Source: Tilletiopsis washingtonensis
Taxonomy: Eukaryota > Basidiomycota > Exobasidiomycetes > Entylomatales
Assembly (NCBI RefSeq): GCF_003144115.1
Contig: NW_020312023.1
Coordinates: 166,704 to 230,703, forward strand
Direction: 5' to 3'
Length of the DNA stretch: 64,000 bases
Shown: positions 1 through 64,000 of the stretch, one piece after another
Position numbering within the stretch: position 1 is the first letter of the stretch
How the letters are laid out: each line of letters begins with the position of its first letter
The notes under the pieces: model-generated
Database searches by the model: none
What the model was told of the DNA's origin: nothing
What the model saw: the letters and a program-made list of their open reading frames with translations, nothing else
Position numbers and translations under genes: made by a program

Positions 1-254
1 CCCCCCTCCCTCGCCCTCCTCGCCCCTTCGCCAGTTCCACCGTCCTCGAGTGGCAAGACACGACGTCGCCCACCATTCCCAACTGGCAAGGCTTCAGCAA
101 CGCCACGGCCGCATACCTGCGCCAGCTCGGCCACAACATCACCTATGCCAATGCCGGCTCCAGCACGGCGCAGGGCGTGCAGCGCTTCCAAAACGGCACC
201 CTGCTGGCCGCGCATGAGAATCGCCAGCTCAGCTCGGGAGGATCGGCCATTTAG
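1..254 (+). CDS. gamma-glutamyltranspeptidase, C-terminal end (5' part outside window)
   Basis: Only the last exon is present. The open frame ends with TAG at 252-254. The final residues read N-A-G-S-S-T-A-Q-G-V-Q-R, then an N-G-T-L-L-A-A segment, then a Gln-Leu-Ser-Ser-Gly-Gly-Ser-Ala-Ile end. This matches the usual C-terminus of the small subunit of fungal gamma-glutamyltranspeptidases (Ntn hydrolases that cleave glutathione gamma-glutamyl bonds). A likely acceptor (CGCCAG) ends at 34, with clear coding from 35, and the pyrimidine-rich 1-34 would then be intron. The catalytic Thr and the N-terminal transmembrane or signal region lie off the left edge, so activity and location cannot be judged. 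The family call rests on about 70 residues. Confidence 0.7.
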   Translation, partial: PLPRPPRPFASSTVLEWQDTTSPTIPNWQGFSNATAAYLRQLGHNITYANAGSSTAQGVQRFQNGTLLAAHENRQLSSGGSAI

Positions 255-756
255 ACCCGCTCCCTTCGCCGTCCCCTTACTCTCTTCCCCCCCCCCCTTC
301 CTTCACCCCTTGTTTACGCCCAACTCGTTGCCCTACCGCTCCTTTCCATGCTGCCAATGCGATGAGCCCACGGCGAAAGCGATGCCGCTGCGCCCGATGT
401 GCGCTACCAGGGCTGGTCAGCAGCGGCGAAGCTGGGGAACCCCCCGAGAAGGGCAGAGGCGGCGAAAAGGAGGCGCGCTAGAGTTGCGCGCCTGACGGAG
501 GTAGACGCCGCATTCCGCACGCGCGGCTCCGCTCTCAGCAGCGGCGCAGGTGAGGAGCGCAGTGATGGAGAGAGAGAGACGGAATTCCGGTAGAAGGCCG
601 AGTAGAGGTGACAAGGGGTGATGTATGAACCACGGGTGCGCAAGAGGAGAGTAAGCGGGAGCGAGGAAAGCGGAGAGAGAGCCATGCAGGGATCATCGGC
701 GACGAGAAAGTAATACACAGAGGTCGAGTAGTAGCGGAGAGGTGCGGACGGGGGCG
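255..756. other. convergent intergenic region
   Basis: This is the 3' junction between the transpeptidase (+) and the CDC4-like gene (-). It holds a run of ten or more C near 288-297 and purine-rich sequence. The short open frames on both strands show no recognisable motif. I see no gene here. Confidence 0.5.
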
Positions 757-3700
757 CTACGAGTCAAGCAAGGGCTTCATGGTGATGGTCTCCATCGACG
801 TCTTGCTGTCGCGCTTGCACAGCACGACACTGCGAGAGGAGACAGTCAGCAGGGCAGGCATGATGCGGCAGGAGGACGGCGAGAGGGGAGGGGGGCGACA
901 AACTCACAGGCAATCGTCCTTGAATGCCATCTTCCACACGGCCTCGCTCGGCTCGACCATCTCGCGGATGAAGGCGCCGCTCTGAAAGTCCCACAGCTTG
1001 ACGCGCCCGTCGTTGCCGCCCGTGACGATGAAGCGGTCGTTGAACTGCAGGCACGTGACGGAGTTGTCGTGGGCGCAGATGCGGTGCTTCGTCTGCATCG
1101 TCTTGAGGTCAAAGACGATGACGCGGCCGTCGCTGCCGCCCGTGACGAGATGGGCGTCGGTGAACTGCAGCTGGCCGACGAGAGAGGTGTGGCCTTGCAG
1201 CGTGCAGACGCACTCGCTGGCAAGGGAAAGGATGAATAAGGAGGGCATGGGGGGCTGCGCTTTGCATCGACAAACGGACTCACCCAGTATTGGCGTTCCA
1301 GAGACGCACCGTCGAGTCCAGGCTGCCAGTCGCAATGCGCACGCCGTCGAATGCCACGGCGTAGATCTGGTGGAAGTGTCCGCGCAGCACCTGCACGCAC
1401 TCGCCCGTGTCGATGTCCCACACGCGACACGTGCAGTCGTAGCTGCCGCTGACGACGCGATTGCCGGCGACTTCGATGCAGCGCACCGAGTGCTGATGTC
1501 CCACGAGCTGATGCACCAGCTGGCCCGTGGCGATGTTCCACACGCGCACTGTGCTGTCGCGCGCGCCCGACACGGCCAGTGGTCGTCCATCGACGACCTT
1601 GAGGCAGCGCACCGTGGACGTGTGGCCGCGCATGACGTACTGGCATGAACTGAGGCGGTGGTCAGCGCGTGTGTTGTCCCATCACCCCCAGGGCTACTCA
1701 CCCAGTGCGCAGATTCCACACCCGAATGTCACGGTCGCAGCCGCCCGTGATGACGAGGGCATCCTCGTTGCCAAAGCCCCGCACGCTGCCGCACGGGTTT
1801 GAGCCGGCCGTGCGGGAGCGCGTCGAGTCCTGCTGCGGCATGGCGCTGCCCCACAGCGAGGCGTCTTCTGCGGCGGCCGCGGCGGCGCGAGCATCAAAGT
1901 CGGCCGCCTCGTCGCTGTCGGCGCCGAGGTGCCTCGCACGATTGGCGCGCACTTGCGCAGCGAGATGCCGCGGCACACGGCCGGTCCCGTCGGCCATGAC
2001 GGCATCGCGAATCGCGCCGGCGTCGGCCTCGGCCTCGGCCGCCGCACGTTCGCGCGCACGCTCGGCGGCCGTCGGCTCGCGCAGGCTCTCCGGGCGGTTC
2101 GGGCTCGAGCCGTTGCGCAGCATCGCCCGACGCGCACGATGAAACCACTCGAGCGTCTCGTCGTCGCTCCGCCCCGGTGCACCCTCGTCGCCGAGAGGCA
2201 TCGCGCTATGTGTCCGCTTCGGCAGCGCCGAGAAGGCACCGCCACCGCCGAGGCCAGGACTGCTGAGGGTGCTGCCTGCAGGTCCTGCCGCAGCACGTGC
2301 CTCGTCATCATCAGCGTATGCGGAAGCGCTTGGTCGCTGGTCGTGCACGAGCAGCTCCAGGTCGCCGCCAGCCGCAAAGCTCGGCACGCGGCGCAGCGCG
2401 CCGTCGCGATGCTTGCCCTTGTACACGGCCAGGCCGGGACGCGAGCGCGCGCCCTCGGTGCGCGACACGAGCGTCAACGCCCACACGCCGCTCTCGTGGC
2501 CGGCAAGCGTGTGCATATAGAGCCCGGTGCGTGCGTCAAAGACGTGGATCTTGGCGTTGGCCATGCCGACGACGATCCACTCTGAGTCCATCGCCAGCGT
2601 CGTCACGACGGCGCCGTTGTCGCCCGACGTGTACTGCGTGAGCATGCGGCCGCCGCGGCGCCAGTTCGAGTCTGCCGGGTGTGAGTGGGGGAGCATGAGG
2701 GTGTGACGCACGGCGGCCACTCACCCGTCAAGTAGGCCAGCTTGAAGTGCGTCTTGTAGCTGAACGGCCGCACGCCGCTGCCCTCTGCAAACGTCGCCGC
2801 ACGCTCGCCGCTGTGCGAGACAAACGACGAGGGGCGGCCCATGCCCAGGCTCGAGGAGGAGCCCGACGGCTCGCCGAGCGCAGCCGCCGCGCCCGGAGCA
2901 CTGCGGCGGCGCGCCTTCTTTGCGTCGGCCACCAGGCGGCGAGCGGCGGGCGTGACGTGCATGTCGTCCATGCGCGCCGTCGGATAGAGCGGGTCCTCCA
3001 CGCCACTCATCGACACAGGCAGGCCGAGGCCCTGCGCAAACACGTCCTCGTCCACCTCCATGCCGCGCGAGCTGCTGCCCGCCGCAGCGTCCGGCGCGCG
3101 AGAGAGCGTCGGCGGGCGCGCCATGCCGACGGCAGAGCGCAGAGGCGCCAGGCGAGGAACAAAGGAGGCCAGCGTCGACGAGGCGGGTCCGGCATACGTG
3201 CGCGCCCACGAGCCGGCGCCGAGCCAGCCGAGATTGGCGCTGCCGCTCGGCTCGGCCAGCTGCGGCTCTGCATCGTCGCCGAACGGATCCGAGCCATCGG
3301 CGGGCGAGAAGGGCTGCGGGCGTGAGGGTCCATCGCGTGGCTGCTGCATGAAGCGCGAGCCTGCCGGCTGTGCGTAGGCTGCCTGCTGCGGCGCCCCGTA
3401 GCGCTCCTCGGCCTCCTCGGCCACAATCTCCTCGAGCTGCGCGTAGAAGGCGCGGTCTGCCTCGCTCATGTCGATGCTGCCGCGCCGCATGCCCAGCGCG
3501 TCGTCGCTCTCCTGCTTGGCGAGGAAGAGATCGTGCAGCGTGCGCAGCTCGTGCAGCGCATTCGACGGGTCCAGGCCGCGTGCGCGGTAGCGCTGATAGA
3601 GCGACGCCAGCAGCGTGGCGTCGGCGTCGTCGCGCGCGTGACTCAGCTGCTCGTCGTCATCGTCGTCGTCGCGGCGCGACGAGTCGGCCGACTCGGCGAG

Positions 3701-4306
3701 CGGCGCCAGACGCGCGTACGTATACGCATCGCTGGCCGAGTACGAGGTGCTGCCGACGGGCGCCGGCCACGCGGCGCTGCCGCCGAGGCCCGCACTGCCG
3801 AGCAGCGAGATGCTGCCGAGGCTCATGCGGCGGTAGCGGAAGGCGTGCTTGACGCACATGGCCTTCCACGTGTGCTCGTCGTTGACGAGGGAGCGCCAGA
3901 AGCGGCTGACGCCACTGGCGCGCGCCAGCGTCGTGGGGTCGTCGATGAAGCTGAGGATGTGCAGGCTGATCTCGATGGGCAGCTGGCCGAGAAAGTCGAT
4001 CTTGAGGCGCGCGGTGATGTCCGTCTGCAGCTGCGAGAGCTCGCGGATGCTGCACAGGCCCAGCAGGCTCGTCAGCACGGCGCTGCGCTCGGCGGCGTCG
4101 AGCTTGGGAAAGACGAGGGCGAGGTGCTTGCCGAGGCTGGCGGCGTCGTCGGCGCACGAGAGGCGCGCCATGCCGAGCGCGCTCGGCTGCGGCGAGGGCG
4201 CGGGCGTGGGCGGCGAGACGGCGCGATGCATGAGCGGGTGCGGCGTGTGCGGCGTGTGTGGCAGCGACGACGACGAGGCGCCGCCGGAGGAGGGCATGTG
4301 CGACAT
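757..4306 (-). CDS. CDC4: F-box/WD40 substrate adaptor of SCF ubiquitin ligase, Cdc4/Pop1/Fbw7 type
   Basis: Five exons: 4306-2725, 2671-1702, 1649-1284, 1216-908, 829-757. Together they make 3300 nt, 1099 aa. The start is the first in-frame ATG (4306), because the frame upstream has no ATG. The N-terminus is Ser/Pro-rich. An F-box follows around residues 135-180 (LPIEISLHILSFIDD with a Trp-rich tail). A long acidic/Ser-rich linker comes next. Seven to eight WD repeats then fill the C-terminal half, with repeated T-G-[GS]-x-D and V-x-[VL]-W-[ND] ends. The propeller spans exons 1-5. In the family, the F-box binds Skp1 and the propeller binds phosphodegrons of cell-cycle inhibitors and other targets in the nucleus. 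The order F-box then propeller and the repeat sequences fit Cdc4/Pop1 better than Met30/SconB, but the sub-family call is by pattern only. Introns are 52-78 nt. Confidence 0.88.
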
Positions 4307-5267
4307 GGCGCACGGCGCGCCGGCGGCGGGGCAGCGAGTGGCGTGCAGGCGGCGTGCGGGTGGTGTAGAGGAGATGTGCAAGCGGTGTCCAGGAGATGTG
4401 CGGCACTCTTACTGCTGGTGGGTAAGAAGGGGGTGTGCGAGTGGGGAGCAGCGGGCGGAGGTGGTGGGCGAGGGCCGAGCTCCGAGCGGAGACGTCGTGC
4501 CTGACAGCGGCGCGGACTTTAGGCGTGCGCTGCGCGAACCGGCGGTAGGCACGCGCCGAGCGCCGGCGCACAGCGCGAGCACGGCATCAGCAGCCCACGC
4601 TCACACTCCCTCGAACTCCCGCCACGGCCCCCTGCAGCGCGCAGCAGCGGGAGCAGCGTCTTAGCGCCGGAGCGCGTGTCCAGCGTCTTCTTAGGGTGTA
4701 TGAGCCTCGTTGTCCCCATGACCATGCTGAGCAGACTGCAAGCCTCGCGCGCCTCTGTGCAAAGCGCACTCAGAAGACCTGGCACGCCTTGGTGCGCTGC
4801 GGTGCGCGGCTCAGGCAGAGACCCTGATGAGTGGCGTGCACTGCCGAGCGCGACTGCCAGCCTCTGAGCCATGTCGAGCTCACGGCAGTGGACTGCACCG
4901 CTCGTCCCAGCAGAACAAGGTTGCTCGATCGCACAAGCAGCACAAGTCACACAAGGCGCCACCATTCACTCTGGCGCACATTTCAGGAACGGCGTGAAAG
5001 AGATGCTTGAACGGACGGTGAGGAACGAGGAACAGAGGCGCTGAACTTGGTGATGGTACGTGTGACGGAACTGTGGACGTGATGACGGGCGTGATGATGA
5101 ACGTGGTGACGAGCGTGATGACGAGCGTGAGCCATGAGGCTGCGGAGCTTGATGCGCTGCGAGGAGGAGAGGATGAGCATGCGTGCTGCTGAACGCGTAT
5201 GCCTCTGGCGAGCAACTCGAAGCCGACAAGAGGCGCCGCATGCACTCACCGGGCGAAAGACTCCCTC
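4307..5267. other. intergenic: CDC4 promoter and downstream region of the 218-aa gene
   Basis: No convincing gene is visible. A GTGATGACGAGC-like 12-nt unit is repeated imperfectly about four times at roughly 5079-5131. The short frame it creates on the minus strand (hydrophobic Val/Ile/Thr-rich) is a by-product of that repeat. GTGAGT-like sequence near 5243-5248 on the minus strand could be a donor, but no matching exon frame was found. Confidence 0.4.
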
Positions 5268-5924
5268 TCAGACTCGCTGGCATCCACTCAACGGCGCGGT
5301 TGGATGGGCGAGCCCAGCCACATCGTCATGGCGCCCGTGAAGCGGCTCCGAAGCGAGCATGGTGGGAATGGGGTCCTTGAGAGGCTCGGGCAGATCAGCG
5401 CTACGGAGCGCCGCCTCGCGCTCCTCGGCGCCGCCATTCTGCTGCGAGATGCGCAGCAGCGTCGCGACGACGTGACGAGGCAGGTAGCGAATGCAGTGGC
5501 ACAGCCACAGCACGTTCTCCTCTGCGTCCACCGCCTTGTTCCACGCCGTCGGCACGGCGGGTGCCGGAGAGTTGGCGAACTTGAAGTACGACGCCAGCGT
5601 CTTGACGAGCGCACGGCACGAGACCTCGCCGAGCGACACCTGCAGCTTGGCGCGCAGCGCGTTCTCGAGCCGCGCCTTGAGAGGCGCGTTGGCCGCAAAG
5701 GCCTCGTCGGGGTGCACCAAGATCGCTCGCGTGTAGTCGTAGAAGCCCGTCTGCAGCTCGTAGGCGCTGTGCGCCGTGCTGAAGATGGGCTGCGACGTCT
5801 CCTTGCGCACGTGGTGCAGGCGGTGAAGCTCGTTGGCCAGGTCCTGCAGGCCCGCCGCCGCCTCGGGGTTGCCGACGGGAGCGGGCAGACGGATCGGGGT
5901 CAGGGATGCGCGGCAGGGACTCAT
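5268..5924 (-). CDS. unknown 218-aa protein, uninterrupted coding exon
   Basis: The coding frame starts with ATG at 5924 and stops at 5268. I do not recognise the family. The central 60-190 region looks like a soluble helical domain: Leu/Ala/Glu-rich, with LQDLANELHRLHHVRKE, Y-x-F-x-Y and a W-x-x-A-V-D-A-E-E-N-V-L-W-L-C segment. No signal peptide, transmembrane segment or Cys cluster is visible. A good 54-nt intron (donor GTGAGC, CTGAAC branch, TTCGCAG acceptor; 5929-5982) lies immediately upstream of the ATG, so the 5' leader is probably spliced. The last 25 residues differ in composition (His/Arg/Gly), and a missed 3' intron is possible. The real C-terminus is uncertain. Confidence 0.6.
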   Translation of the reverse strand: MSPCRASLTPIRLPAPVGNPEAAAGLQDLANELHRLHHVRKETSQPIFSTAHSAYELQTGFYDYTRAILVHPDEAFAANAPLKARLENALRAKLQVSLGEVSCRALVKTLASYFKFANSPAPAVPTAWNKAVDAEENVLWLCHCIRYLPRHVVATLLRISQQNGGAEEREAALRSADLPEPLKDPIPTMLASEPLHGRHDDVAGLAHPTAPLSGCQRV

Positions 5925-5982
5925 TGCGCTGCGAAGTGAGGTTCAGCGCTGGATCGACAGGTAGCGACAGGACGAGGCTCAC

Positions 5983-7069
5983 GCTGTAGCTGAGCTGGTG
6001 GCTCTTTGTGGCGCGGCGTACGAGGGCACGAGGTGCGGCCAGGCGGACGGCGGAGCAAGCGGGCCGAAGGTGAGGGCGTGAAGGGCTGCGTAGCTGGGCA
6101 AGGGCGAGCAGAGAAGAGGAGTCGAAGGTGGTGGTGGCGGGAGGGAAAGGAGTGACTGCGCAGGCGTATAAGGGCCTTGGCTGCCTCTTTGAGCCTGCTC
6201 GGGCGAGCGAGTGCGCCCCGATGGGGCCCGCCGCGGCGCGCGTCCGGTGGGCTCGGGCTGCCTGCCTTGTGCGCCTCTCGGCCGACGCAGAGTGCGCTCG
6301 CAGACGTCACAGGGGCTGCCGAGCCGTTGATGCCGCTGTTTGTACCTGCGTCTGCTCATCTGAGGTGATCTCTCGGCAGGTTTGCGCTTCAGGTGCAGGG
6401 GTGCGCATGGCGGACAGGCACGCGTCGCGCGAAATTGAGGTGCAGGGCGGCGCCACCCCTCTTGCCCAACGCAGCATCATGTGATAGCATATGGCCTGCT
6501 ACCAGCGCACAAGCAAGAGTCAAGTCTCGGTGCGATGCGCCCTCAGTGCTCCCCTTCTGCGAGGAGAGTTGGCTGCAAGGTCTAGGCGGCGACGACCAGG
6601 CGTGTAGCGTCACCCTGTCCGCGGCGTGGCGCGGCCCGAGGTCCGGGGCAGCCGCCGAGCAGAGCCGCCAGCATACACAAATTGTCGTCTGAAGGCGGCA
6701 AAGCAAGGGCATCGCCAGAGGCAACACAGTGCAGCGGGTACTGATGCCGTAGGCCTTTGCGCACGAGAGGTGCAGGGCGGTGCGAGGGGCCACGGGCATG
6801 CTGTGTCGCCGACTGCCGGACCCGCACCTGTCCCCGATGCCGCTGTGGGCTAGACCTTCTGCGCTGATGCAGCACATCCACAGCATCTCGCGCACCTCAC
6901 GCCACAGTCTAGTCAAAAGGAGCGTTTGCCTTTGGTGGGCGGGGAAAGATACAGACGTGACAAAGAGAAGAGGGAGAATCTACAAGCTGGCCGAGAGTCG
7001 TGCGTGCCCGCTGGGGTGTGATGGGGCGCGCCTCAGCGCACGAGGTGAATGGGAGACGCTTGAAGGCGC
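5983..7069. other. intergenic, no gene recognised
   Basis: This holds the 5' leader and promoter of the 218-aa gene, with a weak TATA-like TATAAG at about 6167-6172 on the + strand (CTTATA when read on the gene's strand) and pyrimidine-rich leader sequence. Beyond it is the 3' flank of PGK1. Open frames of up to 175 codons occur but lack motifs and the local codon bias. A GAGGTGCAGGGCGG string occurs at about 6438 and again at about 6768. Confidence 0.4.
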
Positions 7070-8813
7070 TCACTTGCTGCTGAGCTCAGCAACGCCGGGC
7101 AGCGTCTTGCCCTCGAGCAGCTCGCTGTGGGGAGAAGGCAACGTCAGCCATGCGGGCAGGAGAGGTTGATGATGGGCATACGCACAGCGAAGCACCGCCG
7201 CCGGTCGAGACGTGGCTGATGCCCTCCTCGGCCTTGTAGTTGGCCACCACGGTGGCGCTGTGGGGGCGAGTCAGTGCCGTGCAAGTGGCACACGCTGGCG
7301 CTCCATACTCACGTGTCGCCGCCGCCGACGATGACCGTCGTGCCGGCCTTCTCGGCCTCGAGGCAGGCGTCGAGCATGGCCTTTGAGCCCTTTGCGAAGT
7401 TCTCAAACTCAAACACGCCGGCAGGGCCGTTCCAGAGAATCGTCTTTGCGCTCTTGATCGTCTCCTGAAAGAGGGCCTGCGACTTGGGGCCGGCGTCGAG
7501 GCCCATCCAGCCATCGGGAATGCCCTCGGCGTCCGTGGCGCTGCCGACCTGTGCGTCCTTGGCAAACTTGTCGGCCGTGACGTAGTCGACCGGGAAGACG
7601 AGCTCGACGTTGTTCTTCTTGGCCTTCTCGACGAGCTCGCCGACCTTCTTGGAGCCGGGCTCGTCGAAGAGCGAGTTGCCGATCTGTGCAGAAGTCAGGC
7701 ACAGCCCACGCAGACCTTTGCCCGTCTCCACTCACCGACACGCCGTCGAGCGTCTTCTTGAAGGTAAACGCCATGCCGCCGCAGATGATGAGCTTGTCGA
7801 CCTTGTCGAGCATGTTCTCGATGAGCTGGATCTTGTCCGAAACCTTGGCGCCGCCGAGGATGGCGAGGAAGGGGCGCTCGGGGCTCTCGAGGGCCTTGGC
7901 AAAGAAGTCGAGCTCCTTCTTCATGAGGAAGCCCGAGGCGCGCTGCTCGAGCTGCACGCCGACCATCGACGAGTGGCCGCGGTGCGCCGTGCCGAAGGCG
8001 TCGTTGACGTACACGTCGGCGAGCTTGGTCAGACTGGCGCGGAAGGCCTTGACCTTCTCCGCATCCGCCTTGACCTTGTTGCCGTCGGCGTCGACGCCCT
8101 TGCCCTCCTCCTCGATGTGGAAGCGCAGGTTCTCGAGCAGGATGATCTGCCCGCCCGACGCCTTGGCCACGGCCGCCTCCGTCTCGGCGCCGACGCAGTC
8201 GGGCAGGAACTCGACGGGCTTGCCGAGCAGCTCCGACACCTTGTCCGCCACGGGCTTCAGGCTGTACTTGGGCGTCGGCTTGCCGTCGGGGCGGCCCATG
8301 TGCGACATGAGGATGATCGCCTTGGCCTCTGTAGCAGGGTGTCAGAGGTGCGACAGGGCAGATGGCTGGTACACGTCGCGCCGGCGCAGGATCAGAAGGA
8401 AGGCAGCGGAAGGATCCACACGGTTTTGCGCTCTCGGACTCGGCCACATGGGCACTTTACATCCGCGAAATGCTTCATCACGTCGTGCGCACGGCAGCAG
8501 CGCGCCTGGCTCCGCACTCACTCTTCTCGATGGCGTACTTGATCGTCGGCAGGGCCGCGGTGATGCGCTGCAAGCGGGGTCAGCAGAGCGGCATGCTGCG
8601 AGATGGCGTCTTCCACCTCGCCGCCCATCATCGCCTGGCATCACTGCTCACCTGCGGGTTGGTGATGGTGCTGCCGTCCATGGGGACGTTGAAGTCCACG
8701 CTGGCGCGGGTGTCAGCGACGCCGACGCACACCCCACGCACGACTCACCGGATGAGGACGCGCTTGTCGGCGACGTCGATGTCCGAGAGGGCGAGCTTGT
8801 TGGAGAGCGACAT
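7070..8813 (-). CDS. PGK1: phosphoglycerate kinase (glycolysis)
   Basis: Seven exons: 8813-8749, 8700-8652, 8567-8522, 8328-7736, 7683-7313, 7257-7186, 7124-7070. They total 1251 nt, 416 aa, exactly the usual length. The cytosolic enzyme transfers phosphate between 1,3-bisphosphoglycerate and ADP. Visible family signatures are VDFNVP near residue 23, SHMGRP near 62, the central [17 protein letters not shown]-like [24 protein letters not shown] and the C-terminal [16 protein letters not shown]. Every phase closes cleanly. The 5' end is cut into three small exons of 65, 49 and 46 nt, while the middle is one 593-nt exon. Codon use is the strongest in the window (nearly all C/G-ending), as expected for a highly expressed gene. 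Confidence 0.97.
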
Positions 8814-10155
8814 GATGGGCAGGTGTGGTGTGGTGGAGGGGAGGAAGCCCGGGCAGCGCGGTGGAAGGGCTTCGACCGCCAGCGCACCCAACTCCACCGC
8901 CCGCCGCGAAGGTCTCGGCGAGACGCGGCGCCGGGCACGCCGCCTGTCTCCCGCCCTCGGCGCGCCCCGGCGGGACTCGGGTCGTGCAGGAGCAAGACGT
9001 CCGTGCGGCGGTGCGCGCCACGTGATCGCCCCAGATCTGACTCTCTTCGCTCCTCTGCGTCGCTTTGCGCTGTCCTTCTCGCTTGACCTCCCGTCCTGTC
9101 GCTCTTGGCAGGTACAGAAGGATCAGCGCCAAAAAAAAAAAAAGTACGGGTCAAGGCGCGGCATCGCTCGTAAGCGCCGCGGGCAGAAATACCAAGGTGG
9201 TTTGCTGCTAGTCCCTGTGGATTGACAGCAAATGTGAGCGGAGCCTTACGGGTTTCGAACCGAATTCTCAGCTTTCTGTGGGTCTGCAAGCCCGGGCGCC
9301 GTCCGCAATGACGACTGTATTCGCTTAAATTCACGCCTGGACTTTAGCCACCTAGGCTACGTACTGGATTTTGCGCCACTGCCTTGCTGCACGCTATATG
9401 ACCTTGGTGTGTGGGAGCCGAACGCTTTGGACGCCCTTGGGAGGCTTGCGACTTGGCCTGGGAGACGCGCGAGCACGGCATGCGGTGGTTTAGGCTTCGA
9501 GCAGGTGCAGACCATGCGGACGGTGATGGGGCTGCTGCCTGCTGCGGCCATGCACATGCGCACGTGGCCCCAACACTACGCAAGGTACATCGCTCGCCAA
9601 GACCTGTAGCCGGCTCGGAAGTCTCCTGAGCGTGTGCCTGACGCTGCGGCTCGACTACTCGGAGGCGGCCTCGCAGGCGGCCTTCGCCTGCTGCTCGACA
9701 ACGCGCGTTGGGGCGACCGCCTGCGAATGACGCGTAGAGTGCTTTGAGCGAGGACCGATTTGGCAACGAGGCGATAGCGCAATCGTTGGCGAGGCACGCA
9801 GCGAGAGGCGGCAGCGCATAGAGGTGTTTTGAGGCCGTCTCGTGCGCCGGCAAGCGCGGCAAGCGCGTGAAGGCCAGACAGCCCACAGGGCTCGAAGTGC
9901 TGTCAGGCAGAAGCGAAGCAACGTGCGCGCACACGACGACTGCGGTCTGCCCGAGCTTCCTTCCCGACCACCATAAGCATCCATCGCACACGCATCACCG
10001 CCCTCAAGATCGCTCGTGAGCCTTGCTCTTTTAGTCCCTCTACCTCTTCCTGATCGCCCACTGCACAGCTCGAGCGCCCACCTTCAAGCAGCATCTTCGC
10101 TCCACGTGCATCGCTACTTCTTCGCGCCTTCATCGCAGCGCTCGCCATCTACGCC
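8814..10155. other. divergent intergenic region (PGK1 promoter side) with A13 tract
   Basis: This separates PGK1 (-) from the 10156 gene (+). It contains a run of about 13 A at about 9132-9144 and a tRNA-like block described separately (9238-9355). The remainder, about 9360-10015, holds no open frame that looks coding. Pyrimidine-rich sequence before 10156 fits a 5' leader. Confidence 0.4.
9238..9355 (-). tRNA. degenerate tRNA-like sequence (possible intron-containing Leu-UAA type)
   Basis: The minus strand carries an exact RNA polymerase III B-box match (GGTTCGAAACC, about 9249-9259). About 90 nt upstream is an A-box-like TAGCCTAGGTGG. The outer ends can pair for six of seven positions (GTAGCCT with AGGCTCC). 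A TTTAA in the putative anticodon loop would give UAA. Against a functional gene: the T-stem needs an 8-nt loop or mismatches, no clean anticodon stem closes around the presumed intron, and no T4 terminator follows closely. It may be a decayed tRNA or tRNA-derived fragment. Confidence 0.3.
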
Positions 10156-11362
10156 ATGTCGTCGTTCGACTTTCTCTCCGCCGCTGGCGCCGGCGCAGCT
10201 GCTTCTCCCGCCGCTGGCTCGGCTTCGGCTCCTGCTCCTGGCGCTGCCGGCACGACCGACGCTCGCGCCGCTGCCGGCGCAGCTGTCACAGGCTCCTTGC
10301 GACCTTTGCTCTTGAATGTGCTCAAGGCGAGGTGGGAGAATGCTGCACCGCTCGCTAGCCGCCCGGCTGGCGTCGAGCCGTCTGCAAGCATCGACGAGGC
10401 GCAAGCGGCCCTGTCCGGGCTCGTCTTTCCCCCCGGCGGCCAGACTACATTCGTAGACTACGCGCGCAACGTCATCGCACTGCGTCGCGAGTTTCGCAAG
10501 TTGTTCGGACTGCCGCTGGGCCCATACGGCGTTGCGCCATTGAGCGAGGAGGAGCGCGCCGAGACTGACGAGAGCACGCTCAACCCCATCAAGCTCGATC
10601 GCGGAGAGCCCATTATTCCCAGAGGAAGGACGCCTGCCTCGTGGCGAGAGTGTCTCGAGGCGCTCGAGGCGGACGACGCGCACATCCGCGAGTGGCAGCA
10701 CTATGAGCTCGCCATCAACGAGCAGTACTTCTGGGTCGCTGAGAGGTGCCGCGCAGAGTACGAGGAGCATCAGAAGATCCTCGAGGAGTGCCGCGCACAG
10801 CTCGAGGCGCATCAGGACGTCGCAGTGATCGACATCACGAGTGCGGAGCCTTTGACGCAAGAGCGGGCGGACGAGGGCCTTGCGGGGATAGTTGAGGAAG
10901 TGCAGGGAGTCAAGAAGACGCTTGCTGAGATCGCCTCGCTGGTGGGCGACCGCCAGGCGCGCGACGCTTACATCCGCAAGTGGGCGGAGCAGGAGCTCAT
11001 CCTGAGCGCGCAGCGCATCCGCGACGCCAAGAAGAAGCTCGCAGAGGCAGAGACCAACACGGCGGTGGGAGGCGACAAGTCCGGCGAGCCCGCAGCACAC
11101 GCAGCCTCGACCTCGTCGACGTCGTCGGAGCGCAAGCACGCCAAGTCTGCGTCGGCCGGCAAGCCCGCGGCACACGCAGCTTCAACGTCGTCGACATCGT
11201 CGGAGCGCAAGCACGACAAGTCTGCGTCCAAGATCCGCGACGACCTTCGTCGTCCCGCCAAGACGGGCGAGACCGAGGCCAAGGACGAGAAGTGCGTGAT
11301 GGCACAGTCGCTGCGCTTCGCGATCGACTGACTGACGCTCTTCTCTGCGCAGGCGCTCGTAG
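10156..11362 (+). CDS. unknown coiled-coil protein with a 25-aa tandem repeat
   Basis: ATG at 10156. I do not recognise the family. The first 45 residues are Ala/Gly/Ser/Pro-rich. Residues about 60-300 are charged and helical with probable coiled coil (E-E-H-Q-K-I-L-E-E-C-R-A-Q-L-E region). The tail is Lys/Ser-rich and contains two copies of a 25-residue unit (PAAHAASTSSTSSERKH core), encoded at 11083-11157 and 11158-11232. Two 3' ends are possible. Unspliced reading stops at 11329-11331 (391 aa). A good 61-nt intron (GTGCGT donor at 11292, CTGACTGAC branch, TGCGCAG acceptor ending 11352) instead gives a short K-R-S end at 11362 (379 aa). I favour the spliced form. Confidence 0.7.
11083..11232 (+). 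repeat. 75-bp tandem duplication inside a coding region
   Basis: Two adjacent 75-bp copies, about 90% identical, in frame (25 codons each), ending in K-S-A-S-A and K-S-A-S-K. Because the period is a multiple of three, copy number can vary without breaking the frame. Confidence 0.85.
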
Positions 11363-13168
11363 ATGCATGCGAAGCGTCTAGCTGAGCACGGTGGAGCGCG
11401 CCCGGCGAAGATGATTGATTGAACGGCATCGAGAGGAGGGCAGCGAGCTCATCACGTCTTGAGCGCGAGAGGGAGTGAAGGAGGGAAGCGAGAGCAGAGG
11501 GGACCAAATGTCAGCGATGCATGCACGTCCAGCGCCCCGCCGTCGTCCCGTGCCGCCATCTGCCCTGCAGCGCTGCATGATCGCAGCGCTGCATCTGCTG
11601 CCCGCACGCCTCATGTTCTGCCGGACTCCGGCTCGCTGATCCCCGTCGTGTCTCTCTGCCGCAGCGTGGCGGCTGTGGGCGGCGCGTTGCCTTGCCACAC
11701 GGCGAGCTGAACGTCGGCGCCGGACGCGGCGCCACGCTGTCCAAGGCGTCGGCGTGTGCCTGCCCGACGCCGTGCGGCGAGACCTCTGGAGAGGCGCTGG
11801 CGCTGCGCCCGCACCTCGAGGCACGCTAAGACGCGTCTCAGAGGCGGCGAAAGCGCACAGCCGCAGCGGCATGGGAGCCTGCCGCCTGCCGTCTGAGCGC
11901 CGAGACGTGCTCTCTCGGCCTCCCCGCGGCGGCCGCGTGGACGCGCTAACGACGACGCGCCGAGCCGAGAAGGCGGCAAGGCGGCTGAGCTGCAGTCGAG
12001 TGGGATCGTCGGGAGCGGGAGCTCCGACTCGACTTGTCGCCCCCAGAGCGAGAGAGAGGCACGTCGAGAGGCGCGTGGTGCCGTGTATGCGTTGCCGCTG
12101 CACGGACGCCGGGCGCTGCAGCTGGCGGTGCTTGTGCCGCACGAGCTCCGCTGCTGCCGCTCCAGCGTCCCGCACCCATCACCCCTCTTCTCCTTCCCCT
12201 CTCTCTTCCCTCATTCGGGTCTCTCTCCTTGCCCTCGGACGCGCAATTCTTCCATCTCGTCCGTCTCTCGCCTGGCGCCTCTCCGCTCTTCGCCGGCGCT
12301 CGCTCGCTCGCTTTCGCATTCTCCGCTGCGCGGGCTCTACTCTGCAGCTGCATCTCGACTCTCTCTCCCCGGAAGACTCTGGCAGTCTCATCCCCGCTGG
12401 ATCCCCTTGCCCGTCCGTCTCTTGTAGGGGCCGTGTCGCCACGTGTGAGTGCCAGGGCTGCGAGCACGTGCGGCTTCCGTGCGGGACACCTCGGCAGCAG
12501 CGGCGTCTCCGATCCCAATCGAGGGCGCAGCCGAGCTCGGGAGCCGCGGTTGCCGGAATCAGAATGGCGAGCTCCATTTGGGATGGGCGCAAGGACTCCG
12601 CTGCACTTCGCGCTGGACAGGAGAGAGCGAGGGGCTATCATCGGTGTGGGTCAGAGCTAGGCCGAGGCGCGACGTCGTGCTCGCTCGAGTCGCGCCGCCT
12701 CAAAGCGCGTCCGACCTCGATCACAACCACGGCTCTCTGGTGGGCTGCACAAGAGCATGTCGCTCGCTGCAGCTCGTCGCGACCGTCTGCTGGACGTGCG
12801 AGAGACCCATGGCTGGCGGCTCAGGGCGCGGCATGAGCGCCACGCCGCCGCCCGAGGCGCAAGGGCACTTTGCGGCGCCAATCAGGCCGCTCCTGAAGCA
12901 CCACACTGCCGGCGTGCGTGGTGCCTGCTGCGCCAAATACGTACCAAGGCACACGGAGGGGGCGCTTCGCTGGCGTCAGAGCCGCCGCCGGCTGGCCAGC
13001 AGCGCGTCGCCGCTCTCGCCCACGCCCGGATCTCGGTGCCCGCACCTCTTAAGCAGAGCCGCTGCTGCTGCCACCTTCCCTCTCGCCATCTCCTTCTCGC
13101 TGACGTCCTCTCTCCCGTTCTTGTTTCACTCCTTGCCTTCCTCTTCCCTTCGTCGCACTTCACCACCC
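11363..13168. other. 1.8-kb leader/promoter region of the RRM gene
   Basis: No gene was recognised. The RRM frame stays open upstream as far as 12449, but the sequence there lacks domain content. Pyrimidine-rich tracts at about 12180-12260 and about 13085-13168 look like promoter or 5' leader sequence, and the second leads straight into the ATG. Spliced leader exons are possible but cannot be placed. Confidence 0.45.
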
Positions 13169-15725
13169 ATGCGCAACATGCCTGCGTCGACGCCCGACAT
13201 CATGGGCGCCACGGCCGCGCTCAGCAAGGTCTCGCTCGACGGCGCGAGTGCTGAGCAGCTCAAGACTCCGCGTGCCGCGCCGAGCGCCGCCGCCGCCGCT
13301 CCTCCGCAGGTGCCAGTCTCGGGCCCGGGCCTGGTCGACAACAACTTTGCGCTGCGCCAGCTGCTCTTCCACGTCAACCCATTCCTCGCCGAGATGATGA
13401 AGCGCACGAGCTCGCAGTCGTACGACGCCTCGCCCGCCGTGCTGGCGGCGCCCGGCGGCGCGGGCAACGGCTCGCTCGACCCGCTCGGCCAGGCGGCCCT
13501 GCCGAGCAGCCTTGCCGACGGCATCAACAAGAAGGCGCGCTTCGTCTCCGAGGGCCACGTGCCCGCCTTCAACTACCCAACGTCGGCGCCGGCCAGCCAG
13601 ACGTTTGGCGACCTCTCGCCGGGCGTGCAGCATGCCAACCTGTACTCGCAGCAGCAACAGCAGCAGCAGGGCGGCAACCGCAGCATCTCGCTCGGCATGA
13701 TGGGCCTCTCGACTGGCGGCCAGACGCCCGGCGCGCCCGCGCCGAGCTCGCCGTTCGTGCAGCACGCCTACGCGCCGGCGCCGCTGAACCTGGCGTCGAA
13801 CAACGCGCTCATGGGCGGCCTCAACGGCGGCGCCTTTAGCCCGCTCAGCGCCGGCCCGCAGTCGGTCTCCTACCTCATGCCGGGCATGCCGGGCCACGAG
13901 CAGCAGCAACAGCAGCAGGCGCAGCTGCAGTCGCCCATGAGCGCCATGAGCGCCATGTACGCCAACTTTTCGCCGGGCGCCTTCGGCGCCAGCCCGGGCC
14001 TGGGCCAGTTTGTGCCGAACATGGGCATGATGTCTGCGCCGCCGCAGGGCAACCAGACGGGGCGCACCGTCTACGTGGGCAACCTGCCCGCCGACGCGTC
14101 CGTCGATGAACTGCTCAACCAGGTCAAGTTTGGGCCCATCGAAAACGTGCGCATCCTGGCCGAGAAGAACTGCGCCTTCATCTCGTTCCTCGACGGCGGC
14201 ACGGCCGCGGCCTTCCACGCCGACGCGTCGGTCAAGAAGATGTCGCTGCACAACCAGGAGCTCAAGATCGGGTGGGGCAAGCCGTCGACGTGCCCCACGC
14301 CCGTCGCCATGGCCGTGCAGCAGAGCCAGGCCACGCGCAACGTGTACCTGGGCCAGCTCGACGAGAGCGTCACGGAGCAGTCGCTGCGCGACGATCTCTC
14401 GCGCTTCGGGCCCATCGACCAGGTCAAGATTGTGCGCGACAAGAACATTGGCTTCGTGCACTTCCTCTCCATCACCACCGCCATGAAGGTCGTCGCGACG
14501 CTGCCGACGGAGCCGGCGTGGACGGGCAAGCGCGTCAACTACGGCAAGGACCGCTGCGCGTACGTGCCGCGCAGCCAGCAGCAGAACCAGCAGCACAACA
14601 ACCAGGCCGCGGCCATGGGCATGGCGGCCGCGGCGTCGCTCGGCTACCCGACGGCCTTCAGCGCCACGTCCGTCGGCTTTCCCGGCATGCCCAACGCGGC
14701 GTTTGGCGCCCTCGGTCCCGCCAGCGCGCCGCCGGGCATGGGCTTCGGCCTCGGCATGCCCTCGAGCGCCAACGCCGAGGAGCAGGCGCGTTCGGCGTCG
14801 AGCGGCTCGGCCTTTGGCGTTGCAGCTGCGGCGATGCTCGGCGGCGGCGCCAATGCGGCGCCCAACTCGACGGCCCTCTCGCAGATCGGCAACCGCACCG
14901 TCTACCTCGGCAACATTCACCCCGAGACGACGACCGAGGAGATCTGCAACCACGTGCGCGGCGGCATTTTGCAGAACGTGCGCTACATTGCCGAGAAGCA
15001 CATTGCCTTCCTCACCTTTGTCGACGCCAACACGGCGCTGGCCTTCTTCCATCTCGCGTCCTACTCGGGCGTCATGATCCACAACCGCCGCCTCAAGATC
15101 GGCTGGGGCAAGCACTCGGGCCCGCTCAGCCCGGCCATCGCCATGGCCGTGCAGGCGGGCGGCAGCCGCAACGTGTACGTCGGCAACATCGAGAATGCCG
15201 ACGTGCTCAACGACGAGAAGCTGCGGCGCGACTTTGGCGAGTATGGCGAGATTGAGCTCGTCAACAGCCTGCGGGAGAAGAACTGCGTGAGTGAGAAGAT
15301 GCTGCGAGCCTGCGCGCGCAAAGCTGACACTGCTCGCTCCAGGCGTTTGTCAACTTCTGCAACATCCAAAACGCCATCAAGGCCATCGAGGCGATGAAGA
15401 ACCACCCGGACTACCAGACGTGTCGCATCGCCTACGGCAAGGACCGGTGAGTGTGGCGTGCCACCTCGAGCACACCTCAGCGCAGCTGCTCACACACACG
15501 CACAGATGCGGCAACCCGCCGCGCAGCGTCACGCAGACGCTCAACGCCGGCGGCGCACGCAAGGCCAGCGGCTCCATGTCGCCCAACCCCAACGCCGGCG
15601 GCGCAGACGACTCGATCATCTCCATCGCCACGGACGCCGGCACGGCGCACGAGGCGGACGCTGCGCCGGCAGTCGCTTCGGGCGTCGTCGGCAGCGCAGA
15701 CGCCGAGGCCAAGGCCGATGCGTGA
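13169..15725 (+). CDS. MRN1: four-RRM RNA-binding protein of the Mrn1/Nrd1 family
   Basis: Three exons: 13169-15286, 15343-15446, 15506-15725. They total 2442 nt, 813 aa. The start is the first ATG after the pyrimidine-rich leader; a second ATG lies four codons on. The N-terminal 290 residues are low complexity with two Gln runs (about 13650 and 13900). Four RRMs begin near residues 298 (RTVYVGNLP), 389 (RNVYLGQLD), 575 (RTVYLGNIH) and 665 (RNVYVGNIE). K-I-G-W-G-K closes RRM1 and RRM3, and Y-G-K-D-R-C closes RRM2 and RRM4, a pattern typical of yeast Mrn1 and fission yeast Nrd1. Family members bind mRNAs and control differentiation, stress granules and chromatin-linked phenotypes. The tail is Ala/Asp-rich. 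RRM4 is interrupted by both introns. Confidence 0.92.
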
Positions 15726-15952
15726 TTTGCCCCCTTCCTCTTCCCTCACTCTCTAGACCTGCCTGTCTATTATCCAGGTCGCCCTGACGCAGAGCTCGCC
15801 ACGCTTCGTCTTGCGCCCCATCTTCCCCACCGTCATGACCCCGACCCACTGCGCGCCTGCCGCAGGACCCCTCTGTGTGTGCTGCCCGTGCTCTGCTGCA
15901 ATACCTAGCTCGTTTCGATCTGATGGCATTGCTGGCAGCAATGAGAGGCCGC

Positions 15953-17311
15953 CTAGAAGAAGCTGCGCACCTGTGCGAGAGTGTCAGCGAGCGTCTGCCG
16001 CGGCGATGCGCGGTGAGCGACGCACCTCGTTGATGATCTCCTCCGGACGCTCCTCTGGGATGTAGTGCCCACTCTCCGTGGCGTGGCCATCGACATCGAC
16101 GCACGCCTCTTTCCACAGCTCCAGGCCATTGAAGAGCGAGCCAATGATGCCCTTTGCGCCCCACAGCACGCGAGTCTGGCGCAGGCAGCATCAGCACAAG
16201 CCTCATCAGCATCGGGCCTCTGGCAACGCACCGGCGTCTGCACCTTGCGTCCCGCCTCGCGGTCCTTGCGGTCCAGCTCGAGGTCGGGCCCGAGCGGCGA
16301 CGAGGCACGGTAGTCCTCGGCCATGGCGTGTGCGTGTTCCCAGGATCCGACAGAGGCGACATACGTGGCAATGACGTCGGGCGAGAAGACGGCCTCGCTG
16401 CCGGGCCGCAGCACCATCTGCCGCTGGATGTACGCCTCGGGCGCGCCGGTGACTGGGAGCAGGGCTCAGTGCGTGGAATGTGAGGAAGCCGTCCTACTCA
16501 CTCAGTCCCTCTCTGTCGAGCAGCCAGCGGTCAGCACGGAATGGAGAGGTCAGGGATGCCTGTCTGCTCACGGAAGGCCAAACGGCTGGATGAGCATGAA
16601 CCAATGGTAGTAGTAGCCCGCGAAGCGCACGTCGGTCTGCGAGAAGATCAGCAGTCCGCCATCGCCTGGTCCCGCTGGACTCGCACCTTCTCGTACATCG
16701 GCTGCCGGATAGCGCTGTCAGCAAGGCACAACAGTCTGCGGGCATGCCGCTCACCAGCGTGGGTGCAATGTCCAGCAGAATCATCTTCTTGACCGCCTCG
16801 GGGTGGTCCAGGCTCAGGCGGTGCGCCACACGTGCGCCGCGGTCGTGTGCCACGACCCAGAACGACTCGTGGCCGTAGTGCTTCATGACCTCGATACAGT
16901 CGCGCGCCATCTCGCGCTCTGGTAAGGAGCTCTCAGCAGCACATCGCAGAGGCTGGGACTCGCGCACTTACTGCTGTAGCGCCACTTGCCCTCCTCGGCC
17001 GGCGGCTCGTCCTTTCCATCACGCGTGCGGACCGGCGGCGCATCACTGCCGCCATGACCGCGCAAGTCCATCGCCACAACGTGCCAGCCGTCATCCACCA
17101 GCGCCGGCGCCACATCGCGCCAGATGATGCTAGACTGCGGGTGGCCGTGCAGCAGCAGCAGTGGGCGTGCGCCCGGCTTGCGCCCAGAGTGGTGCACCAT
17201 GACGCGCAGCTTGAGCGACGGGTCGAGATCGGAAGGCGGAATCGTCACGCGCTCGACGACGAAGGGCGTGCGCAGCCCGGTGAGCGCATCGGTCGCGGCA
17301 ATGGCAGTCAT
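15953..17311 (-). CDS. alpha/beta hydrolase, haloacetate (fluoroacetate) dehalogenase / epoxide-hydrolase type
   Basis: Eight exons: 17311-16972, 16918-16755, 16701-16687 (15 nt), 16636-16572, 16512-16502 (11 nt), 16452-16232, 16175-16026, 15970-15953. They total 984 nt, 327 aa. Visible motifs are HGHPQSS (oxyanion loop), DLRGHGGSD, the nucleophile D139 in H-D-R-G-A-R, LDIAPT followed by MYEK, YYYHWFMLIQP in the cap, and the base H309 in SGHYIPEE near the end. D-R-G-x-R and G-H-[FY]-x-P-E-E are characteristic of fluoroacetate dehalogenases, although the real substrate may be another haloacid or ester. The two micro-exons restore exactly the residues expected in the family (P-M-Y-E-K and the junction P-E-G-L-I-T). 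No targeting signal; probably cytosolic. Confidence 0.85.
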
Positions 17312-17733
17312 GGCGGCGCGAAAGGTAGTGGTGTGCGGGAAGCAGGATGTGCGCGCGCGCATCTCGGCATCGGCTCACAACGTCGCGCCGGCCCGCTCCT
17401 CCACCTCGACGCGAAGTGCGGGGAAGCGGCGCGTGGCCTGTGCGCAGCATGCACCGACATCCGTGCCGCTCAACCACGACGACGAGCAAGATCATCCCTG
17501 ACGTAGCGAAGGACTGCAGCCGCGGCATCTTACCACGACAGCTCAAATCTGTCAGCACCGCCAGCGCACGGCTAAGCATGGTCACATTGAGGCGCGCACT
17601 GTGCGCGAAGGTGCTGGGTACGAGAAGAGCGGACCGGGCTGCGATGACGGGGCCAGAAGCGGGCCGCACGTGGTGATGAGACGAGAGTTGAGAGTCCTGT
17701 GCGGCTTGCGAGCGCTCGACAGCAGCTGGGTAG
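17312..17733. other. intergenic between hydrolase promoter and the orphan Ubl exon
   Basis: This includes the hydrolase 5' side and the 3' flank of the orphan exon. A longer minus-strand frame runs through, but only as an upstream extension of the hydrolase frame and unrelated shadows. I see nothing else here. Confidence 0.35.
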
Positions 17734-17802
17734 CTAGAGCTCGAAGGTGATGACGAGCACGCCGTCGGACTCGTTGCCGGCCTGCGACACCTCGTTGAGG
17801 AG
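17734..17802 (-). other. orphan fifth Ubl-type terminal exon, lacking the Cys tail
   Basis: A 22-codon frame with TAG at 17734-17736 begins after a C-A-A-G acceptor with CTC CTC, exactly as in the four neighbouring Ubl genes. It starts L-L-N-E-V-S-Q-A-G and ends D-G-V-L-V-I-T-F-E-L, stopping where its relatives add C-x-C-G-C. No beta-grasp exon 1 is visible between it and the gene A stop at 18085. A GTGAGTGGC donor at 18056 (same string as the gene A donor) follows a short ATG-started frame (18083-18057) in matching phase. It may be an alternative 3' exon of gene A or the remnant of a fifth copy. Confidence 0.5.
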
Positions 17803-18084
17803 CTTGCGGCGAATGCGAAGTGTGAGCTCATGAGCAAGTGCGAGGCGACGCGAGCCACCACACAGGAGCCTCAAGTGTCAACAAGCCAGCGCAGCTGGCC
17901 GGCGGCCAGCTCGTCCTCGATACGCTCTGCTGCTTCTCGCGCAGCGCCGACTGCGACGAGCACGACGCAGCAGCAGGCATGCTCTACGACGCAGCTCGGC
18001 ATTCCCGTTCCCCATCAAGAGCGGCAGCAGTGAAGCACAGCAACACAGCCACTCACGTATCCAAGTGGCGCCGAGAGGAACATC

Positions 18085-18643
18085 TTAGCATCCGCACAGG
18101 CAGACGATGGCGTCGATCACAATACGGCCCCACCGATCAAGACCTCGGCCTGCGGCCTTCTCGTACAGGAGCTTGTAGTCGAGAGTGAGGTCTTCGGGTC
18201 AGCTAACAGTCAGGTGCCAAGGGTGGCTCTCCCCACAGCACGCGCATGCCAATGGCGAGTGTGCGCGATGCTGATCCCCGTCGCACGGCTGCTGCGCCCA
18301 AGCCGCCACGTTCTGTGCGACCCTTCAATGCAACTCTGCAGACAGCGACCGCTCCCGTCCGCCCTAGCGAGAGGACTTCCTTCAAACAATTGCTGCGCAA
18401 GCCACTCACATATTCGCCCGTGATCTCATCGGCGAGGCCATGGCCGTGGTGAATGAGACGAATCTGGTTCACAGGTACGTGTTGCCACTCGCCGTACGCG
18501 GCGCGGAGCTCGCCGATGGTAGAGCTCTTCGTGATTTTGAAGGAAGGTTCCGAGCCAGTGTGGGTTACGATCACGACCTTGAAGCTTTCGGCTCGTGCGG
18601 CTGCGAGCGACTCCGCGTTGGCGGTCGTGGGCGCGGCGGGCAT
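18085..18643 (-). CDS. small SUMO/ubiquitin-like protein A with C-terminal CLCGC
   Basis: Two exons: 18643-18410 (78 codons) and 18171-18085, separated by a 238-nt phase-0 intron (GTGAGT donor; GCTGAC branch; ACTACAAG acceptor). The protein is 106 aa. Residues 21-72 form a Rad60-SLD/SUMO-like beta-grasp: F-K-V-V-I-V-T, then F-K-I-T-K-S-S-T-I-G-E-L-R-A-A-Y, then Q-I-R-L-I-H-H-G-H. Exon 2 encodes the final helix and strand and ends I-V-C-L-C-G-C-stop. SUMO has Gly-Gly here, so classical conjugation is not expected. Three terminal cysteines could bind metal or be lipidated; C-G-C is a C-x-C end like Rab GTPases. No signal peptide. It is the last intact member of the array, with the orphan exon downstream. 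Confidence 0.78.
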
Positions 18644-19310
18644 GGCGAAGATAAGAGGGGTGTGGGCAGGTGTGGTGCGTAGAGGCGTGGCCAGCGGCGC
18701 TGGTGAGGATGGTGGTGGTGGGACAGCAAGAGGCTGTCGCCTCGTTGCGAAGGGTCTCGTCACTCTGCGCTGCCACATGCTGCTCGGGACTCAGGGCGTA
18801 AAGTGCCAAAAGGGGCAGCTCTTGGACGCGCGTCATCCCGACGCGCGGCGCGCATCGCGACCCCTAGCCGCCGCCCTCTCTCCAGCGTGCAGCTCTGGGC
18901 TCAAACTCTCTCACCTGCCTGGCTTGAGCATTGAGGCTGATGCCTCATGTTCCTCTGGAGCTCCTTGCTCTGATCTTTGCTCTCTCGGTCTTTGCGCAGC
19001 AGAGTAGACCGCGAGCGAAAGCTCACCACATCTGTGCTCGTGATGCACTCCGAGTGCGAGCAGACGTCTCAAGCCTTGATGGCGGCCGCCTGCCACCTCA
19101 CCCAGGACACAGGCACGTTGTAGGTACGTCGAGTAAAGAGAGAGCGAAAACAGTGGAGTGGAGCGTCATGACATTGGGTGACAGACTCGAGCTCGAGGGC
19201 TTAGAGGAAAGGAGAAGAGCTAGCTGGGTCGTGACGATGGGGACGGGAGCGGAACAGAGCGCCGAGCTGACGACGGCTGCCGTGGACTTGCTCGGCTCGA
19301 ATCGACGCCC

Positions 19311-19808
19311 TCAGCAGCCGCACATGCACAGTACGGCGTAGATCGTGATTGCATCGTCGCCCTGCGCCAAGTCTCCGATCTGCCAGCGGACGAGGTGCGT
19401 GAGCTCACGAGCAGAGGCGAGAGGCAAACCACGCGGCTCAAGTCGTTCAGCAGCGCAGTGTGAGCGTTCAGATACAGACTAGAAGCGCCGACGAGCGGAT
19501 CTCTGCTCCTGGCTGGCTTGGTTGCACGTGCACCTGACTCGATACGAGACTCGCGTCGCAAGGAACAGATCAGCCCTGCTCACCTTGTCCATCATCTCAT
19601 CGTCCTGGATGCGTCGGCCGTCGTGCACAAGACGCAGTTGGTCCGTCGGAATGCCAGTGTGCTCGCTGAAGCGACGGCGAAACTTGCCGACTGAGGCGCG
19701 CTTAGAGGCGTTGAAGTGGTAGGTGCTGCCAGTCATGGTCTTGACCGTCACGATCACCGTGTCGGCCGACTCGGCCTCGAGCGACGTGCCGGACTTGCGG
19801 ACGCCCAT
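19311..19808 (-). CDS. small SUMO/ubiquitin-like protein B with C-terminal CMCGC
   Basis: Two exons: 19808-19584 (75 codons) and 19403-19311, with a 180-nt phase-0 intron (GTGAGC donor, GCTGAAC branch, CTCGTGAG acceptor). The protein is 105 aa. The beta-grasp is clear: V-I-V-T-V-K-T-M-T-G, then S-K-R-A-S-V-G-K-F-R-R-R-F, then T-D-Q-L-R-L-V-H-D-G-R-R-I, which is very SUMO-like around the D-G-R-x-I turn. It ends A-V-L-C-M-C-G-C-stop with no diglycine. An in-frame upstream acceptor (TTCTAG) could lengthen exon 2 by 25 codons; the shorter form matches the intron position of its paralogues. The N-terminus M-G-V-R-K-S fits an N-myristoylation context (Gly2, Ser6). Confidence 0.76.
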
Positions 19809-20052
19809 CTTGGCCGTGGCGAAAGCTTGAGGAGAGAAGAGCGCTAGGCAGTTGGCCGGCTGCGCAGACGGCCGCGCGCTCGTGGTGGTGGGAAGGAAAG
19901 CGCCGCCGCCCGTCTCGACACGCGCGGCCCCGCGCGCGCGGCGAGGCTGACCTGGCTGAAGCGGAGTAGGCGAATCTGTGCATCATCTGTCGACAGCTCA
20001 CAAGGCTAGCGGACCACGAGAGCTGAAGCCATCGCTTCGGCTGCTCAAGCAC

Positions 20053-21168
20053 GGCTCACGCAAATCGGCAACATCAGCGAGAGAGGGGATCAGGCTGAGA
20101 GTGTGGAAGTGCGTCGTGACATTGGTGACACAGGCTCAATTGTGAGCGCGACGCACGAGAAGAGGAGCGGTGCGTCGTGAGATGGGGCTGAAGCGAAGGC
20201 GAGGAGGTGCCGGTGTTGAAGATCGAGGCCTTGGAGACCATCTCGCGCGGCAGGCGAGCACTAGCATCCGCACATGCACTTCATAACGTCAAGCCTGTAG
20301 ACACCGTCCGAGTCAGGACCTTCATCGTGCTCGCGCGCGTCGTCAAGTAGCTTGAACAGAGAAGGAAAGTCAGCCACTGCGCGGCAAACGGCCAAGAAAG
20401 CGAGGCGTGCCGGAACAGTCAGAGGCGCTACGATCACCACACAGCTCGTCGAGCCACGAGACGACCTGGCACAGGAAGCCATCGCAATTCCCGCTCCACC
20501 CACGCCGTCCGGCTTGATCTCGCCCGCAAGCTCGTGACTCACGGTCTGAACAGTCTCGTGCTCCTGGCAGCGGCGGCCGTCGTCGAAGATCCTGAGGCGG
20601 CCGCCCCACCCGTCGCTGGCTCCGAACATCTGTCCGAGCCTGCTGATGGACGTCGCCGTGCACACTGTGTAGACGTACGAGCGGCCGCTCGCGCAGTCGA
20701 CCATCTTGATCTTGAGCTTCTCGAGCTTCTGGGCCTCGACCATGGCGCCGGCGTTGCGAACGCCCATGCTGGACGGCTTGCGGGAGGGAGGTGTGGAGAG
20801 CTGGGTGTGAGAGCTGAGCGTGCAGGCGGTGCTGCGGGATGCGGGGGCTCGTGGTCGGGAAGCAGGAGCTGGCGCCAGCGCATCGCAAGCAAGCCTCCTT
20901 CTCGTGTGTCACACCCTCTTCAGCAAGCATCGAGGTGGAGGACTCGACTACAAAGCGAAACTGAATACGGCTGCGCGCGGCGGCCGCCGGCACCTGCACC
21001 GCAACGTGACGACCGCTCGATGAGCAGAGAGCGGCATCACAGAGGCCGGCCTGAGCCTCATCTGTGCAAATTTCCCATCTCCTCAACCTCAGCCATTCCA
21101 AGTCGCTGTGTCCTTCGCTTCGGCCACACAAGGCGCTCACGCAAGTCACAAGATCAGCAAGCGAGAGC
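20053..21168. repeat. diverged duplicated spacer blocks upstream of Ubl genes B and C
   Basis: Related strings lie about 250 and 370 nt upstream of B and C. 20053-20086 reads GGCTCACGCAAATCGGCAAC and onward; 21132-21168 reads GGCGCTCACGCAAGTCACAA and onward. Both are preceded by CGCTTCGG and followed by a GAGAGTGTGG string. ATCTGTGC also recurs upstream of A, B and C. This supports segmental duplication of gene plus promoter rather than retroposition. The coordinates span both copies, not one continuous element. Confidence 0.5.
20261..20767 (-). CDS. small SUMO/ubiquitin-like protein C with C-terminal CMCGC
   Basis: Two exons: 20767-20543 (75 codons) and 20350-20261, with a 192-nt phase-0 intron (GTGAGT donor, CTGTTCAAG acceptor). 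The protein is 104 aa. It starts M-G-V-R like B. The fold is inferred from L-K-I-K-M-V-D, T-S-I-S-R-L-G-Q-M-F and L-R-I-F-D-D-G-R-R, followed by exon 2 (L-L-D-D-A-R to D-G-V-Y-R-L-D-V-M) and the tail K-C-M-C-G-C-stop. The intron is a multiple of three and free of stops, so an unspliced message would encode 168 aa, which explains the single uninterrupted frame seen here. Sequence identity to A and B is low outside the turn and the tail. Confidence 0.72.
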   Translation of the reverse strand: MGVRNAGAMVEAQKLEKLKIKMVDCASGRSYVYTVCTATSISRLGQMFGASDGWGGRLRIFDDGRRCQEHETVQTVSHELAGEIKPDGVGGAGIAMASCARSSRGSTSCVVIVAPLTVPARLAFLAVCRAVADFPSLFKLLDDAREHDEGPDSDGVYRLDVMKCMCGC

Positions 21169-21331
21169 CCTTTCGAGAGTGTGGCACGCGTGCTGACGTG
21201 ACGGGCTCGAACTGCTCGCGCAGGCACAGGAGGAGACTGAAGAGCGAGACGGGTGATGACCAGAGCAGGAGCGGTACTATCTGCGTTGGAAGTCGAGGGC
21301 TGTGGAGCTCATTCGGCCCGATGGAAGAGCG

Positions 21332-21860
21332 CTAGCATCCGCACTGGCACTTCTGAAACCAGAGGGTCAAGGGCTGGTTGTACTCGTTGTCTTTGAGGAG
21401 CTTGTTTGAAGCAGTGTGTGAGCTTGCACTTCTTTAAGTCTAAGTCGAAAGTGGAAGCATGCGAGTGCATGTCCAAGGAGACCGCGGGCAAGGCCGCAGT
21501 ATGTATCCCAACGCACGATTGTGCGGGGCACCCACGTCCTGGCATCGACCAGCGGGCACGTCCTTCCCACGCCCGCGCTGGGTCGGACCTTCGAGAAGTG
21601 CCACGTCGAAGCTCTGGACTCACGTCTCCAACAGTAGCATCAGCCGCGGGGCGAGTCCCTTCAAAGCTGAGTTTGTAGCTCTTGCGGCCGGGGCCGTTGG
21701 GAGCGATGCCGAAGCGGACGGCCCACGCCTCGCCGATCTTGCTGACGAGAACCGACGCGCGAACTCGAAAGATCATGTGGTTGCCGTCTCCATCCTTCAC
21801 ATTGACTTCGAACCACTCAAGGGTATCAGGCATCGTAGCACCGGACACTTGCGTCGCCAT
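21332..21860 (-). CDS. small ubiquitin-like protein D with C-terminal CQCGC
   Basis: Two exons: 21860-21624 (79 codons) and 21400-21332, with a 223-nt phase-0 intron (GTGAGT donor, TTCAAACAAG acceptor). The protein is 101 aa, the most divergent member. The domain is read as W-F-E-V-N-V-K-D-G-D-G, then F-R-V-R-A-S-V-L-V-S-K-I-G-E-A-W, then Y-K-L-S-F-E-G-T-R. Exon 2 is the shortest (22 codons) and ends F-Q-K-C-Q-C-G-C-stop. The last codons and stop share the nucleotide string GTGCGGATGCTA (or one change from it) with A and C. It lies divergent to the 22531 gene across 670 bp. Confidence 0.7.
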
Positions 21861-22530
21861 GTGGGTGCGACGCAGACGGACGGATGGAGAGGGGAAACGG
21901 GCTGTGCGTGTGCAGATGCTATCGGCAGCACCGGTGATGATGGTGGAAAGAAAGACCCAGTGCGAGTGAGCCTGCGCTCCCTGACTTCCTGCTATCGCCC
22001 CACTCCAGCCTGCGACGCAACTTCGCTCGAGACTTCATCATCACGGGTGCGGGGGCGAGACGCGGAGCGGCCGGGCGCGTCGACGCGCGGCGCGGCGGCT
22101 GGCGGCGTGCCTGCCGCCGCCTCGGGCTGCTGCTGTGGGTGCGCGGCAGAGGTGCCGTGCCGCAAGGACCTTACTTCTCCTCTCCCATCTCTCCCTACTC
22201 CACTTTCGCACACACCCTCTCAGCCCCTGTCTTCCAGCTGCCGTCTGACCTCTGCGAGCGCACGGGCGCCGCCGCGCACAGCCGTGTGAGTCGAGCCGCG
22301 TTGCGGCTTGGACGTGTCGTGTGGCTGGCGGCATGGCATGGCGCAGCGCGGAGAATTGCATCGGGACGTGCAGCAGCATCAAGACGGCACAGCCTCGTGC
22401 AGGTGTTGGACTCGCGGCGAGGGTCCATGCGCGGGGCGGGGTGGAGGCGACGACGACAGCGACGCATGCCTCGCACCTCTCCACGCTGACAACTGCCCAG
22501 CGCAACCCGCAGCGTCACCTCAACAGCGCC
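21861..22530. promoter_or_regulatory. divergent promoter region between Ubl D and the Cys-rich gene
   Basis: 670 bp shared by two genes running apart. It contains a pyrimidine-rich tract at about 22170-22215. No TATA box stands out and no gene is recognised. Confidence 0.35.
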
Positions 22531-22745
22531 ATGGCGCAAGCCATCGAGCGCGCCTCGACGAGCGACCTGGGCCGCAGCACGCACAGCTCGTCGTCGGAAG
22601 AGGCCGAGCTGTACCTCAGCGCCTGCTCCGACGTGCCCGTCGAGCTCGTCGACATCGAGCCGGCGCTCATCGAGGATGGCGGCCTCGAGGCCGTCGAGGA
22701 TGCCTTTGGCGTGCACGACGTGCTGGCCGACGCAGAGATGCCCGA

Positions 22746-22776
<31 letters not shown>

Positions 22777-25700
22777 TACATGCTCGAGCCCGAGGCTGTG
22801 CCTGGCCCGTCCTACATGCTAGACAGCACCTCGGGCGGCCAGCTCGAAAGCAACATCTTCTTCCACCAGGTCCAGGACGCAATCGAGGCGGCGCAGGCAG
22901 CTGCGGAGCCGTCGCTCGCGGCACTGCCTCGCGAGTCGCGCCCCGGCACGAGCGACGAGAGCACCAGCCGGCCGGCGGCGTCAGAGAGCGACTCGAGCAC
23001 GGAGAGCAGCCTGCTGAGCGCCAGCTCCCAGAGCGAGGATCAGGGCTCGACACTGCTGCGCAACTCGACGGGTCAGATGAGCGTACAGTCGGCCGAGGGT
23101 GAGTGCTGCCGCTGGTCGCTCTCGCAGTGTGCTGACTCGGGCCAGCAGACAGCGGCGTGGTGAGCGACGGCGATGGAGAGGCATACGAGAGCGGAAACGA
23201 CTCGCCGTGGACGCGTCGCTACGCTAACGACGATGCCGAGGCGTTTCTGGAGGAGGTCAGCGAGCCTGAAGAGTACGAAACGGAGAGCGACGACCTCTCG
23301 ACCCCGCCGCCGGAGACCCACCCTCGTCACCGGGCCGGCCGTGCAGGCACGCCGTGGCGCAAGCTCGACAAGGTGCCGTCGTCCGAGGAGCTGCACACTG
23401 CACCGCGCGGCAAGACGCGTGGCCTATCGCCTGGCCAGGAGTCGTGGTCGATCAATTACATCAGCGCCGAGCTGCTGCAGCTCATCGTCGACCAGCTCGG
23501 ACCCGACGCGCTCTTTCCCCCGACCGAGAATCGTCTGCTGCCGGGCGGGCCCTACGTCGGCCATCCGGCGCCCAAGGATGTCTACCAGCAGCGACGCATC
23601 TTTGATCTCTTCCGCTGGCGCTCCTGGTTCCTCGGACTGCGTCAGCTGTCGAAGCGTTTCGCATCGGCCGGTCAGTCCCGTCCTCAGCCTGCGCGGCCCA
23701 GCACTAACGCTCATGACCCTCGCAGTGTTTCAGTCGAGCTCGTCGTGGATGACGTTCATCCAGCTCGTCTGCCGCACGGATCTGGGCAATCAGCCCGGCT
23801 CGCCGTTCCAGCTGGCGCGCCTCGTGCTGAGGCACACGTGCTGCGTCGTGTGCTTGGTTCCCGGCCAGTTCATCCCGGACAGAGGCTACATGTCCAAGCC
23901 GGTCTTGTGAGTGCGGTGCGGTCCTTGCTCGTGTCGGCGCTGAGGCTCTCCGCTGTGCAGCACCCTCTCGCTCGGAACAGTGCCGGTGCGCAGAGCAGCC
24001 GGCCACCTGCGCAGCAGCAGCAGCTGATCCAGCGTCACGCGCAGATGTGTCCGATGCACGCACGCCTGTGCACCGCTCCCGGCCCTCGCAAGTGGCTGTC
24101 GTGGTACGTCGTCTGCTGCCTCGAGTGTCCGCCGCTGCTGATGCGCAAGTTCCGCAGCCACGACTGCCTGCTCATCGAGACGGACTCCCGTGGCATGTCG
24201 ATCTGCTTCGACCACATCGCGTTTCCCCTCTCCAAGAAGATGGACGCCAACCTGTGCTCCGACTGTCGTCAGGACCAGCTGGAGCTCCAGCTCATGAGCA
24301 AGTCAGTGCCAGCAAGCGTGCGCTCGCCCAGACGCGTCCTGACCCTGCTCGGTGGCAGATACGGCCAGCGGCCGCTGCACCAGACGGCCTACTGCGAGTC
24401 CCTCGAGGTGTATGCGTACATGTGGGAGGGCGCACGCACAGCTGTGTACGCAGCGCGCAAGGCCATGGAACACGTGCGTCTGCGCCCCTTACTCGAAGGC
24501 GACGCATCTGATGCATGCTCTCTTGCAGTTCTGGCTCTCGAGCCTCTGGCACTTCAAGCACTGGCGCGACGTCGCCACTAAGCAGGAGCTCGCGTCTCGC
24601 GCCCGGACGCGCCTGAACCGAGCTCGCCTCAGCAGCGCGCTGATGCCGTCCATGCTCGCGTACGTCGAAGAGGAGTCGGACGACGAGGAAACGGCCGAGG
24701 CCGCGTGGAACGATCCAGAGGTCAGAGAGACTGCGCGTCGCCAGTGCCTCTCCTTCCACGGTCGAGACAAGTTCCTCAATGGTGCGTGCTGCCGCGCCAA
24801 GGCGAGCTCATCCGCTGACGCGCCCGCGTTAGGTCTCTGGTTCTCCGAGGATGAGCTGTCCGAGATGCCGCTCAAGCCGCTGGTGGTGTCCGGTCCGCTG
24901 CTTCTGCCATCCCTGCCCATCGATGAGGGACTGTACGGGCCGGGCATGCCTACCGGTCACGTCGAGCGCGACGCACAGGGCCGTCTTGTGCGCCAGTGGC
25001 ACTTATCGGCGCCCAGTCGTGAGCTGCGCACCAAGGCGGACATCCTCTGGACCGATGAGGTGCTGCCACACTTCCTCGGCCTGCCGCTGCACAATATCGC
25101 ACGCCACCTGCAGCAGGAGCACGGACAGAAAGCCTCCGACTTCGCCGCGCGCACGACGGTGCAGGGCCTGCTCGTTCTGCTGCGCCACAAGCCGTTCTGG
25201 CACCGCAACAAGAAGGCCAAGAAGGGCTTCGCCACGGCGCCAGCGAAGCAGGACGAGGAGCCCGTCCTCCCGGCTCTGCCGTTCAGCTACTCGGATGTCG
25301 GCATCGCCACATGCGCCGTCATCGAGGAAAGTGCGTCGCCTCAGGGCCGCTGCCTTCGTCACCCCAGCCACTGACGCTCCTGTGCAGTCTGGACCGCCGA
25401 GTCGGCCTTCCTGAGCGAGTGCGCCTGCGGCATCTGTCTGCGCCAGAAGCGCAAGCGCGAGACGGGCGACGACGGCAAGGCCAACCGCAGCGGCACGGCG
25501 CCGGCTGCAGCTCAGGTCGAGCAGAAGAAGAATGACGGCGTCGACGCGCCGGCTCCCGACTCGCGCGAGGCGACGGAGTGGGAGGATGCGATGGGCGGCG
25601 ACACGCCGGACAACTGGAGCAACCTCACCGACGCCGAGGAGGAAGTGCAGCCTCGCGTCAGCACGCGTGAGAAGAGCAAGACGGAGCTCTTCATGCGCCT

Positions 25701-25890
25701 CATCAACAATTGCGACGCGTACGGCGAGGAGCAAGAGTTCAACTTCTACGAGGAGGGCGAAGAGACGGAGTCGGAGGAGGAGGACGACGACGACGACGAC
25801 GACAACATGTCCGACACGGCGCGTAAGGCCCAGGAGGCGCGTGCCCGCAGCTGCGCCGAGGCGCTCGGCGCCGATTACCTTCGCGAGTGA
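22531..25890 (+). CDS. unknown 971-aa Cys-rich protein with an F-box-like helix region and acidic tail
   Basis: Nine exons: 22531-23098, 23149-23670, 23726-23906, 23961-23979 (19 nt), 24045-24301, 24359-24473, 24529-24781, 24833-25330, 25388-25890. They total 2916 nt, 971 aa. I do not recognise the family. The N-terminal 250 residues are Ser/Glu-rich and disordered, with nine prolines in a row (22747-22773). An F-box-like stretch follows (S-A-E-L-L-Q-L-I-V-D-Q-L then L-R-Q-L-S-K-R-F). The middle has paired cysteines in zinc-ribbon-like spacing: C-C-V-V-C, V-C-C-L-E-C, C-S-D-C and later C-A-C-G-I-C. A Trp/His-rich segment (W-L-S-S-L-W-H-F-K-H-W) comes next. The C-terminus is strongly acidic, with about ten consecutive Asp/Glu. 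It is probably an intracellular scaffold or zinc protein. Confidence 0.75.
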
Positions 25891-26304
25891 GCGACGACGG
25901 TGAGTCGGCTGGTGATGCTCCGCTGGCGCCGTCTCTGACAGGATGCTCAGCAGCTCGCGTCCCATTCACGGCTCAAGACAGCCACATTCCCGCGTCACCT
26001 GCTTCGACTTCGCATCGTGTACATCACCATCCAGCTCACCGCCGCGGCCATCGACCACCTCAGTCACCCTATCCCCTCATGTAGCCTTCCGCGCAGGCGC
26101 GGCCGCGACGCGCCCCTTCCAGGCCGTCGCGGCGAGAGCGCCGCCAATCCCGATCCAGCGTGACCTTCATGGCGAAGTGCAGGGGCATTGATGACGTTGG
26201 GATAGAGTACAGACACGGCAGGCATGCTCGCGCGGCAAGACACGGCCGGAACAGACAGGGCAAACAGAAGGCGGGCAGCAGAGGGGACGGGCGCAGCGCA
26301 CAGC
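25891..26304. other. convergent intergenic region
   Basis: This is the 3' junction between the Cys-rich gene (+) and SMC3 (-). I see no gene; only short frames and no repeats. Confidence 0.4.
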
Positions 26305-31241
<4,937 letters not shown>

Positions 31242-32889
31242 GCTGGGCCAGCGCGCGCCGCGCTACACCGCGGGCTGGGGCGACTGTGGCGCTGTTCGCT
31301 GCTGATGGACGCCGGGAGCGAGATGAGCGGCGCAGGCTAGCGAGTAGGCGTGGCGTGGAGCAGTGCTGAGCGGGTGAGAGCGAGGTGATGGGGTGGAGTC
31401 GAGAGGGAGCTGCTGCTGCACTCGCGACTGGCGCGTGCGGCTGACTGCAGCAGCTGCTGCAGAGCGCGGCACACAGCGCAAGTGCCTCGCTCCCGCCGCC
31501 GCTCTTTACGCGTGGGCGGCGCGACGCGTCGAGGTGTTGCTCGCCGAGCCGCGCAGCTCGCCATCTGGCATGGTGCAGCACCAGCACTCTCGCGATTGAC
31601 GTCGAGCGCCGTGGCAGCGTGAAGAGCAGCGTGGACTGCCTGGTACTTGCGAGGCAAAGCATTGAGGCCTCGAGGCGCAGCGCTTCATGGCCGGCGCACG
31701 AGGCGGCAGCAGATGCCGGCGGTGCGGCTGGGCTCTGCTGTTCCCACGCGCATGCGTGCGATCGCTGGCTGCACGCTGGGAAGGAGGATGCCTCGAGTCT
31801 CACAGGGAGATGCTGGCTCGGCTTGGGCTGACGTGTGGTCGATGCTCGCGACTTGTATAGCTTGTAGGCAGAGGAAGACGACCCTTGGAGTATCGAGTGC
31901 TCAGGCCGCGCTCTCGGGCGATTGGCGGTCAGAAGAACGCGAGTCCGCCGTACCCACGTCTGTGCAGCAGCGGATGCACACCAGAGCAACCTCTTGACCG
32001 ACGCTGCAGAGACGAGATGGACGCACTTGGGTCATCAGAGCATGAGCTGCCGATGACACCCATCTGGGAGACATTAAAAGTGTGCCAGTCGAGGAGCAGG
32101 AAGCACGGGGACGAGAAGGCAAAGCTCGTGGTATGTGCTTCACTGCCTCAAGACGAGTGCACAAGTCGCCCAGCGACAGCTCTCAGCATCGCAGAGCGCA
32201 CCTTACTGTCCAGCACAGGAATCATGGCTGCTACCACATGATATCGACGGCAAAAGAAGATCGACTTGGGACGGCAGAGCCGCGAGCAAGACCTTGACGT
32301 CCACCGGCACGGGAGGGGGTGCCGCTGGCGGAGGTGCGGCGGAGGCTGCGCCGTGGCGGGCGGCTCGTGCGGCGGGCGGCGCTCGGCTCTTGTGCCACGC
32401 GCGCCGCGGCGCCGGCGGCCTGCCGCTGCGCCCCCTTGCGTGCCGGGCGCGACGGCAGGCACTGGGCGACTGTGCGCATCTCCTCCCGCTGCATGCCAGC
32501 CACGCCAGCACGCCGCGGCGCGCGCCTCTTGCGCGCCTGCACCTTCCGGCCTCCTCAAGCTCTGCTCTTGCCTCTGCACACCCGTCTCTGCCCTCCCTCT
32601 TCCCGTGTCGCTCCTGACGACGCCGCGCCACAGCGTCCGCACACTCTGCGCTCCTGGCCGGCTTACGACGCTTCTAACCCACCTCGGGCCTGCTCTGGGG
32701 TCGGCGCACCTCTCCGCGTCCCCTTGTCCTTGCGGCGGCTCGTGCGAGCGCGCGCGTCGGGTTCCTCTTGCGCAGGCGCATCCGCATCCGCCGCCCAGAC
32801 TCGACCTCTCGCGTCGCTCCGTGCGCATCGCCTGAGCAGGGCTCACGCAGACCACCACTCGCTGCGCCGCTCCGCACGTTCGCGCCACG
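31242..32889. promoter_or_regulatory. 1.65-kb divergent promoter region between SMC3 and myosin V
   Basis: The genes run apart. Several open frames occur on both strands but none shows domain content. Sequence from about 32560 to 32889 is C/T-rich on the + strand and fits the myosin leader. I see nothing else here. Confidence 0.4.
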
Positions 32890-35800
32890 ATGGCAGCCTC
32901 CCGGGCGCTCTCGGCCTATGTGCCAGGCACCAAGGCCTGGTTCACGGACAAGGACCTCGGCTGGATCTCGGCCACGCTGGCCAAGGCCGTCTCGACCTCC
33001 GCGTCCGGCGATGTGGTGCTTGAGTTCACCCTCGACGACGGCGGCGCGACGCGCGAGGTCAAGACGAGCCTTGCCAAGCTCGAGGAGCAGGGCGCCATCG
33101 ACGAGATCCTGCCGCCGCTGCGGAATCCGCCGCTGCTCGAGGCGACCGACGACCTGACGAACCTCAGTTATCTCAACGAGCCAGCAGGTGTGTGCTGCTG
33201 CATCTGCCCTGCGCTCCGCTCTTGCTCACACCTCCCTGCAGTGCTGCACGCCATCCTGAACCGCTACTCGCAGCGCCTCATCTACACCTACTCCGGCATT
33301 GTGCTCATCGCGGTCAACCCGTTTGACTCGCTGAACCTGTACAGCGCCGAGATCATCCAGGCGTACTCTGGGCGCAAGCGCGGCGAGCTGGAGCCGCACC
33401 TGTTCGCCATTGCTGAGGATGCGTACCGCTGCATGATCCGCGACCACAAGGACCAGACGATCGTGGTCAGCGGCGAGAGGTGAGTGCCGGCGTCTGGAGT
33501 GGGGAGGAGGTGCGCGGCATCTAGAAAGGGGCAACCGAGACCTGCTGGCTGCCCTGTGAGGAGGCTCAGGCGCAGAAAGGGCGGTCTGGCTGGCGGTCAG
33601 AGCTCTCAGCTCAGAGGTGGCATGCGCGCGCACGGCTCGCGATCCGCCTCTGACTTGGCGCGCATCCGCAGTGGTGCCGGCAAGACCGTCTCGGCCAAGT
33701 TCATCATGCGCTACTTTGCCACTGTGGAGGACCCGGACAAGCCCGGGTCGCGCAAGGCCGGCAGCGGCGGCAACACGGGCCCCAGCGGCATGTCCGAGAC
33801 GGAGGAGCAGATCCTCGCGACAAATCCGATCATGGAGGCGTTCGGCAACGCCAAGACGATCCGCAACGACAACTCGTCGCGCTTCGGCAAGTACATCGAG
33901 GTGAGCGCGCGCTGGCCGCGAGAGGTGCGGCGTGCTGTGTGATGCTCATCGCGCTGGTCGCAGATCCTCTTCGACAAGCGGCATGAGATTGTCGGCGCCA
34001 AGATCCGCACAGTGAGTCGCGCGCCGGTGCAGAAGGAAGCCGGCAGCTGATCCGCATTGCGCGCAGTATCTGCTCGAGCGCTCTCGCCTCGTGTTCCAGC
34101 CGACGGAGTCGAGCGAGCGCAACTTCCACATCTTCTACCAGCTCTGCGCCGGCGCGCCGTCGTCCGAGCGCAAGGATCTCGGCCTGGACGAGGCGACCAA
34201 GTTCCACTACCTCAACCAGGGCGGCAACGCCGTGATCGCAGGCGTGAACGACGCCGACGAGTTCAAGGCGACGCAGAAGGCGCTCAGCACTGTTGGCGTG
34301 ACGATTGAGCGGCAGTGGCAGATCTTCCGCCTGCTCGCGGCGCTGCTGCACCTCGGCAACGTCAAGATCGGCGCGAGCCGCAACGATGCGATGCTGTCCG
34401 AGGACGAGCCGGCGCTCTTCATGGCCACGCGCATGCTCGGCGTGGACATGAACGAGTTCCGCAAGTGGACGCTGCGCAAGCAGATCGTCATGCGCGGCGA
34501 GAAGATCGTCTCGAATCTGAGCCAGGCGCAGGCGATCGTCGTGCGCGATGCCGTGACGAAGTACGTCTACACGTGCCTGTTCGACTGGCTCGTCGACCAG
34601 ATGAACGAGAGCCTGGCGCTGGGCAGCTCGCGCTCGCGCGACACGATGATCGGTGTGCTGGACATGTGAGTGGGCGAGTGTCCTGCGGCGCGCCCGCGTG
34701 CTGACACTGCTGCGCAGCTACGGCTTCGAGCGCTTCAAGGTCAACTCGTACGAGCAGTTCTGCATCAACTACGCCAACGAGCGCCTGCAGCACGAGTTCA
34801 ACCGGCACGTCTTTAAGCTCGAGCAGGACGAGTACCTGCAGGAGCAGATCGAGTGGACGTTCATCGACTTTGCCGACAACCAGCCGACGATCGACATGAT
34901 CGAGGGCAAGCTCGGCATCCTCTCGCTCCTCGACGAGGAGTCGCGCCTGCCGTCGGGCTCGGACGCCAGCTTCCTGCAGAAGCTCTTCACGCAGCTCGAG
35001 CGGCGCCCGGAGCTCAAGGACAGCTTCAAGCGCCCGCGCTTCGGGCAGACGAGCTTCACCGTGTGCCACTACGCGCTCGACGTGACGTACGAGAGCGAGG
35101 GCTTCCTGGAGAAGAACCGCGACACGGTGCCCGACGAGCACCTGGCGCTGCTCTCGAACACGACGAACAACTTCCTCAAGGACGTGCTCGAGACGGCCAC
35201 TGCGATCGCGCAGGCCTCGAAGGACGCGCCAGCGCCGGCAGCTGGCAAGCCCGGTGAGGCGCCCGCCGCAGATGCGAAGCCCGCGCCGCGACGCGCCGGA
35301 GCCGGCGGCATGGTCAAGAAGCCGACGCTCGGCTCGCAGTTCAAGGCGAGCCTCGTCTCGCTGATGACGACGATGGAGGCGACGAACGTGCACTACATCC
35401 GCTGCATCAAGCCCAACGAGGCCAAGAAGGCGTGGGGCGTCGAGCCGCAGAACGTGCTGGGCCAGCTGCGCGCGTGCGGCGTGCTCGAGACGATCCGGAT
35501 AAGCTGCGCCGGCTACCCGTCGCGCTGGACGTTTGCCGACTTTGCGGACCGCTACTACATGCTCGTGCCGTCGAAGCACTGGGACATGTCGACGATGGAC
35601 AAGGTCAAGGACCTCGCCACGTTCATCCTGCGCACCACGATCACCGACGAGGACAAGTACCAGATCGGCCTGTCGAAGATCTTCTTCCGCGCCGGCATGC
35701 TGGCGCACTTTGAGCAGCGCCGCGGCGACCGCCTCAACGCGCTCGTGACGCTCATCCAGAAGAACCTGCGCCGCAATCACGAGCAGAAGCGCTACCAGAA

Positions 35801-38358
35801 GCTGCGCGTCGACACGGTGCGCGTGCAGACGTGGTGGCGCATGGTCTCGGCCCAGCACCTCGTGCACCGGCTGCGGCAAGACTCGGCCGCCGTGCGGATC
35901 CAGAGCGCCACGCGCGCCTTCCTCGCACGGCAGTCGTTCCTGCGCGCTCGCCGTGCCGTCGTCGCCGTGCAGAGCATGGCGCGCGGCATGCGCATCCGCT
36001 CGACGTTCATGGCCGACAAGCGCGAGTTCGCCATCACGCAGCTGCAGTCGCTGCTGCGCGGCGCGCTGGCGCGGAGGCAGTTTGCGCACGAGCGCAAGGG
36101 CATCATCCACCTGCAGAGCTGCTACCGCCGGCGCCTGGCGAAGAAGGAGCTCATCGGGCTGCGCAACGAGGCCAAGTCGGCGAACCACTTCAAGATGGTC
36201 TCGGGCCGTCTCGAGAACAAGGTCGTCGAGCTCACGCAGAACCTGCAGGCGCGCACAAAGGCCAACAAGGAGCTCAGCACCAAGATCCGCGCCCTCGAGG
36301 CGCAGGTCAAGGCCTGGCAGGGCAAGCACGAGGAGATCGACGGCCGTGCACGCGGCCTCGAGGAGCAGCTGGCGCTGCCCACCGTGCCGCTGGCCGAGTT
36401 TGAGCAGCTCATGGCCGAGAAGCGCGACATTGAGGCGCAGCACCAGGCGTCGATGAAGCGCGTCGCCGAGCACGAGGCGCGCGTCAGCGAGCTCGAGGCC
36501 CAGATGAAGGCGCAGGCGCAGGACATCGAGGCCAAGGAGCTGGCGCTCAAGGGCATCGGCAAGACGTCCGACGAGGACACGGCCACGATCACGACGCTGC
36601 GCACCGAGGTTGCCACGCTGCGCGCGGAGGTCAACCGCGCCAATGCACTGGCGACGCTGTCGAAGAACTCGCAGCGCATCGAGAACGCCGCGCCGCCAGT
36701 GTTCCAGATGTCGACGGGCAAGGACGGCTTCACGAGCCAGGGCAAGCGGCGGCCACGGCGCCACTCCGAGGTTGGCCCGTGGAGCGAGTCGGTGGGCAAC
36801 GGCGTCGAGGCCGATCTGGACATGACGGAAGCCAAGCGCAGTGTCGCGCACGCCAACCGGCACGTCAGCATGGCCTTCCAGCCCGGGCAAGGGCCGCGGC
36901 CAGAGGACTACGACGAGGAGAGCGCGGCGCAGGACCAGATCGTCTCGATTCTCGAGGACGAGGAGGGCCTCGACCGCGATGTGGTAAGTCTGGTGGAGTG
37001 TGGCCTGTGCCGGACTGCAGCTCACCCTTTGCTCCTAGCTCGACACGATGATCCGCAACCTGCGGCCGCCGGCGCCGAGCCTGCAGAACCCGCCGTCGCC
37101 CAAGGAGGTCTTCTTCCCGGCGCACGTGGCCATCAGCCTGCCGGTCAACGAGCTGTGGAAGTACGGCATGATCCGCGAGTCGGAGCGCTTCCTGGCCAAC
37201 GTGATGCAGCAGGTGCAGCAGCACGTCATGACGTTCCAGGGCGAGGACGCCATCGTGCCGGGCATCTTCTGGCTCTCCAACATCCACGAGGTGCTCTCCT
37301 TCGTGTGCATCGCCGAGTCCGACATGCTGCAGGGCATCGGCCCGGGCATGGACGGTGCCGCGCGGCCCTTTGAGTGGGGCGACTACGAGCGGCTGGTGAC
37401 GATTGTCAAGCACGACCTCGACAGCCTCGAGTACAACATCTACCACACGTTCATGCAGGAGGCCAAGAAGCGCCTGCACAAGATCGTCGTGCCCGCGCTC
37501 ATCGAGAGCCAGTCGCTGCCCGGCTTTGTCACGAGCGACTCGGGCGGCCGGCTGTTCAACCGCCTCATCTCGGGCAACTCGACGCCCGCGTACACGATGG
37601 ACGACGTGCTCGGCATCCTCAACAAGGTGTGGAAGAGCCTCAAGAGCTACTACGTCGAGCCGAGCGTCACGAGCCAGTGCATCAGCGAGCTGCTGAAGCT
37701 CATCGGCGTGACAGCGTTCAAGTGAGTGGAGGCCTGGTGTGCAGCACGACGCGCTGACTGACGCATCTCTCCAGCGACATCCTCATGCGGCGCAACTTCT
37801 GCTCCTGGAAGCGGGCGATGCAGGTGCAGTACAACATGTGCGCGGCCTTGTCACACTATCACGATCTGTGTGCTCACGACGCGCTCCCACAGCACGCGGC
37901 TCGAGGAGTGGTGCAAGTCGCACGACATGCCCGAGGGCACGCTGCAGCTCGAGCACCTCATGCAGGCCACGAAGCTGCTGCAGCTCAAGAAGGCGACGCT
38001 CGGCGACATCGACATCATCTACGACGTCTGCTGGATGCTCACGCCGACGCAGATCCAGAAGCTCATCAGCCAGTACTCCGTCGCCGACTACGAGAACCCG
38101 ATCTCGCCAGAGATCCTCAAGGCCGTCGCGTCGCGCGTCGTGCCCAACGACCGCAACGACCACCTGCTGCTGCCGCCAGAGGTCGACGAGGCGTGAGTCG
38201 CACACTGACAGTCCAGCCTCGACGCATGCTGACCTCCACCCCCCTGCAGCGGACCGTTCGAGATCCCGCTGCCGCGCCTCGTCACGGGCATCGAGACGTA
38301 CTGCCCGGCGTATCTCAACGTGCCTGTGCTCAAGCGTCTGGCCAGCTGCGTGGCATGA
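32890..38358 (+). CDS. MYO5: class V myosin heavy chain (actin-based cargo motor)
   Basis: Ten exons: 32890-33187, 33242-33479, 33672-33900, 33964-34011, 34067-34665, 34718-36983, 37039-37721, 37775-37837, 37893-38192, 38250-38358. They total 4833 nt, 1610 aa. The N-terminal SH3-like region carries W-F-T-D-K. The P-loop GESGAGKT (about residue 178) is built across the exon 2/3 junction. Switch I is [10 protein letters not shown], and switch II DIYGFERF lies at the exon 5/6 junction (about 470). The actin-contact motif YIRCIKPNE lies near 696. Six IQ motifs span about 811-955, coiled coil about 955-1165, and a C-terminal dilute (DIL) cargo domain from about 1220. This order is diagnostic for class V (yeast Myo2/Myo4, smut Myo5), which carries vesicles and organelles to growing tips. 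A Pro/Ala-rich insert at about residues 640-670 lies in the loop 2 area. Confidence 0.96.
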
Positions 38359-38746
38359 TGGCCGGCGGCACGCATCGACACCATAGACGGGCGCCAGGCT
38401 CGACCCGGACACCACATCCTCTCGGCGGACCGCGGCGACGCGGCGCCATCGCCGGGGCCGTACGGCGCGCGCCCCTTCCCGACGCTCTCTCTGCATGTAC
38501 CTCTACGCTAGCCCTTCGAGATGCGACAATATGTGATGCCATCCAACGACGCGCCCGTGCTCTGCCCTCCGCCTCACTCCAGTCACTCGCATGGGAACAG
38601 CTCGCACGAGTCACATTGCTGGCGAGAGAACAGGAAGCGCTCCGCAGAGTGTGATTTGCAGCGGAAGCTGCGGAGGATGACGGAGCGTGCCCGGCATGAT
38701 CGCCGCACACGCCTTTTGGCCGCGACATCGTGAGATGGCGAGACGC
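38359..38746. other. convergent intergenic region
   Basis: This is the 3' junction of the myosin V (+) and P2 (-) genes. I see no gene or repeat. Confidence 0.4.
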
Positions 38747-39421
38747 TTAGTCGAAGAGACCGAAGCTGTGGGCGGGGGCAACATGTCAGCTGTGTTCAGT
38801 GCGTGGGCTAGGTGCAAGCGGCAGTATTCACCCCATCTGTGAGAGGACAGAGCGGCGTCAGCAATGCGCATCTGGCACGCAAGAGAGGCGGGGCACTCAC
38901 GTCGTCGTCGGACTCCTCCTTCTCCTCCTCCTTCTCCTTCTCGGCCGGGGCGTCGGCAGCGGCAGCGGCACCGCCCGACGAGGCAGCAGCGGCCGGGGCG
39001 GCACCGCCCGCACCGCCCGAGGGGACGGAGGCGAGCTTGGCAGAGCCCTCGGAGATGAGCTGGAGGATGGTGGGTTAGCATGCGGAACGAAGCAGATCTC
39101 TCCGGCACCACCTGTGCGACGGCTGTGCCAGCAAGGTCACACAGGGCATGGCGTCTTTCCCTTGCCAGTGTGAATGCCTCTGCGCTTCCCTGCCTGCCTC
39201 GCCTCGCACTGCGGCCTGCTATCTCACCGCACCAGCCCTTCCACCCCGCATCGCACACTCACCGAGGCAATGTCCTTGCCCTCGAGCTCAGAGATGAGCT
39301 TCTCGAGGCGGTCAGAGTCAGCCTCGACACCGACGGTGTCAAGGAGAGCCTTGACGTCGGCGGCCGACGGCGACGAGTTGCCGCCGACGGTGAGGAGCAG
39401 GTAGGCTGCGATGTGCTTCAT
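38747..39421 (-). CDS. RPP2: 60S acidic ribosomal protein P2
   Basis: Four exons: 39421-39263, 39059-38901, 38836-38832 (5 nt: ATGGG) and 38765-38747. They total 342 nt, 113 aa. The N-terminus [10 protein letters not shown] is typical of P2. The middle contains [20 protein letters not shown], then an Ala/Gly-rich hinge, an acidic stretch and the universal stalk end S-D-D-D-M-G-F-G-L-F-D. That end is recovered only if the 5-nt exon is spliced in (M-G from ATG-GG, then C-TTC-GGT). P2 with P1 and P0 forms the ribosomal stalk that recruits GTPase factors. It shares a 501-bp promoter with the RPS15 gene. Confidence 0.93.
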
Positions 39422-39922
39422 TTTGACGTGAGGTTAGAGGTGTGAGAGGTTGAGTGCCACCGAAAATCCGCGCTAGGCTTTGATCCGAAGAAGACTTTTG
39501 GTCTGCGCAGCGAGGAGTCAGCAAGGGGCGCCGTGAAGAGCTGGGTGCAGCAGGGGCGCTACGCACTGAAGGCGAGTGGTGGTGAGCAGTCAAGGCAGAG
39601 GGAGGCACGGAGCTGCCCAGCCCTGCCGGCCGGCGTGCGCTGCCAGGGCGCGGCCCAGAAGCAGTCCCACGCTCTCGCCGACTGCGGCGCGGCGCAGACG
39701 CAGCGCTGGCGCCGTGCCGTTCTTCGCGCGCGGCGGCTGTGGCCACGTGGCAAAGCCGGCCGCGCGAAGACAAGAACGGCGCGTCGAGCGTGCGACGCCC
39801 GCAAATGGCGCCTGTGCCAGCCTTGCAGCCGCCGCCTCGCTGTGCTGGGTCGAGCTGTGCCGCCCCACCGCGCCCTTCCCGTCAGCCATCACCTCACCTC
39901 CCCCTCGTCAAGACCACCCAAC
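39422..39922. promoter_or_regulatory. bidirectional promoter of two ribosomal protein genes (P2 and uS19)
   Basis: 501 bp between divergent start codons of a 60S and a 40S protein gene. Pyrimidine-rich sequence (CCTCACCTCCCCCTCGTC) directly precedes the RPS15 start. The arrangement would suit coordinated expression. I cannot assign a named factor site. Confidence 0.5.
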
Positions 39923-40995
39923 ATGTTAGTATGCATGCCCGCCCTCCGCACCACGCCCGCCGCTGCTCTCGCCGTAGCGTGCGGCCCTTCGCCTCAACTC
40001 GTCGTCGTGCCGCGGCCGGAGCTCTGCGCTGTGCGGAGTCAGCAATGAGCATGCCAGCTTGCGGCAGCTGTCGCCCTCAGAGGAGCCCCGAGCTGGAGGG
40101 GACTGCTGGAGCGGGAAATGCTGTCGCTGGAAGTGGGCGACGTGTGGCGGGCCTCGGCGTGGTGCTGGCGAGATTGCAGCTGCAGGATGGATGCCAGAGG
40201 TGATGTAGAGCGCGCGCTGACACGCCCGGTGCTGCAGGGACTCCTACGATGCCGAGCAGGCCGCCGAGCTCAAGCGCCGTCGCGCCTTCCGCAAGTTCTC
40301 GTACCGCGGCGTCGAGCTGGACGCGCTGCTGGACATGAGCAACGAGGACTTCATGGCCCTCGTGCACGCCCGTGCCCGCAGACGCTTCCAGCGCGGCCTC
40401 AAGCGCAAGCCCATGGGCCTCATCAAGAAGCTGCGCAAGGCCAAGAAGGAGGCGCCCGCCAACGAGAAGCCCGCCGTCGTGCGCACGCACCTGCGGGACA
40501 TGATCATTGTGCCCGAGATGGTCGGCTCCGTCATTGGCGTGTACAACGGCAAGGTGAGTAGCGGGGCGCGAGCGATGGAGGGTCGTGTGCAGGGTGTAGC
40601 GAATGGCCTGAGGGTGGCTTGAGAGACTGGCGCGTAGGGGTCAGCGTTGAGATGCTGCTGCGACGTCTGCGTGCTGTCTGCGGCAGCCTGCATGCCGCTC
40701 GCCGACGGCGGGCAGCAGCACCAGCAGAGGAGGACCTCGCAGGAGGGGACAGCGTTCGTCGTGTCGCTCCAGAGCACGCGCTCATCGCTCTTTCGCGCAC
40801 AGCAATTCTACAACTCCGAGGTCAAGCCGGAGATGGTCGGCCACTACACCGGCGAGTTCTCGCCCACGTACATGCCCGTCAACCACGGCAAGCCGGGTCT
40901 CGGCGGTGTCGCTCGTTACATGTGAGTCGCGACGCCGCGCACGCCGAGCCACAGCTCGTGTCTGACCTTCTCGTCCGCACAGCCCGACCAAGTAA
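39923..40995 (+). CDS. RPS15: 40S ribosomal protein uS19 (S15)
   Basis: Four exons: 39923-39924, 40238-40553, 40803-40921, 40983-40995. They total 450 nt, 149 aa. The protein matches uS19: [19 protein letters not shown], then [33 protein letters not shown], and a short I-P-T-K end. The initiation codon is split: A-T is the end of exon 1 (donor GTTAGT, 313-nt intron) and G opens exon 2 (GCTGCAG acceptor), giving M-D-S-Y. No other in-frame ATG precedes the conserved part. The last exon supplies only four codons and a base. uS19 sits in the small-subunit head near the decoding site. I saw no clear snoRNA boxes in the two long introns. Confidence 0.93.
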
Positions 40996-41279
40996 AAGCC
41001 TCACGGTAATGCCTTGCTGCGGGCGGCCGGCCGCGTGACGTGTCCGTAGGCCTGCGCATGGCTCCACTTTCTCGCCTTGTCTCTCCATGGCGGCGGGCAG
41101 CGCGAGCCCCTTGTGCAGGCTCTCGCATGCCTCTCGTCATTGTACTTCCTCGACACACGACCATGCGCACTCTTCACCACACCCACGCAATCGACCCGTT
41201 CCAGAGAGACCGCGTGCGGCGCACAGGGGCAGGGAGACGTGCGGCAAGGGTATCAGATTGCGCTGTGCTGCGGTGTCTA

Positions 41280-44200
41280 TCATGCGAGGGGTGTGGGAGC
41301 TGCAGGGGTGCGCATGCTGGCGCGTGGGGCTCGGCGGCGTGTCCAGACCTCGAAGACGCCCTGCTCCAGGCGCTCCAGCTCGACGATGTGAGGGCTGATG
41401 TGCAGCCATCCGCTGCGCTCGAGCAGCGCGTCCTTCTCCAGGGTGTGCACCGTGCTGGCCGAGGCAGGAGCACCACGGGCGCCGGGTGCTGCCTCGTACA
41501 GCGGCGCATCACCAGACGTGGGAACGCGCACGAGCGTGCCGCCGGCGTTGGTGGCCCAGAGCTGCGGCGGCAGCACGGCCGCGTCGTACGTGCCCGCCGA
41601 AGGCGCCTCGGGACGCAGAGTGACCAGAGCCTGCTGCTGCTCCTCGTCCGAGCCGCCGACGAGGGCGACGGCGTGCGGCTGGCGCACCTGCAGGTGTCGC
41701 GGAGCCGCGGCGCGCGGGAGAGCGGGGCTGTCGCTGCCCAGCGTTGCCGAAGCCGAGGCGGGACCGTCGTGTGCTGCAGCTGCCGGCATGCCAGGCGTGT
41801 TGGTGCCCGACGGGTTGGCGCTGCTGTGCGAGGACTCCGGTTGTCCGGCACGGGCCATCAGCGCACCGCTGATGTCTGCAAGTGCGGAGCGCGGCAAGCG
41901 CACGACCGCACATCGCGTTGCCTCCGGGCCGGAAGCGACGTGACCGTGCGCAAGCGCCAAGCTCGCGAGGCCGTTGGCGCCTCCGACGTTGGCCGTCGCG
42001 GCGCGAAGAAGCTTGGTCGCCTCTGCCTGGACGAGAGCGGCCACGTGCGGGCCCCACCAGCTGTCCTCGCTGCCCGAGCCGTCAGCCTCGCCATCGTCCA
42101 CCACGACACAGCGGCCGTAGCCGAGGCGGGCCATAGCGCAGACGGCGGCCTTGAGTGCCACGTCTCGGCCGCGGCGCTCGTGCACGTCGGCACTGGGTGA
42201 CAGCGGCATTGCGACGACGAGAGCGGTACCGGATGCGCCAGGCACGTTGATCGGGCTGAGGAAGCGAGTGAAGACACGCTCGAGCGCAGAGGCCAGCGTG
42301 TGGTCGCCGCTGAGAGGGCCGTCGAGGGCGCAGAAGCCGTGCGGCGTTAGTGCGCCTCTTGAGGTGCCGACGAGGTCGCTTGCGACTTCGCCGCGGTACA
42401 CGACATCCACTGCTCCGACAGCGTGGCTGGCCAGACTCGTGGAGAGATTGGCCGAACCGAGAGCGTTGGCCAGGGCCACCTGTGCTGCCCATGTGTGCCC
42501 AGCGAGATGAATGCCGCCGATGTGTGCGTCGGACAGCGGTGCACGCAGCGCGTCCTCCCTGACCGTCATCTCGTCGAGCTCCTGGGCCGACAGGGAGCGC
42601 ACGTCCGGCGGCATGCCGATGGCATCCAGTGCTGCGCGCATGCGGTTGCCTGCTGCGTTGCTGTGTGCTCCAGGCCCATCGCCGATGAGGTAGTGCTTCG
42701 GGCTGACCAGACCTAACGAGATCTGAGCGCGACCGATGTCTCGCAGGCTCATCTGACCAGGTGCCGCCTTGATCAGCTGAGCAGGATGGCTGACCGGCGA
42801 GAGAACGCCGTTGAACGGTCGCGTCGATCGGCCGGCCTCGTTTATGTTGATGGCCATGAGCGGCGGCAGACTGCGCGCAGGGTCTTGAGCGGCTCGCGTG
42901 AGCACACGTGCCTGGAACGAGAGCAGATGCCAGTTCTGCTCCGGCCGCTCGGGCTTGGCGAAGCCGACCATTTCGACGATGTCCACGCCGCCGAAGCGCC
43001 GTGCCGCGCGGTCGTACAGCTGGAAGGCGAGCTCGGAGTCCCACCGCAGATCGCCGCGCATATCGTGGTAGCTGGCGACGATGCGCGTGCGGCCACGTCG
43101 GGCAATCAGCGAGCGGATGCCGCTCTCGACCCAGCCGAGCTCGACATCCAGCAGCTCGACACCCATGCTCAGGCCGAGCTCTGCGAGTGCAAAGTACAGC
43201 GCCTGAGAGTGGGCAGAGCGGGCGTCTCGGTGCGTCAGGTCGCGGTCGTCGAAGAAGGAGCCTCCTTCGCGGTCCGAGCGCAGCGTGAAGAGCAGCGGCA
43301 GGCCACGCGCCAGTCGGCGAGCGTGTGCGACCTGCAGCGCGACCTCGAGGAAGTCGACCTCCGGCGGCGGCGCGTCCGAGGGCAAGCCTGCTCGCATTGC
43401 GCGAGACGCGGGCCGCAGCGCATCCCACAGGTCCACGCGCAGCTCGAGCGCATCGATGCCCTGCAGCATCTCGTCGAACTTGGCTGGCGACACGTTGCGC
43501 AGGTCGGGCAGCGTGAGCGAGAGGAATGTCGTGCGCCGCGTGAGCAAGTGTGTCCGGCTGGTCACGTCCGACGCGCCTGGCGGCACCGAGAAGGGCACCG
43601 GTGCGCCAGGCGACGTGAGGCCGTCTGCTCGAGAGCTCGGCGCGGGTGCAAGCAGGTGCGCAAGACTGTGCCTTCCGGGCGTGGGAGCTGGCGAGCCGTG
43701 CCTGGATGTTGCTGGCGAACGGATGAGCTGCGGCGTGGCCGACACGGGATCGGAGAGCACGAAGCGCAGCAGCCGCAGCAGTTCGATCTCGATGAGCTTC
43801 AGCTTGAGCGGGTGCGGCTCGCCCGGCGATGTGGGTGCAGTCAAGGACACGAAGGTGTGCGAGGCGCAGCTGCGGAACAGCGGCTCGCGGCGCTTCAGGA
43901 CGGTGAGGAAGTTCTCGCCGTAGCTTGGGTGGCTGGAGTGCGTCTCGCCGAGCACGTAGTGCTGCACGGCCTCGCGCTCGCGCAGCACGAGAATGATGGG
44001 ACACTCGTCGCGCGTCGCGCGCAGCAGCTCGCGCACCTCGTGTGTCTCGACGATGCCGCCGCCCGTGGCGATGACAGTGTCGAGCGCATGGCGGCCGAGT
44101 GTGTGCCGCAGCACGTTGGCCTCCTGGTGCCGGAAGGCCGCCCAGCCGTGGCGCGCCACGTACTCGCCGATCGTGCAGTGCACCTGCGTCTCAAAGACGG

Positions 44201-44581
44201 AGTCGGTGTCGATGAAGCGCCGCCGCAGAGCAGTAGCAGCAATGAGGCCCAGAGTGGTCTGCAGGCACGCGAGTGTCAGCAGAAGACCAGGGCTCTGCCG
44301 CAAGCTGGACCCGCAAGTCGCAAGCGGCCAGTCATGCACTGCTTCCGCATCTTACTGACCTTGCCTGCCCCTCGCATGCCAAGAAGGACGATGGACGCGC
44401 GCGGATGATAGGCACTGGGCGCATGTGGGCGCGGCGAGGCCGTGCCGCTGGGCGTGCCCCCGGCCGAGCTGGGGCCAGCGTGGTGGTGGGCGAGCTGCGG
44501 GTTCACACTGAGCGGCCCGCCGGGCACGCCGTGGCCCGTGGAGCGCATGGGTGGCGAGCCTGCGGTACGAGACTGCGACAT
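41280..44581 (-). CDS. QutR/Qa-1S-like protein: shikimate kinase-, dehydroquinase- and shikimate dehydrogenase-like domains
   Basis: Two exons, 44581-44360 and 44258-41280, total 3201 nt, 1066 aa. The start is the first in-frame ATG, although the frame stays open upstream. The shikimate-kinase part keeps its key motifs: GMRGAGKTT across the intron, FIDTDSVFE, F-R-x-x-E and ATGGG. The type I dehydroquinase-like part (from about 318) keeps the His in S-Y-H-D (about 469), but the Schiff-base Lys position reads Glu in D-I-V-E-M-V-G (about 502). A shikimate-dehydrogenase-like part follows (about 547-1050). This is the three-domain order of the AROM C-terminal half and of ascomycete quinate repressors. 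Loss of the catalytic Lys favours a regulatory role, but this is inference. There are no EPSP-synthase or dehydroquinate-synthase parts. Confidence 0.82.
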
Positions 44582-45060
44582 GCTGGCGGATGCGTGCGGA
44601 GAGAGCGAATCTGCTGCTGGTGCGTCGAGGAAGCGTATGCGGCTCGCGGCCGAGCGCTGCGCCGGGTGGAGCGACTGGAGGCCGGTGTTCGGAGCGGGGA
44701 CGCGCGGAGCGTGCGGCACGGGCTGCGAGCCGTAGCGTGCGCTGAGCTGCGTGGCCGCACTGCCGGCTGAGACGGCGAGAGAGGCGCCGGGAGGGACAGC
44801 GGTGTGGAGCGGTGAGGGTCGGGAGCAGGGTGAGATAGCCGCGTGCGCTCGCTCTTGGGCAAAGCGGGGGATCTGGATGCACCGGCGCGCGTCACGTGCA
44901 TGCGGCGCACACCGAGCTGCCTTGCTCTGTGCCCTGTGCGGCTCAGGTCCTTCCTGGCTCTACACCCTCACTCCCGCCGGCCTCGTGGGCCTCTGCGCAG
45001 ATGCTGTGCCCGCACACTCCGCCCTCCTCTCATCTCGCTGCGCTGCACTGAGCAGCAGCC
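44582..45060. promoter_or_regulatory. divergent promoter between the QutR-like gene and the 1080-aa gene
   Basis: 479 bp. The QutR-like frame remains open without an ATG through most of it, so an upstream exon or longer N-terminus cannot be excluded. No TATA box is obvious. Confidence 0.35.
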
Positions 45061-48000
45061 ATGCCCTCGCCGCGCGCCGGGCCGTCGTCGCAGCTGCTGT
45101 GCTCGGCCTCGAAGCTCACGCGCCGGCTCGCTCGCCTCGCTGCACCCGGCCCGCACGAGCGAGGCACGGCTGCGCACCCCGTGGCGCCATCGACAGACGA
45201 GGCAGCAGCGGTGCCAGCCTTTCTCTTGCCCGCCTTCTTCACTTCCGCGGCGCCGCCAGCATGGCGCAGCCAGACCTCGGCCTTCTCTTCGCCGCGCCCG
45301 TCTTCTCATCCACTGCGTCCGCATGTGCGCTCCGTGCACGACGCAGCCGCAACGGCCGCAAGCAGCCGGCAACCTGCCCAAGCGCGTGATGCTAGGGCTC
45401 TAAGTAGGGCTGCTGCGTCATCAGCGAAGGCCGCTCGCTCGCCTCCAGTAGCGATCAAAGCGCTGGAAGACAAGCTGAACGGCGCCGACGACGGCGAGGC
45501 ACTACAGGCGCGCATCAGGCGCTCGGCAGCCGAGCGTGGTCTCTTCGACGAAGCGCTCGATCCTTTCGCCCGCCTCCGTGCCTGTATCGGCTGGCTGGCC
45601 ACAGACGTCGTCAAGCTCACCGACGAGCTGGCAGAGCCTGCGCACGCAGAGGGCGCTGGGCCAGAACATGTGCGCGGAGGTCGTGATGCGCGAGCGCGGC
45701 CAGAAGCAGATATCGGCCCAGCCACACCTGCTCGTATGGCTCTTCCAGACGACGGCCTCTGGCCGACCTCCGGCGACTTGGCAAAGCGCTCGAGCCGTTC
45801 CATGACGCGACGGCCACTCGAGCTGCAGAGCAGCGCCGCAGATCGTGCCGTCGCGAAGCTCTTGTCGCGGTTCACTCTCACATTTTGGCGACACGACTCC
45901 CTGTCCCTTGCACTCGTGCACGTGCCGGCCAGCGAGGGCTCGACGGAAGATGCTCGGAAGCGTGCCCGCGAGCTATGGTCGCTGCACGACATGCAGCAGC
46001 TCGAGCTCGTAGCGGAGAGCGCTGAGCGTCACGGCCATCGGCTCGCGCTTCTCGTGCTCGGCCGTCATTGTCGCCGATGGATGCGCGCCGCATCGCTGGC
46101 GATGATGCACAAGCACCACTGGGTGTCTGCTGAGCTCGATGAGGTGCGCGCTGTGCTACTCGCATTTCGGTCCGTCAACTCGCGCGTCATCACTGCGGTC
46201 GTGGACGTCGGCCACTGGGCCTCGGTCGCCGAGCACACCGAATCCATGCGCCTGTTCGTGGGCGAAGTGGGCGGCGCGCTCAACGACAAGTCCTTGGCTC
46301 ACGAGTGCCTCGACTTGGCGTACTTTCGAGCCTCACTCAACGCCGATGCTGCGCTGCGAGCACCGCTCGAGCCAGAAGAGATGCAGCTGCGGCGCGACAG
46401 TCTGCGACCGGACGAGCTGAAGCCCCACTCGGTCGCATGGTCGACTAGCGCTCGCATGCAACGCAAGGCGCTGATGCACGCGGCCTTGTTCGGCAGAGAC
46501 TGCGTGGCACGGCTGGAGAAGCTGTGTCGCGCTTTGCGCCGCTCGAGCGTCCGGCCGGACCATCGCTTCATGCGCCAGCTCTTCGACTCTCTTGCGCGCC
46601 GCGTGCATCCGGCGATGAACATGCTCACCGCCCAAGCTCTGGACAGCAAGACGCAAGACGCAATCGTCGACTCGCGACGCTGGCGTACGGTCCGTGACCA
46701 GGTCAGAACTGTGGCGCGCGAGCAGTGGCATCACTACTGTGAGACGGTCGCAGATGGCGAGCCGTCCACAGTCGCGCGCACGCTCGTGGCCCTGATCCAT
46801 CTCGAGCTCGCAATCATCGAGCCCGTGCTCCACGCGAAGCGCTCCGTGCCTAGCGTGCGCAGCGAGGTGGACACTCACGTGGCGCATCTGCTCGGCCTGA
46901 CAAGCAAGCTGTCCGAGCTCTACTGCGAGAGCCCGTCGGATGCGATGACCGAGCTGCGCCGTCAGGCACGCAGCAATTACTTCGCACTGCGCCTGCTTCT
47001 GGCCAGCGGCCACAGCGAGGCTGCCATGCGCGAGTTCGTGTCCATGCTCCGACTCGATCTGTCCTGCTTCTCGTATGAGGACCGTCCGAGGAACGGCACG
47101 CTCGAGGGGGCGCACGCACCTGGCAGCATCCACGCTCACCGCATCAAGAGCGGCATCCACCAGCTGCAGCGCAGCGCATTCGTCGCTGCTCTCTCTCATG
47201 CCCTCTATCGAGAGCGAGATCGGAGCCTGCTGCACCGCGTCCTGCGCCTCGGCCGTGCGGCCGTGTCGCGAGGCACCTTTAGTGCCGAGAACAAGTTCAA
47301 GGAGCAAGCTGTGGGCAACACGCGCGACAGTCCGAGCGAGCTGGCGTACTTCTGGGGCCGGACGCTCGGTGTCCTGCTCCCAGCACGCCCGCTAGCTGTC
47401 GGCGGCGAGAACCCGCAGCTGCCTTGTCTGCCGGACGAGGTGATGGATGAGCTTACGCTCTCCGTCGAGGCGATGGACGTGAGCCACGCGGGCCTGTCCC
47501 GGCGTACGCGCGGAGACTGGCGCGTTCCCTTTCACTCCGAGCTGCTCAAGCGCGAGCGCGTCAAGGCGTTCGTGTACACCGCCTTGACGCCAGCACCGGA
47601 GCCAGAAGCATCGCCGGAGCCCGCACCTGCGCCCGTGCCGCAGTGGGCGACGTGGCTACTGGGCAATCCGGCGCCGGCACCAAGCGCGGCTTCTGAGCTC
47701 GATGGTCAACACACCTCCGATCCAACAAGCTGCAGCATGCAGCCGGAGCCCGTCGACATCGTCGCACGCTTTCAGGCCATCACCAAGATGTTCGCCACGC
47801 TCCATGCCAAGGACCAGGTCTGGACTTGGACTCGCGAAGCGCTGGCCGCACACATGGAGCAGTCGCCTCGTACAGCTCTCGACGGCGCGGACCTCGGCGA
47901 GCTCCTGCTTCGCGAAGTCGCGCAAGCTGAAGAAGCCGCAGCGGAGAGCAGACAGCGAGACGAGCGCCTCGCAGCGCCTGCCTTGAGCGCACAGCGGGCT

Positions 48001-48303
48001 GCGATCCTGGATCGCGCTGGTCTGACGCCCAGCATGCCGGTGCGCGAGCTCGCAAACGCGCGTCTCGACGAGCGTGAGCACTTCCTGCAGCTCGCGGAAG
48101 AGGCCTTTGCCGAGGTCGCAGGCACGGCCTTCCCAGCAGCGCAGCAGCTCTCGCCTGATCACAGCGGCGAGAAGGCGCGAGGGGAGCCAGAAGGGAGCGA
48201 TCTTGCTCGGTCGGCGACACACCCGCTGTCTGACGAGGAGCAGCAGGACGAGATGCCGTCGAGCGTGCGCGCAGGTCACATGCGATATGCATTGGAGGTG
48301 TAG
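45061..48303 (+). CDS. unknown 1080-aa intronless protein, probable mitochondrial presequence
   Basis: A single frame from ATG at 45061 to TAG at 48301-48303, with no introns in a region where most genes have several. I do not recognise the family. The first 35 residues (M-P-S-P-R-A-G, then S-K-L-T-R-R-L-A-R-L) are Arg/Ser/Leu-rich with almost no acidic residues, as in mitochondrial targeting peptides. Residues about 240-850 look like a long helical-repeat body, with many L-x-x-L pairs and conserved-looking W and H. A Pro/Glu/Ala-rich hinge follows, then a final helical part. Fungal mitochondrial RNA factors (PPR-like, Rmd9/Aep-type) have this general look, but no 35-residue PPR unit could be fixed. 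Function unknown. Confidence 0.75.
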   Translation: MPSPRAGPSSQLLCSASKLTRRLARLAAPGPHERGTAAHPVAPSTDEAAAVPAFLLPAFFTSAAPPAWRSQTSAFSSPRPSSHPLRPHVRSVHDAAATAASSRQPAQARDARALSRAAASSAKAARSPPVAIKALEDKLNGADDGEALQARIRRSAAERGLFDEALDPFARLRACIGWLATDVVKLTDELAEPAHAEGAGPEHVRGGRDARARPEADIGPATPARMALPDDGLWPTSGDLAKRSSRSMTRRPLELQSSAADRAVAKLLSRFTLTFWRHDSLSLALVHVPASEGSTEDARKRARELWSLHDMQQLELVAESAERHGHRLALLVLGRHCRRWMRAASLAMMHKHHWVSAELDEVRAVLLAFRSVNSRVITAVVDVGHWASVAEHTESMRLFVGEVGGALNDKSLAHECLDLAYFRASLNADAALRAPLEPEEMQLRRDSLRPDELKPHSVAWSTSARMQRKALMHAALFGRDCVARLEKLCRALRRSSVRPDHRFMRQLFDSLARRVHPAMNMLTAQALDSKTQDAIVDSRRWRTVRDQVRTVAREQWHHYCETVADGEPSTVARTLVALIHLELAIIEPVLHAKRSVPSVRSEVDTHVAHLLGLTSKLSELYCESPSDAMTELRRQARSNYFALRLLLASGHSEAAMREFVSMLRLDLSCFSYEDRPRNGTLEGAHAPGSIHAHRIKSGIHQLQRSAFVAALSHALYRERDRSLLHRVLRLGRAAVSRGTFSAENKFKEQAVGNTRDSPSELAYFWGRTLGVLLPARPLAVGGENPQLPCLPDEVMDELTLSVEAMDVSHAGLSRRTRGDWRVPFHSELLKRERVKAFVYTALTPAPEPEASPEPAPAPVPQWATWLLGNPAPAPSAASELDGQHTSDPTSCSMQPEPVDIVARFQAITKMFATLHAKDQVWTWTREALAAHMEQSPRTALDGADLGELLLREVAQAEEAAAESRQRDERLAAPALSAQRAAILDRAGLTPSMPVRELANARLDEREHFLQLAEEAFAEVAGTAFPAAQQLSPDHSGEKARGEPEGSDLARSATHPLSDEEQQDEMPSSVRAGHMRYALEV

Positions 48304-48380
48304 GAGGCACTGGGGGCAATGAGATGATGCGGGATGTTGTACAAATGCGTGACGCGAGTCTTGACGGCCTGCGAGCGGGA

Positions 48381-49925
48381 TCAGGGGCACATCTCCTGCA
48401 CCTCTGCAGGCGGGCGTCAGGGTCAGCTGAGCACGTGGCGAGCAGGTGGACCCGCGACGCACTGCGGATGATGTCGACGTAGGCCTGCGCGGCCGGACTC
48501 TCGGGATGCTCGTACACGAAGTCCTCCCTGCCCGAGCGCATGGAGTGTGAGCGGGTGGACTGCAGGGGCGCGAATGAGTCACTCACCCAAGATCGCAGCA
48601 CTTGCCGATCCTTGGGTCCAGCGGCACGCTGCCCAGGAACTTCAGGTCCAGCTCTTCGCACAACGCCTTTGCTCCGCCCGTGCTGGGGTAGAAGACATCG
48701 CTGTTGCCGTGGCAGGAGGGGCAGACGAAGCCGGCCATGTTCTCGACGACGCCGAGGATCGGCAGGTTGACCTTGCGGCAGAACGAGATCTCTTTGCGCA
48801 CGTCCTGCAGCGACACCTCCTGCGGCGTCGTCAGGAGAATGGCGCCAGAGAGGCCGGTGGGCGCAAGGAGCGAGACGATACTGAGGTGCTCGTCGGACGT
48901 GCCCGGCGGCGTGTCAATGAGCATGTAGTCGAGGTTTGGCGCCGAAGCGTTCGAGCCCTCGGCCGGGAAGTCGTCGGCGAGGCCGCCAGTCCAGTCGACG
49001 TCGAGCAGGAACTGCTTGATCAGCGCGTTCTTCTTTGGGCCGCGCCAGATCACGGCGCTCGACGTCGACGGCAGCAGGAAGCCGATCGACATGGCACAGA
49101 GGTGCTCAGAGACGAAGGCCGGCTGCCAGCCGGATGCACTCGCGTGGACAGAGTGTGACGAGAGGCCGAGAATCAGGGGAATCGACGGACCGCAGATGTC
49201 GAGGTCCATGATCGCCGTCTGTGAACGCGTCAGCGCATGCACTGCGTCAGGAGTGGGATTCCTGCCCGTTTTCCGAAGATCCAGCTCCATCGCAGGCCGG
49301 ATGGGCCTGGACGAGACATGGGCCGTGCGGTGCAGCAGCAGCGAGCAGTCACGACGTGTGCCGAGCGGCTGATGCAGTGCAGCAGCAGCTTGCACAGCCG
49401 TAGCAGCCAGCTCGCTCCGGTCTCGTCCACTCTTGCCCATGCCGTGTCCGCATGCCCTCGCCGCCAGGCAGACCTTGCTCCACGCCGAGGCCATCTGACT
49501 CACCTGCTTGGCCTGTCCTGCACACGCCCTGCCGAGCATGGTGGTGAAGGTGCTCTTGCCCACGCCGCCCTTGCCGCTCATGACGAGGATCTTGTTGCGC
49601 ACACCCTGCATGCGCGCCTGGATGCGCGGCAGGTCCGGGTCGGGCCCCTTGGGCGTCGTGGCGCAGATGGACTGGTTGGCACAGCCCTGGCACGCCGACG
49701 ACGTGCCGGCCGTGGGCGCATCGATGCCGGGACAGTGCTCGGGCGCGTTCTGCGTGCAGCGCAGTCAGCAGGCATGCCTCACGGGCCAGGCCGTGTGGCG
49801 CCACGCACCTCTGGCACGGCGTCGGGCCGCGCACGCGCAGCATCGGCAGGCACAGCGGTGGCAGCAGCCAGCGCAGCTGCAGGCGGCGCCTCGGCGAGTG
49901 CAGGCATGGTGGCGGCCGGCGTCAT
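48381..49925 (-). CDS. NBP35: cytosolic Fe-S cluster scaffold P-loop ATPase NBP35
   Basis: Five exons: 49925-49809, 49749-49504, 49218-48587, 48527-48463, 48403-48381. They total 1083 nt, 360 aa. The N-terminal ferredoxin-like cysteines have the Nbp35 spacing C-x13-C-x2-C-x5-C (C45, C59, C62, C68), which separates it from Cfd1. The deviant Walker [10 protein letters not shown] is at 97-105. [10 protein letters not shown], the D-T-P-P-G-T-S-D-E switch and the scaffold C-x2-C in G-F-V-C-P-S-C-H-G are all present. Nbp35-Cfd1 assembles [4Fe-4S] clusters for cytosolic and nuclear proteins. The stop lies 77 bp from the convergent 1080-aa gene, so the 3' ends may overlap. Confidence 0.94.
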
Positions 49926-51583
49926 GGCGATGCAGGTGTGGTGGTGGCAGTGAGAGATGCGAGGCGGCGGAAGGCGGCGCGCGCTGTGCACCGCTTCGGC
50001 CATCGGCGGCGATATCGCCGCGCCGCGCGCGCTTAACGCCGGCCTGCCTTGCCCGTCTCCACACTCGAGTCGCCTTCCTGCCATAGCGCACGGCAGAGCA
50101 GCCCTGACCGTGCGCTTTTGGTGTTATAATCACGAGGCCTGCAGTTTACGAGCTTGCCCTCAAGGATCAGATCCAGTTCGGCTTCGATGTCCTGCAAGAG
50201 TCGGTCGACTCCAAACGAGCCCACGTCCTGACATGCGCGTTCACGACAGCGAGTGGGAAAGAACGACCAGCCTGAGAGAACATCGGCCCGCACGAAGGAA
50301 GACCTGAGAGCTCGAGCCCGACTGCCCTGTCCTGGCCCTCATGATCATCATCTCTCAGGCTAGACGCAGCCGGCTGCGCTGCCGGAGGCAATGTTCTCAC
50401 GCCGCGGGCGGCGGCTTCGCGCACTCACGTGACGCCCTCCGAGTCGCCCCGCAAGCGCCTCGGAGCGCTCTTCTGGTGCAAGGCCGCAAGAGTCGGACGC
50501 GCAAGAAGCGTCGCGAGAACGGACCCTGAACTGCTGCGAAATAAGCTGTGCACAGCCAGAGCAAGAAGAGAGAAGGTGGACGCTTGCCTTGCAGCGCATC
50601 CGCACGGGAGCGCGTGGCGGCGGTGGCGCCGTGGCGCGGGAAGACGGCGCAGCCGACGGAGGCTCGGCTGCGCTGCGCCGCTGCGATCCAGACGGCGACG
50701 AGGCCCGCGGAAGATGCGCACGGCAAAGCTTCTGGCTGCGAGTTGCCCGAGCAAACCCATCACAAGCCCTGGAATGTGGAGTACGGCCTGCGGAAGCAGA
50801 ACGGGAAGCATCCGATGCCTCATTGAGAGACCAACACTGCGCACCGGACGTTTCTTCTGGTGTGCGAGCAAGCTGCAGGCGTCGCCGGGACGCCTCCCGT
50901 CGGAGTGCTCCCGGCGCGAGCGCCGAGGGTGCTGCAGGGCTGGCGGGTGGGCTTCCGAGATGCCGATCTTGTTGGCGGCCCGCGACCCGCCTGGCTGGGA
51001 GGTGATGCGCTGCAAGACGGCGATCACGCGACGAACTGCATGACAGGATGCAATGTGCTTCGGCCGGGTGTGCTCGTGCAGCCATCACCTCCGCAGCTGC
51101 AGGCGCATGCTCTCGAGCGGCGACGGCCCTACGGAGAGGTGATGCGTGAAGGCCGCCGTGTTCTCTGCGCGATGCTGTCACGCTCGGGAGTGACTGTAGC
51201 ACGCACGTGGCGGCAGCTTGCATGGACCCCATCTCGGGCTCGCCAGCAGCTCGGGTCACCCTCTCGATGCCGATGTGCCTCGGCCAGACTCGATGGCTGC
51301 CGGCTAGCCCTCAGACCGTGGTGCTAGCGATGCGCTGCCGCAGCGTGCAGGAGCGCTGTGCTGCACCCTTTCCGGCACCAAAGCCGCTGCGCTGCCGGTG
51401 AGTTGTGATCGATGCGATGCTGGCTGCAACGCACGGAGCACAGCGGCAGGGCGCCAAGGCACGCCTGCGGCGCGTCATTGAGCCGATGCCGTGACCAAAT
51501 GTTGGTCTTCGCAGTCGAGTTTTCTGCCGGCACCGCGTGCATGTGACCTCAACGAAGGATCTGCACCTCGCTGCCGCGGATCG

Positions 51584-51670
51584 GAGCCTCTCACGCCGAG
51601 GCTGCGGTTCGGCGCATCCGCACATCCGAGCCTCTCACGTGCCGTGCCGAGGCTGTGGTTCGGCGCATTC
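51584..51670 (+). repeat. imperfect direct duplication in the gene-poor region
   Basis: Two copies of a unit of about 40 bp at 51584-51620 and 51628-51670. Both open with GAGCCTCTCACG and share CCGAGGCTG[CT]GGTTCGGCGC. The second has a 7-bp insertion. Confidence 0.7.
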
Positions 51671-54600
51671 GTGGCTCGTCGTCCAACAGCCCGAGGGCCG
51701 AGTGACTGCAACGAGAAGGTGCAGATGCAGCTCGCAGGCGCCAGCCCGCAGCGGCAGCACCCTGCCGCGAAGTCACGCTCCCCGCGGGAGCATCCGGCGT
51801 TCCGCGCGGAAGCCTTACTGCTGCGGCGAGCAACACGAAAGACGGAACGTGGTGCAGTCGCGGCCGCGCAGAGCTGTTCGTCGCTGCAAGCTGGATGCAG
51901 CACCCAGAGTTGCGCTGGGAGGCGGCGCCACGCTTCCCGTGCTGCGCCGGCGCAATGGCGGAGAGTGCGTGCTGCTCGCCCGACGATGCTGCTGTGGCGG
52001 CGAGCATGCAGCCCGGAGCGCTCCCACGCCGCCATGCTCATGGGCTCCCAGCCTCCCAGCCTCCCACTCCCGAGCCGGACATTTGCTTCGACGTGAGCGC
52101 AAGGCGGGGCGACGACGCACAGGAGCCGCAGTTTGTGGCGCACGCGCGTGTGACCTGCACCTGGGCCTCGTGTCGGCGCCGGCGCCGGTGCGGCAGCCAC
52201 ACGCGCGCGACGCCGCCGCCGCCGCCGCCGCAGCGGACGCCGAATGCCTGCGCCGCATCCGGACGCTGCTCGCCGTGCTCGCCGTCGGAGCACAGCACCC
52301 TGGGGCCCACCTCCTCTCGCCACAGGCCTTCGCAGCGCAGAGCCTTCTTCCACATTCCGACGACGACGCAGGCACATGGAACCGTACGCAGGCACGCAGG
52401 CCCGCCACGTGGGACGCTCTGTTGATTGCCTGCGGCTCCCAGGCCCGCCCGTCCCCGCCGGTGGCTGCAGCAAAAGAGACAACGCCACAGGGGGCGAGCG
52501 GGAGCCACACCTTGTCGACTCTGCCACACCTTACAGCAGGGCCTCACCATTTGCTGTTGCCCGTGCGAGCGGAGGAGTCGACCGGAGGCAACTGCGCCTT
52601 GCGCTCCCGGCCGACTCTGCGTTGTGCCGCAGCAAGAGCCACCCCCAGCTCCGTCGTCCGCCACCGCAGCTGCCCCTCGTACGGAGATGCACCCTGGGGA
52701 CTCATCTGCGTGGTCCGCCTGCGCCGGCTTGCTCTCGGTGTGCCTCGGACGCCGCAGCACCGGCGCATTCCGCTCGACGCTGAGCTGGACGACGCCCGCT
52801 GCGCCGTGCGCCAGCCACCAGAGTGGACTTTCGGAGCGTCGTGTGCTCCGAGCCCGCCGTGAGCCCGGCATAAGCCACGCTCGCACGCCTCCGACCGACT
52901 CGCATGTCCTCGAGCGAGCTCAGCGCTCAGCAGATGCTCCTGACTGCGGCTGCGGCGTCTGAGGACGCAACGGCATGGAGAACTCTGCGAGAGGAGTCTC
53001 GCCTGCAGCCCGGCTCCCGGCTGCGGCGATCTTGGGCGAGGGCCTCCCCGGCGCACGGCAGCATCGTCCATGCGAGCGTGTGACGAAGGGCAGCCGGTGT
53101 ATTTCGCCGGCTCGAGATTCACGCCGCGCCGCACAGGCACGGCTCAGCATCAGGGCAGACTCTGGCTGAACAGTTCCGGTGCTCTGGCGCGCGGATGCGG
53201 CCTGCGAGGGCGTGTCTCACCAGCATCTTGGCCCGGCGCTGAGCCGAACTGCGCAAAAGGCGCGCGTCTCACCTCTGGCGTCACTGCTGCGTCGCCGCGC
53301 GCGGCGCGCGGGTGCTCTAAATCCAGCCGTCCCCAGAGAGAAGGCTCACCATTGGCGGCCAGTGAGACCAGGAACGTGACAGGGTGCTCAGCGCAGTGAG
53401 ACCAGGCACGGATGCGATGCGAGGAGCTTCCGGCAAGCGCCAGCGCCCTCGCGCGCGCGCGCCCACGACGGAGATCTCTCTCTCCACGCGCGATGATGCC
53501 CCACCCGAGTCACGCTACGAGACAGCTGCGTCTCACATGCCTCGTCCTTTCCATCGTGCCATCGACGTCCCTGCGCTTGGCACGGCTGCCGTGTCGAGGC
53601 CATCGTGCGATGCTGGCTCGCCACGGCGCGGGCGCAGAGCGCGCTCGCAGGCCACGTGCTCCGCCGCAGCGAAAGCCCGGCTGCGGCACGGCACCGGGTG
53701 CGACGTGCGAGCCCTCGAGGGCGGAGTCCGCCTTCGTGTCCTGCGCGCTGCAGCGCTGTGCTGTGCTGGGCCCTTGTCGTCACCCCTGGACGAGCGATTG
53801 GGACTCCGCCCTTCTGCTCCCTCCCGCTGCTGCGATGCTGGGCGATGCCGCAGCGGCGTGGTTGGCCCGTCTCTCGGCGCTAACGTCTGGCCTTGCAGCA
53901 GTGCAGCAGCGCGGCAGCATCCGCCCCCCGACTGGCCACGCACCGCCCGCAGCATCGCACCGCAGGCACGGCGCAGGAGGCCATTCGCAGCGCTGCCGAC
54001 GCGCGCCGAGCCCAACGGCTTGCAAGGAGGTCATCGGCGCGGCACGGGCGAGTCGCCGCACCCGGCTGGCTCTCCTCTGCGACCGCTCCCGCGCTGCGGC
54101 GAGTGCGTCACTGGTCCTTGGCCCTGCTCTCGGATCCGCCCGAAGCCTCGGCGCGAGCGCACAAAAGCGAAATACAAGTAACGCCGCCGCAGGGGCACCT
54201 CCTCCTTCCTTGGCCAGGCTGGGAATCGCGAGACATCGCGCACTCGTGCACAGGGACACAGGCGCAAACGGCCGCGTGAGAGGCACACGTCAGGGGGAAA
54301 CTCGCATCGGCGAACTAGGCGGTGCGTGGCATGCGGAGGTGGCAAGAGCGCTGCCGAGCGATGGTTTGGGCCCTGTGCTGCTGCGGCTGTCGCTTTGCTG
54401 CCGCGCTATCGCTGTCGCTTGTCGCTGTCGTCCCCGCAGCTAGCGCATCGTGTCTGCCCCAGCCGCACAGTAGCGCGGGCGTCACGGCGCTGCGTCTGCA
54501 TCCTGCATTCTGAGGCAAAGGTCCGCTAAGGAGGTTAGATGCGGCGGCCTCCGGGTGCTGCGGGGGGCTGTTCGGGCGCCGAGGGGTGAGAGAGTGCGCC

Positions 54601-56181
54601 GTGTGCGCTGCCAAGGTGCAGGCGGCGCGCTGCTCAGGGCCTGCACGGATGCTGCTCGATAGGGCTGCGTGCGGCGACGGCATGCGGCGCCGCGAGCGTG
54701 CAGCGGCACCTCTCGGAAGGCAGGCCATGTCTTGCCCCTAGCATCGGCGCTATGCCTCGCGAAGAAAGGCAGCCGCTGGCCGCAAGTTGCGATGGTGCCG
54801 GAGGGGCCACCGAGGAGGCGATCTGCCTCCGGCGAGGGTACCGAACGCGCCTGCGCGACGCTCGCGTTGCGCTCGCAGCCGCTTGCAATTCGCATCAGCA
54901 GCCGGCGCTGCAGCGGCCAGTGACGGCGCAGCAGCGGCTAGTGTTGCACCAGGTGCATGCTGTGCCCAGCCGGCAGCACCACTTTGGCGTCCAGCCTCGA
55001 AGCGGCGCACGGGCGGCCGGCTGCGGCGCTCATCTCGCCGCGAACGCGTCGCGCCCACTCGCGACTCGGACGCGGCTGACGCGCGCGATGCCCCTTGGCC
55101 GGCGTGTAGCAAGCCCCTACCGCGGCGACCGATGCGCCAATCTGTGCCATCTCGATTCATTGCCGCGCCTCCATTGCTCCAGGTAGTCCCCGTAATAGGC
55201 TTATTGCAGCCGGAAGCAGGGCAGCCATCTGTGCCCCTGCGCTGGATGCGGTGCCGTGGGGCCTGTCTCAGCGCCCCTCTGCGCGAGACAGAGCGCTATT
55301 CAAGAATGCGTGGCGTGCGCGCGAGGGGCCTTGCCACACCTTGTATTCGCACTCACGCGAGATTGTATTGCCGGGCGGTGCGCGCGTCATGCAGCGCCCG
55401 CCGCTCCGCCAGACACTGGGCGCGCGCCAGGTGACACCCCCGGCCGGACTCACGCAGCGGCGGAGCTGCGTGCGAGCACAGAAGGTCTCTCTAGCGCGGC
55501 CGCAGGAGAGCTCGTGCAGCATGCAGCGCTGCATTGCCTGCAGCCTGCAGGCGGTAGCGCTGGTCTGCTGCACGCCTGCACGCCGCGTTGGCCCGCGCCG
55601 CTCTGCGCCCGTGCTCTTTGCGAGAGCACCCGCTCGGTTTCTGCCGCACCTGCGCGCGGCTTGCTGCGCTGCACCGCACCTGCAGGCGCCCAGCTGCTGC
55701 GCCCGAGCAAGACTTGCCCTTCTGGGCCGCGCGCGGCACTGGGGCAGGCCCGAACAGGCAGGCGGCGCCCCTGGCCGGGTGCCTGAGGCTCCGCGTTGCG
55801 CGGCGCCGTGCTGTGGTGCAGGGGGCGTGCTCCGGCGGCTGCGCTGACAGGCTCTGGGCCTGCACCTGCGCCAGGGCTGATCGCCGGTCCCGCGCCGGGC
55901 AGCCGCTGCCCGCCGCCCGCCTGCCGCCTGCATCTGGGCCCGGCATCGCCGCAGACGCGACGCGCGGCGGCACGCACGCAGCACAGCGCCGCAGCGTGTG
56001 AGCGCGCGCGGAGCGGAGCCTGAGCGGCGCGGCTAGGGCGAGTTTCGCCTGGCGGGCGGAGAGCGGAGAGCGCTGCTGCCGTGCCTGCGCGCCGCCTGGG
56101 CTCTGCGTCACGCTGCTGCTGCCGCTGCTGCCTCGCTCCTGCTGCTGCCGCGCGGCCTCGCCTTGCCCGCGCCGTGAGATG

Positions 56182-56233
56182 CTTATAGGCGCTCCTCCCG
56201 CGGCCACACGTCGCCGGCTCCCCATCCACGCTT

Positions 56234-56268
<35 letters not shown>

Positions 56269-56272
56269 CCCG
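56182..56272 (+). promoter_or_regulatory. cyclin promoter: weak TATA-like box and TCGCCC hexamer run
   Basis: CTTATAGG at about 56182-56189 lies about 210 nt upstream of the cyclin ATG. A (TCGTCC/TCGCCC)n pyrimidine-biased run at 56235-56272 lies in the presumed leader. Confidence 0.3.
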
Positions 56273-56396
56273 TCCACCATCAACCACGGCCATCCACCTC
56301 GCGCCTCCTCAGCACCACCCATCTCCAGCACCGACGCCGCCTAGCCGCCCTCCTCGCACGCCACCTCGTCCGCGCCACCCCCAGCCCCGCTCCACC

Positions 56397-57738
56397 ATGG
56401 CCTCTGCCGCTGTCGCCCCTGCCTGGCCGCAAGGCGCGCCCTACACGGCGCCCGTCGCCGCCTGTGCAGCCTCGTCGTCGCGCACCGCCGCTGCGGCACC
56501 GCGCAAGTCGTCGCGCCCCGCCGAGTACTGCGACCGCTTCTACGGCCACCGTGGTGAGTCGAGCCGGCAGCCCCGCCGCCACGCAGCGCAGCCTCTTACC
56601 TTCTCGCACAGACCTCGCCGAGCTCTGCGAGCGCGTCATCATGGCGCTCTTCGCCTGCCCGCTCGACTCGACGTCCTCGTCGGTCGCCTCGCCGTCGGCC
56701 ACCCGTGCTGCGCCGCGCCTCTCCGAGTTCATCGCCTACGCGCTGCACCGCACGCGCCTGCCGCTCGCCGTCACGCACCAGGCCCTCTTCCTCCTGCGCC
56801 GCCTCAAGCAGCGCTTCCCCGCCGCCCGCGGCTCGTCGGGCCACCGCCTCTTCATCTCGGCGCTCATGCTCGCCAGCAAGAGCAGCTGTGACGACACGTA
56901 CAGCAACAAGAGCTGGACCATCGTCGGCCAGGGCCTCTTCAGCCTGCGCGAGGTCAACCAGATGGAGCGTGAGCTCTTTGGCTACCTTGGCTTCAAGGTG
57001 AACGTCAAGAACGAGGAGCTCGTCGAGTTCGTCGCGGCCCTCGACGATGGATGCCTGCCGTCGCCGTGCCTGGCAGTTGAGCCCGTCGCCGCTGCCGTGG
57101 CCGCACCAGAGCATGTCGCCGCCGCTGCCGCACCATCTCCGCCTTCGCCGTCGCAGGCTTACCGCGCCGGGCCCTCGCGTGTCGCCCGGGCCAGCATCTC
57201 GGGCTACCCGCACGACGGCGTCGCCGCCTCGGCCTCCTGCAGCAACCTCGCCTCGCACACCGCATCCACGCTCGCACGCAGCGCCAGCGTGTCCGCACAC
57301 GACCTGCGCGCCTCTGCTGCGGCGCACCCGCAGTACGCCACGCCCTACGGCGCCCGCGAGCGCTCGCGGCCGTACACGACGCCGACACACAACGTGGCGC
57401 TCAGCCAGGCAGCGGCATCGGCCGCCAGCCAGACGGCAGCGTTCTACAGCCACCTCTCGCCGTCGGTCGCCTCGCTCTCGTCGTCGCGCGGCAGCATCTC
57501 GTCGTCGTGCGACTCGTCCGACTCGGGCATCAGTCCTGGCGACTCGTGCTCGAGCTCGAGCAGTTGCACCACGCCCGAGACGCCGCCGTCGGAGCTCGGC
57601 TCGAGCCCGTGGACCAACGAAAAGGCGCTGTCGTACGACGGCGAGCCGGCCGGCACGTACGACGACCAGGTCAAGTTCTACCAGCCGCACCTCCGCGCCG
57701 GCCAGCACTACGCCGCCGCGTACAACACCTGGGCCTAA
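56397..57738 (+). CDS. Pho80/Pcl-type cyclin
   Basis: Two exons, 56397-56553 and 56612-57738, total 1284 nt, 427 aa. The start is the ATG in CCACCATGG after the pyrimidine-rich leader; the frame upstream is open but non-coding in character. Residues about 50-190 form a Pcl-type cyclin box: F-I-A-Y-A-L-H-R-T-R-L-P, A-L-F-L-L-R-R-L-K, H-R-L-F-I-S-A-L-M-L-A-S-K, D-D-T-Y-S-N-K-S-W, V-N-Q-M-E-R-E-L-F-G-Y-L. These match partners of the Pho85 kinase in yeast (Pcl1/2/9 group), which act in cell-cycle entry, polarity and morphogenesis. The C-terminal half is Ser/Ala-rich and disordered, with Ser-Asp-Ser clusters suited to phosphorylation. Confidence 0.88.
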
Positions 57739-59273
57739 GGCGCCTGGTGCCGCCTTCACCCTCCTGCACACGCTCCCTCATCTACCTGATACCATGCTTC
57801 CGCCGCTGGCCGTTGCTTCACACCCGCCCTTCTCTGCTTGCCCTGCCCTGCCCTGAGCCCGCTCCGGTCGCCGGCTCGCCGCTGTACTACAACCGCCATC
57901 GTCTTCCTGCCCCTGCCACCACAAGCTCCCTCCGCTCGTGCCCCTCTGTGCCTCCTTGTCACGCTTCACATTCTATAAAAGGCCAACGGTCTCGCTCGGA
58001 CGATCACACCAGACAACACATCACCTCTAATAATACAATATCGGCGCGCGTGCCTCCTGGCCGCCGTCTCCTCACACCTCTTGCTGTGCTGTCTGTTCTG
58101 TCGAAGCTGCTCAGGGTGTGGCCCCGCGCTCTTTGCTCGCCGCTCGGCAGCCCCTGGCAAGGCGCGGCTCCGTTGCTGCATGCATGATGCTGCAGCGCAG
58201 CCACAGGGCAGGACAAAGGAGCATCCCGCCGCGACGCCACCTTCGGCACCGGGCCGCGGCTCGCGTGTTGAGCGACGTTCCAGCGAGCACAGGGGGCGTG
58301 GCGCTCGAGGTGGCGAGAGCGATCCGTCGGCATCTCCAGATGCCTCGCGCACACACGCTTGGCTGTCATGGCTGTCATGGTACCCAGGCTAGCGAAGCAG
58401 ACGATGATGAGGCAGCGACGTGCGGACAGCGGCAGCCAGTGGCGGTGCACATCATATCTCATGCCTCTTCCGCCTGCGACTTCTTCCCGGCCTGGGGTTC
58501 AGGCACGAGGCGACGCTCGGACCGCCGGCATGACGCTCCTTCCTGCCAGGAGAGCTCGGATGCGCAAGTCGGCGCTCGAGCCGCCTGCTCATGCCAGCCC
58601 AAGAGCTCCTGCGTGTCGGCCACACGTTCCCTTGCGCTCATGGGGGCGGCCTCAGCGTCGAGCCGTGGGGCTCTGTGCGCTCGGATGCGGCGACTTGCGC
58701 TGGAGTCGGGGCGCCACGGTCCCCCTCGACGCCACCCATGCTCCCGATGCTCGCGCACGGCTCGCCTCTAATTCACAGCGAGCGACGGAGCGGCGTCGCG
58801 TAGGGTTGAAGCGGCTGCCGTGAGACCTCGGCCTCAGTTCATGCAGCCGGTATGCTCGCCATCGGTCATGGGAGCCTGGCGCTGCGCTGCTCTGCGACAC
58901 GCGAGGCGGAGGCATGGTGCGGCGGCCCTTGTCCTCGAGCAGCGCCACGTGGCGCGAGCTCTTGTCCTCGTCATGTTCCCACGCCTCCCGGCCAGGACAT
59001 GGCGCGGCGTGCGTGCCTCGTGCCTTGTTCTCCTCCACTCCCTTGTCCTCGCTCGTCCTTGTTCTTGTCCACGCCGTGCGAGCACAAGAGATGTTCGAGT
59101 CGCCGACGACAATGAACAGCGTCAGGCTGCAGGCCGTGCGCTCGCTCGCCCAGCATGCATCCACGAGCCGAGCCGTGCTCGCTCAACGCGGCTCACTCCT
59201 TCTCAACTGACCATCCCACCCAGCAACTTCGCAGCCACCGCACATCCTTCAGCTGCCCCACCACGCTGCCACC
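57739..59273. other. 1.5-kb intergenic region with an orphan TATA box
   Basis: This lies between the cyclin and the Ste6-like gene, both +. A strong TATAAAA (57974-57980) is followed about 55-75 nt later by A/T-rich sequence (CTAATAATACAATAT), unusual for this DNA. Possible downstream frames (first ATGs around 58181-58188) have no recognisable domain. The region may hold a non-coding or small unrecognised gene, or a distal promoter of the transporter. Confidence 0.35.
57974..57980 (+). promoter_or_regulatory. TATA box (TATAAAA)
   Basis: The best TATA match noticed in the window, in the context TTCTATAAAAGG. It lies 1.3 kb upstream of the Ste6-like ATG and 236 bp past the cyclin stop. Confidence 0.4.
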
Positions 59274-62200
59274 ATGGCACCACAGGCAGTCGCGCGCAAG
59301 GGCACGCTGCGGCTGCTCTTCGCCGGCATGCCGCGGCGCTACGTGCCGCTCTTCCTCCTCGCCACGCTGCTCAGCATCATCAGCGGCGCGCTGCCGCCGC
59401 TCATGACTCGCGTGCTCGGCGATGCGTTCAACTACTTCACCGCCTACAACCCCAGCGGCCTCGCGCCCGGAGGTGTGCCGCAGGAGCGCAAGGATGAGCT
59501 CATGCGCGGCATCCTGCGTGCCGTCTGGCAGCTCTGCGCGCTCGCCGGCGGCACCGTCATCCTCAGCACGGCAATGATCAGCGCCTGGATCGCGGTCGGC
59601 GAGCGCGTGGCCGGCGGCCTGCGCACAGACGTGTACGCGGCCTGCAGCACGAAGCGCATGAGCTGGTTCGACGGCGGCATGGGCCTGGCGGGCTCAGCTG
59701 CCGGCGCAGACGGTGGCGACTCGAGCATTGGCGCCGGCGGCCTGATGGCTCGCTTTGCCCGGTGAGTGGCGTGGCTCTGGGCTCCAAGCGCGAAGCTCAC
59801 ACATCCCTCAGCGAGGTCGATGATGTCCGGCTCGCCACCTCTCAGACGTCCGGCCAGCTGCTGCAGTACCTCACCACAATGATCGCCTGCACGGTCCTGG
59901 CGCTGGTGTCTCGCTGGGACCTGACGCTCATCATCCTCGCGTCCATCCCGCTAACGACGGTCATGACGATCGTCTGCGAGATTGCCGCCGCGGGCCCGAT
60001 GGGCCGCGAGCGTGCGCTGACTGCATACGCTAGCGGCAACGTCGAGCGCACCGTCAACGCCATCACCACCGTCAAGGCGTTCAACGGCGCCGCCCGCGAG
60101 CTCAAGCGCTTCCGCACCTTTCTCGCGACGGTGCAGCGCGTCAACATTCGGCTCGCGGCCATCTGGGGCATGCGCATCGGCCTCAGCGGCACCCTGACGC
60201 TCGCCATGTTCACCTCGGGCTTCGCTTACGGCTCGCACCTCGTGCAGAGCGGCCAGGTCCGGCCAGGCACTGTGATGACCGTCTTCTGGAGCGCTCTGCT
60301 TGCCAGCTCGCATCTGCAGCTCGTCATCCAGACGCTCAGCATCGTCGAGAAGGGCAAGGTCGCCGCGGCCAGCCTGCGTGTTCTGTGCGACAGCGCAGAC
60401 GAGCCGGCCCGCGCCTCCACGATCCGCGATCCACCTCCTGCAAGCGAGGCCGGCACTGCTGTCGAGAGCCGCGAGCCGGGCTCGCCGACGCTGTCGTGCC
60501 ACTCATCGGCACACTCTCACTCCCTGCCCAAGAGCCCGATGAGCGGCGACGAGCCGTCGAACTTCACCCTGCCGCCGCCGCGCAGCGCCAAGGGCTCGGC
60601 ACGAGGCTCGCGCACGCACGCCGTGGCCATGAGCATCGACTCTATTCCGCACTTCTCCTCTCGCAACGAGCAGACGAAGAGCGCCACAGGGCCGGTGTCG
60701 CGATCTCGGCCGCCTCGCGCCACAGTGCGAGGCACGGTCGCGGCGATGCGCAAGATCCGCCCGTCCCGATGCCACGGCGAGGTCGTGCTTCGCAACGTGA
60801 CGTTCGCCTATCCCTCGCGGCCACTGGCGCCTGTTCTGCGCGATGCGTCGATGTACATCGCCGCCGGCGAGAGCACGTACATTGTCGGCGCCTCCGGCAG
60901 CGGCAAGTCGACCGTCGCTCAGCTGCTCACTCGCATGTACGACGCGACATCGGGCACGCTCGAGCTGGACGATCAAGACGTGCGCTTTCTGGACCCCGAG
61001 TGGGTCCGCTCGAACGTCGCCAGCGTCGACCAGGCGCCGATCATCTTCGATCTCAGCGTCCACGACAATGTCGGTCTCGGTCTCTGCGGCGTGCTCGAGC
61101 AGTCGGGCAGCATCGCACGGGTCGGCGCCAATCATGTGCCCATCGTGCCGCGCGAGGACGTTGTGGCCGCCTGCCGCACGGCGCTGCTGCACGAGTTCAT
61201 CCAGAGCTTGCCAGATGGCTACGACACACAGCTGGGAGCTCGCGGCGCCAGTCTCTCCGGCGGACAGAAGCAGCGACTCAGCATCGCACGCGCTCGGATT
61301 CGCGACCCGAGCGTGCTGATCCTCGACGAGGCGACGAGTGCGCTTGATCCGACGAGTCGCCTGCTCGTCAACGAGGCCGTCAAGGCGTGGCGACGAGGAC
61401 GCACGACTGTCATCATCACGCACGACCTGTCGAGCGTCGGCGATGACGACTTCGTCTACCTCATGGACAGCGGCGTGGTGGCGCAGCAGGGGTACCGCAG
61501 CGATCTCGGCAGTCGGCCGGGACCGTTCCAGGCGCTGGCCGAGATGCAGATGGCAGGCCACAGCCACGACACGGAGGCGACAGAGGACTTGCGGAGCCCG
61601 ACTGGTCTCGAGGCGAGAGCGAGTCGTGCTCTCGAGGCCGATGAGAGCTTCGACGTTCGCCGTCTGTCTGGCGCACAGCGCTGGGCACGCGGGCTGAGCA
61701 TCAACCCGATCGACGCACCGGCCGACGAGAGATTACGCGCAAGCACGACGAGCGTCGGCTCGTATGCCTGGAACAAGTACGCCGGCGGCGCCGCGAACGG
61801 CCGCTACACTGGCGCGGAGACTCCGCCGGTGGCTGCTCGGCCCGGCCTGAGGCCACTGCGCCTTCCGCAACAGCAGCAGCAGCGCGCTCTGGACGAGGAC
61901 GAAGGGACGATCGAGTGGCTGACCAGCGCCAGCGCCGCGGCAAGCAAGCGACGACCGTTGCGACAGTGGACGACGATGGACGACGACGCGGCGCCTCCGC
62001 CGCGACGCAAGTGGACAGCCAGCGAGCTGAGCCTCAGCAGCACTGCTTCGGCGGACGGCACATCGCTGCCAAAGGAGAAAGGCTCTGCGACCGTGCTCGA
62101 GATGGACGAGCTCGATGCCGAGGAGAGCGACGCCGAACCGCCTCTTGCGCCTCCGGGAAGCCTCCGAAAGGTGCTGTGCGACGCCTGGGTGTCGCAGCCG

Positions 62201-63925
62201 TACAAGGTCCTCCTCGTCGCCGGCTTCATCGCCTGTGTGGCTGCCGGCTCGGTGCCGCCAGTCTTTTCCTTCATCCTCGGCAAGCTTCTTGCGACGATGG
62301 GCCGCCAGAACCAAGGTCAAGAGGTGAGGCTCTACACGCTCATCGTGGTCGGCCTCGCCTTCGCCGACGGCATTCTCAACTTCCTCCGCTTCTTCGTCAT
62401 GGAGGTGGCTGGCGATCTCTGGGTGCGGCGCCTGCGCGAGAAGTCGTACCGCAAGGTGCTCGCGCAGGATAAGAGCTGGTTCGACCAGCCAAGCAGCACC
62501 GCCGGCGCCATCGTGACCAGCATCGTCAAGGACGCGGACGACGCGCAGGCTCTCGTCGGCCGCATCGTCGGACAGCTCGTCGTCGTCATCGCCATGGTGG
62601 CGCTCGGCTTGATCTGGGCGATGGCGATCGGCTGGCAGCTGACGCTGGTCGGCCTGGCCTTTGCGCCGATCTTCGTCGTCGCCATGGCGCTGCAGTCGCG
62701 CGTCGTGACGAAGCACGAGATCCGCAACAAGGCCAAGCGCGAGGCCGTGGCGAAGCGCTTCTACGACATGGTCGCCAACGCGCGCGGCATCCGCTCCATG
62801 GCGCTCGAGCCCGTCTTCGGCGCCAACTTTGCCGATGCCGTGGCCGATGCCGAGCGCTGCGCCCTCCGCGCCGCACCCGTGTCGGGCTTCGGCTTCGGCC
62901 TCGGCGAGGGCCTGACGTACTCGGCCGAGGCGCTGATGTACTACGTCGGCGCACGCCTCATCATCAGCGGCACGTACGACTTTGAGCGCATGGTCGTCAC
63001 GTTCAACCTGATCATCTTCGCAATCACTTTCGCCGGCCAGGTCATGGCGTACCTGCCGGGCATCTCCAAGTCGGTGCAGGCTGCGACGGACCTCAACTAC
63101 CTCGTCAGCCTGCCCGACGCGACGAGTGAGACGCCTGGCGCTGCCACACCGGCCGTCTTCGGAGGCCTCTCGTTCGAGAATGTGTCGTTCGCCTACCCGC
63201 TGCGGCCCGACGTGACGGTGCTGCAGAGCACGTCGTTCAACATTGGCATCGGCGAGCGGGTCGCGCTGGTGGGCGGCAGCGGCAGCGGCAAGTCCACGAT
63301 TGCAGCGCTCCTGCAGCGGCTGTACGAGCCGGCCAGTGGCCAGATCCTCCTCGACGGACACGCGCTGCACGACATCGACGTGAACTTCTTGCGCGAGCGG
63401 CTCGCCGTCGTGAGCCAGCACCCGAATCTGTTCGACATGAGCGTCGCCGACAATATCGCGTACGGCGCTGCGAACGTCGGCACGGGCGACGTCCCGGCCC
63501 CGCGCCTCGAGGTGGAGCTGGCGGCACGGGAGGCCTGCGCCGCCGACTTCGTCGAGAAGCTGCCTTCCGGCTACGACACGTCGCTCGGCGAGAACGCCAG
63601 TCTGCTCTCTGGCGGCCAGGCTCAGCGCCTGGCGATCGCACGGGCGCTGATGCGCCGCGACGCTCCCATCCTAATCCTCGACGAGTGCACCAGCGCGCTT
63701 GACCCGTCGACGCAAGACGCAGTCGCGCGTGCACTGCTCGAGGAGCGCTCCAAGCACCGCACCACGCTCGTCGTCACGCACAAGCTGCAGCTCATGCAGC
63801 GCTGCGACCGCATCCTCGTACTCGAGGGCGGCCGCGTCGTCGAGCAGGGCCACTACGACACGCTCATCAAGCGCCGAGGTGGCGCGTTCGCGAAGCTCGC
63901 CAGCGCCGGCGAGTGGGGTGCCTGA
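59274..63925 (+). CDS. STE6: ABCB-type full transporter, Ste6-like (lipopeptide pheromone exporter type)
   Basis: Two exons, 59274-59761 and 59812-63925, total 4602 nt, 1533 aa. The layout is TMD1-NBD1-TMD2-NBD2. NBD1 has Walker A GASGSGKST (about residue 522), signature LSGGQKQR (about 644), Walker B VLILDEATSALD and switch H in I-I-T-H-D. NBD2 has GGSGSGKST (about 1317), LSGGQAQR (about 1428), ILILDECTSALD and V-V-T-H-K. Each TMD carries several hydrophobic spans. Two unusual low-complexity stretches occur: a Ser/Pro-rich insert of about 120 residues between TMD1 and NBD1, and a linker of about 220 residues between the halves with a Gln run. The closest known type is fungal Ste6, which exports farnesylated a-factor-like mating pheromones. 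A role in drug or peptide export cannot be excluded from sequence alone. Confidence 0.88.
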
Positions 63926-64000
63926 TCACGTCCTGTCCCATACATTCCCGCTTCATCTCCTTCCTGCTGTCCTGCTGCTCGTCATGTATGTATTATCATC

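Follow-up and report, generated by a model that had tools for sequence, protein, structure and literature searches.

The analysed window is a 64,000-nucleotide stretch of contig NW_020312023.1 from Tilletiopsis washingtonensis (Basidiomycota), a leaf-dwelling fungus. It carries four consecutive two-exon genes on the minus strand, here g1 to g4, which span positions 18085–21860. In g1, exon 1 (21624..21860) has its start codon at 21860, and exon 2 (21332..21400) ends in K-C-Q-C-G-C-stop, with the tail codons and stop at 21332–21349. The corresponding exons lie at 20543..20767 and 20261..20350 in g2, at 19584..19808 and 19311..19379 in g3, and at 18410..18643 and 18085..18171 in g4, and the second exons of these genes end in K-C-M-C-G-C-stop (20261–20278), L-C-M-C-G-C-stop (19311–19328) and V-C-L-C-G-C-stop (18085–18102), respectively. 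All four introns are in phase 0, follow the pattern GTGAG...AG and are 192–238 nt long. Splicing g1, g3 and g4 as modelled yields, letter for letter, the NCBI proteins FA09DRAFT_162798 (P0004), FA09DRAFT_332561 (P0002) and FA09DRAFT_332560 (P0001). The spliced g2 protein was absent among the seven proteins found, from 220 candidates, in a protein search with the array, and P0003 is a read-through of the g2 intron with one residue changed; we infer the two-exon model of g2 from its donor site and its homology to g3. The coordinates, together with the three NCBI matches, bear out the original prediction of four consecutive minus-strand genes with a single phase-0 intron each. The spacing of about 1 kb that it gave corresponds to start-to-start distances of 0.96–1.17 kb, and the proteins are small as claimed, although their range is 97–106 rather than 101–106 residues (g1, 101; g2, 104; g3, 97; g4, 106).

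An orphan exon-2-like sequence (LLNEVSQAGNESDGVLVITFEL) lies at 17734..17802 on the same strand and lacks the cysteine tail. The DNA of its acceptor region matches g1 and g4 above all 200 shuffles each, but not g2 or g3. Its protein sequence resembles exon 2 of g2 (p = 0.001, 2000 shuffles), with no clear likeness to g1 (0.057), g4 (0.25), g3 (0.59) or SUMO (0.75) by the same kind of comparison. An exon 1 for this fifth unit was looked for, and none was found. The orphan is likely the relic of an array unit. Among the intact genes, the minus-strand 3′ flank of g2 (19911..20260) can still be aligned both to that of g1 (20982..21331; z 18.0 versus shuffles) and to that of g3 (z 7.8). A search of Rfam gave one sub-threshold match, which we read as chance.

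A beta-grasp domain had been predicted for each of the four proteins. This holds for g3 and g4, which pass the Pfam ubiquitin cut-off of 25.4 (44.0 and 29.5 bits), and for g1 and g4, the two of the four proteins for which the proposed structure prediction was made, both AlphaFold2 models showing the beta-grasp fold. For g2, which has no Pfam match to a ubiquitin-like family, the fold evidence comprises a match to a SUMO profile and one weak PDB match, likewise to SUMO (E 0.19). Two further profiles had been proposed as checks: Rad60-SLD (cut-off 23.8) was passed by g3 only (29.4 bits; g4 23.6, g1 18.0, g2 none), and the UBL3 profile PF13881 gave no match to any of the four. The SUMO profile matches all four proteins at E values of 3.2e-12 to 9.2e-7, compared with 0.046 for the best of 20 shuffles.

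The SUMO gene of T. washingtonensis (P0008) has a phase-0 intron at the residue equivalent to the array introns, an intron ahead of the final strand that belongs to the gene structure of SUMOs in this fungal group, and 26 of 98 SUMO matches are unspliced reads broken at that intron position. In genome protein searches, SUMO is the best match outside the array for g1, g3 and g4. The KDGDGN motif of g1 is also found in only three of the 98 SUMOs, including those of T. washingtonensis and Ceraceosorus guamensis, which are 87% identical to each other over 97% of their length; SUMO is usually highly conserved. For all four proteins the SUMO profile scored higher than a single ubiquitin sequence, though this comparison is uneven. 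On this shared phase-0 intron and the best sequence match, we take the array family to derive from the genome's own SUMO gene. Intron position, compared with the ubiquitin genes L001 and L005 and with the NEDD8-like L067, and the genome searches led us to discount a ubiquitin or NEDD8 origin. Some observations run against a SUMO reading: Pfam scores ubiquitin above Rad60-SLD for g3 and g4; for the g4 model, structures of ISG15, ubiquitin and SUMO rank level (Foldseek pdb_via); and in a tree of 24 of the 98 SUMOs, five array-type rows and one ubiquitin, with long branches and an unresolved branching order, the array does not form one clade. Polyubiquitins head the PDB rows for an array profile; the scores of these proteins accumulate over their repeats.

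All four proteins end in C-x-C-G-C, and neither a terminal GG nor a ubiquitin-type LRLRGG end occurs in any of them. Four of the five tail columns are invariant, versus 2 of 86 gap-free columns in the rest of the alignment (Fisher p = 2.8e-5), while pairwise identity outside the tail is only 17–29%. We thus confirm the strong protein divergence and the kept gene architecture and last residues of the original prediction, which left out what those residues are, namely a cysteine tail in place of the SUMO diglycine. The tail aligns in gap-free register with SUMO EQLGG, and in the model comparison g1 C101 and g4 C106 pair with SUMO1 residue 97 in those SUMO1 rows that reach the end. Alignment and the two models therefore support a register in which the final Cys occupies the position of SUMO's conjugating Gly. 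SUMO conjugation chemistry needs a C-terminal diglycine; with this absent and a Cys at the conjugating position, isopeptide conjugation of the array proteins to other proteins is very unlikely. Across the genome, the tail pattern TGYNNNTGYGGNTGYTRR gives 41 matches, versus 13 for the reversed control. Fourteen of the 41 end in a stop codon, four of these being the array, and the remaining ten have, by eye, no SUMO-like last exon upstream. Exon-by-exon searches with the four proteins revealed no further array copies among the best candidates.

Such divergence might signal decay, with SUMO duplicates drifting without function until they are lost like the fifth exon. Among the four genes dN (0.64–1.17) is about as high as dS (0.77–1.83), both being saturated, the fifth unit is down to one exon, and tandem-pair SUMO pseudogenes are known in Arabidopsis (PMC6680281). 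Yet all four reading frames are open and their splice sites usable, three of the genes are annotated, and we see an identical tail type in all four copies although their introns and 5′ flanks can no longer be aligned. Core positions are hydrophobic in 19–20 of 23 cases, compared with shuffle maxima of 16–18, and the environmental relative P0007 retains an open exon 1. P0007 is the only distinct relative, beyond array proteins and read-throughs, in the array protein search (at most 100 words spread over the four proteins, so that distant relatives can escape) and the g3 search (3 of 3 candidates). On balance, decay appears rather improbable.

We tentatively favour, at somewhat less than even confidence, a reading of the array as SUMO-derived tandem copies that are not conjugated and are probably held at membranes by a lipid on the cysteine tail. 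The SUMO (SMT3) gene would have been duplicated in the T. washingtonensis lineage and then expanded in tandem. The copies would have retained SUMO's two exons and beta-grasp domain while their sequences diverged strongly, and their C-terminal diglycine would have been lost, with C-x-C-G-C taking its place and the last Cys falling at the former conjugating Gly. Lacking a diglycine, they would very probably be beyond the reach of the E1/E2 cascade, so non-covalent action is most likely, and they may serve as SUMO-fold adaptors or decoys. The putative anchor would be Rab-type C-G-C prenylation and/or palmitoylation of the tail, perhaps joined in g2 and g3, which begin with MGVR-, by N-myristoylation; we take these sequences to be motifs for the respective modifications. 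Some features speak against an anchor: the tail has cysteines at −5, −3 and −1 but none at −4 and so lacks a CaaX box, neither g1 nor g4 begins with Met-Gly, and CxC prenylation of the Rab type normally depends on the Rab fold together with an escort protein. On the supporting side, among the 13 small-GTPase 3′ ends read in this genome we find two CNC, two CC/CCA, six CaaX boxes and three unclear cases, but no CGC.

A precedent for a prenylated Cys-tailed Ubl is UBL3/MUB (PMC6158211, PMC10511055), of which the array proteins would be a SUMO-derived counterpart. Like the array proteins, UBL3/MUB is a free-standing beta-grasp protein with no diglycine and with cysteines at its end. Fungal UBL3 ends in CCAAX or CXCAAX (PMC10511055), whereas the array has no CaaX box, no PF13881 match, and a SUMO intron and SUMO-type sequence, so the likeness is at most convergent. 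Membership of UBL3 was rejected on the missing CaaX box and the lack of a PF13881 match at E up to 1 in the four proteins. A genome search with PF13881 gave no match, its controls being likewise empty, and UBL3 is not among the 50 Foldseek pdb_via rows listed for either model (g1, g4), which excludes nothing.

The tail could instead serve thiol chemistry, forming disulfides to partners, as proposed for UBL3, or acting as a small thiol-disulfide exchange tail on a SUMO fold. The cytosol is reducing, and UBL3 also requires the CaaX box that the array proteins lack, so we hold this to be unlikely, even though the tail is conserved in all four copies, UBL3 modification needs the C-terminal cysteines, with a disulfide proposed (PMC6158211), and Cys-Gly-Cys has a PDI-like redox potential, CGC and RKCGC peptides mimicking PDI (PMC4316792). 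A metal-regulated SUMO-fold protein, in which the three cysteines bind Zn or Cu either within one molecule or between a pair, would fit the C-x-C-x-C spacing of thiols at the chain terminus, which is the same in all four paralogs; but no other Cys or His is conserved, the further invariant columns being only M1 and two glycines, and we judge the prospect slim. Of these readings of the tail we favour a lipid anchor, with a thiol link or metal as its rivals.

With SUMO/SMT3 (P0008) the array shares the beta-grasp fold, an N-terminal extension of ~15–20 residues and the equivalent intron, in addition to the best match outside the array; it differs in its missing diglycine, its C-x-C-G-C end and the low identity among copies noted above. 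The SUMO-like domains of Rad60, Esc2 and NIP45 are SUMO folds that are not conjugated, but these are parts of larger proteins, not free-standing cysteine-tailed genes. SUMO copies have also duplicated in tandem and diverged in Brassicaceae (SUMO2/3, SUMO4/6 and SUMO7/8), although these are plant genes, occur in pairs and are partly called pseudogenes; separately, a putative SUMO5 pseudogene lacks the diglycine, with no shared cysteine tail reported in the sections cited (PMC6680281). The original claim that a tandem, diverging family of free-standing ubiquitin-fold proteins is unusual was in this respect overstated. In the open-licence literature we found no tandem SUMO duplication combined with a cysteine tail, no prenylated or tandem fungal SUMO among the papers listed, and, among the best 10 of 7,163 papers, none that mentions Tilletiopsis, let alone together with SUMO and ubiquitin-like proteins. 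Each element is known by itself, SUMO duplicates in tandem on the one hand and cysteine-tailed Ubls on the other, but we did not find the two combined in print.

More speculatively than the anchor itself, this may be a lineage-specific family in which a conjugated modifier became a tail-anchored one, the terminal glycine itself being replaced by cysteine, followed by fast tandem diversification; the mode of UBL3/MUB would then have been reached independently, and the SUMO fold would provide a variable surface for recognition. In one genome, a conserved SUMO stands beside four strongly diverged descendants that share the same cysteine tail and have no diglycine. If functional, these would show in a natural experiment what a SUMO fold can do when it is no longer conjugated, and cysteine-tailed ubiquitin-like proteins would have arisen a second time.

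The array consists of four tandem genes, g1 to g4, on the minus strand (18085-21860 in the window). The window spans 166704-230703 of contig 26, in a 32-contig genome of 18.7 Mb. Each of the four genes has two exons and a single phase-0 intron, and splicing at GTGAG...AG sites yields products of 101, 104, 97 and 106 aa, respectively; the original prediction of 101-106 aa holds for g1, g2 and g4, and g3 is shorter. The spliced models of g1, g3 and g4 are identical letter for letter to NCBI proteins, named there, like the SUMO, as those of the exobasidiomycete T. washingtonensis. The spliced g2 model had no NCBI counterpart among the seven proteins found by the array search. The 192-nt g2 intron (20351-20542, minus strand) lacks an in-frame stop, and P0003, an environmental gene call of 168 aa, equals g2 read through this intron with one residue different. 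Intron retention would yield this 168-aa form, with the CMCGC end unchanged. Neighbouring genes for an RRM protein (12449-15397, plus strand) and an alpha/beta hydrolase (with Abhydrolase_1 split over two exons; 16494-17374, minus strand) have no evident link to the array.

We consider it highly probable that the array proteins are SUMO-derived and lack the diglycine. The SUMO gene of T. washingtonensis (contig 6, L009) encodes 98 aa ending in GG-VRA, and its phase-0 intron follows DDDTAES, which corresponds in residue position to the introns of the array genes. Using a purpose-written pattern, 26 of 98 SUMO matches were seen to be reads running into an intron at this point, so the intron is common to many of these SUMOs; two ubiquitin genes (L001, L005) and a NEDD8-like gene (L067) break at other positions. 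In the genome search, SUMO was the best match outside the array for g1 (6.8e-6), g3 (9.3e-8) and g4 (1.7e-6), and g2 matched only g3. A profile built from 63 of the 98 SUMO matches (85-125 aa, GG within the last 12 residues) scored g3 at 3.2e-12, g4 at 4.5e-11, g1 at 1.2e-8 and g2 at 9.2e-7, against 0.046 for the best of 20 shuffles. A single ubiquitin sequence gave 4.9e-10 for g3, 1.6e-6 for g4, 0.046 for g1 and 0.16 for g2, with g1 and g2 no better than shuffles, in a comparison made uneven by setting a profile against one sequence. However, the Pfam ubiquitin model outscored the Pfam SUMO model for g3 and g4, and the top PDB rows of the array profile were polyubiquitins. Alone against PDB, g1 weakly matched only SUMO chains (3/3 rows, E 0.0097-0.08), as did g2 (1/1 row, E 0.19). 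The KDGDGN of g1 recurs in three of the 98 SUMOs (T. washingtonensis, Ceraceosorus guamensis and the environmental P0010), a sequence-level hint that the array may be of fairly recent origin; a phylogenetic tree did not resolve the derivation from SUMO.

With the last five columns set aside, pairwise identity among g1-g4 (six pairs) is 17-29%, whereas four of the five columns of the C-x-C-G-C end are invariant, compared to 2 of 86 other gap-free columns (Met1 left out). This bears out the original observation of strong divergence with kept last residues. At the DNA level, 3' flanks are alignable for g1/g2 (z 18 versus shuffles) and g2/g3 (z 7.8), and good alignment of exon 1 is confined to g2/g3 and g3/g4 (z 17-18; g1/g2 z 3.3), indicating that whole units were duplicated. 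Introns and 5' flanks gave no clear alignment above shuffles (z up to 2.1). In g1/g2 and g2/g3, the alignment of the 3' flanks (18961-21331, minus strand) is stronger than that of introns and 5' flanks, and in g1/g2 also stronger than that of exon 1; candidate causes are gene conversion, a regulatory element and conservation of the 3' UTR. The g4 3' flank does not exceed z 4.4 with any other copy, and its tail is kept all the same. Given this poorly aligning flank, the retained tail speaks for selection on the tail and against local copying. A reading of the array as decaying copies seems unlikely to us. NG86 values among the four (dN 0.64-1.17, dS 0.77-1.83) are saturated and give no reliable ratio.

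SUMO IDAMV-EQLGG aligned gap-free with g4 IDAIV-CLCGC in a set of three array proteins, P0007 (an environmental exon 1) and 12 SUMOs. In AlphaFold2 models, g1 C101 and g4 C106 were paired with SUMO1 residue 97, which we take to be its last glycine, in the fold rows reaching the end (2vrr, 4wjp, 1wyw, 2bf8), at low model confidence (49 for the last g1 residue; mean 66 for g4 residues 101-106). From alignment and models, the last Cys likely occupies the position of SUMO's terminal Gly, and the conjugating glycine therefore seems to have been replaced by cysteine. None of the 98 SUMO matches has a CxC end and 12 end in a single C, with GG near the end visible in only 69. Several smut-fungus SUMO precursors (within P0008-P0105) carry cysteine directly after the diglycine (GGC, GGHC). 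DiGly is described as essential for SUMO conjugation in the excerpted text of PMC6680281. Loss of the diglycine thus removes isopeptide conjugation, which the array proteins have very probably lost.

We tentatively favour a lipid anchor on the cysteine tail, which may hold the array proteins in place. C-G-C at the extreme C-terminus is a Rab-type CxC, and the MGVR start of g2, g3 and P0007 fits the N-myristoylation pattern. The 13 small-GTPase 3' ends read in the T. washingtonensis genome comprise CNC (2), CC or CCA (2), a CaaX box (6) and unclear cases (3), with no CGC. In the excerpts of PMC6158211 and PMC10511055, UBL3 attaches to membranes via a prenylated cysteine, fungal UBL3 ends in CCAAX or CXCAAX, and disulfides to partners via C-terminal cysteines are proposed. 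Action of the tail by thiol chemistry, consistent with those disulfides and with the PDI-like redox properties of Cys-Gly-Cys (excerpt of PMC4316792), is improbable but comes next in our order of preference, ahead of decay; metal binding by the tail cysteines is the least probable.

Downstream of g4, an orphan exon (17802-17734, minus strand) encodes LLNEVSQAGNESDGVLVITFEL; the AAG acceptor in front of it resembles the acceptors of g1, g2 and g4, but the exon has neither a cysteine tail nor an exon 1. Its DNA scored above all 200 shuffles against each of the g1 and g4 acceptor regions, compared to 65/200 and 23/200 shuffles as high for g2 and g3; its protein matches g2 exon 2 (p 0.001) and the others not clearly. 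In principle, splicing from the donor at 18409 to the acceptor preceding 17802 could join it in frame to g4 exon 1 (17734-18409, minus strand) and produce a g4 variant that lacks the cysteine tail.

P0007 differs from g3 (19584-19808) at 24 of 75 residues, all within the 57 that follow an identical first 18, an uneven pattern that suggests constraint on the N-terminus and rapid change in the core. Exon 1 of P0010 differs from the T. washingtonensis SUMO at 2 of 77 residues, P0007 and P0010 not necessarily being from one organism. The claim that no described family has this combination stands in part: tandem SUMO duplicates and cysteine-tailed Ubls are known apart, and their combination was not found in the literature searched. 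The array is real and SUMO-derived, with one conserved new tail.
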